A stretch of DNA of 64,000 nt from a bacterium (GTDB taxonomy: Bacteria > Desulfobacterota > Binatia > DP-6): NCBI GenBank assembly GCA_026129405.1, contig JAHCID010000006.1, forward strand, positions 186,001 to 250,000, given 5' to 3'. Positions 1-64,000 of the stretch are shown here, in pieces. Position 1 is the stretch's first letter. Each line of letters opens with the position of its first letter. The notes under the pieces were generated by a model that saw nothing but the letters and a program-made list of their open reading frames with translations, had not been told where the DNA came from and did no database searches. Position numbers and translations under genes: made by a program.

Positions 1-281
1 AGGAGCTGGTCGTCGATCCCGACTTCACGAAGTACGACCGCTCGGTGGATCCGCCCAAGATCGTCCGGCGCATCCCGCCGGGCGCCCCGGACAACCCGCT
101 CGGGAAGCGCTGGATCGGCATCACGCACGGCCCCGGCTGGACGCTCGGCATCCACGGGACGCCGCGCCCGGAGCTGCTCGGCCAGGCCGTCAGCAACGGC
201 TGCGTCCGCATGCGCAACGCGGACGTCGTGCGCATCTACGAGCGCGTGCAGCTCGGCACGCCGGTCGTGGTCGAGGAGTAG
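1..281 (+). CDS. L,D-transpeptidase (YkuD family), C-terminal part
   Basis: The window opens inside this gene; the reading frame is open from base 3 to a TAG at 279-281. The visible part carries the YkuD catalytic block: a conserved His in GIHGT followed about 17 residues later by SNGCVRM, whose Cys is the nucleophile. Enzymes of this family form 3-3 peptidoglycan cross-links or attach lipoproteins to peptidoglycan in the periplasm. The N-terminus, any signal peptide and any LysM domain lie outside the window. It converges on the tusA-like gene, separated by 21 bases containing a GGCGCC-rich palindrome. Confidence 0.9.
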   Translation, partial: ELVVDPDFTKYDRSVDPPKIVRRIPPGAPDNPLGKRWIGITHGPGWTLGIHGTPRPELLGQAVSNGCVRMRNADVVRIYERVQLGTPVVVEE

Positions 282-302
282 AGGCGGCGCCGGCGCCGCG
301 GA

Positions 303-545
303 TCAGCCCTTGCGGCGGAGCACGTGGACGTAGACCGTGGCGCCGCCGTCGGTCTCCTCCGCCTGCGACTCGAGCGACGCGAGCTTGCTCGTCTTCGCCC
401 AGCCCTGGAAGTCGGGCACCGAGCCCGGGTCGGTCGCCAGCACGCGCAGCTGCTGCCCCGGCGCCATCGCGTCGAGCGCCTGCTTCGCCTTGACGATCGG
501 CACCGGACACTTGGCGCCGCGAACGTCGAGAACCTCGTCCTCCAT
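303..545 (-). CDS. tusA: TusA-family sulfur carrier protein
   Basis: This 80-residue protein has the compact TusA/SirA fold signature: LDVRGAKCPVPIVKAKQAL near the N-terminus, with the sulfur-carrying Cys at residue 13 in the CPxP motif. TusA proteins accept persulfide sulfur from cysteine desulfurases or rhodaneses and pass it on. It is the last gene of the sulfur operon, 20 bases after the rhodanese/MBL gene. Its position downstream of an encapsulated cysteine desulfurase and a DsrE-like protein suggests a cytosolic sulfur acceptor. Family assignment is firm; the partner assignment is inference from context. Confidence 0.93.
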   Translation of the reverse strand: MEDEVLDVRGAKCPVPIVKAKQALDAMAPGQQLRVLATDPGSVPDFQGWAKTSKLASLESQAEETDGGATVYVHVLRRKG

Positions 546-565
546 GGAATGCTCCCTTCCCGGTC

Positions 566-1663
566 TCACGCGACGCGAGCGCTCGCGCACTGGTTGCGGC
601 CGAGCTCCCACTCCGTCGCCGCGTCGGGCGCGATGGTGGCGAGCCCGAGGTTGGCGCGGACGATCTCGGCGTATGCCGCCGGCGGCGGCGCGATGCGCGC
701 GGTGATGGCGCGCACGAAGGCGTCCTCCGACGCGAGGCGGAACTCGGGCAGCGCCCGCAGGGCCGCCAGCCGCGCGCCCACGGTGCCGTCCGGCCCGGCG
801 TCGTGCACGCCGGCCGCGTGGGCCGGGAGCACGATCGTGTCGTCGGCCAGCGCCGCGAGCGGCCCGTGCAGCGTGCGGTGCAGGGCGCGCCCCCACTCGT
901 CGGCGCGATCCCCGAGGTCCGGCCGCCCGACGCCGCGGACGAACAACGTGTCGCCGCACAGCAGGTGCCGGCCGACGCGATACCCGACCGATCCCGGCGT
1001 GTGGCCCGGCGTCGCCAGCACGCGGACGTCGAGGCTGCCGACGGCGAGCCCGCCCTCCCCGGCCGGCGCCTCGACCGGCGCCGCGTACGGCACCCCCCAG
1101 CGCGCCGCCAGCGCGGGCGCCCCGCTCACGTGGTCCGCGTGGACGTGCGTGTCGACCACCCCCACGACCTGGGCCCCGAGGTCCGCGACGAAGCGCGCGT
1201 ACCAGGCGGCGTCGCGCGACGGGTCGACGACCAGCGCCTCCCCGTCGACCACGACGACGTACGAGAGGCACCCCTTGCCGCGGCGGTTCACCTGCCAGAG
1301 CCCGAACGGCGCCGGCACCCGGACCGGCTCCAGATGCTCGCCGTAGGCGACCATCCCGCCGGCGACGTTGCGCGCCGGGACGCCGGCGTCCCGCAGCAGG
1401 TCGACCACCATCGCCGACGAGCCGCCCTTCGCACAGATGGCGACGACGTCGCGGTCGCGCGGGACGCGGGCGATCGCCGCCTCCGCATCCTCGATGAAGT
1501 CGAAGTACGGCACGTGGACGGTCGTGACCGGCCGGCGTCCCTCGACACGCCAGGCGGCGTGCTCGTCCGCGTTGCGCAGGTCGAGGAGCACGAGGGACGC
1601 ACCGTCGTCGACGGCCCGCAGCAGCTCGCCGATGCCGATCTCGGGCGTCTCCACGGCTCGCAC
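566..1663 (-). CDS. Rhodanese / metallo-beta-lactamase fusion, persulfide dioxygenase-like
   Basis: This 365-residue protein has an N-terminal rhodanese domain (about residues 8-110) with the catalytic Cys78 in AICAKGGSS. A metallo-beta-lactamase domain follows (about 120-350), with the metal motif THVHADH at 172-178, then GHTPGS and GDTLF. This resembles persulfide dioxygenases (ETHE1/Blh type), which oxidise glutathione persulfide to sulfite, although the rhodanese is N-terminal here. The GTG start lies 2 bases after the DsrE-like gene, so translation is probably coupled. In this operon it could oxidise or recycle sulfane sulfur released by the desulfurase. The substrate is unproven; a plain hydrolase-rhodanese fusion is the alternative. 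Confidence 0.88.
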   Translation of the reverse strand: MRAVETPEIGIGELLRAVDDGASLVLLDLRNADEHAAWRVEGRRPVTTVHVPYFDFIEDAEAAIARVPRDRDVVAICAKGGSSAMVVDLLRDAGVPARNVAGGMVAYGEHLEPVRVPAPFGLWQVNRRGKGCLSYVVVVDGEALVVDPSRDAAWYARFVADLGAQVVGVVDTHVHADHVSGAPALAARWGVPYAAPVEAPAGEGGLAVGSLDVRVLATPGHTPGSVGYRVGRHLLCGDTLFVRGVGRPDLGDRADEWGRALHRTLHGPLAALADDTIVLPAHAAGVHDAGPDGTVGARLAALRALPEFRLASEDAFVRAITARIAPPPAAYAEIVRANLGLATIAPDAATEWELGRNQCASARVA

Positions 1664-1665
1664 GC

Positions 1666-2274
1666 TCAGATGAAGAGCGACACGCGCGACTTCGACGCGT
1701 CGGCCATGAAGGCCGCCACGCCGCCGTACTGGATGTCGTCCACCAGCTCCTCTCGCGTCACGCCCATCGCGTCCATCGACATCGTGCAGGCGGTGATCTT
1801 GACGCCGAGGTCGCGCGCCATCGCCATCAGCTCCTCGAGCGACGCGATGCCCTGCTCCTTCATCATCGCGCGCAGCATGACGGCACCCATGCCGAAGAAG
1901 TTCAGCTTCGAGGTGCCGAGGCCTTCGGAGCTCGCGGGCGTCATCATCGTGAAGAGCTTCTGCTTGAGCCCCTTCTGCACCGCGCTCGCGGTCGTGCTCT
2001 TCAGGGTCGAGAGGCCCCAGAAGGTGAAGAACATCGACACCTCGAGGCCGGACGCGGCCGCCCCGGTGGCGATGACGAACGAGGCGAGCACCTTGTCGAG
2101 GTCGCCGCTGAAGACGATCAGGGACACTTTGTCGTCCGGGGTGCGCTCGCGCACCTCGGCGATCGCGCGCTCCAGGTCGGCGCGCAGGCTGCCGACCTGG
2201 CGGGCGACCTCGGCGGCGACGGCGGACGAGAGATCGCTCCCGTCCGTGTGCTGCGCAGCGTTGGCGTTCGGCAT
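1666..2274 (-). CDS. DsrE/DsrF-like sulfur relay protein (DsrE2 type)
   Basis: This 202-residue protein has about 45 polar N-terminal residues, probably coiled, followed by a DsrE-like fold: VSLIVFSGDLDKV, SMFFTFWGL and the only cysteine, Cys163, in ITACTMSMDAMG, the conserved position for persulfide binding in this family. DsrE-type proteins relay sulfur between rhodaneses and TusA. The ATG at 2274 is chosen because GGAGG sits five bases upstream; another ATG at 2289 overlaps the desulfurase stop codon. The gene lies between the cysteine desulfurase and the rhodanese/MBL fusion, consistent with a DsrE-rhodanese-TusA relay. Confidence 0.9.
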   Translation of the reverse strand: MPNANAAQHTDGSDLSSAVAAEVARQVGSLRADLERAIAEVRERTPDDKVSLIVFSGDLDKVLASFVIATGAAASGLEVSMFFTFWGLSTLKSTTASAVQKGLKQKLFTMMTPASSEGLGTSKLNFFGMGAVMLRAMMKEQGIASLEELMAMARDLGVKITACTMSMDAMGVTREELVDDIQYGGVAAFMADASKSRVSLFI

Positions 2275-2285
2275 CGGGTCCTCCG

Positions 2286-3806
2286 TCATCGTTGCAGCGC
2301 GCGGCGGATCGCCCGCTCGAGCTGGTCGACGTCGTCGTGGGTGTTGTAGAGCGCGAGCGACGGTCGCACGGTGCCTGCGAGGCCGAAGCGATCCATGGTG
2401 GGCTGCGCGCAGTGATGCCCGGCCCGCACCGCGATGCCGTCCCGATCGAGGATACGGCCCATGTCCTCGACAGAAAAGTCGTCGACGACGAACGACACGA
2501 CACCCGCTTTGTCGGGTGCGGTGCCGACGAGATGCAGACCCGGGATGCAGCGCAATGCCTCGGTCGCGTGCGCCAGCAGCTCGCGCTCGTGCCAGGCGAC
2601 GTTCTCCATCCCGAGCTGATCGAGATAGTCGACGGCCGCCCCGAGCCCGACGGCGTCCGCGAGCGTCGCGGTGCCGGCCTCGAAGCGCGCCGGCGGGTCG
2701 GCGAACGTGCTGCGCTCGAAGGTCACGCGATCGATCATGTTGCCGCCGCCCTGCCAGGGCGGCATCGCGTCGAGCAGCGCCCGCTTCCCGTACACCACGC
2801 CGACGCCCGTCGGGGCGAAGAGCTTGTGGCCGGAGAAGACGTAGAAGTCGGCGTCGAGCTGCTGCACGTTCACGGGGAAGTGCGACACGGCCTGCGCGCC
2901 GTCGACCAGCACGCGCGCGTCGTAGCGGTGCGCCATCTGCGCCATCTCGCGCACCGGCACGATGGTGCCGAGGGCGTTCGACACCTGGGTGATGGCGACG
3001 ATCCGGGTGCGGTCGTTGAGGAGCTTCTCGTACTCGTCGACCAGCACCTCGCCGCGGTCCGACACCGGCACGACGCGGATGCGCGCGCCGACCGCCTCGG
3101 CGAGAAACTGCCAGGGCACGATGTTCGAGTGGTGCTCGAGCGTGGTGAGAACGATCTCGTCGCCGGCGCGGACGTTGCGTCGCCCCCAGCCGTTGGCGAC
3201 GAGGTTCACGCCCTCGGTGGTGCCGCGCACGAAGACGATCTCGCTCGGCGACGCGGCCCCGATGAACCGCTGCACCTTCGTGCGGGCCCCCTCGTAGGCG
3301 TCCGTCGAGCGCGCCGCCAGCGTGTGCGCGGCGCGGTGCACGTTCGAGTACTCGTGCGTGTAGTAGTGCGCGATGCGGTCGAGCACCGCCTGCGGCTTGT
3401 GCGTCGTCGCGGCGTTGTCGAGCCACACGAGCGGGCGGCCGTTGATGCGCTCGCGCAGGATCGGGAAGTCGTTGCGGACGTCGCGGACGTCGAAGATGCG
3501 GCGGCCGGTCGGGGTGAGGAGCTTCGGACTCGACGGCGTGCCGGCGGCGCTCTGCGGTCCGGACGCCGTCAGGAAGTAGTAGTCGCGCCCGCTCGCGCTC
3601 GGCGCCGGCACCGGCGAGCCGCCGCCGAACAGCGGCGGGAGGTGCGCGGCCTCGATGCCCACCGGGGGCGACGTCCACGGGGCGTGGCTGCTGCGGAGCC
3701 CCGGAGCCGCCGGAACCGGAGCCCCGCTCGCGGCGCCGCCGGGCAGGGACAGGCCCGGCCGCGGGCCGGCCGCAGCGCCCTGCGGCACCGATGCCGGCGA
3801 CGGCAC
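2286..3806 (-). CDS. SufS-like cysteine desulfurase, encapsulin cargo (catalytic ORF)
   Basis: A PLP-dependent cysteine desulfurase that removes sulfur from L-cysteine. Counting from the GTG at 3806, residues 1-100 are Pro/Ala/Gly-rich and disordered-looking, with a cargo-loading motif (HLPPLFGGG then GRDYYFL). From about residue 103 follows a complete SufS-type domain with LDNAATTHKPQ, the PLP Lys at about 328 (FSGHKL) and the catalytic Cys at about 466 (RAGHHCAQP). Such N-termini mark cargo of family 2 encapsulins. The frame stays open upstream of 3806 past 3938, where it continues the duplicated N-terminal segment, so GTG 3806 may be only an apparent start and the true protein may begin at 4606 after a -1 shift. 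The shell gene lies directly upstream. Confidence 0.9.
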   Translation of the reverse strand: MPSPASVPQGAAAGPRPGLSLPGGAASGAPVPAAPGLRSSHAPWTSPPVGIEAAHLPPLFGGGSPVPAPSASGRDYYFLTASGPQSAAGTPSSPKLLTPTGRRIFDVRDVRNDFPILRERINGRPLVWLDNAATTHKPQAVLDRIAHYYTHEYSNVHRAAHTLAARSTDAYEGARTKVQRFIGAASPSEIVFVRGTTEGVNLVANGWGRRNVRAGDEIVLTTLEHHSNIVPWQFLAEAVGARIRVVPVSDRGEVLVDEYEKLLNDRTRIVAITQVSNALGTIVPVREMAQMAHRYDARVLVDGAQAVSHFPVNVQQLDADFYVFSGHKLFAPTGVGVVYGKRALLDAMPPWQGGGNMIDRVTFERSTFADPPARFEAGTATLADAVGLGAAVDYLDQLGMENVAWHERELLAHATEALRCIPGLHLVGTAPDKAGVVSFVVDDFSVEDMGRILDRDGIAVRAGHHCAQPTMDRFGLAGTVRPSLALYNTHDDVDQLERAIRRALQR

Positions 3807-3938
3807 CGTCGAGGACGGTGCGGTCGCCGACGGCAGCGTCGCCGCCGACGGCGACGGCGGCGCGTGGCGTGCGGCGTCGGGCGCGTCCGGTCTGGTCGTG
3901 GGCAGCTCCCGGATATGCAGCGCGTCGAGCCCCGCCGC
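3551..3938 (-). repeat. Cargo-loading segment, copy 2 (proximal to the catalytic domain)
   Basis: Second copy of a tandem duplication. Read on the minus strand it encodes AAGLDAL...[10 protein letters not shown], a Pro-rich linker, then HLPPLFGGG and GRDYYFL. The DNA shares long exact blocks with copy 1, for example the 20 bases around the DYYFL codons and the AGCGGCGGGAGGTGCGCG block at PPLF. It is in frame with the cysteine desulfurase domain. Confidence 0.8.
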
Positions 3939-4606
3939 CCGGGCCGGGCCGCGAGCGGGCTCGTCGCCGTCTCGGGCCCCGAGGGCCCGAGGAAGTAGTA
4001 GTCGCGCCCACCGATCGCGGGCGCCGGCGAGGCCGGCGGCGCACCGCCCGTGAAGAGCGGCGGGAGGTGCGCGCCGTCGACGCCGACGGCGGGCGCCTTC
4101 CAGGGCGACGCGTCCGGTCCGCTGCGCGTGCCGGGGATGCCCGGCGCCGCCGGGGTGGGGACGCCCGTCACGTCCGCGCCGGGCACGGACGGGCTCGGCG
4201 CCGCCATGCCCGGCACGACGACGCCGGGCACGGCCGAGACCGCCGTGCCGGCGATCGGCACGCCGCCCGTGGCGGCGGCCTGCGGCGCCGCCAGCGGCGA
4301 CGACACCGGTGCCGACTGCGGCACGTGGCGCTCGGCGTCGGGCACGTCGGGCTTCGTCGCCTGCAGGTGCCGCGCCTGCACCGCGTCGAGCCCCGCCGCG
4401 GCCGGCGGGGCACTCACCTGGGACAGGACGCTGCCGGGGGAGGCCCCCCCCGGCATGCCCTGGGTGGGCATCGCGGCGAGGAGGCTCGCCGCGATCCGCT
4501 GCACTGCCGCGTCGTCGACCTGCGCCAACGACCCCCGCCCCGCACCGCCCACCGCGTCCGCCGGGGCCGACGTCAGCCCGACCACCCCCGGCTCACTCGT
4601 ACGCAT
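3569..4606 (-). CDS. N-terminal cargo-loading domain of the encapsulated desulfurase, out of frame with the enzyme
   Basis: The ATG at 4606 overlaps the last 14 bases of the encapsulin gene. The frame encodes a helical stretch ([17 protein letters not shown]), a long Pro/Gly/Val-rich disordered region and the first cargo-loading copy ending in [13 protein letters not shown] at about 3970. Beyond about 3940 the frame becomes Arg-rich and meaningless because the sense continues in the desulfurase frame. A single-base insertion at about 3940-3985, or -1 ribosomal frameshifting, would give one protein of about 770 residues spanning 2286-4606 with two cargo-loading segments. An assembly indel is quite possible, since two other genes here also look frameshifted. 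Confidence 0.65.
3971..4400 (-). repeat. Cargo-loading segment, copy 1 (distal)
   Basis: First copy of the duplication. It encodes AAGLDAVQ...[10 protein letters not shown], a Pro/Ala/Gly/Val linker, then HLPPLFTGG and [12 protein letters not shown]. It is in frame with the ATG at 4606 but one frame away from copy 2. The shift must occur at about 3940-3985, within a run of G and C. Confidence 0.8.
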
Positions 4607-6017
4607 GGTAGTTCCCGACCTCGACGTTCTCGAGGACGCCGAGCGCATCCTCGGTGAGGACCGCGGCCGAGAAGTAGAGCGTCACGAGGTACGACGCCGT
4701 CGAGTACTGATCGATGCCCATGAAGCGCACCGACACGCCCGGCATCTGCTCGCCCGGGATGCCGACCTGGTGCAGGCCGACGACGCCCTGCTTCGGCTCG
4801 CCGACGCGCATCAGGAGGATGTTCGTCAGCCCCGCCGAGTGGTCGCCGCCGGTCCGGTTCACGAGCAGCTTGTCGCAGGGAACGAGCGGCACGCCGCGCC
4901 AGGTGATGAACGGCGAGCCGAACAGGCTGACGGTCGGCGGCGGCACGCCGCGGCGGGTACACTCGCGCCCGAAGGCCGCGATCGCCCGCGGATGCGCCAG
5001 GAAGAAGGCCGGCTCCTTCCACACCAGGGCGAGGAGATCGTCGAGATCGTCCGGCGTCGGCGGGCCGGAGCGCGTCTGGATGCGCATGCCGGGCGCGACG
5101 TTGTGCAGCAGCCCGATCTCCGGATCGTTGATGATCTCGGACTCCTGGCGCTCCTTCATGCCCTCGAAGGTGAGGCGCAGCTGCTCGCGCAGCTGGTCAT
5201 GCACGTCGTTGTAGAGGTCGGTGACGCGCGTGTGCAGGCGGATCACGGCCTGCATCACGTTCAGCTGGTACTGGCGCGGCGCCTCGTCGTAGTCGACGAA
5301 GGTCCGCTTCAGCTCCGGCTCGCCCTCCTGGTACGACGCGATGTCGATGCCGGCCTCGCCCTGATCGTTGTGCTTCACGCCCTGCTCCTGGTGCAGGCGC
5401 AGCAGCTCCTCGAACTGGCCGCGCAGCGACGGCGACTCGCCCAGCAGCGTGCGCAGCCGCGCGCGCTCGAGGGTCAGGAACACGGTCGGCGTGAGCGTCT
5501 GGGCGGTGGTCGTGTGCCGCCAGTCGCCGGCGAGCGCCTGCTCGCCGAAGTAGTCGCCGTCGCCGTAGAGCGCGAGGCGGAGCTTCTCGCCGTGGGCGTC
5601 GGTGGTGCTGATCTCCACCTTGCCCTTCACGATGACGTAGAGCTTGGCGCCCGGATCGCCCTCGCCGTAGAGCACCTCGTTGGCGTTGTGGCGCTCGTCG
5701 AAGAGCAGACCGGCCACCGCGTCGAGCAACGCCGGCTCGGCGTTGCGGAAGAGCGGCAGCGAGCGCAGCGCCTTCGGATCGAGCTGCGCGTGATCGCCGT
5801 CCAGGCCGGCGACGATGCGCCCGCCCTGCTTCAGGACGATGCGCCGGCGGTTCACCTGATACGTCCCGCCTTCGATGTTCACCCACGGCAACAGGTGCAG
5901 CAGCCAGCGGGGAGTCACCGCCAGCATCTGCGGGACGGTGAGCGTCGGGTTGGACAGGGTCCGCGCCGCGCGCACCGTCAAGGTGTGGTTGCCTACCGGT
6001 CGTGCTGCTTCCGCCAT
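4593..6017 (-). CDS. Family 2B encapsulin shell protein with cyclic-nucleotide-binding domain
   Basis: This 474-residue protein combines a HK97-fold family 2 encapsulin shell with an inserted cyclic-nucleotide-binding domain. The N-arm (1-84) includes [20 protein letters not shown]. The CBD spans about 85-212, with a phosphate-binding cassette [14 protein letters not shown] (Glu159, Arg167). The HK97 core spans about 235-474 ([50 protein letters not shown]). The length and insertion match CBD-bearing family 2B shells, which self-assemble into icosahedral compartments. The ATG at 6017 is preferred because GGAGGAG lies eight bases upstream. The next gene, overlapping by 14 bases, encodes the cargo. 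The CBD ligand cannot be read from sequence. Confidence 0.95.
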
Positions 6018-6032
6018 CGAACTGTCTCCTCC

Positions 6033-6135
6033 GTGCAGCTCCGCTGCACCCTCGACCCGTGTCCCCACACGGATGGGTTGTCGTCAGCGCGTCCTTGCGC
6101 CACGCACGATGGCTGCGTCCGGGTCTCGGCCCGGA
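6033..6135 (-). promoter_or_regulatory. Hairpin-rich leader of the encapsulin gene
   Basis: The 134-base gap between the serine acetyltransferase stop and the encapsulin start holds three inverted repeats: 6118-6135 (6-bp arms), 6057-6072 (CCGTGT/ACACGG, 4-base loop) and 6033-6049 (GTGCAGC/GCTGCAC, 3-base loop). The last abuts the GGAGGAG ribosome-binding site at 6026-6032. They may set the expression of shell relative to the upstream enzymes, or protect a processed mRNA end. The function is inferred only. Confidence 0.4.
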
Positions 6136-6151
6136 GGACGGTGCCCCTGCC

Positions 6152-7108
6152 TCAGATTCCGAGTCCTCCGTCGAACAGATCGTCCCGACTTTGCGCCTGG
6201 CTCACGTAGCTGCCCGGAGGCACGCCGCGCGTGAGCCAGACGTTCCCACCGATGCTCGACCCCCGACCGATGGTGATGCGTCCGAGGATCGTCGCCCCCG
6301 CGTAGATGGTGACGTCGTCCTCGACGATCGGGTGCCGTGGCCGCCCCTTGATGGGCCGCCCGCTCTCGTCGACCGGGAAGCTGCGCGCCCCCAGGGTGAC
6401 GCCCTGGTAGAGCCGCACGCGCTGCCCGATGACCGAGGTCTCGCCCACGACGACGCCCGTGCCGTGGTCGATGAAGAAGCTGCCGGCGATGTTCGCGCCG
6501 GGATGGATGTCGATGCCGGTCGCCGCGTGCGCCAGCTCCGCGATGATACGCGGGATGAGCGGCACCCCGAACTCGTAGAGCTGGTGCGCGAGGCGATGGT
6601 GCGTGATCGCGGCGATGCCCGGGTAGCAGAAGATCGCCTCGTCCATGCTGGTCGCCGCGGGGTCGCCCTCGTACGCCGCGCGCACGTCGCTGCCGAGGAG
6701 CGCGCGAATCGCCGGCAGCCGCCGCGCAAGCTCGCGGACGACCTCCGCCGCGCGCCGCCCGCACACGACGCAGTCGCCGTCGCCGTGCGTGCACGCCGAC
6801 AGGAGCCCGCGGCGCACCTGGTCCTGGAGGCGCGCCATGGTGTCCTCGAGCCGCAGGGCGATGGCGTGCCGGATGCCCTCGGGCGTGCGGTCGGTGGTGC
6901 CGAAGTGCGCCGGGAACAGCACCGCACGCAGATCGACCAGCACCCGCTCGAGGGCGTCGCGCGAGGGCAGCGCCTGGCGCGGGTTGCGGCGCACGCGCTC
7001 GGACAGGAGGTCGACGTTGGCGTCGGTGAGCGCGTCGATCACGTGGGCGAGCTCGCCCGCACGCGGCGTGCTCTCCGCGCGATCGGAGATGACTTTCAGT
7101 GCCGTCAT
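6152..7108 (-). CDS. cysE: Serine O-acetyltransferase (EpsC/CysE type)
   Basis: This 318-residue protein acetylates L-serine with acetyl-CoA, the first committed step of cysteine synthesis. A long helical N-terminal region (to about 190) includes [19 protein letters not shown]. The left-handed beta-helix hexapeptide region follows, with [24 protein letters not shown] (catalytic His) and [11 protein letters not shown], ending in a C-terminal tail. The ATG overlaps the stop of cysK (ATGA), and AGGGAG lies upstream. Genes for this enzyme are often found next to family 2 encapsulin-desulfurase loci, where they would supply cysteine to the cargo enzyme. Confidence 0.95.
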
Positions 7109-8169
7109 AGTGGAACTCCCTGCGCGTCGAAGATGCCCTCGAACAGCGCGGTGCTGAGGTAGCGCTCGCCCGAATCGGGGAGCACGGTGACGATCGTCTT
7201 GCCGGCGAACTCGGGACGCCGCGCCAGCCGCACCGCCACCGCCACCGCCGCGCCGCACGAGATGCCGGCGATGATGCCCTCGTCGCGCGCCAGCCGGCGC
7301 GCGTAGGCGATCGCCTCTTCGTTGGTGACCTGCTCGATCCGATCGACGACCGAGAGATCGAGCGCCGCGGGCACGAAGCCCGCGCCGATGCCCTGGATCT
7401 TGTGCGGGCCGGACACGATCGGCTCGCCCGCGCGCTGCTGCGTGAGCACCGGGCTGTTGGCGGGCTCGACGGCGACCGAGACGACGTCGTGCCCGCGCGT
7501 GTGCTTCAGGTAGCGCGAGACGCCCGTGATCGTTCCGCCCGTGCCGACGCCGGAGACGAACACGTCGATCCGCCCACCCGTCTGGGCCCAGATCTCCGGG
7601 CCGGTCGTGCGCTCGTGGATCGCCGGGTTCGCCGGGTTCTCGAACTGCTGGAGCAGGACGTAGCGATCGGGGTCCGACGCCACGATGCTCTCCGCACGGG
7701 CGACCGCGCCCGCCATGCCCTTCGAGCCCTCGGTGAGGACGAGCTTGGCGCCGTAGGCGACGAGCAACTTGCGCCGCTCGACGCTCATCGTGTCGGGCAT
7801 CGTGAGTGTCAGCGGGTAGCCGCGGGCGGCGGCGACGAAGGCGAGCGCGATCCCCGTGTTGCCGCTCGTCGGCTCGACGAGCTCCTTGCCGGGGACGAGG
7901 ACGCCGCGGCGCTCGGCGTCCCAGACCATGGCCGCGCCGATGCGGCACTTCACCGAATACGCGGGGTTGCGGCCCTCGACCTTGGCCAGGATGGTCGCCG
8001 GTGCGCCGTCCGGGATGCGATTCAGGCGGACCAGCGGCGTGCCGCCGATCGACTGCGCGTTGTCCTCGAACCACGACGGCGCGAGCGCCTCCGCTCCCTG
8101 GGCGGGCGCGGACCCGAGCCCGAGCGGGTAGCTGCTGTCGTGGGACTGGATCGACGGGGTCTGGGCCAT
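7105..8169 (-). CDS. cysK: Cysteine synthase A (O-acetylserine sulfhydrylase)
   Basis: This 354-residue PLP enzyme makes cysteine from O-acetylserine and sulfide. The PLP Lys is Lys74 in [22 protein letters not shown] binds the substrate, and GTGGTITG plus the C-terminal [11 protein letters not shown] complete the fold. The N-terminus is about 30 residues longer than the shortest CysK proteins. GGAGG lies five bases before the ATG. It is the first structural gene after a cysteine attenuator-like leader and overlaps cysE by 4 bases, so synthesis and later desulfuration of cysteine would be under one control. Confidence 0.95.
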
Positions 8170-8224
8170 GCATCCTCCGATGCCCGACGCACGCTGGCGT
8201 GGGCCGCTGGGGGATGTTCGGCTC

Positions 8225-8265
8225 CAGAAAGCAGAACGCCCACCGACCCTCGCGGGTGGTGGGCG
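8225..8265 (-). terminator. Intrinsic terminator / attenuator in the cysK leader
   Basis: On the minus strand, CGCCCACC (8265-8258) pairs with GGTGGGCG (8244-8237), and ACCC (8257-8254) pairs with GGGT (8249-8246). This gives a 12-bp stem with one bulged C and a GCGA tetraloop. The transcript then reads TTCTGCTTTCT, moderately U-rich. It lies about 60 bases before the cysK ATG, where an attenuator rather than an end-of-gene terminator is expected. The opposite strand lacks a U tract. Confidence 0.75.
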
Positions 8266-8323
8266 CTATCGCGTGATCCGCCGCGGCGCCTATCCGGCCG
8301 CGGGCGGGCACGTGCCCACCACC
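8255..8323 (-). promoter_or_regulatory. Alternative antiterminator pairing in the cysK leader
   Basis: GGTGGTGGGC (8323-8314, within codons 14-17 of the leader ORF) is an exact 10-base complement of GCCCACCACC (8264-8255). The latter is also the 5' arm of the downstream terminator, so the two structures exclude each other. GGGCACGTGCCC at 8306-8317 is also a perfect 12-base palindrome overlapping the first arm, which could form a small hairpin or an operator. Confidence 0.7.
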
Positions 8324-8364
8324 GCGGTCGTACAACACAGGGCCGACTGTCGGATCGAACTCAC
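8290..8364 (-). CDS. Cysteine leader peptide, 24 codons
   Basis: GTG at 8364 to TAG at 8290 encodes a 24-residue peptide with tandem cysteines at positions 10-11 (SALCCTTAVVGTC, residues 7-19) and a third at 19. No Shine-Dalgarno precedes it, but a promoter with its -10 at 8379-8374 puts the likely start site at A8365 or G8364, making the mRNA essentially leaderless. The Cys codons sit about nine bases before the antiterminator arm, as expected of a transcription attenuation leader. Leaderless Cys-rich short ORFs acting as cysteine attenuators are known in mycobacteria. An in-frame GTG at 8382 would add six residues. Confidence 0.75.
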   Translation of the reverse strand: MSSIRQSALCCTTAVVGTCPPAAG

Positions 8365-8373
8365 TGGATGGCT

Positions 8374-8402
8374 AGCTAACACGGCCGCTGTTCCGGCGTC
8401 AA
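8374..8402 (-). promoter_or_regulatory. Sigma70-like promoter of the cysK-encapsulin operon
   Basis: The -35 element TTGACG (8402-8397) and -10 element TTAGCT (8379-8374) are separated by 17 bases in a locally AT-richer patch. The -35 overlaps the stop codon of the upstream FAD/NAD(P) gene. The predicted start falls on the first base of the Cys leader ORF or one base before it. Confidence 0.6.
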
Positions 8403-9892
8403 CCGAAGGTTCGTCGCACGCCGGCGCGCGCACGCTCGAACGGCATCGCGGACCGCATGCCGGCCGCCTGATCCCGCGGCGCCGGCTTCATCCGGCCGTT
8501 GCCGGCCGGCGGTGCCGTCGTCGCGAGCCGCATGGCGAGACGCTCGGCGAGCGCCGCCGCCTCGACGCGCAGCTCGGGCACCGCCGTGTTCTCCCAGAGG
8601 CGCCCCTTGCGCAGCGGCCCGACGAGGAACAGCCGATCGCTCGCGCGACCGGCGGCGTCGAGCAGCGCGCCATCGCCGTCGGTATCGAGGCCGAGGCCGA
8701 AGGCGTCGGGCCGCAGCATGCCCACCTCGCGCAGGGCGACGATGAGGGGCTCCCGCACGCGGGACAGATCCGTGTCCGGCCCCGTGCAGTTGATCACGCG
8801 CCCCACGCGCAGCCGCTCGACGTCGGCGCCGCCGCGGCCGCGCAGCGCGACCTCCATCGCCCCGTCGACCGGCCGCATGCCGAGAAGCCGCGCCGCCCGC
8901 ACGTCGAGCTGGCCGGTGTCGATCGTCGCCTGCACGCCGGCCCAGGGCGCGGGTGCGGCGCGGTGGCGATGGGTCTCCCAGTACGGCCGCAGGTGGCGCA
9001 GCAGACGGGCGCGGGCGCGCTCGTCCAGCGACGCCCACATCGCCGGCGTATCGGCGCGGATCGACGCCAGCACCTCGCGCCAGTCGTGCCCTTCGCACGT
9101 CGCCTCGAGCACTTCACGCCGCAGCGCGCGCACGAGACCCGACGCCGTGCGCGGCCACTCGTCGAGATCGCGGGGCCGCGGGTAGTGCGGCGGCGGCACC
9201 GCCGACTGGCGGTGCGGCTGCGGCAGCAGGCCGCGTCGCGAGACGGCGTAGATCGGCCCGCGGTGCTGCTGCTCCACCAGCCCGAGCACGACGTCGATCA
9301 TGGTGAGGCCGGTGCCGACGAGCAGCACCGGATCGTCGGCATCGACGTCGAGCGCGTCGTGCGCCCACGGGTCGGGGGCGTATCGCGGCGAGGCCAGGCC
9401 CGACGGATCGGCGAGCGCCGGCGTCGCGGGCGGAAAGTTGCCGACGGCGAGGATGGTGACGTCGCTCGCGAGACGGCGCCCGTCCGCGAGCCGCACCTGG
9501 ATGCCGCCGGCGGCGAGCGGCTCGAGCCCGACGGCCTCGCCCGGGATGCGCTCGAGCTCGGTCCACGAGGGCGCGTCGGCCTCGGCCTCCGCGAGGACCT
9601 GGCGGAGGTAGTGGCCGAAGGCGAGTCGGGGCACGAAGCTCGCGCCGGTGGTACCCGGCTCTCGGCGCCGCATCCAGGCGAGGAAGTGGTCCTCGTCGTC
9701 GGCGAAGGCGCTCATGCGCCCGGCGGGGACGTTGAGCGAGTGGGCGCGACAGCGGGTGCCGTAGGCGACGCCGCCCGAGAACGGCCCGTGCCGCTCGACC
9801 AGGAGCACCCGCCCGCGCAGGCCCCGGCGCAGGAGATGCGCGGCGACCATGGTCCCGCTGAACCCTCCGCCCACGATCGCCACCGTGCTCAT
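8399..9892 (-). CDS. FAD/NAD(P)-binding protein (NAD_binding_9 type)
   Basis: This 497-residue protein starts with a Rossmann dinucleotide motif (VAIVGGGFSGTM), followed by HSLNVPAGRMSAF, VTILAVGNFPPATPA and a second dinucleotide site (LVGTGLTMIDVV). Late motifs are INCTGPDTD and LFLVGPLRKGRLWE. It resembles flavin-dependent proteins annotated as FAD/NAD(P)-binding or YdhS-like, with unknown substrate. The ATG at 9892 has GGAGG five bases upstream; a GTG two codons earlier is less likely. A TATTCT -10-like hexamer lies at 9928-9923. It precedes the cysteine/encapsulin operon on the same strand, so read-through is possible. Confidence 0.85.
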   Translation of the reverse strand: MSTVAIVGGGFSGTMVAAHLLRRGLRGRVLLVERHGPFSGGVAYGTRCRAHSLNVPAGRMSAFADDEDHFLAWMRRREPGTTGASFVPRLAFGHYLRQVLAEAEADAPSWTELERIPGEAVGLEPLAAGGIQVRLADGRRLASDVTILAVGNFPPATPALADPSGLASPRYAPDPWAHDALDVDADDPVLLVGTGLTMIDVVLGLVEQQHRGPIYAVSRRGLLPQPHRQSAVPPPHYPRPRDLDEWPRTASGLVRALRREVLEATCEGHDWREVLASIRADTPAMWASLDERARARLLRHLRPYWETHRHRAAPAPWAGVQATIDTGQLDVRAARLLGMRPVDGAMEVALRGRGGADVERLRVGRVINCTGPDTDLSRVREPLIVALREVGMLRPDAFGLGLDTDGDGALLDAAGRASDRLFLVGPLRKGRLWENTAVPELRVEAAALAERLAMRLATTAPPAGNGRMKPAPRDQAAGMRSAMPFERARAGVRRTFG

Positions 9893-9996
9893 CGGCACCT
9901 CCTCATGCGAGATGGTTCCCTAGAATAGCGCTTGACGGGGACGATCGCGAGTCGCGCGCGCGCCGTGTCCGCCGCTGCGGCAGGTGCGCGAGTCAA

Positions 9997-10857
9997 TCAG
10001 GGCCGCGTGAGGAGCGCGAGCACCTCGTCGCGGCGTCCCTGCAGCTTGTAGGCCGCCTGCCCCGCGTCCATGCCGCGCACGGCGGCGACCAGATCCGCGA
10101 GCACGCCGGCGGCTCGCGCCTCGGCGAGCTCCACGACGTAGGGACGGATAAGGAACAGCATCGCCTGCTCGTCGGGCAGCCCGACCGTCACCTGTCGCTC
10201 GACCCGCAGCCACAGCCCGCGCACGGCGTCGACCTGCGGGCGACGCGCGGGATGCTGATCGAGCCCCGCGTCGAGCTGGAGGCCCCAGGTGAAGCGGCGA
10301 TGCGGGCCGGCGTGCACGAGCGTCCGCAGCCACTCCTCGCCGCGCAGCCCGGTGACCGCGTCCGAGCCCATGTCGGCGGCGAGCGGTGCGTGGACGCGCC
10401 CGAACGTCGACACCCGCTCGGCGGCGACGGCGTCGGGGCTCCAGCCGCTCGGTAGGCTCACGTGGAGGTAGCAGAGCCGGCTGCGCGTACCGTCGAGCCG
10501 GACGACCGCGACGTCCTCCTGGAGGAGGCCGACGAGCGCGTCGAGCTCGCCCGCGTCCCCCTCGGCGAGGCCGTAGGCCGACGCCGCCTCGGCACGCAGA
10601 CGCGCCGTCACCGCGGCGCGCAGCGCGAGGTCACAGCGGTCGAGCTGCGGGCCGGGCCGCTTCTGCACCAGGTAGCGCGGACGCTCGCGATCCGCCTGGA
10701 GCAGCCGATCGTCGGCGCGGACGACGCCCGCATGGTCGACGAGCGGCGCCGTGAGCGGCGTCAGCCCGGGCACCACGACGTAGCGGCCCCGCCGATACCC
10801 CGCCGCGTCCCAGGCGAAGGGGTAGTAGCGCGCGGGCGGTGCGTCGAGCGCCGGCAT
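9997..10857 (-). CDS. DUF3445 protein, heme-dependent oxidative N-demethylase-like
   Basis: This 286-residue protein belongs to the DUF3445 family, whose characterised members are the heme subunit of oxidative N-demethylases. Recognisable blocks are YLVQKRPGPQLD, LCYLHVSLPSGWSP, FGRVHAPLA and LRVERQVTVGLPD followed by FLIRPYV. The ATG at 10857 is preceded by AAGGAGG with five-base spacing. It is divergent from the LigD-like polymerase gene across about 90 bases. The usual partner subunits are not beside it, so the reaction cannot be assigned. Confidence 0.8.
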   Translation of the reverse strand: MPALDAPPARYYPFAWDAAGYRRGRYVVVPGLTPLTAPLVDHAGVVRADDRLLQADRERPRYLVQKRPGPQLDRCDLALRAAVTARLRAEAASAYGLAEGDAGELDALVGLLQEDVAVVRLDGTRSRLCYLHVSLPSGWSPDAVAAERVSTFGRVHAPLAADMGSDAVTGLRGEEWLRTLVHAGPHRRFTWGLQLDAGLDQHPARRPQVDAVRGLWLRVERQVTVGLPDEQAMLFLIRPYVVELAEARAAGVLADLVAAVRGMDAGQAAYKLQGRRDEVLALLTRP

Positions 10858-10946
10858 CGCGACCTCCTTGACCGACTCCGGCGCCGGAGGCCAGCCGCCC
10901 GAGACGGGGATGACCGTCACGGCGCCACGACGTATCCTCGACGCCG

Positions 10947-12266
10947 GTGCCGAGCCCGGACGAACGCGTCGTGCTCGAGGTCGCCGGCCGCGAGGTCGCC
11001 GTCTCGAACCCGTCGAAGGTCTACTTCCCCGAGGCCGGGATCACGAAGCTCGACGTCGTGCGCTACTGGCTCGCGGTCGCCGACGGCGCCCTGCGCGGCG
11101 CCGGCGGACGGCCGAACGTCCTCGTCCGCTACGCGGACGGCATCCACGGCGCGCACTTCTACCAGAAGCGGGCACCAGCCTCGCGGCCGCCGTGGCTCGA
11201 GGTCGTGGCGCTGCGCTTCCCGTCCGGGCGCAGCGCCGAGGAGGTCGTGCCGCGCGACGCGGCGGCGCTCGCCTGGATGGCGAACCTCGGCTGCCTCGAG
11301 CTGCATCCCCATCCCGTGCGCGCCGAGGATCTCGACCACCCCGACGAGCTGCGCATCGATCTCGACCCGATGCCCGGCGTGCCCTGGCGCCAGCTGCAGG
11401 AGGTCGCCCGCGTCGTGCGCGAGGTGCTCGCCGCGCATGCCCTCGCCGGCTGGCCGAAGACGTCGGGCTCGCGCGGCATCCACGTGAACGTCCGCCTGCT
11501 GCGGCGCTGGACGTTCACCGCCGTGCGACGGGCGGCGCTCGCGGTCGCCCGCGAGGTCGAGCGACGCGCGCCGGCGCTCGCCACCAGCAAGTGGTGGAAG
11601 GAGGAACGGCATGGGGTCTTCCTCGACTACAACCAGAACGCGAAGGACCGCACCGTCGCCGCGGCCTACTCCGTGCGCCCGACGGTCGACGCCCGCGTCT
11701 CCGCACCCGTCACCTGGGACGAGCTCGACGCCTGCGTGCCCGAGGACTTCACGCTGCGCACGATGCCGGCTCGGTTCGCCGCCGTCGGCGACCGGCACGC
11801 GGGCATCGACGTCGAGCCCGCGTCGCTGGACGCCCTCCTCGCCCTGTCCGCGCGCCACGAAGCCGAAGGCCTCGGCGACGCCCCCTGGCCGCCGCACTAC
11901 GCGAAGCAGGCCGACGAGCCGCCGCGCGTCGCCCCCTCGCGACGCCGAGCCGCCGGCACCGGGCGCCGGGTGCCGACGAAGCCGCTCGTCGAGATCGCGC
12001 GTGCGGCCCGCAGGGACGACGCCCTCGCCGGCCTCGCGCGCTGGAAGGTGCGCCACGCCGACGCCGCCGCGCATCTCGCCCCGGCCGACGTTCTGGTGGA
12101 TGCCATGCGCGGCCGCTCGTCGACCTGGACCCGCGTCCGCGTGAACCTCGAGCACGTGCCGCCGGCGCTCCGGCCCGCGCCCGAGCCGCCCGATCCCGAC
12201 GAGATCCCGGCGCGCCCTACCGCCGGTCCGCGCCGAAGAGCCCGGCCAGCTCCGCCGGCGCAATGA
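10947..12266 (+). CDS. LigD-type DNA polymerase/primase domain protein (NHEJ)
   Basis: This 439-residue protein carries the archaeo-eukaryotic primase-type polymerase domain of LigD in about residues 1-290: SKVYFPEAGITKLDVVRYW, the metal-binding LRIDLDPMPG, WPKTSGSRGIHVNV and FLDYNQNAKDRTVAAAYSVRP. The C-terminal 140 residues are basic and low-complexity with no known nuclease or ligase domain. Such stand-alone enzymes fill ends in non-homologous end joining. It overlaps the convergent DNA ligase gene by 50 bases at their 3' ends. No Ku gene is visible here. Confidence 0.92.
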   Translation: MPSPDERVVLEVAGREVAVSNPSKVYFPEAGITKLDVVRYWLAVADGALRGAGGRPNVLVRYADGIHGAHFYQKRAPASRPPWLEVVALRFPSGRSAEEVVPRDAAALAWMANLGCLELHPHPVRAEDLDHPDELRIDLDPMPGVPWRQLQEVARVVREVLAAHALAGWPKTSGSRGIHVNVRLLRRWTFTAVRRAALAVAREVERRAPALATSKWWKEERHGVFLDYNQNAKDRTVAAAYSVRPTVDARVSAPVTWDELDACVPEDFTLRTMPARFAAVGDRHAGIDVEPASLDALLALSARHEAEGLGDAPWPPHYAKQADEPPRVAPSRRRAAGTGRRVPTKPLVEIARAARRDDALAGLARWKVRHADAAAHLAPADVLVDAMRGRSSTWTRVRVNLEHVPPALRPAPEPPDPDEIPARPTAGPRRRARPAPPAQ

Positions 12267-13296
12267 CCTCGAGCTGGTCGTAGCGGCAGTCGGCGGGCGG
12301 CTTGTCCGGCCGCCAGCGCTGGAACACCGCCGCGTGGCGGAAGCGGTCGCCCTGGAGGTGGTCGTAGTGCACCTCGCAGACGCGCTCGATGCGCAGCGGC
12401 TCCCACGCGAGATCCTTGCCCGTGCTCCAGCGGCTCTGCCCGCCCGGCATACGGCCCGATCCCGCCGACTGCTCCGCCCAGCCCGCCCACGGGTGGCCGG
12501 CGAGCGCGTTCGCCCGCAGCGGCGACAGCTCCGCGACGAGCTGCCGCCGCGCCGCCAGCGTGAACGACGAGGTCACGCCGACGTGCTGCAGCGCGCCGGC
12601 GTCGTCGTAGAGCCCGAGGAGCAGCGAGCCCACCAGGGTGCCGAGCCCGTTCTTGTGCCAGCGGAAGCCGGCGACGACGCAGTCGGCGGTGCGCAGGTGC
12701 TTCACCTTCACCATGACGCGCTTGCCGGGCTGATACGGCGCCCCTTCGTGCTTCGCGACCACGCCGTCGAGCCCGGCGCCCTCGAAGCGGTGGAACCACT
12801 CCTCGGCGACGGCACGCTCGCGCCGGCACGGGGTCAGGTGCACGCCCGCGCGAGCGCCGGCGAGCGCGCGCTCGAGCCGCCTGCGCCGCTCCTGCTGCGC
12901 GCGCGGGCGCAGGTCGTCGTCGCCCTCGGCGAGGAGGTCGAAGGCGACGAACCCCGCCGGGGTCGCCGCCGCCAGCTTCTGCACGCGCGACGCCGCGGGG
13001 TGGAGACGCATCTGGAGGGCGTCGAAGTCGAGCCCGCGCGGACCGGCGATGACGATCTCGCCGTCGACCACGCACCGCGCCGGCAGGCTCGCGCGCAGCA
13101 TCGGTGCGAGCTCGGGGAAATAGCGGTCCAGCGGCTTCGCGTCGCGGCTCTGGAGGTAGACCTGCTCGCGGTCGCGGAAGACGAGGGCGCGAAAGCCGTC
13201 CCACTTGGGCTCGAAGAGCCAGCCGTCGCCGGGCGGCAGCGCGCTCGCGAGCTTCGCCAGCATGGGCGCGATCGGCGGCGCGAGCGGGAACGCCAT
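12217..13296 (-). CDS. ATP-dependent DNA ligase (LigD-ligase/LigC type)
   Basis: This 359-residue protein contains the adenylation domain with the nucleotidyl-lysine motif EPKWDGFRAL near residue 35, CVVDGEIVI, DLLAEGDDDL, GVVAKHEGAPY (motif IV) and KVKH (motif V). The OB domain follows and ends in QLEVIAPAELAGLFG. The ATG at 13296 has GGAGG upstream and overlaps the stop of exonuclease III. It would seal ends produced by the convergent LigD-type polymerase, so the two halves of a typical LigD are separate genes here. Confidence 0.93.
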   Translation of the reverse strand: MAFPLAPPIAPMLAKLASALPPGDGWLFEPKWDGFRALVFRDREQVYLQSRDAKPLDRYFPELAPMLRASLPARCVVDGEIVIAGPRGLDFDALQMRLHPAASRVQKLAAATPAGFVAFDLLAEGDDDLRPRAQQERRRRLERALAGARAGVHLTPCRRERAVAEEWFHRFEGAGLDGVVAKHEGAPYQPGKRVMVKVKHLRTADCVVAGFRWHKNGLGTLVGSLLLGLYDDAGALQHVGVTSSFTLAARRQLVAELSPLRANALAGHPWAGWAEQSAGSGRMPGGQSRWSTGKDLAWEPLRIERVCEVHYDHLQGDRFRHAAVFQRWRPDKPPADCRYDQLEVIAPAELAGLFGADRR

Positions 13297-14177
13297 CAGC
13301 GACCTCCGCGACGGCGCGCGGCGATGCGGGCGTCGGCGGTCGTCCAGCCGGCATCGAGCGGATGGCCGGGTACGTCGAGGTCGACGACGAGCGGGGCGTG
13401 GTCGGACGGCATGGGCTTGCCCTTGCGCGCCTCGCGGTCGATCTCGGCCCACACCACGCGCGCCGCGAGCGGGGCGGTCGCCAGCAGGTGATCGATGCGC
13501 ATGCCGTGGTTCTTATGGAACGCGCCGGCGCGGTAGTCCCACCACGTGTAGCGCTCCGGCTCCGGACGACGCAGGCGGTACGCGTCGACGAGGCCCCAGG
13601 CGCACAGCGCCGCGAACGCCGCCCGCTCCGGCGGCGAGACGTGCGTGCCGCCGTGACACGCCTGCGGGTCCCACACGTCGGCATCGGCCGGCGCGACGTT
13701 GAGGTCGCCGCCGAGGACGAGCGGCGCGGCCGGATCGGCCGTCGCGGCGAGCCAGCGCGACAGGCGGGCGAACCACGCCAGCTTCGCGGTGTAGAACGGC
13801 GAGTCGACCCGGCGGCCGTTCGGCGCGTACACGCAGACGACGCGCACCCCGCCGCACGTCGCCGCGAGCATGCGGGCTTCGGCGAGCGGCTCGTCGTCGC
13901 CCGTGTCGGCCGTCCGGGCCGGCGCGAGCGGAGCGCCGAAGTTGGTGACGACGTCGGCGATACCGACCCGGCTCGCGACCGCCACGCCGTTCCAGCGCCC
14001 CTCGCCGTGATGGGCGAGGCTGTAGCCGGCGTCGGCGAACGCGTCCGCCGGTGCGTCGGCGTCGGCGAGCTTCGTCTCCTGCACCAGGAGGACGTCGGGC
14101 TTCGCGCGCTCGAGCCACCAGCGCACCTTGTCGAGGCGCGCGTGCAGCGAGTTGACGTTCCAGGTCGCGATCCGCAT
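13296..14177 (-). CDS. xth: Exodeoxyribonuclease III (AP endonuclease family)
   Basis: This 293-residue endonuclease/exonuclease/phosphatase-fold protein starts MRIATWNVNSLHARLDKV and has LLVQETKLAD (metal Glu), YAPNGRRVDS, LGGDLNVAPADAD and the C-terminal SDHAPLVVDL. It cleaves 5' of abasic sites and degrades 3' ends. Its stop overlaps the ATG of the ATP-dependent ligase (TGATG), giving a repair pair that may cooperate with the polymerase on the opposite strand. Confidence 0.93.
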   Translation of the reverse strand: MRIATWNVNSLHARLDKVRWWLERAKPDVLLVQETKLADADAPADAFADAGYSLAHHGEGRWNGVAVASRVGIADVVTNFGAPLAPARTADTGDDEPLAEARMLAATCGGVRVVCVYAPNGRRVDSPFYTAKLAWFARLSRWLAATADPAAPLVLGGDLNVAPADADVWDPQACHGGTHVSPPERAAFAALCAWGLVDAYRLRRPEPERYTWWDYRAGAFHKNHGMRIDHLLATAPLAARVVWAEIDREARKGKPMPSDHAPLVVDLDVPGHPLDAGWTTADARIAARRRGGR

Positions 14178-14253
14178 GGCGCGCCGCCCGCGGGCGACCC
14201 CGTTCCCCTACGCCGCGCCGCCCGGCGGCGCCAGATCGCGTGCCGGCGTCGCC

Positions 14254-17200
14254 TCAGCCGACGAGGGCGCGCGCGACGCGCTCGCCGATGGCCTCGGGCG
14301 AGAGCTTCTGCCGCACCGCTTCGCGGCCGCGCCAGCCCACCGCGCGCGCCCGCTCCGGCTCGCGCTGCACGAGGCCCATCAGCTCGGCGGCGTGCGCGAT
14401 GCTGGGCTCGGCCCAGACGCTGCCGCGCTGGAACGGGCCGTCGGCGACCGTCACCGGCGTCTCGCCGGCCATGACCAGGAAGGAGTCGTCGTCCGACATG
14501 AAGTCGAGGTTGCCCGAGTAGCCGGTGGCGATCACCGGGCGGCCGTACGCCATCGCCTCGGCGCAGGTGTAGCCGAAGCCCTCCGAGCGGTGCAGCGAGA
14601 CGTAGCAGTCCACGGCGGAGATGAGGCGCAGGATGTCGGGCGTCGGGAGGTGGCGGGTGAGGAAGCGGACGTTGCAGCCGAGCTGCTCGGCACGGCGCGC
14701 GAGCGCGCGCAGCCGGGTCCGGTGCGTCAGGCGGTGCGCGTTCGACGCCTTCACCAGGAGGAGAACGTCGCGCCGCCGGCCGAACGCCTGCGCGAAGGCT
14801 TCGAGCGCCGCCTCGGGGTTCTTGCGCTCGATCGAGCTGTTGGCGTCGAAGACGTAGAGGAACACGCAGGCGTCCTCGGGCAGGCCCCAGTCGGCCTTGG
14901 TCGCCGCGGGAGGGAACGCGGCCGTATCGAGGACGCACGGCACGTCGAGCACGGGGCGCTCGAGCACCCGCGTCAGGCTGGTCGCCGCGAACGCGGAGAG
15001 GGCCCAGACCTGGTCGAAGTCGCGATAGGCGTCGACCCACCAGTGGAGCGCGTCGCGCTGCTCCCACGCGAGGTAGGCGACGTTGCGCCGATCGCGCACC
15101 ATGTACTCCGGCAGCGCGTGCAGGAGGTGCTCGCGCAGGTGCGGGTAGCTGACGAACAGGTTCGTCTCGTAGCGCCAGTCCCAGCGGCGCAGGAAGTGCT
15201 CCGGCCGGACGTCCGCCTCCATCGCGACGTTGCCGACCACGTTCTCGGCCACCGCGATGCCCGCCGCGCGCAGCGCCTTCGCAAGGCCGCGGGTCATGCT
15301 GCCGAGGCCGATCGGGCTCAGAAAGTAGCCGAAGAGGTTGACGCCGGGCGCGGCGCGCGGACCCGGCGTCGTGGCGTCGTCGCCCGTCTGCTCCGGCAGC
15401 GCCAGCGGGTCGATGCGACGATCGGGCACGACGGCGCGCTCGCTGCGGCGGGCGGCGGCGCGCACGCGGGCGATCACGCGCCGGCCGTCCTCGTCCTCGT
15501 GCCAGCGCCGGCGGTACTCGACGAGCGCCTGGCGGAAGCGCTCGTCGCTCGCGAGCAGCGGGCCGAGCAGCGCGTCCTGTCCCTCCGGCAGCCGGCTCGA
15601 GCACGGCCGGCGGAGATTCACCGCCAGCTCCAGCGTGAGGTCGATGCCCATCCACGGGCGGGTGTCCATCAGCCAGAGGTAGGTGAGAACGTCGTCGCCG
15701 TCGTACTCGAGGCCGTGGCGCGTGGTGGCGAGGAGCGCCTGGGCCGCCTCGGCGCGCCCGACGCCGACGAGGCAGAGCGGGAAGCGCTCCATGAGGGCCC
15801 AGTCGCGATTGACGTACGAGAACACCCGCGCCAGCGCACGCCCGCCGGCGCGGCGGCGGAGCGTGTCGCCGAGGTTCGACGGCAGCCCGTGCAGGGTGAC
15901 ACCGAAGCTGTCGAGCCAGTGCGCGAACTGCTCCACCTGCGTGCAGAGCGGATCGGGATACGCCTCGCGCAGGTCGTCGTGCGCCTCCCAGACGTCGCGG
16001 ATCAGCTGCATCGGCGCGAGCAACGCGAACTCGCCGGCGAGCGAGTTCAGGTCGTCGGCCAGGTGGCGGTGCCCCGTCGTCGCCGCGCGCGCCGCGAGCG
16101 CCAGCACGTCGTCGCCGAGCGGCGCGGCCATGTCCGCGACGAGCGCGGGCGTCTCGTCGCGGGCGCGGGCGACCTGCTGGAGCAGCCGGCGCGTCGGCAG
16201 CGTCGGCCGATGGCGGCAGAAGAGCGCCTCGTAGTCGTACTCGACGAGGCCGTGCCGCACGATCCAGACGAGGAAGCCCTTCGGCGACAGCGGCGCGTCG
16301 GGATAGCCGACCTGGAGGTCGGCGCGCTCGCGATAGATCGCGTCGAACAGCACCGGCACGATGCTACCGAGGTACGGCACGGGCGAGAGCAGCGCGCGGC
16401 AGTACCAGCGCTCGCCCTCCGGCGTCCACGGATCGAGGTCGCGGTAGAGGAACTCCTCGTGCTCCTTGAAGATGTCCCGCATCCGCGTGTCGATGCGAAT
16501 GCCGGAGGGGAAGCGGTCGAAGCCGTAGCCGCGGGCGGTGTACGCCGCCGCGCCCGCGCCGAGGAGCTCGTCGGCGTAGGTCTCGTAGAGGCGTGCGAGC
16601 GACGGCAGGTGCAGGAGCGAGTAGCGGTTCTGGTGCCGCGACAGCGTCGTCGGGTCGAAGGGCGAGAAGCCGCTGAAGTGGAACGCGACCAGCGGCCTGC
16701 CGTCGACCAGCCAGCCCGCGCCGCCGTCGAGCCCGGCCCAGCGCACGGAGCGGTCGTGCAGGTTCCAGTACGCGACGTCGTAGGCCGGATCGCGCAACAC
16801 GTGGACGCGGTCGGCGAACGCGATCACCCAGTTGAACGCGTTCTGCTCCATCTGCCCGCCCTGCGACGGCAGGAACGCGCCCTCGCGCGTGACCAGCTGC
16901 TCCCACTGGGCGAGGAAGCGGGTGCTCGCCTCCCCCATCGTCATGGCGAAGAGGCCCGCGTTCAGCACGCCGGCGTACGCGAGGTCGCCCAGCGACGGCC
17001 GCTCCCAGAGCCGCTCGGGATTGGGCAGCGGCGCGAGCGTGTGCGGCACCGCCACGACGTCGGCGTGGTCGAGCGCCGCGAGGAGCGCGTCCATGCGCGC
17101 GTACAGGCGGATATCGGCGTCGAGGTACACGACGCGGTCGAATCCCAGCTCGCGGCCGGCGAACTGCACCGCCGCCGGCTTGAGGGCGCAGCAGAGATCG

Positions 17201-18234
17201 GTCGCGGAGTACTTGAGCGCGAGATACGGCAGGCGGTCGACGCCGAGCGCCGGCGCCGGCACGGTCGTCGCGTCGGCCACACCCAGGTCCTCGGGCTCGT
17301 ACCCGTCCGCCAGGACGACGAGCACCGGCAGCTCCGGATGCTTGGCCCGCACCGACGCCGCGAGGACCTTCGCGAAGTGCAGATGGTCGCGCGTGCACAC
17401 GGTGACGACGCAGGCTCCTCCCGTGTCCGTCCGGCGCCGCGAGCGGCCGTCGTCGTCCGCGACGAGACACGCGGGCACCGCGGTGGGATCGGCCGGCTCG
17501 GGCGCGGCGTCGACGCGCGCGAAGTGCGGATGGCCGAGCGCCGCGCCGATCGCGGGCAACGAGGGCGTGGGCTCGAGCGGCAGCGGCTCGCGCACGAGCT
17601 GGCGGCCCATCTGCGCCACCAGGCTCGTCGGATGCCCGCCCACGCGGTGTGCCCACTGGCCGAGCGGGAGCCACGTCGTCCACACCTCGCCGCGGGTGCC
17701 CGGCGTCCGCGTCCAGGCCGGCGTCGCGCGCGCGTCGCGCAGACCCTCGAGCCGCGGCGCGCGCTCGAGCGGCGTCGCCGACCACAGCCGCAGCGTGCAC
17801 GTGCCGCGGGCGAGCACCGTCACCGGGTCCTCGGTGACGACCGAGAGGAACCAGTCGCTCGCCTGGAGGGCGAACGGGCCGAGCACGACCTCGCCGCGCC
17901 GCTGCGTGTGGAACACCAGTCGGAAGGTCGTGCGGAGACGCGCGCTCGGCTCCCACGGCACGAAGCCCTGGAAGCGGGCGAAGCGCGCACCTGCCTCGGC
18001 AGGGTACTCCTCCGCGACGTCGACGCTCGGCAGGCCGACGGTGAGCGGCGCCACGCCGCCGTCGTCGGTGTACGCCTCCGCGTGCGTGACGACGTCGTCG
18101 CGCAGCAGCAGCCAGCCGACGACGGCATTGTGGCGGGCGTCGGCGGCCGGGCGCTCGACGGCCCAAGCCGGCGCCGCGGTATTCAGGTCGCGCGGCGCGG
18201 CGACGACGTCTTCGAAGCTCCATTCTCCGTCCAT
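14254..18234 (-). CDS. Giant multi-domain glycosyltransferase (GT-A plus GT4)
   Basis: This 1326-residue protein has an N-terminal beta-rich domain (about 1-250; GWLLLRDDVVTHAEAYTDD, GLPSVDVAEEYP) like those fused to other glycosyltransferases. A GT-A domain begins at about 285 (ACVVTVCTRDHLHFAKVL) with the metal DxD motif VVYLDADIRLYA near 368 and NAGLFAM. A helical region of about 400 residues without clear match follows, then a GT-B/GT4 domain from about 960, with GVNLFGYFLSPIGLG and the donor-binding SEGFGYTCAEAMAYGRPVI near 1211. It may assemble a surface polysaccharide or glycosylate a protein. The acceptor is unknown and no other polysaccharide genes are adjacent. Confidence 0.85.
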   Translation of the reverse strand: MDGEWSFEDVVAAPRDLNTAAPAWAVERPAADARHNAVVGWLLLRDDVVTHAEAYTDDGGVAPLTVGLPSVDVAEEYPAEAGARFARFQGFVPWEPSARLRTTFRLVFHTQRRGEVVLGPFALQASDWFLSVVTEDPVTVLARGTCTLRLWSATPLERAPRLEGLRDARATPAWTRTPGTRGEVWTTWLPLGQWAHRVGGHPTSLVAQMGRQLVREPLPLEPTPSLPAIGAALGHPHFARVDAAPEPADPTAVPACLVADDDGRSRRRTDTGGACVVTVCTRDHLHFAKVLAASVRAKHPELPVLVVLADGYEPEDLGVADATTVPAPALGVDRLPYLALKYSATDLCCALKPAAVQFAGRELGFDRVVYLDADIRLYARMDALLAALDHADVVAVPHTLAPLPNPERLWERPSLGDLAYAGVLNAGLFAMTMGEASTRFLAQWEQLVTREGAFLPSQGGQMEQNAFNWVIAFADRVHVLRDPAYDVAYWNLHDRSVRWAGLDGGAGWLVDGRPLVAFHFSGFSPFDPTTLSRHQNRYSLLHLPSLARLYETYADELLGAGAAAYTARGYGFDRFPSGIRIDTRMRDIFKEHEEFLYRDLDPWTPEGERWYCRALLSPVPYLGSIVPVLFDAIYRERADLQVGYPDAPLSPKGFLVWIVRHGLVEYDYEALFCRHRPTLPTRRLLQQVARARDETPALVADMAAPLGDDVLALAARAATTGHRHLADDLNSLAGEFALLAPMQLIRDVWEAHDDLREAYPDPLCTQVEQFAHWLDSFGVTLHGLPSNLGDTLRRRAGGRALARVFSYVNRDWALMERFPLCLVGVGRAEAAQALLATTRHGLEYDGDDVLTYLWLMDTRPWMGIDLTLELAVNLRRPCSSRLPEGQDALLGPLLASDERFRQALVEYRRRWHEDEDGRRVIARVRAAARRSERAVVPDRRIDPLALPEQTGDDATTPGPRAAPGVNLFGYFLSPIGLGSMTRGLAKALRAAGIAVAENVVGNVAMEADVRPEHFLRRWDWRYETNLFVSYPHLREHLLHALPEYMVRDRRNVAYLAWEQRDALHWWVDAYRDFDQVWALSAFAATSLTRVLERPVLDVPCVLDTAAFPPAATKADWGLPEDACVFLYVFDANSSIERKNPEAALEAFAQAFGRRRDVLLLVKASNAHRLTHRTRLRALARRAEQLGCNVRFLTRHLPTPDILRLISAVDCYVSLHRSEGFGYTCAEAMAYGRPVIATGYSGNLDFMSDDDSFLVMAGETPVTVADGPFQRGSVWAEPSIAHAAELMGLVQREPERARAVGWRGREAVRQKLSPEAIGERVARALVG

Positions 18235-18341
18235 GCGTCGGACCCCGCGCGCAGGTCGCGCCGACCCCTCGATCCCCTCCCCCCCGACGGGCAGCTCGAG
18301 CGCGGGGGGTGGTGTACCCGCGCACGTCGCCCGTTGTCCAG

Positions 18342-19814
18342 TCAGAGGCGTGCCCGCTGCGCGACGAGCCGCCGATCGGCGGGGAAGCGCGCGAGCGCAT
18401 CGGCGAGCGCGCCCTCGGCCTCGGCCGTGGCCCCGGCGCGGAGGAGGTCCTCGACGTACTTCCAGTGCCAGTGCGGCTGGTCGGGCTCGAGCTCGAGCGC
18501 GCGTCGATGCGCGGCGGCGGCCTCGCCGGGACGCCCGAGGCCGGTGAGGAGATTGGCCGCGTGGTGGTGGAACTCGCCGACGAAGGGAGAACGCTCGATG
18601 CCGCCCTGCACGGCCGCCAAGGCGGCCTCGAGCTGCCCGAAGGTCGCAAGCACCTCGCTCGCGTACCGCCAGACGAAGGCGTCGCGCGCGCCGGCCGACA
18701 GCGCCCGCCGCGCGTGCCCCACGGCCGCGTCACGATCGCCCAGCCGCATGCAGATCGACGCCAGGTGAACGCGATCGCCCGCGTCGTCGGGACGCAGGGC
18801 GACCAGCCGCTCGGCGACGGCGCGGGCGCCTACGAGGTCGGCCATCGTGCGGCGGACGTGGAGGTTGCTCACCCGGCGCAACGCGAGGGCGTCGCCGGGC
18901 TCCAGCTCCGCCGCGGAGGTGGCGGCGGCGATCGCCTCGTCGAGGCGCCCCAGCCGCGCGAGGAGGTCGGCGCGGGCGCCGAGAAGATAGCGGTTGCGGG
19001 GCTCGAGGGCGCGGGCCGCGTCGAGGTGTCCGAGCGCGCCGAGGAGATCGCCGGCGGCGCAGGCCTGCTCGGCCTCGTAGACCGGCGTCACCGGGCTGCG
19101 GCGATGGTCGACGTCGGCGAGGAGGCGGCCGGGCCGCAGCTCCGGCAGATGCTCGCAGAGCAGGGACTCGAACGCCGCGAGCAGCTCGGCGTCGAGATAC
19201 GGGCTGTCGGTGCGCCGGCGACGGGTGAAGCGCTCGGGCGCCTCCTCGGCCGGCGCGGCGCGATGGCCGGCGACCGCGCCGACGGCGGCCGCGAGGCGCG
19301 CGTCGTCGACCTCGACGCCGCAAGCGGCGGTGAGCTGCCGCAACGCCGCCGCGGGATCGGCGACCAGGTCGTCGTACGGCAGGTGCAGGTGCGCCGCCGG
19401 TGGCCGGTGCACCCACTTCTCGACGAAGCGTTGGTAGTAGGACGCCTTGCGACCGAGCCACAGCACCGACTCGTCGCGATCGGCGGCACGCGCCTCGCCC
19501 TCGAAGCGGGCGAGGTGCTCGCGGTCGGAGAGCGTGCTCATCACCGGATCCCGCGTCTGCACGACGTAGAGCACGCCCGGGACGTCGGTCGGCAGGTCGA
19601 GCGCGAGGTCGTGGTGCTTCTGGAAGCGGATCGCCCCCGCCGTCGGCACGGCGCACGGGATTCGCCGGCAGCAGCCGGCCTCGGCGTAGAACTCGCAGTA
19701 GCGGATGCCGTCGCCCAGCAGCGCCGTCAGCAGGTCGACGAGGAAATGATGCCCCGAGCGCGGGATCGACGCGCCCACGAGATGGGCGCCGGCGGTCGTC
19801 TGGCCGTCGAGCAT
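18342..19814 (-). CDS. Sulfotransferase-like protein with TPR repeats
   Basis: This protein of about 490 residues begins with a sulfotransferase-type fold whose PAPS-binding loop is ASIPRSGHHFLVDLL at residues 15-29; YVVQTRDPVMSTLS and YDDLVADPAAALRQL follow. From about residue 290 to the end are tetratricopeptide repeats (LGALGHLDAARALEPRN, LGRLDEAIAAATSAAELEPGD). It lies downstream of no gene on its strand and about 110 bases before the giant glycosyltransferase, so it may modify the same glycan. Start choice is uncertain; an in-frame ATG at 19874 exists and neither has a clear ribosome-binding site. Confidence 0.75.
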   Translation of the reverse strand: MLDGQTTAGAHLVGASIPRSGHHFLVDLLTALLGDGIRYCEFYAEAGCCRRIPCAVPTAGAIRFQKHHDLALDLPTDVPGVLYVVQTRDPVMSTLSDREHLARFEGEARAADRDESVLWLGRKASYYQRFVEKWVHRPPAAHLHLPYDDLVADPAAALRQLTAACGVEVDDARLAAAVGAVAGHRAAPAEEAPERFTRRRRTDSPYLDAELLAAFESLLCEHLPELRPGRLLADVDHRRSPVTPVYEAEQACAAGDLLGALGHLDAARALEPRNRYLLGARADLLARLGRLDEAIAAATSAAELEPGDALALRRVSNLHVRRTMADLVGARAVAERLVALRPDDAGDRVHLASICMRLGDRDAAVGHARRALSAGARDAFVWRYASEVLATFGQLEAALAAVQGGIERSPFVGEFHHHAANLLTGLGRPGEAAAAHRRALELEPDQPHWHWKYVEDLLRAGATAEAEGALADALARFPADRRLVAQRARL

Positions 19815-19915
19815 CGGGCGCGCAGAGTATGCGACGAGCGGGGCGCGTTGCCACTGCGACGGGTACGTTGACATCCCGGGCGCCCGGCGCCATCTGCATT
19901 GGCTCCCGAGCGCCG

Positions 19916-20464
19916 ATGCCGAACTCCGTCCCCGCCGCGCTGATGCTGCGCCGTATCTACCCGTGGCTCGGGAAGGCCGTGCACGCACGCTGGTCGCGCA
20001 GCCGCGCGCTGTACCAGCAGGAGGCGGGCGATCTCCTCATGGAGCTGTCGCGCTACCAGGGCCGCATGCCGCCGGAGCTGGCGCTGCGGCTCGAGGGCTT
20101 CCTCGGCCGGCTGCACAAGGAGTGGTTCCCGAAGACGTGGCGGCGCAACCCCACCTACGGCGAGGTGGTGGCCGACTTCCGCTGGTGGCTCTCCGTCGCC
20201 GAGCGCTGGCGCGAGGCCCCGCCGAAGCGCAACGGCACCCGCGACGCCGCCGGCGCCACGAAGACGACGAAGCCGAAGGAGCCGCTCTCGAAGCAGCCGA
20301 CGCAGCTCCTGCGCATCCTCGCCCTGCCGCCGAACTGCACGCAGAAGCGCTTCATGCGCGTCTGGCGGAAGTTCCTGAAGGAGAACCACCCCGACCTGAA
20401 CCCCGAGCAGACCGCCGACGAGCGCCGCCGCTTCGCCGAGGCCGTCTCGCTCTGGCGGCGCTGA
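19916..20464 (+). CDS. J-domain-containing protein
   Basis: This 182-residue protein has a helical, basic N-terminal half (AVHARWSRSRALYQQEAGDLLMEL). Its C-terminus looks like a J domain: LLRILALPPNCTQKRFMRVW, then KENHPDLN carrying the His-Pro-Asp signature that activates Hsp70 ATPase, then a terminal helix. A Lys-rich linker joins the halves. DnaK partners are not nearby. It converges on the YihY-type gene with a 5-base gap. Confidence 0.75.
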   Translation: MPNSVPAALMLRRIYPWLGKAVHARWSRSRALYQQEAGDLLMELSRYQGRMPPELALRLEGFLGRLHKEWFPKTWRRNPTYGEVVADFRWWLSVAERWREAPPKRNGTRDAAGATKTTKPKEPLSKQPTQLLRILALPPNCTQKRFMRVWRKFLKENHPDLNPEQTADERRRFAEAVSLWRR

Positions 20465-20469
20465 GCGGC

Positions 20470-21456
20470 TCAGGCCGGAGCGTCGTCGCCCGCGGGACGC
20501 AGCGGCGGGTTCGCGTCGGACGGCGGTGCCGTCCCCTCGTCCGCGGGCCGCGGCGGCGGCGTCGCGCCGACGCCCTCGTCGCGATCGAGGAGCGCGTTCA
20601 GCTCGCCGCCGAGCAGCAGGAACAGCGCGAGGAGATACATCCACAGCAGCAGGATGATCACCGCGCCGAGCGACCCGTAGGTCCGGTCGTACGAGCCGAA
20701 GCGCGACACGTACGTCGAGAACGCCAGCGAGGTCGCCCCGAAGCCGAGCGTGAACAGCACCGAGCCGGGCGAGAACCAGCGCCAGGGCAGCTCGACGTCC
20801 GGGCAGGCGTCGTAGATGGTGGCCACGACGAGCGTCACGGCGGCGATCACGACGAGCCAGTTGGCCGCCAGCAGGCCGACGCCGCCGAGGGGGCCGAGGT
20901 AGCCGGCCACCCAGCGCGCGAGCGGCGTGCTGCCGACGGCGAGCACGAAGGCGAGGATCATGAAGAACGACAGCGCCACCGTGAGCCAGAGCGCGCGCAG
21001 GCGCACCCGCCACCACGGCCGCGTCTCCTCGACGCCGTAGGCGACGTTCAGCGCGTCGGCGACGCCGGCGAGCGCCGCCGACGCGCTCCACAGCGCCAGG
21101 CCCGCGCCGAGCGACAGCAGCCCGCTACGCGGCTGCGCCAGGATGCCCCGAATGGTGGTCTCGAGCATCCCGAACGCGGTATCCGGGACGAACTGCGCCG
21201 CCTGCTCGAGCAGCCAGTCCTCGATCCCGCCCACGCCCGGCAGCATCGTGACGAGCGACAGCAGGAAGAGCAGGAACGGGAACAGCGCGAAGAAGAAGTA
21301 GTACGACAGCGCCGCCGCGAGGGTCGCGATGCGATCGTCGGAGATGCGCGTGCGCAGGGCGTTGAGGAGCTGCCCCGGCCGGCGCACCCGCTGGCGAAGC
21401 GCATGCCAGGAGCTGGCCGTGGCCGACACGCGGCCCCGCGACGCGGCGATCGCCAT
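20470..21456 (-). CDS. YihY/BrkB-family inner membrane protein
   Basis: This 328-residue protein has about six hydrophobic segments: ALSYYFFFALFPFLLFLLSLV at about 50-70, then about 115-135, 155-180, 190-215, 235-260 and 270-300. The characteristic YihY pattern includes SYDRTYGSLGAVIILLLWMY. The C-terminal tail is Pro/Asp-rich and cytosolic. Members were once called ribonuclease BN or BrkB, but their role is unresolved. ATG 21456 follows a GTG by one codon; either could start translation. Confidence 0.9.
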   Translation of the reverse strand: MAIAASRGRVSATASSWHALRQRVRRPGQLLNALRTRISDDRIATLAAALSYYFFFALFPFLLFLLSLVTMLPGVGGIEDWLLEQAAQFVPDTAFGMLETTIRGILAQPRSGLLSLGAGLALWSASAALAGVADALNVAYGVEETRPWWRVRLRALWLTVALSFFMILAFVLAVGSTPLARWVAGYLGPLGGVGLLAANWLVVIAAVTLVVATIYDACPDVELPWRWFSPGSVLFTLGFGATSLAFSTYVSRFGSYDRTYGSLGAVIILLLWMYLLALFLLLGGELNALLDRDEGVGATPPPRPADEGTAPPSDANPPLRPAGDDAPA

Positions 21457-21486
21457 CACGTCCCGTGATAGCAGATCGCGGCGCGA

Positions 21487-22323
21487 TCAGTCCCACCAGT
21501 CGAGCGTGCCGCGCATCGCCCGGACGTAATCCTCGAACGACAGCTGGCGATGGGCGGCCGCGATCATCTCCGCGTCGCGGCCCGCGAGCGTGCGCAGCGG
21601 CGCCTGCGGGTCGTGGGCCACGCGCACCACGAGGTCGGCGACCTCCTGCGGGTCGGCCCTCCTGCCCTCGGGCACGACCTTGTGCATCGCCCGGTCGAAG
21701 CGCTCGGAGCGCTCCCAGTACGGCGACGCCGGTCCGAACCCGGCCCCGGTCCAGGCGTTGTCGAGGAGGCGCGTCGCGTACTGTCCCGGCTCGACGAGCG
21801 CGACGCGGATGCCGAACGGCGCGACCTCGAGCGCCAGCGCCTCGGAGAGCCCCTCGAGCGCGTGCTTGCTCGCCGAGTAGAGCCCGCCGAACGGCCGCGC
21901 CACGAGGCCGGCGACCGACGAGACGTTGACGATCGCGCCCCGCCCCCGCGCCCGCATGCCCGGCAGCACGGCGCGGATCAGGCGCAGGGTGCCGAAGACG
22001 TTGGTCTCGAACTGCCGGCGCACGTCGGCGTCGGAGGCGTCCTCGATCGACGAGCGGCACTCGATGCCGGCGTTGTTGACGAGGACGTCGATCGGCCCCC
22101 GCGCCAGCGCGCCGGCGACGGCCTCGCCGACCGACGCCGCGTCGTCGACGTCGCAGCGTTCGACGACCAGCGTACCCGCTGCGTCCGCGGCCGCCGCGCG
22201 CAGGCGCTCGCCCTTCGCCGGCGTGCGCATGGTGGCGGTGACGTGATCGCCGCGGCGCGCGAAGGCGAGCGCGGCGAGCTCGCCGAAGCCGCTGCTGCAC
22301 CCGGTGACGAAGACGTTGGCCAT
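21487..22323 (-). CDS. Short-chain dehydrogenase/reductase
   Basis: This 278-residue classical SDR has the NAD(P)-binding TGCSSGFG near residue 8, DVDD at about 58, NNAG, the catalytic Ser in VNVSSVAG, and YSASK containing the Tyr and Lys. The C-terminal 80 residues are variable and set the substrate, which cannot be deduced. It stands alone between YihY and metH on the same strand, with 70-base gaps. Confidence 0.93.
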   Translation of the reverse strand: MANVFVTGCSSGFGELAALAFARRGDHVTATMRTPAKGERLRAAAADAAGTLVVERCDVDDAASVGEAVAGALARGPIDVLVNNAGIECRSSIEDASDADVRRQFETNVFGTLRLIRAVLPGMRARGRGAIVNVSSVAGLVARPFGGLYSASKHALEGLSEALALEVAPFGIRVALVEPGQYATRLLDNAWTGAGFGPASPYWERSERFDRAMHKVVPEGRRADPQEVADLVVRVAHDPQAPLRTLAGRDAEMIAAAHRQLSFEDYVRAMRGTLDWWD

Positions 22324-22394
22324 GCGTCGCCTCCTCCCGGCCTCCCTTTAGCCCCGGGTCGGGCGCGGACACCAGCCGGGCCGGCGGCGGCCGC

Positions 22395-26095
<3,701 letters not shown>

Positions 26096-26099
<4 letters not shown>

Positions 26100-27034
26100 G
26101 CGGTCTCCTTGCGCGCGAACGCGGTGACGACCTCGAAGTTGGGGGGCCGGCGCTCGCGCGCGACCACCTCGCAGGCGTCGACGGCGAGGCCGGCGCCGGC
26201 GAGCAGCGCGCGCAGCGCGGCGGGCGTGAAGCCCGGCTGGACGTGCCCGTAGGGGGCGGTCGCGTCGAGATGCCGGTGCGCGTTCAGCGTCACGAGGGCG
26301 ACGCGGCCGGCGGGACGCAGCACCCGCGCCGTCTCGGCGAGGACGCGGCCGGGCTCGCGCGTGCTGGCGAGGACGTGGAACAGCAGCACCTGGTCGAAGG
26401 CGGCGTCGGCGAGCGGCATCGCCTCGACCGCGCCGTGCGCGAAGCGCACGTTGGCGGCACCGCGCAGCCGCGCGCGCGCGGCCTCGAGCACGCGGCGGCT
26501 GCGGTCGAGGCAGGTGACGGTGCGCGCGCGCGGTGCGAGCAGCTGCGCGACGGCGCCGTCGCCCGAGCCGCCGTCGAGGACGTCGCCCAGCGTCAGCAGG
26601 CCGAGGAAGCCGCGCGCCATCGCCTCCCAGGTGCGGCCGGGCGAGTAGTGCCGCTCCATCTGCCCGGCGACGCTGTCCGGCCAGGTTGCGGCACCGTCGC
26701 GCGCGCGCACCAGGCGCTCGGCGCGGGCGGCGTCGGAGCGCAGCAGCTCGTCGTCGACCTCGCCCTCGACGAGCGCCCACAGGCGCCGCACGTCGGCGGG
26801 CATGGCGCCGTCGTTGAGGGCGTAGAAGGTGGACGCGCCCTGCCGGCGATCGCGCAGCACGCCGGCCTCGCGCAGCTTGCCGAGATGGGTGGAGACCCGG
26901 CTCTGCGCCAGCTCCGTCACCCCGGTCAGCTCGGCGACCGTCAGCTCGTGGCGGGCGAGGAGCGCCGCCAGGCGCACGCGGGTGGCGTCACCGAAGAGGT
27001 GGAGAAGATCGAGCGTTTCCGCCAGCGAAGGCAA
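26096..27034 (-). CDS. ArsR-family regulator fused to a SAM-dependent methyltransferase
   Basis: This 312-residue protein has an ArsR winged-helix domain (1-90; [40 protein letters not shown]) fused to a class I methyltransferase (about 140-312; [33 protein letters not shown]). Fusions of this type commonly precede metH, and the methyltransferase fold may sense SAM or SAH to control the operon. The start is a TTG; an upstream ATG in the same frame meets a TAA after three codons. It overlaps metH by 4 bases. The sensing role is inferred. Confidence 0.85.
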
Positions 27035-27073
27035 TTATCCGTCCATCCTGATGACTGGATAGAGACAGCCACA

Positions 27074-27102
27074 CAGATGGACGAGGCCTCCCGGGCTGTC
27101 AA
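27074..27102 (-). promoter_or_regulatory. Possible promoter of the ArsR-methyltransferase/metH operon
   Basis: A consensus -35 TTGACA (27102-27097) is followed after 17 bases by a weak -10, CATCTG (27079-27074). Downstream, ATCC-N8-GGAT lies about 15 bases before the TTG start and could be an ArsR-type operator. The -10 is poor, so the start site is uncertain. Confidence 0.35.
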
Positions 27103-27151
27103 CCCCGAAGCCCCTGCGGACGCTACGGGCAGGTGCCGGGCCGGCGCGTCC

Positions 27152-28150
27152 TCACGCCGGCGCTACGGCGTCCTGCGACAGCCCGAGCACGCGCCACAGC
27201 GGCTGCACCGCCGGCGGCACGAGCCCGACCTCCTCGCAGAGGCCCCGCACCTTCGCCAGCGCCTCGAGCGTGCGCGCCTTGTGCACGGGGTTGTTCGTGT
27301 ACGCCGCGGCGATGACGTCCTTCGGGATGCCGTAGGTGGCGATGATGCGCGGCGACGGCCGCATCATCATCTGCGCCATGGTGGCGAGGATGAACGGCGC
27401 GCGCCACGAGACCACGGCACGGCGCAGCCCGCGCAGCTTCGGCGCGTTCTGCTTGAGGAAGTGGCGCGCGAAGCAGAGGTGCCGCGCCTCCTCGGTGACG
27501 TGGATCTGCATGATGCGGCGGAGCAGCGGGTGCAGCTCGCGACCGCCGCGCAACGCCTGGCGCTGCACGTGATCGATCGGGTCCTCGCCGCCCAGCACGA
27601 AGACGAAGAACAGCTCGGGGAAGCGGCGTCCGAAGCGCACGACCTGGCGCGCCCCGAAGCGCGCCCACCACGGCAGTCCCGGCAGATCGAAGCCGGTGCG
27701 GTTCACGAACTCCTGGAACATGAGCCCGTGCTGCGCCTCCTCGATCACCTCGTGGTAGACGTAACGGAATTCCGGCGCGCCGTTCGGCAGGGTCTGCGCG
27801 TACTCGAGCAGCCCGCGCTTCAGCACGTTCTCGAACTCGAGCCCGATCTTCGCGAAGCTCGCCATCATGTGGAGACCGATGCGCGAGCGCACGCCGGCGG
27901 GCTGGTTCCGGTACCAGGCGGTCCCGCCGAGCACGTCCTCGCCCGACAGCTCCCAGCGCGGATCGTCGTGGTCGACGCGCATCTCGGGCGCGTCCCAGTC
28001 GATGTCGGCGTAGGCGTCGAAGTGCTTCACGACCGACTGATGGCTCAGGCGGCGGATCAGCTGCGGGTAGCTCTCCTTGCGGCCTTCGATGCACTCCTCC
28101 TGCGGGACCTCGTAGGTGCTGCCCAGCAGCGCTCCGGCAGTGGTCGACAT
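27152..28150 (-). CDS. AurF-like diiron oxygenase
   Basis: This 332-residue protein has the two iron-ligand helices of the AurF/p-aminobenzoate N-oxygenase family: YVYHEVIEEAQHGLMFQEF and IHVTEEARHLCFARHFL, each with an ExxxH-type pattern. Characterised members oxidise arylamines to nitro compounds; others have unknown substrates. The ATG has GGAGG upstream. It starts 20 bases after a tetR gene on the same strand, so the two form an operon whose inducer may be the substrate. Confidence 0.87.
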   Translation of the reverse strand: MSTTAGALLGSTYEVPQEECIEGRKESYPQLIRRLSHQSVVKHFDAYADIDWDAPEMRVDHDDPRWELSGEDVLGGTAWYRNQPAGVRSRIGLHMMASFAKIGLEFENVLKRGLLEYAQTLPNGAPEFRYVYHEVIEEAQHGLMFQEFVNRTGFDLPGLPWWARFGARQVVRFGRRFPELFFVFVLGGEDPIDHVQRQALRGGRELHPLLRRIMQIHVTEEARHLCFARHFLKQNAPKLRGLRRAVVSWRAPFILATMAQMMMRPSPRIIATYGIPKDVIAAAYTNNPVHKARTLEALAKVRGLCEEVGLVPPAVQPLWRVLGLSQDAVAPA

Positions 28151-28170
28151 GGGGGATCCTCCGTGACGGC

Positions 28171-28788
28171 TCATTCGCGTTGGGACAGGCCGACGAGCTG
28201 CGCGAGCGCCTTCAGCGCCCCGAGCACCTCGCCGACCGTGGAATCGTCGGGGCTCTGGATGCGGTGCAGCGCCAGCCCGTCGAGCAGAGCGAAGACGAAC
28301 TTGGGGGCGGCGTCGTAGAAGAGGTCCGGTCCCGGCGCCGCCGGCGGCAGGATGTCGCGGAACGTGCGGTCGATGGTCGCCGCGAAGCCCCCGGACAAGG
28401 CCTCGAAGCGGGACCGCAGCTCGGGGTCGGTGCGTGCCGCCACCGCCATCTCGAGCCAGGCGTAGAACGTCGGCCCCGAGATCATCGACCAGAGGAGGTC
28501 GATGGCCGCCGAGGCCCGATCGGCCGACGCCGGCAGCGCCGCGATCGCGGCCAGGAACTCCTCGTGCCGCCGCGCGAAGAGGTGCTCGATGGCGTTGCTG
28601 ACCAGCTCCGCCTTGGTCGGGAAGTGGTGCAGCTGCGCTCCCCGCGAGACCCCCGCCCGGCGCGCGACCTCGGGCGTCGTCGTGTGCGCATAGCCGAGCT
28701 CGTTGAGGCACTCGATGGTCGCATCGAGCAGCCTCGCCCGCGTCGACGCACTCCGCGCCGCCTGCGTCCGCCGCTCCGGCTTGAGCAC
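28171..28788 (-). CDS. TetR-family transcriptional regulator
   Basis: This 205-residue protein has the N-terminal TetR helix-turn-helix: TRARLLDATIECLNELGYAHTTT region followed by VARRAGVSRGAQLHHFPTKAELV. The variable C-terminal ligand domain begins at about 75. GTG 28788 is chosen because GAGG precedes it by five bases; a GTG at 28803 would begin at the predicted transcription start. It probably represses its own operon with the AurF-like gene. Confidence 0.88.
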   Translation of the reverse strand: MLKPERRTQAARSASTRARLLDATIECLNELGYAHTTTPEVARRAGVSRGAQLHHFPTKAELVSNAIEHLFARRHEEFLAAIAALPASADRASAAIDLLWSMISGPTFYAWLEMAVAARTDPELRSRFEALSGGFAATIDRTFRDILPPAAPGPDLFYDAAPKFVFALLDGLALHRIQSPDDSTVGEVLGALKALAQLVGLSQRE

Positions 28789-28810
28789 CGCGACCTCGCT
28801 CACGTCCTCG

Positions 28811-28839
28811 GGTCTACGCACGCACAAAGAAACAGTCAA
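28811..28839 (-). promoter_or_regulatory. Promoter of the tetR-aurF operon
   Basis: TTGACT (28839-28834), a 17-base spacer and TAGACC (28816-28811) form a sigma70-like promoter in an AT-richer patch. The start site would fall near 28804, giving a leader of about 16 bases for GTG 28788. The rest of the 260-base divergent gap to the radical SAM gene shows only a short direct repeat (CGTCGTCCAC twice at about 28920-28940). Confidence 0.5.
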
Positions 28840-29067
28840 GCCTGAACGTAACCTTCGACGGCCTCCGGCGACGGCCGGGAGCGATGACGACCCCGCTCGG
28901 GGAGCTCGCGGCGAACCACGTCGTCCACGGCGTCGTCCACCGAGACGACCGCGACGCGCCCGTGCGATCGTCGCCGCCGCACACGCGTCCCACTCCGCAC
29001 AGCGCCCGATCGCGCCACCGAGCGAAGTTCGTTGACGCCGCGCGCACGCCGGCGATACCTTCCCGCC

Positions 29068-30636
29068 GTGGCGCGCATCGCGTTCGTGAAGGTCTTCACC
29101 GGCCTCAACCTCGGCGTCTCCCAGCTCTCCGGCGAGCTCCAGCGCGCCGGTCACGAGAGCCTGATCGTCTACTTCAAGGACTACGTGGTCGCGCCGGAGG
29201 ACGACTCGGACCGCTTCGAGCGCAGCGAGCTGTGCGGCACCTGGGTCGCGGCGCGCGGCAAGGAGTTCAACTGCAACCTCTACACGCGCTTCTCCGAGCG
29301 CGAGTACGACCTGCTCGTCGACACCCTGCGCGAGTTCCAGCCCGACGCCATCGGGCTCAGCATGTGCTCGGTGCCGATCGGCGAGTGTGCCCAGGTGACG
29401 GAGCACCTGAAGCGGCACTTCCGGGTTCCGATCCTGTGGGGCGGCTCGGGGCCGACGCTGGAGCCCGAGCGCTGCCTCCAGTGGGCCGACTTCGTCTGCG
29501 TCGGCGAGGGCGAGAAGGTGATCCTCGAGGTCGCGCGCCGCCTCGACGCGGGCGAGAGCCTCGTCGGCGTCCCCGGGCTGCACACGCGCGCCCACGACGG
29601 GGCGCTGATCACGCCCGAGGCGTACCCGCTGATTCACCTCGACGACATCGCGGTGCCGGACTTCGACCTCGCGCGCTGCGTCTACATCAACGACGACAAG
29701 CGCCGCCGCAACGTCTACCCGCACAACCTCGGGCGCCAGTACCACATCATGACGCAGCGGGGCTGTCCGTACTCCTGCTCCTTCTGCATCGAGAGCTGGT
29801 ACCAGGAGCAGTGGGGCAAGAAGGAATCGCTGCGCCGCCGCTCCGTCGACGCCGTCATCGCGGAGCTCGTCGAGGCCAAGCGCAAGTTCGATCCCCACGC
29901 GGTGATGTTCTGGGACGACGTCTTCACCCTGAACCCGCGCTGGCTGCGCGAGTTCGCGCCCCGCTACAAGGCGGAGATCGGCCTGCCCTTCTGGTGCTAC
30001 ACGTATCCGCGCACCACCCGCCGCGACGACCTGCTCCTGCTGAAGGACGCGGGCCTGCGCTCGGTGACCGTCGGCATCCAGTCCGGCAGCGAGAAGGTGC
30101 TGAAGGCGTACGACCGCCCGGTCGAGCAGGACCTCGCGATCCGCGCCGCGCAGACGATCATCGACTGCGGCCTCTCCGGCTTCTTCGATCTCATCACGCG
30201 CAGCGAGTACGAGACCGACGCCACCTGCCGCGAGACGTTCGACTTCCTGCTGCGCTTCCCGCAGGCGATGCAGACCGTCGGCTTCTACCCGATGATCCGC
30301 TTTCCCGGATACGGCTACGAGCGCGGGGTGCTGGCCACGAACCAGCAGGCGACGCTCGACGACCACGACTACGCGTACTGGCACCGTCTCTACCTGCTCA
30401 CGCGTACGACGTGGCCCGAGTGGGTGAAACGTCGCGTCGGGACGACGGGCGTCTTCCGCCGCTGGCCGAAGCTCATCGAGCCGCTGCTCCCGAAGACGCT
30501 GCCGTTCTTCTACCTCGACAACGGCGCGCTCGACCTCGCCGCCGGCACGCTCGAGCTCACCGACGAGCACGGCTCCAAGCAATCGTCGACCGTCGGAACG
30601 CCGGCCGCCGAGCTGCCCCGAGCCGCCGCCGGCTGA
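29068..30636 (+). CDS. B12-binding domain radical SAM protein
   Basis: This 522-residue protein has an N-terminal cobalamin-binding Rossmann domain (1-180; VPILWGGSGPTLEPERCL, VGEGEKVILEV) and a radical SAM domain with the CxxxCxxC cluster in RGCPYSCSFC (Cys 233, 237 and 240), followed by FWDDVFTLNPRWLREF and VTVGIQSGSEKVLKAY. Such enzymes methylate unreactive carbons or rearrange skeletons. GTG 29068 is the preferred start, since upstream codons are Arg-rich and not conserved in character. Two bases separate it from an alcohol dehydrogenase gene, so they likely act in one pathway. The substrate is unknown. Confidence 0.88.
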   Translation: MARIAFVKVFTGLNLGVSQLSGELQRAGHESLIVYFKDYVVAPEDDSDRFERSELCGTWVAARGKEFNCNLYTRFSEREYDLLVDTLREFQPDAIGLSMCSVPIGECAQVTEHLKRHFRVPILWGGSGPTLEPERCLQWADFVCVGEGEKVILEVARRLDAGESLVGVPGLHTRAHDGALITPEAYPLIHLDDIAVPDFDLARCVYINDDKRRRNVYPHNLGRQYHIMTQRGCPYSCSFCIESWYQEQWGKKESLRRRSVDAVIAELVEAKRKFDPHAVMFWDDVFTLNPRWLREFAPRYKAEIGLPFWCYTYPRTTRRDDLLLLKDAGLRSVTVGIQSGSEKVLKAYDRPVEQDLAIRAAQTIIDCGLSGFFDLITRSEYETDATCRETFDFLLRFPQAMQTVGFYPMIRFPGYGYERGVLATNQQATLDDHDYAYWHRLYLLTRTTWPEWVKRRVGTTGVFRRWPKLIEPLLPKTLPFFYLDNGALDLAAGTLELTDEHGSKQSSTVGTPAAELPRAAAG

Positions 30637-30638
30637 CG

Positions 30639-31682
<1,044 letters not shown>

Positions 31683-31724
31683 TCACCGCCGACGTCGAGG
31701 TGGGGAACGGTCGTGAGGTTCCGC

Positions 31725-31744
31725 CGGGCGGGCTCGTCCGCCCG
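31725..31744. terminator. Stem-loop between convergent genes
   Basis: CGGGCGG (31725-31731) and CCGCCCG (31738-31744) form a 7-bp GC stem with a 6-base loop, 43 bases after the dehydrogenase stop and 14 bases beyond the end of the convergent gene. There is no U tract on either side, so terminator activity is uncertain. Confidence 0.35.
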
Positions 31745-31757
31745 TGACCCGGCCGCG

Positions 31758-32237
31758 TCACTGGAACCAGTAGGGCGTGTCGGCCGCGAACGGGCTCGTG
31801 GGATAGCGGCGATGCAGGCGCAGCAGCGCGACGTAGAAGGCGCGCCGCGAGCGCCGCGCGTCGAAGTCGATCTGCAGCGCCGTCGTGCCTGGTAGCGCCG
31901 CCAGCGCCGGCACGATCGCCGCGGCAACGGCGTCCACCGCCGGCGCCGCCGGCACCGCCTCGAGGCGGACGACCGCGATCCGACGATAGGTCGCGGCCGG
32001 GACCCGCAGCGGCTGCCGGCGCGGCAGCACCGCCAGCCGCCCGTCCGCACCGACACGCACCGTGCGCGCGAGGAAGGCGACGCCGACCTCACCTGGATCG
32101 ACGAACCGCAGATCCTCCGGGCGCTCCCACGCCCAGAGCACGAGCGGCGGCGGCCGGGTCGCGACCGCCGGCGACGCGCCGAGCCCGAGCAGCGCCAGCG
32201 CCGCGAGGCGGTGCACGAGCCCGGGACGACGCCGCAT
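31758..32237 (-). CDS. DUF3142-domain protein, short form
   Basis: This 159-residue protein has a probable signal peptide (HRLAALALLGLGASPAVA) then the DUF3142 core: VLWAWERPEDLRF, VGVAFLARTVRV and the acidic ALQIDFDARRSRRAFYVALL. Proteins of this family usually continue well beyond this block, but here the frame ends after PFAADTPYWFQ, with the convergent dehydrogenase 75 bases away. It may be truncated by rearrangement or frameshift, or be a short variant. Function is unknown. Confidence 0.65.
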   Translation of the reverse strand: MRRRPGLVHRLAALALLGLGASPAVATRPPPLVLWAWERPEDLRFVDPGEVGVAFLARTVRVGADGRLAVLPRRQPLRVPAATYRRIAVVRLEAVPAAPAVDAVAAAIVPALAALPGTTALQIDFDARRSRRAFYVALLRLHRRYPTSPFAADTPYWFQ

Positions 32238-32242
32238 CCGGC

Positions 32243-33486
32243 TTAGCGTCCGTCCCAACGGCGCATGACGAGCGCCGCGTTCGCGCCGCCGAACCCGAAC
32301 GAGTTCGTGATCGCCGTGCGCACGTCGGCCTTGCGGGCCTCGTGCGGGACGTAGTCGAGGTCGCAGGCGGGATCGGGGGCGTCGAGGTTGATCGTCGGCG
32401 TGACGATCCCGGTCTCGAGCGTGCGCGCGACGATCATGGCTTCGAGCGCGCCCGACGCCCCGATGAGGTGCCCCGTCATCGACTTGGTGGCGCTCACCGG
32501 CACCCGGTACGCGTGATCGCCGAGCGCCTTCTTGATCCCCTGCGTCTCGTTGACGTCGCCCGCCGGGGTCGAGGTGGCGTGCGCGTTGACGTAGTCGATC
32601 TCCTCGGGCCGGATGCCGGCGCTCGCGATCGCGGCCTGCATCGTCATCGCGGCGCCGATCCCCTCGGGCGCCGGCGCGGCGATGTGGAAGGCCTCGCTGC
32701 CGGTCGCGTAGCCGATGATCTCCGCGTAGATGTGCGCGCCGCGCGCCTGCGCGTGCTCGAGCGCCTCGACCACCATCATCACGCTGCCCTCGGAGAGGAC
32801 GAAGCCGTCGCGGTCCTTGTCGAACGGGCGGCTCGCCCGGGTGGGCTCCTGGTTGCGGAAGGACACCGCGCGCGAGTTGGAGAAGCCGGCGATCTCCGTC
32901 GGGTCGATCAGCGCGTCGGTGCCGCCGGCGAGGACGGCGTCGCAGGTGCCCTCGCGCACCCAGCGCCACGCTTCGCCGACGCCGTTCAGGCCCGACGCGC
33001 AGGCGTTGCCGATGGTGTAGTTCGGCCCGCGCACGCCGAGACGGATCGCCACCTGGCCGGCGCCGAGGCTGGTGGTGATCGCCGTGATGTAGAACGGCGA
33101 CACCGAGTCCGGGCCCTCGGCGTTGTACTTCGTCACCGTCTTGAAGATCGTGCGCGCGCCGCCGTTGTTGTTGCCGAGCATGACGCCGATGCGCATGCCG
33201 CTCTCGGGCGTGATCTCGAGCCGGGCGTCGTCGACGGCCATCACCGAGGCCGACACCGCGTAGCGCGCGAAGTCGTCCATGCGCTTCAGGTGCTTGGCCG
33301 GGATCCACCTCGTGGCGTCGAAGTCCTTCACCTCGCCGGCGATGCGGCACTTCTGGCTTGCGACGTCGAACAGCGTGATCGGGCCGATGCCCGAGCGGCC
33401 GGCGCAGGCCGACTCCCACATCGCGTCCTTGCCGATGCCGATCGGGGTGACGCCGCCGATGCCGGTGATCACCACGCGCCGCAAGC

Positions 33487-33490
<4 letters not shown>
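32243..33490 (-). CDS. fabF: 3-oxoacyl-[acyl-carrier-protein] synthase II
   Basis: This 415-residue thiolase-fold condensing enzyme has the catalytic Cys164 in GNACASGLNG, His in NAHATSTPAGD, Lys in SATKSMTGHLIGASG, and the C-terminal NSFGFGGANAALV. It elongates acyl-ACP with malonyl-ACP. The ATG overlaps the stop of the topoisomerase IV B gene (ATGA), an unusual partner. No acpP gene is adjacent. Confidence 0.95.
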
Positions 33491-35397
<1,907 letters not shown>

Positions 35398-35401
35398 CCC
35401 C

Positions 35402-37711
<2,310 letters not shown>

Positions 37712-37878
37712 CGTCCTCCCCACCCCAAAAGCCGCCGCATCTTAGCAACCCGACCCGCGAAGGCGAGCGCAGCCGCACGGATTCCCAGAGACGATGCAGC
37801 TCTGCGAGACGACCCACCACGCGGGAGCCAGGTTCGCATGGCCCCGCGCTGGCACCGTGCTTGCTCGTCTCGCTCCCC

Positions 37879-38181
37879 GTGCAGAAGGACGGGTCACCCG
37901 TGACGGTCACGATCGAGCTGCGGGCCGCCGACGCGGACGGCGACGTCGCCACCGTGTCCACGGCGCTCGACGTCGATCAGGGTGATCCCCGGTGGCAGAC
38001 CTGGCTCGTCGATGCGATCGCGGGCCAGGCCAAGGAAGGAGCCCGGCGTCTGCGCGACGAGATGCTCGCCCAGCCGGGCCGCGCGGTCGGGGGCTTCGTG
38101 CCCCTCGCCGCCGTCACTCCCATCAGCACCTCCGGCGCCCGGCGCCTCGCCGCCGACTCGCCGGGCCATTCGGGGTCCTAG
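37879..38181 (+). CDS. Hypothetical protein of about 100 residues
   Basis: The frame from GTG 37879 (or GTG 37900) to TAG 38181 encodes a small acidic protein: VTIELRAADADGDVATV, ALDVDQGDPRWQTWLVDAI, GARRLRDEMLAQPGRAVGGF and a Ser/Gly tail. I recognise no family. Support comes from the protein-like composition and the strong hairpin starting nine bases after the stop codon. The upstream 170 bases to parC show no confident promoter. Confidence 0.45.
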   Translation: MQKDGSPVTVTIELRAADADGDVATVSTALDVDQGDPRWQTWLVDAIAGQAKEGARRLRDEMLAQPGRAVGGFVPLAAVTPISTSGARRLAADSPGHSGS

Positions 38182-38190
38182 CCGCTGCCG

Positions 38191-38222
38191 GCCGCGCCGG
38201 GTGCTGCGGCACCCGGCGCGGC
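38191..38222. terminator. Perfect 14-bp GC hairpin
   Basis: GCCGCGCCGGGTGC (38191-38204) and GCACCCGGCGCGGC (38209-38222) are perfect complements around a TGCG loop, nine bases after the hypothetical gene's stop and 53 bases before the cyclase start. It lacks a U tract, so it could be a Rho-independent-like terminator of this GC-rich genome or an mRNA end protector. Confidence 0.5.
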
Positions 38223-38275
38223 TCAGAGGCCGCCGCTTGCCCGGCGCGTGCGCGCGGCCCACTGTCGCCTCGCCG

Positions 38276-39496
38276 ATGCCCGAGCCGTCCCTCGACGCCC
38301 TCGCCCGCTGGCTGTCGCGTCAGGCGCTCGACGCGACGCCGGCCGAGCGCCTCGTGATCCACCTCGCCGAGACGCTGGTCGCGCTCGGCCTGCCGCTCTG
38401 GCGGCTGCACGTCGGCACCAGCGCCCTCCATCCCCAGGTCGAGTCGACCGGCGTCACCTGGACACGCGGCAGCGCGGTGCAGCTCGAAACGTACGGGCAC
38501 GGCTCGTTCGCCGCCATCGCGCAGACGAGCCCCTTCCACGACGCGGTGGTGGCGGCGCAGCGCCAGGCGCGCGCCGGCGCGGCCGGCACGACGCTGCCGC
38601 GCACGCGCTACCGCCTCGAGCGCGGTGAGGGGCTGCGCTTTCCCCTGCTGGCGGGGTTTCGCGAAGCCGGCGGAACCGACTACCTCTGCTTCGTCGCCGT
38701 CTTCGGCACCGCGGGCCACGTCGATCCGCATCTCTCCGGCACCGCCGTCAGCTTCACCTCCGACCGCCCGGGCGGCTTCGCCGAGGCCGACGTCGAACGG
38801 CTCGCCGACCTGATACCGTCCTTCGCCGCGGCCCTGCGGATCGCAGCCCACGCGGACACCACGCGCAGCCTCCTCGACGTCTACCTCGGACGCGACGTCG
38901 GCCGGCGCGTGCTGAGCGGCGAGATCCGCCGCGGCTCGGTCGAGACGATCGCCGCGGCGATCGTCGTCGGCGATCTGCGCGGCTTCACGGCGCTGGCCGA
39001 CGCCACGCCCGGCGCCGAGCTGGTCGCGATGCTCGACGACCACCTCGACGCGCTCGTCGGCGCCATCGAGGACCGCGGCGGCCAGGTGCTGAAGTTCCTC
39101 GGCGACGGACTCCTCGCCACGTTCTCGACCCACGGACCGGCGCAGGATTGCGCCGCGGCCCTCGACGCCGGGCTCGACGCCCTCTCCCGCATCGACGCGC
39201 TCGCCGCCGCGCGCCGCCGCGACGGCCGTCCCGCCGCCGCCCTCGACCTCGCGCTGCACGCCGGCGACGTCCTCTACGGCAACGTCGGCTCCGAGCGCCG
39301 GCTCGACTTCACCGTCGTCGGCCCGGCCGTCAACGAGGCGGCGCGGCTCGAGCTCCTGTGCGCGCCCCTGGCCGTGCCGCTCGTCGCCAGCCGCCGCTTC
39401 GTCGAGCAGCTCGGAACCCCGGCGCGCTTCCGCAGCCTGGGCACGCACGCGCTGCGCGGCGTGCGGCATGCGGCCGAGGTCTTCACCGTCGTCTGA
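38276..39496 (+). CDS. Class III adenylate/guanylate cyclase
   Basis: This 406-residue protein has an N-terminal sensor-like region (1-200; LVIHLAETLVALGLPLWRLH, resembling a GAF-like input) and a C-terminal class III cyclase domain (about 225-406). The domain has metal-binding Asp residues in VVGDLRGFTALA and FLGDGLLATF, a purine-selecting Lys in QVLKFLG, and RLDFTVVGPAVNEAARLE. These residues favour cAMP production. No transmembrane segment is seen. A cyclic-nucleotide-binding encapsulin lies 32 kb away, but linkage is speculative. Confidence 0.88.
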   Translation: MPEPSLDALARWLSRQALDATPAERLVIHLAETLVALGLPLWRLHVGTSALHPQVESTGVTWTRGSAVQLETYGHGSFAAIAQTSPFHDAVVAAQRQARAGAAGTTLPRTRYRLERGEGLRFPLLAGFREAGGTDYLCFVAVFGTAGHVDPHLSGTAVSFTSDRPGGFAEADVERLADLIPSFAAALRIAAHADTTRSLLDVYLGRDVGRRVLSGEIRRGSVETIAAAIVVGDLRGFTALADATPGAELVAMLDDHLDALVGAIEDRGGQVLKFLGDGLLATFSTHGPAQDCAAALDAGLDALSRIDALAAARRRDGRPAAALDLALHAGDVLYGNVGSERRLDFTVVGPAVNEAARLELLCAPLAVPLVASRRFVEQLGTPARFRSLGTHALRGVRHAAEVFTVV

Positions 39497-39570
39497 CACG
39501 CCGGCCCTCGGGCGCCCGCGGCCCGCCCGTCCGTGGAAACGCGCCACGACGGTTGCTATGGACCGCCGCC

Positions 39571-39972
39571 ATGCATGCCTCCCTGTGGATCGCGGCGATC
39601 GCCGTCGCATTGCTCGCCACCAACGTCCGGGCGAACGATCCGGAGCAGATCGAGCGCGGACGCTATCTCGCCAACGACGTCGCCAAGTGCGTCGAGTGCC
39701 ACACGCCGCGCGACGGCAACGGCAACCTCGAGCGCAGCCAGCTCTTCCGCGGCGCGCCCATTCCGGTCGGCACCCCGCCCTTCCTGGCGACGAGCGACTG
39801 GGCCCTGCGCGCGCCGCAGATCTCGGGCGGCGCGGTCAACACCATCATCGTGCCGATCCTGACCACCGGCCGGCGCACGACGGGCGAGGTACCGCGGCGA
39901 CCGATGCCGACGTTCCACATGAGCCAGGAAGACGCGGAGGCCGTGGCCGCGTACCTGCGCTCACTCCCCTGA
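39571..39972 (+). CDS. Monoheme cytochrome c
   Basis: This 133-residue protein has a signal peptide (MHASLWIAAIAVALLATNVRA), one heme-attachment motif, CVECH, in NDVAKCVECHTPRD, and a probable Met axial ligand in RRPMPTFHMSQEDAEAVA. The fold resembles the small cytochrome c subunits of periplasmic dehydrogenases. No obvious partner enzyme is adjacent. Its last 12 bases overlap the convergent phosphorylase pseudogene. Confidence 0.87.
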   Translation: MHASLWIAAIAVALLATNVRANDPEQIERGRYLANDVAKCVECHTPRDGNGNLERSQLFRGAPIPVGTPPFLATSDWALRAPQISGGAVNTIIVPILTTGRRTTGEVPRRPMPTFHMSQEDAEAVAAYLRSLP

Positions 39973-40739
39973 GCGGTGGCGGCCGGCGACGGCCGGCGGC
40001 AGGAACGCCTCCAGGCCGCCGCCGGCCAGCACGGCACAGAGCCGGCGGAGCTGGCGCTCGGCCACGCGCTGCTGCCGCGCGAGCCGCGCGACGGCGGGCC
40101 AGGCCCAGGGCCGCGCCGCCACCGCGGCCGCGGCCCGCAGCGACGCAGCGCGCCGGTCGCCTCGTCGACCGCGCCGTCCAGCGACGGCACGCCGTCCTCG
40201 GGCCCGTCGAGCACGACGCGCAGGCCGACGAACGGCACGCCGCGCCGCTGCGCCTCGGCCGCGATCGCGGCGCTCCTCCATCTCGACCGCCACCGCGCCC
40301 GTGGCGGCGAGCCGCGCCTTGGCGACGGCGCCGCCGACCACCACGTGCCCCGAGGCGATCGGCACCGCGGGTAACGTCATGCCGCGCGCCGCCGCCCAGG
40401 CGACGGCCCGGCGGCGTCGGCCGGCAGGCGGGCCGCCACCGCGCCTGCCGCGTCCACCGCCAGAACCTCGCCCGCGGCGAGCGCGTCGCCCGCCGCGAGC
40501 GGCGCGACCAGCGCCCCCGCACAGCCGACCGAGACGAGGGCCTGCGCCGCCGGCGCCGCGGCGGCCGCCGCCGCGGCGCGCGCCGGGCCGATGCCGATCT
40601 GGAGGACGAGACAGGTCGTGGCGTCGCCGAGGTGTCCCTGCCACGCGAGTGCGGCGCGCGCCGGCTCGACGCCGCCCAGGGCATCGCACATCGCCCGCGC
40701 CTCCCAATCGAGGGCGGCGAACGCGACCAGGTCGGGCAC
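39961..40739 (-). pseudogene. Nucleoside phosphorylase-like gene with three frame changes (HpnG-like)
   Basis: Homology-like stretches run through three shifts. From GTG 40739 come DLVAFAALDWEARAM, VLQIGIGPARAAA and ALVSVGCAGAL to about 40410. A second frame carries PAVPIASGHVVVGGAVA and GAVAVEME to about 40270. A third carries GVPFVGLRVVLDGPEDGVP to about 40170, and the second frame resumes with WPAVARLARQQRVAERQL to the stop. Together they match the purine/uridine phosphorylase superfamily, closest in feel to hopanoid-associated phosphorylase HpnG. Either the gene is decaying or the assembly has indels in these G/C runs. It starts five bases after the wax-ester synthase stop. Confidence 0.7.
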
Positions 40740-40744
40740 GGCGC

Positions 40745-42226
40745 TCAGGCCACCCGGCTCGACGAGCCGCCTGGACGGCGCTGCCGCTCGGGCCGCACCG
40801 GCGCCTGGCGCTCGACGCGCTCGACGCCGGCGAGCGTGCGCAGCTCCTCGAAGCTCGTCTGGAGGTGCTCGACGATGCGCTCGCCGTCGCGCAGCAGGGC
40901 CGGATCGAACGAGGCGCAGATCGTGATCGTGTCGGCGTAGCTGAGGATCGCGAAGGCGAGGCCGACGCCCTGGGCCAGCGGCACCATCGCGACCATCGCG
41001 TCGAGCCGCTTGCCCTGGGTGTAGAGCGACACCGGCGGCCCGGGGACGTTGGTGCAGACGGTGTTCACCGGCGAATGCACCAGCTGGAGCCAGCCGAGCT
41101 GCGTCTGGAGCGGCACCGGCAGCCACGCCAGCGCCGCCAGCAGCCGCTCGTTGCGCACCGACTCGCCGGCGCGCTTCAGCTGGTCGGTCGCCGCCCGCAC
41201 CTGGCGGAAGCGCTCGTGCGCATCGAAGATGCCGACCGGGAGCGGCGCGACCATCATCGACACGCGGTTGCCGAGGCGCAGATGCTCCGACGCCGTCCGC
41301 ACGTTCACCGGACACATCGCGCGCAGCTCGACGCGGTCGGGCACGAGGCCGCGCTCCTCGAGATAGCGGCGCAGGGCCGCCGCGATCGTCGTCAGCACGA
41401 CGTCGTTCATCGTGCCGCCGAGGCGGTTCTTGATGCCCTTGGTCTCGTTCAGCGAGAAGGTCGCCCACTCGATGCGTCGCAGGATGCTGACGTGGCCGTT
41501 GAACGGCGTCTCGGGAACGGGCGCGAGCGCCAGCTCGGCGAGCTGCCAGGCGGTGGTGCCGAGCTCCTGTGCGGCCGCGACCAGGTCGGCGGGCCGACGC
41601 GCCAGCTCGGCGACGCTGGTCGCGAGCGCCGCGCCCGCGCTCGCGCCGTCCTGGAGCGCCCGCCACACCTGCCGCGCCGGCGTCGCCGGCGGCGGCGGCT
41701 CCGCCACCGCGGGCGGCGGCGGATAGGGCGTCGGGCTGGGCGTCGGATCGAACAGCACGCCGAGCAGCTGCACGCCGCTGACGCCGTCGATCATGCAGTG
41801 ATGGACCTTCGCGAAGATGGCGCTGCGCTCGCCGCGGTAGCCGTCGATGAGATGCAGCTCCCAGAGCGGCTTGGTGCGGTCGAGCGGGGCCGCGAAGAGC
41901 CGGCTCGCGAGCCGCTTCAGCTGCTCGTCGTCGCCCGGCGCGCGCAGGGTGTGGCGCAGCACGTGGTCGCGGATGTCGAAGCGCGGCGCCGGCTCCCAGG
42001 TGGGATGCGCGAGGCCGAGCGGCACCGGCACGACGCGCTGGGTGTAGCGCGGGATGACGTGCAGCCGGCCGGCGAGGTCGTCCAGCATGCGCGCGAAGTC
42101 GAGCCCGCCCTCGACCGTGTAGAGCCCGCCGACGTGCAGCAGCTGCCCCGTGCGCTCGAGGTTCCAGAACGCGGCGTCGAGCGCCGTCATGCGGTCGCCG
42201 CCGCGCGACGGGGACGCGTCGGCCAT
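40745..42226 (-). CDS. Wax ester synthase / diacylglycerol acyltransferase
   Basis: This 493-residue WS/DGAT protein has the N-terminal ALDAAFWNLERTGQLLHVGG block, the active-site HHxxxDG motif as VHHCMIDGVSG near residue 142, GTMNDVVLT, and VCTNVPGPPVSLYTQGKRL toward the C-terminus. It joins fatty acyl-CoA to alcohols or diacylglycerol for storage lipid. The ATG overlaps the stop of an upstream dodecin gene (TGATG). Confidence 0.93.
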   Translation of the reverse strand: MADASPSRGGDRMTALDAAFWNLERTGQLLHVGGLYTVEGGLDFARMLDDLAGRLHVIPRYTQRVVPVPLGLAHPTWEPAPRFDIRDHVLRHTLRAPGDDEQLKRLASRLFAAPLDRTKPLWELHLIDGYRGERSAIFAKVHHCMIDGVSGVQLLGVLFDPTPSPTPYPPPPAVAEPPPPATPARQVWRALQDGASAGAALATSVAELARRPADLVAAAQELGTTAWQLAELALAPVPETPFNGHVSILRRIEWATFSLNETKGIKNRLGGTMNDVVLTTIAAALRRYLEERGLVPDRVELRAMCPVNVRTASEHLRLGNRVSMMVAPLPVGIFDAHERFRQVRAATDQLKRAGESVRNERLLAALAWLPVPLQTQLGWLQLVHSPVNTVCTNVPGPPVSLYTQGKRLDAMVAMVPLAQGVGLAFAILSYADTITICASFDPALLRDGERIVEHLQTSFEELRTLAGVERVERQAPVRPERQRRPGGSSSRVA

Positions 42227-42432
42227 CAGGTGCCCTCGAGGACGAAGGTCACGAGCACGGTCGCCCGGAACTCCGCGACCCGGCCGTCCTCCACCGCGGC
42301 GTTCTCCTTCAGCACCTCGATGCCGGTGATGCCGCGCAGGGTCTTGTTCGCCCGCTCGAGCGCGTTGCGGACCGCGTCCTCCCAGCTGTGGGGCGAGGCT
42401 CCGATGATCTGGGTCTGACGGGCGACGGCCAT
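42226..42432 (-). CDS. Dodecin family protein, copy A
   Basis: This 68-residue protein has the dodecin pattern of beta strand, one helix and two beta strands: QTQIIGASPHSWEDAVRNAL, KTLRGITGIEV, FRATVLVTFVLEG. Dodecins form hollow 12-mers. The Trp-Phe-Glu-Val segment that stacks flavin in flavin-binding dodecins is replaced by TGIEV, and SPHSWEDA resembles calcium dodecins. GGAG precedes the start. It overlaps the wax-ester synthase by one base. Confidence 0.88.
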   Translation of the reverse strand: MAVARQTQIIGASPHSWEDAVRNALERANKTLRGITGIEVLKENAAVEDGRVAEFRATVLVTFVLEGT

Positions 42433-42450
42433 GGACTCCTCCGAACGCGG

Positions 42451-42651
42451 CTAGTCGAGCAGAAAGATGAGGCGCATCTCGACGCGGTACTCGGTGATGA
42501 GCCCGCGCTCGACCTTGACGCGCTTGCCGGTGACCTCGAGGCCGGTGATGTTGCGCAGCGTGCGCGCCGCGCGCGCCACGCCTTCCTCGACCGCCTCCCG
42601 GAACCCGTCCGGCGACGAGGCGATGATCTCCGTCACGCGCGCGACCGCCAC
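42451..42651 (-). CDS. Dodecin family protein, copy B
   Basis: This 66-residue dodecin (VTEIIASSPDGFREAVEEGV, RTLRNITGLEV, YRVEMRLIFLLD) lies 18 bases upstream of copy A. The two share the architecture but differ at many positions, so the duplication is old or they descend from separate copies. It also lacks the flavin-stacking Trp. It is divergent from the FtsX-type permease gene over 68 bases. Confidence 0.88.
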   Translation of the reverse strand: MAVARVTEIIASSPDGFREAVEEGVARAARTLRNITGLEVTGKRVKVERGLITEYRVEMRLIFLLD

Positions 42652-42719
42652 GTCGGTCGGGCTACCATCGCGCTCCGCGCTGGCGCAAGCCGGCGCCGAC
42701 CTGCCATGACTCCGGCCGG

Positions 42720-45279
42720 ATGGCCCTGCTCCTCCTGGCCCGCCGCCAGCTCGCCCGGCACGCCGCCCGCACGGCGCTGACGGTCGCCGGCGTCGCCTGC
42801 GGCGTCGCGCTGGTGGTCGCCATCGAGGTGGTGAACGCGAGCACGCTGCGCGCCTTCACCGATGCCGTCGAGGATCTCGCCGGCACCGCCGCGCTGCAGG
42901 TGCGCGGCGCAGGGCCGTTCTCGGAAGACGTCGTCGAAACCCTGCGCGCCGTCCCCGGCGTGCGCTCGGCGGTGGCGATCATCACGACGACGTTCTTCCC
43001 GGTCGACGGCCCCGCCGCCGGCGAGGCGCTGTCGGTGTTCGCCGCCGACGTCGGCGACACCCAGGCCGTGAAGACGCTGCGCCTCGTGCAGGCGGGCGAG
43101 CGCGTCGTCGACGACCCGCTCGGCTTCCTCGTCGATCCGTCGAGCGTCGTGCTGACCGACGGCTTCGCCGCCCGCGTCGGCGCGCGGAAGGGCGACGTGC
43201 TGCGCCTGCGCACGCCGGTCGGCATCCAGCCGTTCACGGTGCGCGGCATCCTGCCGGCCGGCGGCGTCGGCCGCGCCTTCGGCGGCAACCTCGTCCTGAT
43301 GGACGTGATCGGCGCGCAGACGATCCTCGGCCGCGACCGCACCATCGACCAGATCGATCTCGCGCTCGCGCCGGGTGTCGCGGTCGAGGACGCCGAGCGC
43401 GCGGTCCGCGCCGTGCTGCCGCCGGGGCTGGACGTCGAGCGCCCCGAGCGGCGCGGCGAGCAGATCGAGCGCTACCTGCGCTCGTACCGCACGCTCCTCT
43501 CCGGGGTCTCGGGGCTGGCGCTGCTGGCGGCGATCTTCGTCGTCGGCAGCACCATCGCCACCGGCGTCGCGGCGCGCCGGCGCGAGCTCGGGCTGCTGCG
43601 CTGCGTGGGCGCGGGACGGCGCGCGATCCGCCGGCTGGTGCTCGGCGAGGCGGCGCTGGTCGGCGTCGTCGGCACGGCGGTCGGCCTGCCGCTCGGGCTG
43701 CTGCTCGCCCGCGCGCTGCTCGACACGGTGGCCGAGTCGGCGGCGCTCGTCTTCAACATGGCGTTCTTCGAGAGCGCGCTCGCCGTCGAGCCGGCGGCGC
43801 TCGCGCTGGGCGTGGTCGCCGGCCTCGGCGCCGCGCTCGCCGCGGCGGTGCTGCCCGCGCGCGGGCCATGTGGTGTCGCCGCTCGCCGCGGCGCGCGCCG
43901 ACGCTGCCGTGCCGACCGATCGGCGCTGGCCGGCGCGCGGCGCCGTGGGCGCGACGCTGCTGCTCACCGCCCTCGCGCTCTGGGCGCAGGTGCGCTTCGA
44001 CTCGGCCTGGGCCGGCAACGCCGCCGCGCTGCTCGCCGACTTCGCGCTCGTGTGCCTCTTCATGCGCCACGCCCGCCGCGTGGCGACCTGGGTGCTGGTG
44101 CCGCTGCGGCCGCTCTGCGGCGTCGCGGGGCGGCTCGCCATCGACCGCCTGGCGCAGATCCCGAACCCGCTCGCGCTCGCCGGCGGCGTGCTCGCGCTGG
44201 GGCTCGGGCTCATGCTGATGTCGGGCACGCTGGCGCGCAGCTTCGAGGAGTCGATGCTCGACTTCATCCGCCACCAGGTGCGCGCCGACCTCGTCGTCGC
44301 CTCGACGGCGAGCACCGGCTGGATCGAGTCGCCGCTGCCGGCGACGATCGGCGACGCGCTCGCCGCCGTGCCCGGCGTCGCGCGCGTCGAGCGCATCCGC
44401 CTCGCGGAGCACGTGCTCGGCGGCGAGCGCATCAGCGTCGACGCGCTCGAGGAGAGCGCCTTCGCGCCCGACCGCCGCGGCGACTTCGTGTTCGCGGCCG
44501 GCGACCCGCAGGCGGCGCTGGCGGCGGTGCGCGCGGAGCGCGGCGTGCTCGTGTCGCGCAACCTCGCACGCCGCACCGGCCTCGCGCCCGGCTCGCCGCT
44601 GGTGCTGGACACCCCCGCGGGGCGGCTCGCGACCACCGTCGTCGGCGTCGCGGTCGACTACGTCTCGCCGCGCGGCAGCGTCGTCATGGCGCGGCCGACC
44701 TACGAGCGCTGGTGGCACGACGCGACCGTCACCCGCTTCCACGTGACGCTCGCGCCCGGCGCCGACGCGGCCGCGGTGCGGCGCGCGATCGCCGAGGGAC
44801 CGGGCGCCGCCCAGGGCCTCAAGGTGCTGACCCAGCGCGAGCTGTACGCCTACCATCAGGACGCGGTCCGGCGCGCGTTCCGCTTCACCACGGCGCTCGA
44901 GATCCTGCCGCTGGTGGTGGCGGCGCTCGGGCTCGCCGAGGCGCTGCTCGCGGTCGCGCTCGACCGGCGTCGCGAGCTGGCGCTGCTGCGCGCGGCCGGC
45001 GCGACGCGCGGGCAGCTGGCGCGCGGGGTGGTCGCGGAGGCCCTCGGCGTCGGCGTGCTCGGGCTCGCCGGGGGCGTCGTGATGGGCGTGGTGCTGGCGC
45101 TGCTGTGGGTGCGGGTCAACTTCACGCAGCAGCTCGGGTGGGACCTCGACCTGCACCTCGCCACCGGCCAGCTGCCGCTGGCGGCGCTGGCGGCGCTCGG
45201 GGTGAGCCTCGTCGCCGGCTTCCTGCCGGCACGTCGCATCGCCCGCCTGCCGGTGGCGGCGGCGCTGCGCGGGGAATGA
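42720..45279 (+). CDS. FtsX/MacB-type ABC transporter permease, one frameshift
   Basis: The first frame (42720 to about 43865) encodes LLLARRQLARHAARTALTVAG, a periplasmic MacB-like domain and three membrane helices ending AALAAAVLPAR. The second frame (about 43870-45279) continues VVSPLAAARADA, a second FtsX repeat, ALEILPLVVAALGLAEALLAV and RIARLPVAAALRGE. Removing one base in the CCCGCGCGCGGGCC run near 43855-43870 restores a permease of about 850 residues with eight or so helices, as in lipoprotein or macrolide exporters. No ATPase gene is adjacent. This is probably an assembly error or a recent mutation. Confidence 0.75.
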
Positions 45280-45313
45280 CGTCGGCGCCGATGCCGGACG
45301 GCACCGGCGGCGA

Positions 45314-45343
45314 TTGACACCTCCCAGCGGCGGTCCGTAGCTC
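45314..45343 (+). promoter_or_regulatory. Possible promoter of the secreted cysteine-rich protein gene
   Basis: TTGACA (45314-45319) is a perfect -35 and TAGCTC (45338-45343) a partial -10 at 18-base spacing, ending nine bases before the ATG at 45352. It follows the permease stop by about 35 bases. Confidence 0.35.
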
Positions 45344-45351
45344 ACCCCCCC

Positions 45352-46785
45352 ATGCGCTCCCTCCTCGCCGCCGGCCTCCTCGCCGCCCTCGCCACCACCG
45401 CGGCCGCCGGGCTGGTGCCGCAGCAGCGCGGCAACGCCTGCGACGCCGCCTGGGAGATCGACGGCGTCGATCCGGCGCCTGGATCCCGCCGCCGCGCCGC
45501 CTGGATCGCGACCTGCACGGACGGCGATCCGTTCTGCGACCGCGATGCCACGACCAACGGCGTCTGCGTCGTCGCGGTGCGCGCCTGCGCGCAGCCTTCC
45601 CTGGAGGGCTGCACGGCGACGCCCGTCCGGCGGCTGCGGGTGCCGAAGGCGACGGCGGCGCGGCTGCCGGACCTCGTGCTGCCGGACCCGCGAGCCGGCG
45701 CGGCCTGCGGAGCGTGGAGCACGCTCGAGACCGTCGCCACCGAGGCCGGCGAGACCGGCGCCCTGGTCCTCGACACGCGCCGTCGTGGGCGGCGCGGCAA
45801 GAGCCGCGTGGTGATGCGCTGTCGCCCGGCCGGCGACCGTCCGCTGCCCTGTCCGCAGCGCGCCGCCGGCAAGCCGTCGCGCGCCACGCTCACCTGGCGC
45901 GGCGCAGGCAGCGACCTCGACCTCGGACCTAGCGGCGAGGCCCACAACTTCCCCTTCCTCGAGGGACGCGGCCTCGACCTCTGCCTCGGCGCCTGCGACG
46001 GCGACGCGACCTGCCGGGTCCGAGCGATCGACGCCGAGCAGCTCTCGGCGCCGCTCCCGCTGCTCGCGAACGGCGTGCCGGTGTGCCTGAATCCGCGCCT
46101 GGCCGCGGTACCCGACGGGACGCTCGACCTCGCGCACGGCGCGCTGGCGCTGAACGTGACGCTCGCCGCGGACGTGCACGTCTTGCAGGGGCTGGGCCAG
46201 GTGTGCCCGCGCTGCAGCGGCGACGGCACCGTCGGCTCGGCGGGGCTCTGCCAGGGCGGGCCGAACCAGGGCAAGCCATGCGTGGTCGACGCGCTCACGA
46301 CCGTCCCCGGCACCTTGGGAGACCCGCTCTATCAGCTCTCGCAGGACTGCCCGCCGAGCGGAGAGCCGGCCCGCACGCTCGACCTGCCGCTCGTGCTCTC
46401 GACCGGCGAGCGCCGGCTCGACGGCTCGAAGCCGTGCCCGGGCCAGACGATGGACGACTCCTGCCACGGCACGGGAACCTGCACCGTCGACTGCGCGGAC
46501 ACGCCCGCTCCCAAGGGCGGCATCAACCAGACCTGCTGCTCCGACAACCCGATCCTACCCTGCTTCCCCAGCGCGCCGGACGCGAGCGGCGCGCTGGCGC
46601 GCACCGGTACTCCAGCCGCCCTCGTGCCGCCGGACCCGGCCCTGCCCAGGAGCGGTGACGGCGTGCTCGCCCACGTTGGCTGTATGCCGCGCACGACCGA
46701 CTCCACCGTGGACATCCTCACCGGTTTCCCCGGCCCCACCGCCTGGCTACTGCCCTTCCGCCTGACGCTGCAGGGCGCCGACTGA
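45352..46785 (+). CDS. Secreted cysteine-rich protein of unknown function
   Basis: This 477-residue protein has a signal peptide (SLLAAGLLAALATTAAA) and more than 30 cysteines, in small clusters such as CTDGDPFCD, CPRCSGDGTVG, LCQGGPNQGKPC and CTVDC. The GGPNQGKPC motif recurs in large secreted proteins of some uncultivated Gram-negative lineages. There is no transmembrane anchor at the C-terminus. Disulfide-rich extracellular or outer-surface location is likely; function is unknown. Confidence 0.75.
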   Translation: MRSLLAAGLLAALATTAAAGLVPQQRGNACDAAWEIDGVDPAPGSRRRAAWIATCTDGDPFCDRDATTNGVCVVAVRACAQPSLEGCTATPVRRLRVPKATAARLPDLVLPDPRAGAACGAWSTLETVATEAGETGALVLDTRRRGRRGKSRVVMRCRPAGDRPLPCPQRAAGKPSRATLTWRGAGSDLDLGPSGEAHNFPFLEGRGLDLCLGACDGDATCRVRAIDAEQLSAPLPLLANGVPVCLNPRLAAVPDGTLDLAHGALALNVTLAADVHVLQGLGQVCPRCSGDGTVGSAGLCQGGPNQGKPCVVDALTTVPGTLGDPLYQLSQDCPPSGEPARTLDLPLVLSTGERRLDGSKPCPGQTMDDSCHGTGTCTVDCADTPAPKGGINQTCCSDNPILPCFPSAPDASGALARTGTPAALVPPDPALPRSGDGVLAHVGCMPRTTDSTVDILTGFPGPTAWLLPFRLTLQGAD

Positions 46786-46831
46786 CCCGAGGGTGGACAC
46801 CCGGCCGGCGGGGATGCTTTCACCCGGCGCC

Positions 46832-47473
46832 ATGTCCGCGATCGACGTCGCCGCCCTCGGCGAGGACGTGCCGCTCCTCGAGGGCCTCCGCACCTGTCGC
46901 GCGCTGCGGCGCCTCCGGTCCGACCCGGTGCCCCCCGCGCTGATCCGCAAGGTGTGCGAGGCCGGCACCTTCGCGCCGAGCGGCGGCAACCGCCAGCCGT
47001 GGGTCTTCGTCGCCGTCACCGACGCCGCGCGGCGGCGCTGGGTGGCCGAGCGCTACCGCCCGCTCTTCCACCAGTACATCGCGCCCGCGCTCGCGGCGGC
47101 GAAGGACGCCGCCTATCCCGAGGCGAAGCGCCGCAACATGCGGGCCGCGATCCATCTCGCCGACCATCTGCACGAGGCGCCCGTACATCTCTTCGTCGCC
47201 GGCTGGACGCGGCGTGGGGCGCCGCAGCTCCAGGCGCTGTTCCCCGCGGTGCAGAACGTCTTGCTCGCGTGTCGCGCCGTCGGCCTCGGGGCGTCGCTGA
47301 CGCAGGTGCACCTCGCCGTCGGCCGCGAGGTCGACGCCTTCCTCGGGCTGCCCGAGGGCTGCCCGTCGTGCGCGTTGATCCCGATCGGGTGGCCGATCGG
47401 CCGCCATGCGCGCCCGCAGCGACGGCCGGTCGACGGCTGCCTCTTCTGGGACCGCTACACGCCGCCGGCGTGA
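46832..47473 (+). CDS. Nitroreductase family protein
   Basis: This 213-residue FMN-dependent nitroreductase-fold protein has the N-terminal TCRALRRLRSDPVPPALI block, the flavin-binding FAPSGGNRQPWVFV and PAVQNVLLACRAVGLGASLT. The ATG at 46832 is preferred; another at 46814 is possible. It probably reduces nitro, quinone or related substrates with NAD(P)H. Confidence 0.9.
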   Translation: MSAIDVAALGEDVPLLEGLRTCRALRRLRSDPVPPALIRKVCEAGTFAPSGGNRQPWVFVAVTDAARRRWVAERYRPLFHQYIAPALAAAKDAAYPEAKRRNMRAAIHLADHLHEAPVHLFVAGWTRRGAPQLQALFPAVQNVLLACRAVGLGASLTQVHLAVGREVDAFLGLPEGCPSCALIPIGWPIGRHARPQRRPVDGCLFWDRYTPPA

Positions 47474-47534
47474 GGGCTCGGCAGCGCGTGCACGCCGCGC
47501 GGAGGTCGACGGCGTCGGCTGCCGACCGGCGCGC

Positions 47535-48323
47535 TCAGCCGCGGTCGAGGTTGCCGACGGTGAACATGCTCTCGCTGACGCCCTCGTCGTACTTGACGTC
47601 GGTGATCTTGAAGACGGTGCGGGTGTCGGCGGGCAGGTTCGAGACCTCGGATTCGACGGCCATGTCGTAGCTGCCGAAGCGCTGGTAGCGCTTCGGCACC
47701 ACGCGCTTCACGACCTTATCGGCGTCCTCGTAGACGTCCATGCGCCACAGGTAGAGGTCGTCGGTGCCGAACCAGAGCCGGTACTTGGTGTAGGCGAACT
47801 CCTCGTTCTTCGGCACGAGCTCGACCACGTGGCAGACCTTGCCGTCGACGGTCTCCTCGCCGGCCAGCGTCGCGGTGGCCTCGTCGTCGTTCCACTGCTG
47901 GATGCGGACCATGAGCTCGAGGTCGCGATACGACAGGTCGGCGCCGAAGAAGTTCTCGTCGCGCTGGCCCTCGGCGATGCGGCGGGTGCGGCGGGTGGTC
48001 GGCGCCCACAGCCACTGCTGATCGCGCTCGCCGCGCGGCGAGAGGTGGAGGAAGCGCGTGCCCTTCACGTCGGCCGGGGCGGTGAAGGAGATGAAGGTGC
48101 GGTGCTCGCCGCGCGGATCGGTCTGCTCGGTGATCTCCATCTCGCGCGTGCGCACCATCGAGCCCTTGTCGTAGGTGTCCATGGCGGCGCGCGCCTTGCG
48201 GTCCTTCCAGGTGGAGAAGCCGTGCTGCTGCTCGGCCTGGGTGAGGACCTCACGCCCGGTGAGCGCGACGGCCTGGGTGGTGACGAGAGCGACGGCGGTG
48301 ACGGCGAGCGCGAGGGTGTGCAC
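47535..48323 (-). CDS. Outer membrane lipoprotein-sorting (LolA-like) protein
   Basis: This 262-residue protein has a signal peptide (LALAVTAVALVTTQAVA) and a LolA-like beta-barrel signature: EITEQTDPRGEHRTFISFTAP, GTRFLHLSPRG, WLWAPTTRRTRRIA and NFFGADLSYRDLE. Members of this group often accompany RND or MMPL exporters and are thought to carry lipids across the periplasm. No exporter is adjacent here. It is divergent from the esterase over about 95 bases. Confidence 0.9.
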   Translation of the reverse strand: MHTLALAVTAVALVTTQAVALTGREVLTQAEQQHGFSTWKDRKARAAMDTYDKGSMVRTREMEITEQTDPRGEHRTFISFTAPADVKGTRFLHLSPRGERDQQWLWAPTTRRTRRIAEGQRDENFFGADLSYRDLELMVRIQQWNDDEATATLAGEETVDGKVCHVVELVPKNEEFAYTKYRLWFGTDDLYLWRMDVYEDADKVVKRVVPKRYQRFGSYDMAVESEVSNLPADTRTVFKITDVKYDEGVSESMFTVGNLDRG

Positions 48324-48417
48324 GGCGCGGGACTAGCACCGGCGGGCGCAGGGCACCAAACGGACGCGCCCTGCGGCGCCTCGCCCTGCCGCGAGCGCTT
48401 CGCTACCAACGGCCGCC

Positions 48418-49365
48418 ATGCCGATCGAGCCCCGCCTCCGTCCCCTCCTCGCCGTCGCCCGCATGACCGATCGCCACGACCCGTCGGTGCCGATGTCGGT
48501 CCGCCGCCGCCGGCTGGCCGCGCGTGCGGCGGGACTGGGCGGCGTGGTCATGCGCCGCGGGCCCGCGCCGGCCCACGTCGTGCACCATCAGGTGCCGGTG
48601 GCCGGCGGCGCCGTCACGGTGCGCGTCTACGTCCCGCACGGCGTCGGCCCCCATCCCCTCTACGTCTTCCTGCACGGCGGCGGCTGGTGCGTCGGCACGC
48701 TCGACGAGCGCGATCCGCGCTGCCGCGCGGTGTCGGCCGGGGCACGCTGCATCGTCGCGTCGGTCGACTACCGCCTGGCGCCCGAGAACCGGTTCCCGAC
48801 GCCGCTCGAGGACTGCTGGGCGGCGCTCTGCTGGCTGGTCGACAACGCCGCCCGCCTGGGCGCCGACCCGCGGCGGGTGGCGATCGGCGGCGAGTCGGCC
48901 GGCGCGAACCTGGCGGCCGTGTGCGCGCTCCGCGCGCGCGACCGCGGCGGCCCCCGGCTCTGCCATCAGTGGCTCGACGTCCCGGCGACCGACGCCACGC
49001 TCGCGCAGGAGGGCCACCGCAACGTCGCCGACGGCTACCTCCTCGACGCCGTGCTCATCGACGAGTTCCTCGCCGAGTACCTCGGGCCGGACGGCAGCCG
49101 CACCGATCCGCGCGTGTCGCCGCTGCTGGCGGCGTCGCACGCCGCCCTGCCCCCGGCGTGGATCATGAGCGCCGAGTACGACCGCCTGCGCGGCGACGCC
49201 GCCGCCTACGCGGACGCGCTGCGCGCGGCCGGGGTGGCCGTGCGGCACACGCGGCTGGCGGGCCACGTGCACATGTCGTTCGCATTCACGCGCCTGCTGC
49301 CGTCGGCGGCGGCGTACGAGGCGGCGGCGATCGCCGCGCTGGCGGCGGCGTTCGCGCAGGAGTGA
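48418..49365 (+). CDS. Alpha/beta hydrolase, hormone-sensitive lipase family
   Basis: This 315-residue carboxylesterase has the oxyanion motif FLHGGGWCVG, the nucleophile Ser in IGGESAGANLA, VDYRLAPENRFP, the Asp in SAEYDRLRGDA and His in AGHVHMSF. These complete the HSL/type IV lipase triad. It is the last very GC-rich gene before the compositionally different TerB operon. Confidence 0.92.
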   Translation: MPIEPRLRPLLAVARMTDRHDPSVPMSVRRRRLAARAAGLGGVVMRRGPAPAHVVHHQVPVAGGAVTVRVYVPHGVGPHPLYVFLHGGGWCVGTLDERDPRCRAVSAGARCIVASVDYRLAPENRFPTPLEDCWAALCWLVDNAARLGADPRRVAIGGESAGANLAAVCALRARDRGGPRLCHQWLDVPATDATLAQEGHRNVADGYLLDAVLIDEFLAEYLGPDGSRTDPRVSPLLAASHAALPPAWIMSAEYDRLRGDAAAYADALRAAGVAVRHTRLAGHVHMSFAFTRLLPSAAAYEAAAIAALAAAFAQE

Positions 49366-49425
49366 CCTTGGGCGCAGGGGCACAGCCCGCGAGCCTCCCA
49401 TGCTTCGCGCCACCAGCGAGTACGC

Positions 49426-49455
49426 TTGCCCGGTTTGCAATCGACTTGCTAGCCT
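49426..49455 (+). promoter_or_regulatory. Possible promoter upstream of the TerB operon
   Basis: TTGCCC (49426-49431), an 18-base spacer and TAGCCT (49450-49455) lie in a locally AT-richer stretch of the 267-base gap between the esterase and the TerB gene. The elements are weak matches. I see nothing else in the gap; no attachment-site repeat is evident. Confidence 0.25.
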
Positions 49456-49632
49456 TACCGGCGATGTGCAGCGTGCTTTCCGCATGGTGGATCGGTTGAC
49501 CGCGGCGCCGCCCGCCAGCTCGCTCTCGTGGGCGGGCATCGTTGCGGTCGAACGGCTGGATGCGGTCGGCACTCCCCGCCATACCATCCCGCCAGTTTGC
49601 CCCTGGCATGCTGCCCGCAGGTCCGCACGCTG

Positions 49633-52413
49633 ATGGGACGTCGGCGCAAAGGTAGCGGGATCGGGGTCGCCGGTATCATCGCCATTGGTGCTGTGGCTGC
49701 GATAGCCGCAGCCGTCGAATGGATCGGGCGGCATCCTGAGGTGCTCTTGCTCGCGCTGGCCGGCGCAGGTGGAGCGCTGGCGATCCACAACCGAAGCGCC
49801 AAGAACCGCGCTGATGCTGACGTGCGCTCGTTACGTGCCATGCAGGAGGCGAACGCTCGGCGGATACTCGACGACTGCCTGTCGTTGTGCCGGAATAGCG
49901 CCAAAGCTTCGACGCGTACGAGCCGCGCGGCACTCGGTATCCGGCAGGTCGAAGAGCTCCAGAGGCTGGGATCACTCGACGAAGCCGACACGTCCCGCCT
50001 CCTTCGGTACTTCCATGCAGTAGCGCGGTCCGCTCAGGCGCTCGAAGCGTTCGCGAAAGGCATCGGAGACGGGACGACCCGGACACGATGGAAGCGACTC
50101 GCAGAGGCTCGCGCCCTGGCTCGGGAGGCTGGTCTCACGGACGAGATACTGCGCGACGCCGAAGCCCTGCATCCGGCGACCGCGGCGCCGCTGGTGGTCG
50201 CAGACGTCCTGCACGACGACGCCATCGATCGTACGCCACACGACGACGAAGACGTGACGCTCGCCCCATCTGCACCAGCGATCGAGCGGTCACGGGTTGC
50301 CTTGACGAGCTCGGTGGGCGCACCGAGTGTCATACGGCGTCCGACGTCGGCCGCGAATGCTCGATGGGTGCAACCCGGCGAGACGGTAGAGATAGCAGAA
50401 CGGCGCATCACGGCGGGAATGTTGTGGATCGGTACCGGATTGGCCGCGGTGAACACGCACGGCCACGAGCCTGCCCTGATCGACCCCAGCCTACCCGTCG
50501 ACGAGAGTGCGGCCGACGTCTCGGGCGACGGCATGCCCTACTCACCCTCCTACGCCGGCATCGATCCCCAGTGCCGAGCCGCGTATCTCGCGTGGCTTGC
50601 GAACGGGAGATGCTCTTCCGAGTTCGATGTCGGCTACGTGTTCCTGTTCTACTATGGCCTCGAACGGCGACTCCTCCACGAGGATCGAGCCGAGGTTGTC
50701 GGTACAGATGAAGTCGCTGCCATCAGGGAGGAGATCGAGCGCCTCCTGACGTTGTACCCACGTGGCTCGTTCCCCTCCTACGCACAGGGGCTTCTCAACT
50801 ACATCGATGCGCGGTGGAACGTGGTGACACCCACGGGCACCGTGCCAAGCCGTCCAAACGGTGCCGAGATCCCCGTACGCATTCGCGCTGCCCTCGGACA
50901 AGCCGCGCTCGAGGGCAAACCGATCCCATCCGATCTGGCGCTCGCCTGGCTTCGATCCCATCCCGCACCGGGGCTGGGGCGATCGTTCATCGTGTGCGCA
51001 CCCGAGTTCGATGCGCTGTTCCAGCGCAGATACACCGACCACTTCGGCAGCGGCCTCATCATCAAGCCCAACCGCGCTCGCATTGTAGCGCGATACGGGC
51101 CGGCGAGCGCGTCCTTCGGGGGACGTGAAGCGCGCGCACAGCTCGCGCTCCCTGACCCGACGCAGGTGAGTGCGCCTTGGACTCAGCTGCACTCGATCGC
51201 CAGCGGCTGCTGCGACGATCTCGACCCGTTCCGGCGCCTTGTCTCGCGGCGTCCCGACGCTCGCAACGCCCCTGAGGCATTCATCTCCCTCCCGACCGAC
51301 CTGCACCACGCTGCACCGAGCGCACTGGCTCCGCTGCGGTCCTGGGCGGGCTCGACCTCCGCAGCAGCGCAGTTCGCCACAGCCGAAGCGGCGATTCTCA
51401 TACGACTGTGGTGCGAGGCTGGAGGGCAAGCGGAGCGATCCCGACCGATGTCCGTGGCGGTGGCACAGCTTCTCGACCGCTGGGACATCGGCATCGAGCC
51501 CGATACCCGCTTCGGCGGGCCTCCACTCGCAGCGGACGGTAGCGTCGTCCTCTTTCGCAACCCCCGTCCTCGCTCCGACGCCTCCAGCGATGGATATGCC
51601 GCGGTCGCGGTCGTGAGCCAGCTCTGCGCGGTCTTCGCCATGGCGGACGGGCATCTGCACCCCGACGAGGCTCGCGCCGTCGAGGATCATCTCGCCGCAG
51701 CTCCGGACCTGGACGACAGTGAGCGACGACGGCTCGTCGCTCACTTCCATTGGAGCCTCGCAAAGCCCCCATCGATGACGACACTCGGTCGTCGGCTCCG
51801 CGAGCTTCCACCGGATGCGCGTGAAGGCATCCGGGTTCTCCTCATTCGGCTGGTTTCCAGCGACGCCCGAGTCCACCCCGCCGACGTGAAGCTCCTCGCG
51901 CGCGTCTACAAAGCGCTCGATATGGACCCGGGGCGCGTCCACGCCGACATCCATGCGGCGATGGCCGGGGATGGGACCGTCCACGATGGACCTCACGTGG
52001 TTCGTCCCGCAGGAACAGAAAGACGGTTTCAGATCCCTCCGGAGCCGTCACCCCAACGCGGCATCGTTCTCGACCAGGCCCGCGTGGACCAGCGCGTCGC
52101 TGAGTCCGTCCGGGTCGCACAGATGCTGGGCGCCATCTTCGCCGACGACCCTGCGCCGCCCACCGTCGCTCCGCCCGAAGCCGGAATCGCCGGGCTGGAC
52201 CCCACTCACTCGGCGCTCCTTCGAAAGCTGAGAGGGACCGCTTCACTCTCGCGTGCCGCGTTCGAAGCACTTGCTACCGATGCCGCGCTCCTTCCGGACG
52301 GCGCGATCGAGACGTTGAACGAGGCTGCATTCGAGATCGCGGATGCTCCGCTCTGCGAAGGTGACGATCCCATCGACCTGGACGCACACGTCCTCGAGGT
52401 AATGCTCCGATGA
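49633..52413 (+). CDS. Membrane-anchored TerB-N/TerB/TerB-C protein
   Basis: This 926-residue protein starts with two hydrophobic segments (GVAGIIAIGAVAAIAAAVEW and HPEVLLLALAGAGGALAIH). A helical region and a TerB N-terminal domain follow at about 242-500 (RWVQPGETVEIAE, EPALIDPSLPV, VGYVFLFYYGLERRLL). A TerB core is at about 650-780 (LCAVFAMADGHLHPDEARAVEDH) and a TerB-C-like end is at about 815-923. TerB domains bind metal and are tied to stress and phage-related systems. The gene overlaps the ATPase gene by 4 bases. It may tether the ATPase-helicase pair to the membrane. ATG 49633 lacks a strong ribosome-binding site. Confidence 0.85.
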   Translation: MGRRRKGSGIGVAGIIAIGAVAAIAAAVEWIGRHPEVLLLALAGAGGALAIHNRSAKNRADADVRSLRAMQEANARRILDDCLSLCRNSAKASTRTSRAALGIRQVEELQRLGSLDEADTSRLLRYFHAVARSAQALEAFAKGIGDGTTRTRWKRLAEARALAREAGLTDEILRDAEALHPATAAPLVVADVLHDDAIDRTPHDDEDVTLAPSAPAIERSRVALTSSVGAPSVIRRPTSAANARWVQPGETVEIAERRITAGMLWIGTGLAAVNTHGHEPALIDPSLPVDESAADVSGDGMPYSPSYAGIDPQCRAAYLAWLANGRCSSEFDVGYVFLFYYGLERRLLHEDRAEVVGTDEVAAIREEIERLLTLYPRGSFPSYAQGLLNYIDARWNVVTPTGTVPSRPNGAEIPVRIRAALGQAALEGKPIPSDLALAWLRSHPAPGLGRSFIVCAPEFDALFQRRYTDHFGSGLIIKPNRARIVARYGPASASFGGREARAQLALPDPTQVSAPWTQLHSIASGCCDDLDPFRRLVSRRPDARNAPEAFISLPTDLHHAAPSALAPLRSWAGSTSAAAQFATAEAAILIRLWCEAGGQAERSRPMSVAVAQLLDRWDIGIEPDTRFGGPPLAADGSVVLFRNPRPRSDASSDGYAAVAVVSQLCAVFAMADGHLHPDEARAVEDHLAAAPDLDDSERRRLVAHFHWSLAKPPSMTTLGRRLRELPPDAREGIRVLLIRLVSSDARVHPADVKLLARVYKALDMDPGRVHADIHAAMAGDGTVHDGPHVVRPAGTERRFQIPPEPSPQRGIVLDQARVDQRVAESVRVAQMLGAIFADDPAPPTVAPPEAGIAGLDPTHSALLRKLRGTASLSRAAFEALATDAALLPDGAIETLNEAAFEIADAPLCEGDDPIDLDAHVLEVMLR

Positions 52414-53738
52414 CCCACACCCCATCCATGCGGCCGCGCGATCGTGACGCCGTGATCCAGTCCATGCGCGCGGGTGTCGTCCCGCGTCGCGGGCAGCATC
52501 TGATTCAGGTCGGCCGCGCCGCCGAGCTCGCCGCACTCGTCGCCGACATCGACCGCGTCGCGGGAGAGGGTGCCACGATACGGCTCGTCATCGGCGACTA
52601 TGGCTCCGGAAAGACCTTCTTCCTCCATCTCGTTCGGGCGATCGCACTCCAGAAGAGGCTCGTCGCAATCCATGCCGATCTTTCCCCCGAGCGACGACTA
52701 CACTCCACGGGTGGACACGCACGAAGCCTTTACTCGGAGCTGATGCGCAACATGGCGACTCGTTCGGCACCAGACGGCGGAGCCCTTCCCAGCGTCGTCG
52801 AGCGGTTCGTCACGACCGCCCTCCAAGAGGCCTCGGCGCGGTCAGCCGACCCCGCGGCCGTGATGCGAGAACGGCTGGGCAGCCTGACCGAGATGGTGGG
52901 AGGATACGACTTCGCCCACGTGCTCGAATGCTACTGGCGCGGCCATGACACCGGAAACGATGCCCTGAAGAACGATGCGATCCGCTGGCTGCGTGGCGAG
53001 TTCACCGCACGTACGGACGCACGCAGGGCGCTCGGCGTACGGACCATAGTAGACGACGAGAACGTCTACGATCAGCTGAAGCTCTTAGGCCGTTTCGTCC
53101 GTCTCGCCGGCTACGGCGGAATGCTGATCTGCCTCGACGAGATGGTGAACCTCTACAAGCTGGGCAGCGGTCAGGCGCGGACGTCAAACTACGAGCAGAT
53201 CCTTCGTATCCTGAACGACACGCTGCAGGGCATCGCGACGGGCATCGGCTTCGTCCTCTGCGGTACGCCCGAGTTCCTCTCCGATACGCGGCGCGGCCTC
53301 TACAGCTACGCCGCGCTCCAATCTCGGCTTTCGGACAATCGGTTCGCAACCGACGGACGCCGCGATCTGACCGGACCTGTGATCCGCCTCGGGAACCTGA
53401 CGCCAGAGGACCTATACGTCCTTCTCGGCAAGGTTCGTCATGTCTATGCCGGAGGCGATTCCACCCGCTATTTGATTCCAGACGAAGCCCTCACCAAATT
53501 CATGGAGCACTGCAGCACCCGCATCGGGGAGGCCTACTTTCGTACCCCACGCACGACCATCCGCGAGTTCGTCAACCTCCTCGCCGTTCTGGAACAGAAC
53601 CCCAACGCCTCCTGGAAGGACCTAATCGGCGATCTAGAGTTAGGCCCAGATACGAACCCCGACTTGGCCCCGCTCGACGGCGAGCTCGATGAACGCGCGC
53701 AGCAGGGCGATGGCGAGTTCACGACCTTCAAACTCTGA
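52410..53738 (+). CDS. BrxD-like P-loop ATPase (DUF2791)
   Basis: This 442-residue AAA-type ATPase has Walker A IGDYGSGKTF at 61-70 and Walker B GMLICLDEMVNL at 237-248, flanked by typical BrxD sequence (RRLHSTGGHARSLYSELMRN, GIGFVLCGTPEFLSDTRRGLYSY, RTPRTTIREFVNLL). BrxD is an ATPase of BREX type 2-like systems that works with the helicase BrxHI. The ATG forms ATGA with the TerB stop, and the helicase start lies inside its 3' end. Confidence 0.9.
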   Translation: MTHTPSMRPRDRDAVIQSMRAGVVPRRGQHLIQVGRAAELAALVADIDRVAGEGATIRLVIGDYGSGKTFFLHLVRAIALQKRLVAIHADLSPERRLHSTGGHARSLYSELMRNMATRSAPDGGALPSVVERFVTTALQEASARSADPAAVMRERLGSLTEMVGGYDFAHVLECYWRGHDTGNDALKNDAIRWLRGEFTARTDARRALGVRTIVDDENVYDQLKLLGRFVRLAGYGGMLICLDEMVNLYKLGSGQARTSNYEQILRILNDTLQGIATGIGFVLCGTPEFLSDTRRGLYSYAALQSRLSDNRFATDGRRDLTGPVIRLGNLTPEDLYVLLGKVRHVYAGGDSTRYLIPDEALTKFMEHCSTRIGEAYFRTPRTTIREFVNLLAVLEQNPNASWKDLIGDLELGPDTNPDLAPLDGELDERAQQGDGEFTTFKL

Positions 53739-55938
53739 TCCGTTGGCGCCGAACCGCTCTACAGCCTTCGACCTCCTCGCGGAGCTGGTGCGCCGCTGGG
53801 TGTGGCAACAGCAGTGGACGGAGCTACGCGATGCTCAGGAAAGAGCAATTGCCCCAATCCTCGGCGGTCGCGAGGATGTGATCGTCGCAGCGGCAACTGC
53901 AGCCGGGAAGACCGAAGCCGCCTTCCTTCCGATCTGCTCCGCCCTGTCCCGCAACTCCGATGGAGGAATACACGCCCTCTACATCGGACCGCTGAAGGCG
54001 CTGATCAACGATCAGTTCGGGCGTCTCGAGAGCCTGTGCCGCGATCTCCAAATACCCGTCCATCGCTGGCACGGCGACGTGTCACAGGCGGCCCGGCGAC
54101 GCTTGCTCCAGAGTCCAGCGGGAATCCTCCTCATCACACCGGAGTCGCTGGAGGCACAGTTCATCCTGCGTGGCCCCCGGCTACGGTCGCTCTTCGCGCC
54201 GCTCCGGTGGGTCGTGGTCGACGAGTTACACGCGTTCATCGGCACAGAACGCGGGCGCCAGCTGCAGTCCCTCCTCCACCGCCTGGAGCTCGTTCGCGGC
54301 GCACACGTGCCGAGAGTCGCGCTCAGCGCGACTCTCGGCGACCTTGCATTGGCTGCCGATTTCCTGAGACCGCGCCATGGCAAGCACGTCGTACAGATCG
54401 TCGCGAACTCGGACACGCGCGAGCTACGCGTACAGATCCGGGGCTATCGCCGCGCCGACGACGAGTCCGAGGACGCGGATCTCGCCGTTGCACGACACCT
54501 CTTTCGTGCACTTCGCGGGTCGGACAACCTAGTATTCGCCAACTCGCGATCGAACGTCGAGAAGTTCGCGGATGTGCTTCGGCGACTGAGCGAGCACGAG
54601 CGCGTCCCCAACGAATTCCTGCCGCACCACGGCAGCCTTTCGAAGGCGCTACGCGAAGACGTCGAGGCCGCGCTCAAAGACCGGACTCTTCCGCTGACTG
54701 CGGTATGCACGAACACCCTGGAACTCGGGATCGACATCGGCTCCGTCGCGAGCGTTGCCCAGCTCGGTCCACCCGCGTCCGTTGCCGCCACCCGCCAACG
54801 CGTCGGGAGGTCCGGACGTCGCGGAGAGCCAGCCGTGCTGCGCATCTACGTGCAGGAGCCGGCCTTCGAGCCGACGATCGACGTCGAAGCGGCCCTACGT
54901 GTGCAGCTGCTCCAGGCGATCGCCGTGATCGAGCTGCTGGTCGACGGTTGGTGCGAGGCTCCCCGATCCGGTGCGCTCCACCTGTCGACACTCGTCCAAC
55001 AGATCCTCTCGCTCGTGGCGCAATGCGGCGGCGTGAGAGCCGACGATGCGTTCCGCGTCCTCTGTAGTGGCGGGCCTTTCGGGACCGTAGGATCCGATGC
55101 GTTTGCCGCTCTCCTTCGGGGCTTGGGTGCGAGGGATATCCTCACGCAGACACACGACGGCACACTCACTTTCGGCTTGACGGGAGAGCGGATGGTCGGT
55201 CGATGGGACTTCTACGCGGCCTTCTCGACGCCAGACGAGTATCGGATCGTCGCGGGGAATCAGACCCTGGGGACTCTCCCGATACTGCACCCGATCAAGG
55301 AGAAGGATCTACTCATCTTCGCCGGACGGCGCTGGCGCGTCGTCTCGGTCGACGTGAGCACTTCGACGCTCTTTGTCGTACCCGCGCCTGGCGGAAGGAT
55401 TCCGCCCTTCGACGGCGATGGACCGCCGATCGACTCAACCCTCCGGCGACGCATGCGTTCCGTCTACGAACGCGCCGACGTCCCAGCCTTCCTAGACCTT
55501 CCCGCGAGGGATTTGCTGTCCGAAGGCCGGACTACCTTCGTGAGGCTCGGGCTTCTCGACCGCGACGTCGTGATCGACGGACAGGACCTCGTCCTTTTTC
55601 CGTGGAGCGGCGACCTCGTTCACGACACGCTCGCGCTACTGTTGGCGAGCTCCGGGTTTCGGGCGCGGGGCTCGCGGGCAGCCGTCCGAGTGGAAGGCAT
55701 GACGTTGGCTAAGTTGCGCCAGTGGCAGACGACAGCGCTTCGGTCGCCGCCACCGTCGGCGATGGATCTGGCTTCGGCAGTTCCCAACAAGCTTCGCGAG
55801 AAGCACGATCACCTACTCCCAGAACGCCTGCTTCTCGCGGACTATGCGACGACGTGCATCGACGTCGACGGGGCCATGGCAAGCCTCCGTACGCTGCGAA
55901 TTCCTCTCGAGACGGACGCACTGCCGAGCACATCGTGA
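53710..55938 (+). CDS. Lhr-like DEAD/DEAH-box helicase (BrxHI type)
   Basis: This 742-residue superfamily 2 helicase has Walker A ATAAGKTE (62-69), DELH at 171-174 (VVVDELHAFIG), the SATLGD motif near 206, NTLELGIDIG and motif VI RQRVGRSGRRGE. About 330 further residues resemble the winged-helix and beta-barrel regions of Lhr-type helicases. ATG 53710 overlaps the ATPase gene by 29 bases. Together with BrxD it probably remodels or degrades foreign DNA, but the effector step is unclear because no methylase or PglZ is present. Confidence 0.88.
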   Translation: MASSRPSNSDPLAPNRSTAFDLLAELVRRWVWQQQWTELRDAQERAIAPILGGREDVIVAAATAAGKTEAAFLPICSALSRNSDGGIHALYIGPLKALINDQFGRLESLCRDLQIPVHRWHGDVSQAARRRLLQSPAGILLITPESLEAQFILRGPRLRSLFAPLRWVVVDELHAFIGTERGRQLQSLLHRLELVRGAHVPRVALSATLGDLALAADFLRPRHGKHVVQIVANSDTRELRVQIRGYRRADDESEDADLAVARHLFRALRGSDNLVFANSRSNVEKFADVLRRLSEHERVPNEFLPHHGSLSKALREDVEAALKDRTLPLTAVCTNTLELGIDIGSVASVAQLGPPASVAATRQRVGRSGRRGEPAVLRIYVQEPAFEPTIDVEAALRVQLLQAIAVIELLVDGWCEAPRSGALHLSTLVQQILSLVAQCGGVRADDAFRVLCSGGPFGTVGSDAFAALLRGLGARDILTQTHDGTLTFGLTGERMVGRWDFYAAFSTPDEYRIVAGNQTLGTLPILHPIKEKDLLIFAGRRWRVVSVDVSTSTLFVVPAPGGRIPPFDGDGPPIDSTLRRRMRSVYERADVPAFLDLPARDLLSEGRTTFVRLGLLDRDVVIDGQDLVLFPWSGDLVHDTLALLLASSGFRARGSRAAVRVEGMTLAKLRQWQTTALRSPPPSAMDLASAVPNKLREKHDHLLPERLLLADYATTCIDVDGAMASLRTLRIPLETDALPSTS

Positions 55939-56089
55939 GCCGGCGCCATCCTCGCGACTCCCACTGCGGCTGCCGCAGCTGGTCGAGCCGCCCCACCTCA
56001 CAGAACGTCTGATCGCCGCCCGAGTAAGGCGCGTAGCGCCACTCCCCCTCGCCTTGTCCGCCCCACCCCCCGCTGGTAAGCCTCGCGGC

Positions 56090-56971
56090 ATGCCCGGCCC
56101 GCACGACGAGGCGCTCGAGGCCTTCGCGACGCACCTGCGGGCCGAGCGCCACGTCTCCCCACACACGCTGCGTGCCTATCTCGGCGACGTCCGCGCCTTC
56201 CTCGACGCCGCCGGCATCCAGGATCTCCGTCGCGTGCGCGCCGACACCATCCGGCACTGGCTGCGCACGCTCGACGGCGACGTCGCCCGCAGCTCGCTCG
56301 CGCGCAAGCTGGCCGCGGTGCGCGGCTTCTTCCGCTTCCTGCGCCGCACGGACCGTCTGCCCGCCGACCCCAGCGTCGGCATCGCGACGCCGAAGGTCCG
56401 CCGCCGGCTGCCGACGCACCTCGGCCTCGACGAGGTCGACCGCCTGCTCACGACCCCGCCCGGCGACGCCGTCCTCGGGCTGCGCGACCGCGCCATCCTC
56501 GAGCTGCTCTACTCCTCGGGCCTGCGCGTCTCGGAGTGCACCGGCCTCGACTGGAGCGCCGTCGACCTCGAGGCCGGCGCCGTGCGCGTGCTCGGTAAGG
56601 GCCGCAAGGAACGCGTCGTGCCGGTCGGCCGGCCGGCCCTGAAGGCGTTGCGCTCGTGGCGAACGGCGGCCGCGCAGGCCGGTCTGCCGGCGACCGGCGC
56701 CGTCTTCACGAACGCGCGCGGCGGACGGCTCACCAGCCGCAGCGTCGCGCGCCTGACGGCGCGCTGGGTGGAGGCCGCCGGCGCGACCGCCGGCGCCAGC
56801 CCGCACGCGTTGCGCCACACCTTCGCCACGCACCTCCTCGGCGGCGGCGCCGATCTGCGCGCCATCCAGGAGCTGCTCGGCCACGCCAGCCTCTCCACCA
56901 CGCAACGCTACACCCACGTCGACCTCCGCCAGCTGATGGACGCCTATGACCGTGCGCACCCCCGAGCTTGA
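56090..56971 (+). CDS. xerC: Tyrosine recombinase XerC
   Basis: This 293-residue protein has an N-terminal SAM-like core-binding domain (1-90; [21 protein letters not shown]) and a catalytic domain with Arg in [15 protein letters not shown], Lys in [39 protein letters not shown] and the nucleophile Tyr in that last block. It resolves chromosome dimers at dif. Its 3' end overlaps hslV by 26 bases, the familiar xerC-hslVU order, so it is core rather than island-borne. Confidence 0.94.
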
Positions 56972-57521
56972 GTGGCACCGCACCACGATCCTCTCCGTCC
57001 GCTGCCGCGGCACCGTGGTGCTCGGCGGCGACGGCCAGGTGACGGTCGGGCAGACGGTGCTGAAGCGCAACGCGCGCAAGGTGCGCCGCCTGCACGGCGA
57101 CAAGGTGCTGGCGGGCTTCGCCGGCGCCGGCGCCGACGCGCTGACGCTGTTCGAGCGCTTCGAGGCGAAGCTCCAGCACGTCGGCGGCAATCTGCGGCGC
57201 GCGGCGGTCGAGCTCGCGAAGGACTGGCGCACCGACCGCATGCTGCGCCGGCTGGAGGCGCTGCTCGTCGTCGCCGATCGCGAGTCGTCGCTCATCATCT
57301 CCGGCACCGGCGACGTCATCGAGCCCGACGACGGCGTCTGCGCCATCGGCTCGGGCGGCAACTACGCGCTCGCCGCAGCGCGCGCGCTGGTGACGCACAC
57401 GACGCTCGACGCGCGCACGATCGTCACCGAGTCGCTGAAGCTCGCCGCCGACATCTGCGTCTACACCAACGCCGAGCTCACCATCGAGGAGCTCGCCGAC
57501 GCCGCCCCGCCGCCCGCCTGA
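56946..57521 (+). CDS. hslV: ATP-dependent protease peptidase subunit HslV
   Basis: This 191-residue N-terminal-nucleophile hydrolase has the catalytic Thr at residue 13 after processing ([23 protein letters not shown]), then [19 protein letters not shown] and [14 protein letters not shown]. The residue before the mature Thr is Arg where Gly is usual. HslV forms the double-hexamer proteolytic core capped by HslU, encoded five bases downstream. Confidence 0.95.
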
Positions 57522-57526
57522 TCGTC

Positions 57527-58861
<1,335 letters not shown>

Positions 58862-58873
58862 GCCCGGCGCGGG

Positions 58874-58902
58874 TTGTACGCCCGAAACCGAGCAGGCATA
58901 AA
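58874..58902 (+). promoter_or_regulatory. Promoter of the argB-argD-argF operon
   Basis: TTGTAC (58874-58879), exactly 17 bases and CATAAA (58897-58902) resemble a sigma70 promoter. The start site would fall at or next to the GTG of argB at 58909, so the mRNA may be leaderless, in agreement with the missing ribosome-binding site. Confidence 0.45.
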
Positions 58903-58908
58903 CGCCCG

Positions 58909-59787
58909 GTGACGCCCGTCGACAAGGCCGAGATCCTCATCGAGGCTCTCCCCTACATCCGGCGCTTCGCCGGCAAGGTGCTCGTCGTCAAGTACGGCGG
59001 GCACGCGATGGAGAACGAGGAGCTGAAGGACTCGTTCGCCGAGGACGTCGCGCTGCTCAAGTACGTCGGCATGCACCCCGTCGTCGTCCACGGCGGCGGG
59101 CCGCAGATCGACGCGGCGGTGAAGCAGGCCGGCATCACGCCGCGTTTCGTGCGCGGCATGCGCGTCACCGACGAGGCCACGATGGCGATCGTCGAGCAGG
59201 TCTTGGCGGGCACGATCAGCGGCGAGATCGTCGCGGCGCTCAACCGGCACGGCGCGAAGGCCGTCGGCCTGTCGGGGAAGGACGGCGAGCTGGTCGTCGC
59301 GCGCAAGCGCACCGTGGGGGAAGACCTCGGGCTCGTCGGCGACGTCGTCGGCGTCAACCCGGAAGTCGTCCAGGCCCTCGGCGCCTTCGTGCCGGTGATC
59401 GCGCCCACCGCCGCCGACGAGCACGGGCAGACCTACAACATCAACGCCGACGTGGTGGCGGGCAAGATCGCCGAGGCGCTACGCGCCGAGAAGCTGATCC
59501 TCCTCACCGACATCGCCGGCGTGAAGGGCCGCGACGGCGAGCTCGTTTCCACGCTCAGCGTCGACGAGGCGCGCGAGCTGATCGCCGACGGCACCATCGG
59601 CGCCGGCATGATCCCGAAGATCGAGTGCTGCATCTCGGCGCTCCAGCAAGGCGTCAGGCAGGCACACGTGATCGACGGCCGCGTGAAGCACGCGCTGCTG
59701 CTCGAGGTGCTGACGAACCAGGGCGTCGGCACGCAGGTCGTGAGCGACTCCGCCCGGCGCGCACGCCGCAAGCTGGCACGGGCCTGA
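58909..59787 (+). CDS. argB: Acetylglutamate kinase
   Basis: This 292-residue amino-acid kinase phosphorylates N-acetylglutamate, the second arginine step. It shows [52 protein letters not shown] and [21 protein letters not shown] 58909 is the start; the promoter-like elements end six bases before it. argD follows after 22 bases. Confidence 0.96.
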
Positions 59788-59809
59788 CCCCGCGAGAGCA
59801 GGCAGCGAG

Positions 59810-60994
59810 ATGACCAGCGAGCAGATCATCGCCCGCAATCGCGCGTTCGAGATCGGTCTCTACGCGCGCTTCCCGGTGGCGTTCGTCCGCGGCGACGGCG
59901 CGCGCCTGTGGGACGCCGACGGCCGGTCGTACCTCGACTTCTTCGCCGGCCTCGCCGTCAACAACCTCGGCCACTGCCACCCGGCGGTGGTCGAGGCCAT
60001 CCGGCACCAGGCCGGCCAGCTCCTCCACGTCTCGAACCTCTACCACAGCGCGCCCGTCGGCGAGCTGGCCGAGCTGCTCTGCACGCACACGTTCGCGGCG
60101 CGCGCCTTCCTCTGCAACAGCGGCGCGGAGGCGAACGAGGCGGCGATGAAGCTCGCGCGGCGCTGGGGCTCGGACGACGGCGGCGGGCGCTACGAGATCC
60201 TCGCCACCGTCGGCTCGTTCCACGGCCGCACGTTCGGCACGCTCACGGCGACGGGCCAGGAGAAGTACCACCAGGGCTTCCGCCCGCTCCTGCCCGGCAT
60301 CCGCCTGGTGCCGTTCGACGACCTCGCGGCCACCGAGGCGGCGATCGCCCCCGAGACGGTCGCGATCCTCGTCGAGCCGATCCAGGGCGAGGGCGGCGTC
60401 GTCGTGCCGGGCCCCGAGTACCTGCGTGGGCTGCGCGCGCTCTGCGACCGGCGCAAGCTGCTCCTCATCCTCGACGAGATCCAGACCGGCCTCGGCCGCA
60501 CCGGCACCCTCTTCGCGCACGAGCAGGCGGGCATCGTGCCGGACATCATGTCGGTGGCGAAGGCGCTCGGCGGCGGCGTCCCGATCGGCGCCATGCTGAC
60601 GACCGCGACGCTCGCGTCGGTCTTCACGCCGGGCTCCCACGGCACGACCTTCGGCGGCAACCTCCTCGCCTGCGCGGCGGCGGCCGCCGCGGTGCGCGAG
60701 CTCGCCAAGCCCTCGCTGCTGGAGCACGTGCGGACGATCGGCGCGCGCTTCCAGGCCGGGCTCGCGCGCCTGGCGGCGCGGCACCCGCGCATCACCGCGG
60801 TCCGCGGCACCGGCCTCATGTGGGGCGCCATCCTCGACGGCCCCGGCCGCGACGTCGTCGAGCGCGCGCTCGATCGCGGCCTCCTCATCAACTGCACGGC
60901 GGACCGGGTGCTGCGCTTCCTGCCGCCGCTCGTGCTCACCGAGGCGGAGATGGACGAAGGCATGGCGATCCTCGACGAGGCGCTCGCGGCATGA
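59810..60994 (+). CDS. argD: Acetylornithine aminotransferase
   Basis: This 394-residue class III PLP aminotransferase has FCNSGAEANEAAMKLAR, TVGSFHGRTFGTLTATGQ, LILDEIQTGLGRTGTLFA, the PLP Lys in SVAKALGGGVPIGAM, and HGTTFGGNLLACAAA. It transfers nitrogen from glutamate to acetylglutamate semialdehyde. A GAGCAGGCAGCGAG stretch precedes the ATG. Its stop overlaps argF (ATGA). Confidence 0.95.
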   Translation: MTSEQIIARNRAFEIGLYARFPVAFVRGDGARLWDADGRSYLDFFAGLAVNNLGHCHPAVVEAIRHQAGQLLHVSNLYHSAPVGELAELLCTHTFAARAFLCNSGAEANEAAMKLARRWGSDDGGGRYEILATVGSFHGRTFGTLTATGQEKYHQGFRPLLPGIRLVPFDDLAATEAAIAPETVAILVEPIQGEGGVVVPGPEYLRGLRALCDRRKLLLILDEIQTGLGRTGTLFAHEQAGIVPDIMSVAKALGGGVPIGAMLTTATLASVFTPGSHGTTFGGNLLACAAAAAAVRELAKPSLLEHVRTIGARFQAGLARLAARHPRITAVRGTGLMWGAILDGPGRDVVERALDRGLLINCTADRVLRFLPPLVLTEAEMDEGMAILDEALAA

Positions 60995-61896
60995 AGCGCG
61001 ATCTCCTGCGCATCGCGGACCTCACCACCGCCGAGATCGAGCACGTGCTCGGCCTCGCCGGCCGGCTGAAGGCCGAGCTGCGCGCCGGCACGCCGCACCC
61101 GCGCCTGGCCGGCCGCACCATGGCGATGATCTTCGAGAAGCCGAGCCTGCGCACCCGCGTCACCTTCGAGGTGGGCATGGTGCAGCTCGGCGGCGCCGCG
61201 ATCCACCTCGCCCCCGGCGACATCAAGCTCGGCGAGCGCGAGACGCCCGGCGACATCGCGCGCAACCTCGAGCGCTGGGTCGACCTCGTCATGGCCCGCG
61301 TCTTCTCCCACGACACGGTGCACGACCTCGCCGCGGCGGCGCGCATCCCCGTCGTCAACGGCCTCTCCGACCTGCACCACCCCTGCCAGGTGCTCTCCGA
61401 CTGCTTCACGCTGCTCGAGCACCGCGGCCGCATCGCCGGCACGCGCGTCGTCTTCGTCGGCGACGGCAACAACATGGTGCACTCCTGGATGGACGCCGCC
61501 GCCCGCCTCGGCTTCGACTTCGTCCTCGCCTGCCCCCCCGGCTACGAGCCCGACCCTGCGATCACCGCCGACGGCGGCAGGCGCGTCACCGTCACGCACG
61601 ACGTCGACGCCGCCGTCCGCGCCGCCGACGTCCTCTACACCGACGTGTGGACGAGCATGGGCCAGGAGAGCGAAGCGGCCGCCCGCCGCCGCGCCTTCAA
61701 GAGCTTCCAGCTGAACGACCGCATCGTCGCCCTGGCGAAGCCCGACGCGCTCGTCATGCACTGCCTCCCCGCGCACCGCGGCGAGGAGATCACCGAGAGC
61801 GTGCTGGACGGCCCGCGCAGCGTGGTGTTCGACCAGGCGGAGAACCGCCTGCACGTGCAGAAGGCGATCATGGTCTGGCTCGCCGGCGCGGGGTGA
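60991..61896 (+). CDS. argF: Ornithine carbamoyltransferase
   Basis: This 301-residue transcarbamylase has FEKPSLRTRVTFEVG (carbamoyl phosphate site with SLRT in place of STRT), DLHHPCQVLSD, GDGNNMVHSW, VLYTDVWTSMGQE and the ornithine-site HCLPAHRGEEI. It makes citrulline. The ATG overlaps argD. Downstream, a 7-bp inverted repeat (61910-61916 with 61932-61938) lies before the convergent membrane-protein gene. Confidence 0.96.
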   Translation: MKRDLLRIADLTTAEIEHVLGLAGRLKAELRAGTPHPRLAGRTMAMIFEKPSLRTRVTFEVGMVQLGGAAIHLAPGDIKLGERETPGDIARNLERWVDLVMARVFSHDTVHDLAAAARIPVVNGLSDLHHPCQVLSDCFTLLEHRGRIAGTRVVFVGDGNNMVHSWMDAAARLGFDFVLACPPGYEPDPAITADGGRRVTVTHDVDAAVRAADVLYTDVWTSMGQESEAAARRRAFKSFQLNDRIVALAKPDALVMHCLPAHRGEEITESVLDGPRSVVFDQAENRLHVQKAIMVWLAGAG

Positions 61897-61978
61897 GACG
61901 CTCGGTCGCGCCCGTGGACGATCGCGCGCGGCACGGGCACGGCCGGCGCCATCGCACGGCCCCGGCGCCGCGGCGACC

Positions 61979-62893
61979 CTAGTGCAGCGCCTCGACCTCG
62001 CCCACCACCGCCAGCGCCCCGTCCTCCACCCGTGCCCGGAACGACACCTCGCTCGGGCAGTCCGGGCCGAGCTGCGCGCGCAGCTCGCACACCGGCGCGA
62101 TGGCCCAGAAGTTCGCCAGCGTCGCGGGGACGACGCCGGGGTCGTGGCCCGGGCGGGCGACGGCGAGACCGCCGGGGCACGGGGCGACGAGGGCGTCGGC
62201 CCACGAGATGAACGTGCGGCCGCGCGGGGCGAGCAGCGTGACGCCGCGGCCGTCGACGACGATGCCGCGGGCGCGCGACGCGCCCCAGGCGACGACGCGC
62301 TCGAGCGCCGCCACGAGGAGGCCGACGCCGAGCCCGTTCATACCGGCCGCGACGACGCAGACGGCGAGCGCCGGCGCCCAGGCCCACCAGGCGAGCGAGC
62401 GCGGCGGCGGGTCGAGGCGTGACGACAGCCGGACCGGGCCGGCGTCGGTGCGGGCCCACAGCTCGGCGGCGACGCTGGGCACGATGCGCGCGAGGACGGG
62501 GCCCCAGGCGCCGGCGGCGCGCACCTCGGGCAGCGGTAGGCGCAGCGTCCCCTCGGGGTGCGCGAGCACGAGGGCGTGCCGCTCCTGTGTCACGCCGTTG
62601 ACCTCGCTCCACGGCACGCGGCGCACGTGGCGGCCCGGACCGAGCGCGCTCACCTCGAGGTCGTCGAGATGATAGCGGCGCGCCGCCTCGAGCGGCGACG
62701 GCAGATGGCGCGCGAGCAGCCATCCCACCAGCAGGACCGGGACGACCACCCCGGCGGGACCGAGGCCGTCGGTCGCCAGCGTCGCGAGGATCGCGCTGCC
62801 GAGGGCCCAGCAGCTCCACGCGACGCCGATCCCGGCCGGCGCGCCCCGGAAGAGGAGCCAGAGATGTGTCTCACCGTGCTTCGCCATCACCAT
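61979..62893 (-). CDS. Membrane protein of unknown function
   Basis: This protein of about 304 residues has two hydrophobic stretches near the N-terminus ([21 protein letters not shown] and [17 protein letters not shown]), a soluble PH-like region ([21 protein letters not shown]), then another hydrophobic pair ([19 protein letters not shown] region and [10 protein letters not shown]) and a second PH-like repeat ([19 protein letters not shown]). The repeat suggests a duplicated bacterial PH-domain module. ATG 62893 and 62887 are both possible. It separates argF from argG on the opposite strand. Confidence 0.65.
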
Positions 62894-63003
62894 CGCATCA
62901 CCCGCACACCCGTCTCCCAGGGTGTTTCGGTCGACGGCGCCGCGCGCTTGAACGCGTCTCGCGCGGTGGTTCACCCGGGACCCGTGTGCTAGGGAACCGC
63001 GCC

Positions 63004-64000
<997 letters not shown>

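Follow-up and report, generated by a model that had tools for sequence, protein, structure and literature searches.

The region between an FAD/NAD(P)-binding protein gene and cysK in the window (the whole 64,000-nucleotide stretch of DNA analysed here) raises the question of whether a short ORF with tandem cysteine codons and the hairpin that follows it regulate the genes downstream, among them that of an encapsulin. Judged from its sequence, the region is likely to act on the cysK-cysE-encapsulin-cysteine desulfurase operon by ribosome-mediated transcription attenuation, with Cys-tRNA as the signal sensed. The original prediction of a near-leaderless, cysteine-responsive terminator attenuator is retained here in its main lines, while the masking of the antiterminator at the stop codon and the emphasis on encapsulin are given up.

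Leader and operon in the window

The following features were identified in the leader:

8397-8402, minus strand: -35 element TTGACG, overlapping the TGA stop codon of the upstream gene (8401-8399)
8374-8379, minus strand: weak -10-like element TTAGCT, with 2 of 6 matches to TATAAT
8290-8364, minus strand: near-leaderless leader-peptide ORF, GTG to TAG, MSSIRQSALCCTTAVVGTCPPAAG; a Cys-run leader is likewise placed in genomes G015 and G105
8332-8337, minus strand: putative regulatory tandem Cys codons 10-11, the last ribosome positions with arm 2 free
8326-8330, minus strand: arm 1, CGACC, pairing with GGTCG in arm 4 (8248-8244)
8314-8323, minus strand: arm 2, putative antiterminator strand GGTGGTGGGC, counterpart of the covarying 2:3 pairing in relatives
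8298-8309, minus strand: segment GCCCGCCCGCGG, which in the predicted fold may pair locally with arm 2 into a competing hairpin
8255-8264, minus strand: arm 3, GCCCACCACC, part of the 5' strand of the terminator
8236-8266, minus strand: predicted intrinsic terminator hairpin with GCGA loop, -25.8 kcal/mol; terminators also follow the leaders of relatives
8226-8235, minus strand: interrupted U tract

The elements originally predicted, namely TTGACG-N17-TTAGCT (8402-8397 and 8379-8374, with a 17-nt spacer), the 24-codon ORF, Cys10-11, Cys19 (8310-8308, minus strand) and the 10-bp pairing, are all present in the sequence where they had been placed. The ORF begins with GTG at 8364, 9 nt past the -10-like element, ends with TAG after 24 codons and is read as M(V)SSIRQSALCCTTAVVGTCPPAAG; transcription would start at or a few bases from its start codon, and translation would accordingly be leaderless or nearly so. 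A standard consensus scan reported no sigma-70 promoter at this leader. TTGAC followed by a near-leaderless Cys-Cys ORF occurred once in the window versus three times in 1.74 Mb of other loci (strands summed). Arms 2 and 3 are exact complements over 10 bp, a match between ORF and terminator arm that only 6 of 5000 dinucleotide-shuffled versions of the ORF equalled, and the whole leader is predicted to fold more stably than its shuffles (z -2.4). Regarding the terminator, the GCGA-capped hairpin agrees with the original description; the stem, given there as 12 bp with a U-rich tail, is predicted to have 13 pairs and a bulge of one base, and the U tract is interrupted, TTCTGCTTTCT lying directly 3' of the hairpin.

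The FAD/NAD(P)-binding protein gene (8399-9898, minus strand) has its stop codon inside the -35 element of the leader, and read-through transcripts from it would also meet the attenuator. The operon downstream of the leader comprises:

7105-8169, minus strand: cysK, cysteine synthase A (TIGR01139, 452.9 bits, cut-off 351)
6152-7108, minus strand: cysE/epsC-type serine O-acetyltransferase gene (NF041874, above cut-off), its start overlapping the cysK stop
4593-6017, minus strand: encapsulin shell protein with a cNMP-binding domain (NF041163, family 2B, 572.8 bits, cut-off 400)
2286-3806, minus strand: SufS-type cysteine desulfurase, encapsulin cargo (TIGR01979, above cut-off)

The shell ORF also matches PF19307 and PF00027, its best NCBIfam model being that of family 2B, and the desulfurase reaches 767 bits against NF041166, under the cut-off of 800 for that model. 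An ORF with rhodanese and metallo-beta-lactamase domains lies downstream of the desulfurase. The desulfurase ORF begins abruptly at 3806 (window 3601-4660, minus strand); an Ala/Pro-rich N-terminal part with a copy of AHLPPLF...GRDYYFL is read from a different frame (ORF 3569-4648), and the desulfurase frame contains this motif once more, so that a frameshift, a sequencing error or two separate proteins are possible. Another cysK of this type, 70% identical, is present in the genome at G000:C6:125786-126757 (L127), 60 kb from the window start, and no Cys-Cys leader was found within 900 bp upstream of it.

A class-wide set of cysteine leaders

Orthologous cysK genes (78-82% identity) in G015 and G105, which belong to the same class as the window genome and to two other families, carry a Cys-run leader and a terminator at the same place. 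The leaders (MNDVSHTTDGTCCCCTEAWEPSRARGCAAFELVS in G015, MNAARLTADDMYGCCTKVRESSCACGCAAVDLGSY in G105) start 8-9 nt past the -10 of a TTGACA promoter and are followed by a strong terminator. A profile of three leader peptides was then run over 148 Binatia genomes, followed by a covariance model and by a second model built without the window copy. Counting the window, this revealed 24 elements in 19 genomes of seven families, and conservation of the cysteine codons in relatives, which had been set as a test of the original prediction, is thereby seen at the level of the class, in G015, G105 and the wider set.

The majority of the elements (18/24) precede a gene for a sulfate-binding protein, three precede cysK-cysE and one cysT, while one lies before genes for an outer-membrane-type protein, metY and metX, and one has no clear target. 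The single element before met genes (G015:C66, L253) is followed by the outer-membrane-type protein gene, which has no NCBIfam match, then by metY and by a gene that joins a metX-like part to a methyltransferase-like domain. The shared design consists of an ORF that is near-leaderless in nearly all cases and a Cys-codon run of 2-5, broken in a few members, 12-20 codons ahead of the stop; T-[KEQ]-A-R-[EG]-x-S is commonly kept ahead of the stop. A GC-rich hairpin and a T tract follow the stop codon in nearly every member, usually as GGCCCGGGAGG...CCTCCCGGGCC or a variant with the T tract, 22-30 nt past the leader stop. In 19 of the 22 leaders examined TTGAC- stands at the same distance from the start, and in 19 of the 22 the start codon lies 7-13 nt past the -10. 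A model built from 19 elements recovered four members outside it, G104 (E-value 1.5e-11), G003_C103 (6.7e-9), G011 (4.6e-5) and G119 (1.3e-3).

The window genome holds a second, canonical copy at G000:C2:216.6-216.9 kb (L202, L228, L256), with the leader MTMLPAATCCCCISARGNSLAGRCALVAVS, ahead of a 69-aa ORF, a sulfate-binding protein gene and ABC transporter genes. The window copy itself was missed both by the covariance model and by the peptide profile when these were built without it, so that it is placed in the set by its position, geometry and pairing order and not by its sequence; on these features it reads as a diverged counterpart of the Binatia-wide set. Nothing convincing was found in 395 genomes drawn from the phylum outside Binatia, and none of the ten loci tested matched an Rfam family at the gathering score.

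Several candidates were rejected. Cys ORFs before cysK in proteobacterial genomes (L034, L039, L044, L068, L070 and others) show neither a terminator nor a promoter geometry of the matching kind. In the window genome the pattern TTGAC...TG...TGYTGY was matched 45 times, against 65 times for a reversed control, and only the window site and C2:216.8 kb were accepted, L193 and L205 being dismissed on reading. Profile matches in G083, G088, G115, G123 and G125, as well as G057_C82, G038_C16:202 kb, G001_C139, G005_C55 and G006_C254, lie inside genes or are without a terminator. Low-scoring covariance-model matches (G026, G019, G033 and G512; 45-55 nt, E 2e-4 to 0.01) were left out, that in G026 being on reading a bare terminator hairpin. 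Separately, a locus in G069 (L239, ~1455-1700) has the design of the Cys attenuators with other residues: an MFS-like transporter gene is preceded there by a near-leaderless 20-codon ORF (MSGTEVRLVPNSTVVVVLLN) containing a run of Val and Leu and, past this ORF, by a GC-rich hairpin with a T tract.

The link to encapsulin, put forward originally as a point of interest, did not hold. G015 and G105, which carry the leader, have no family 2 encapsulin match; four encapsulin genomes were found in the class and a leader precedes cysK only in that of the window, being absent from the other three (G050, G096 and G097). The link is therefore incidental, with one of four encapsulin loci having a leader and most elements apparently controlling sulfate uptake.

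Pairing scheme, ribosome position and alternative readings

Covariation of the leader arms in relatives, a check proposed along with the original prediction, was found at class level for two pairings. Among 18 distinct aligned arm sets, with 500 shuffles as control, 95% of cells are paired in 2:3, with five double-change cells (0/500 shuffles), and 1:4 has 12 double-change cells (0/500 shuffles). One covarying 2:3 position (C-G/U-A/A-U) falls on the third, synonymous base of a conserved Ser codon. A trp-like 1:2 protector hairpin showed no double changes, with 418 of 500 shuffles scoring at least as high, and was ruled out. At pair 14-41 arm 4 tracks the leader, being A-U in nine members and G-C in eight, and the G-C members are left with an A.C mismatch in the terminator. 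These eight come from at least three families, but six belong to one (f1), which means fewer events than cells; the shuffle controls leave shared ancestry in, and the G-C state is mostly that of one clade. Since both 2:3 and 1:4 covary and arm 4 follows the leader, the alignment supports an antiterminator formed by nested pairing of the leader ORF with both terminator strands. In the window this nested order is retained with a different sequence, CGACC/GGTCG outside (5 bp only, the counterpart of the covariation-supported 1:4 of relatives) and GGTGGTGGGC/GCCCACCACC inside.

According to the mechanism we propose, a ribosome with enough cysteine would pass the Cys codons and cover arms 1 and 2 while RNA polymerase makes arms 3 and 4, and the terminator would form and stop transcription. 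When cysteine is short, the ribosome would stall at Cys10/11, leaving arm 2 free, and arm 1 too for stalls upstream; the free leader arms could then pair with arms 3 and 4, so that the terminator would be delayed or blocked and the operon read. We followed this in silico by moving a masked 30-nt footprint along the ORF one codon at a time and folding the transcript as far as the start of arm 4. In the window, arm 3 was paired with the leader with a probability of 78% for a ribosome at or before Cys10 and of 70% at Cys11; this value fell to 15-31% from Thr12 to Ala20 and returned to 77-79% at the last codons. The drop comes just past Cys11, and the Cys codons thus mark the limit up to which a ribosome leaves the arm free, in agreement with the original claim that a ribosome stalled there leaves the antiterminator arm mostly free. 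The companion claim, that a ribosome at the stop codon masks the arm, is contradicted by the same scan, as the footprint there covers nt 55-84 versus nt 42-51 for the arm; in this model masking occurs while the ribosome is in transit.

In four relatives (G015_C66, G103, G003 and G000_C2) the equilibrium fold flips to the terminator while the ribosome moves through the Cys run, the probability of the terminator being 0-3% before the flip and 83-98% after it. The flip is less clean in other relatives, and in many members the ribosome-free fold is already the antiterminator. The full-length window leader at equilibrium is 92-99% terminator at every ribosome position, and with a stall at Cys10 the best 2:3 structure is 6.8 kcal/mol worse than the best 3:4 structure; antitermination in the window would therefore have to be kinetic. 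The local hairpin competing for arm 2, the presence of only two tandem Cys codons, the weak -10 and the interrupted U tract also count against an attenuator in the window.

These folds, the two Cys codons and the diverged sequence would fit a decayed attenuator, formerly like the sulfate-operon copy and now a constitutive terminator or a leaky leader with regulation lost or weak. We consider this improbable, as the 10-bp 2:3 and 5-bp 1:4 pairings are both kept despite a wholly changed sequence, and the position of the arm still switches exactly after Cys11. Translational control, in which the Cys ORF would bring ribosomes to the cysK start or expose that start and the hairpin would be no terminator, has a precedent in the mycobacterial near-leaderless Cys ORFs, termed translation attenuators (PMC4633059, and a passage of PMC13236596 citing Canestrari 2020). 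However, the regular hairpin and T tract past the stop, covariation that is between leader and terminator arms, and the position of the cysK GGAGG (8178-8174), ~60 nt past the hairpin and outside both pairings, make it very unlikely here. It is equally hard to believe that the hairpin merely terminates the FAD/NAD-binding-protein gene (stop at 8399) and that the Cys ORF arose by chance, for while the stop of this gene, which has the same orientation, lies in the -35 element, and the model and the peptide profile built without the window miss this copy, the same layout recurs before orthologous cysK in G015 and G105, shuffling seldom yields the 10-bp match and promoter and start are spaced as in relatives. 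A cysteine-sensing transcription attenuator remains our preferred reading of the window leader.

Comparison with known systems

At the level of the class, we lean towards a cysteine regulon of Binatia in which near-leaderless attenuators pair their leaders with both terminator strands and the cysK-encapsulin operon is one target. An apparent single oddity of the window would thus become part of a class-wide system of sulfur control. Seven families of a largely uncultured class share one design ahead of genes for sulfate uptake and cysteine synthesis, and this recurrence offers a testable model of sulfur control without a known regulator in Binatia. Our literature search, of incomplete coverage, returned no description of such elements, whether from Binatia or from upstream of genes for sulfate transport.

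The window operon is of the known family 2 encapsulin desulfurase kind, in its 2B variant; such operons, with desulfurase, serine acetyltransferase, rhodanese and cysteine synthase, have been described (PMC8049743, PMC8346489). No attenuator is mentioned for them in PMC8049743, and of the four such Binatia loci only one has the leader.

There is hardly any record of transcription attenuators that respond to cysteine and use an intrinsic terminator; they are known by prediction before cysS in Rhodobacterales, while the mycobacterial ones are called translational. The Rhodobacterales motif, uORFC-8-2, has been proposed to act by ribosome-mediated transcription attenuation and shares with the Binatia elements tandem Cys codons in a short upstream ORF and an intrinsic terminator (PMC8632094). 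It differs in controlling cysteinyl-tRNA synthetase, in its class and in its two stems, the first of which contains the Cys codons, and no leaderless start was noted for it (PMC8632094). The window leader is set apart from it, as described, by its place before cysK instead of cysS and by having no Rfam match.

The original comparison with mycobacteria is apt as regards leaderless Cys ORFs, since the polycysteine short ORFs there also precede cysteine and sulfur genes (PMC4633059; PMC1262725). It is however a looser analogy than proposed, as the mycobacterial leaders carry the Cys run near the stop and have no conserved terminator (PMC1262725), whereas the window leader has Cys10-11 of 24 codons and a terminator; the mechanism in mycobacteria is given as translational in the relevant passage of PMC13236596 (citing Canestrari 2020).

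With the trp, his and leu attenuators the Binatia elements share regulatory codons, mutually exclusive antiterminator and terminator, and, in the mechanism proposed, the position of the ribosome as input. Unlike these, they are near-leaderless, show no 1:2 protector covariation and have the stop codon downstream of arm 2; the design would thus join near-leaderless translation with transcription attenuation. The leader, moreover, pairs with both terminator strands, 1:4 and 2:3, a scheme in which base pairs of the terminator appear to be sacrificed to preserve pairing with the leader.
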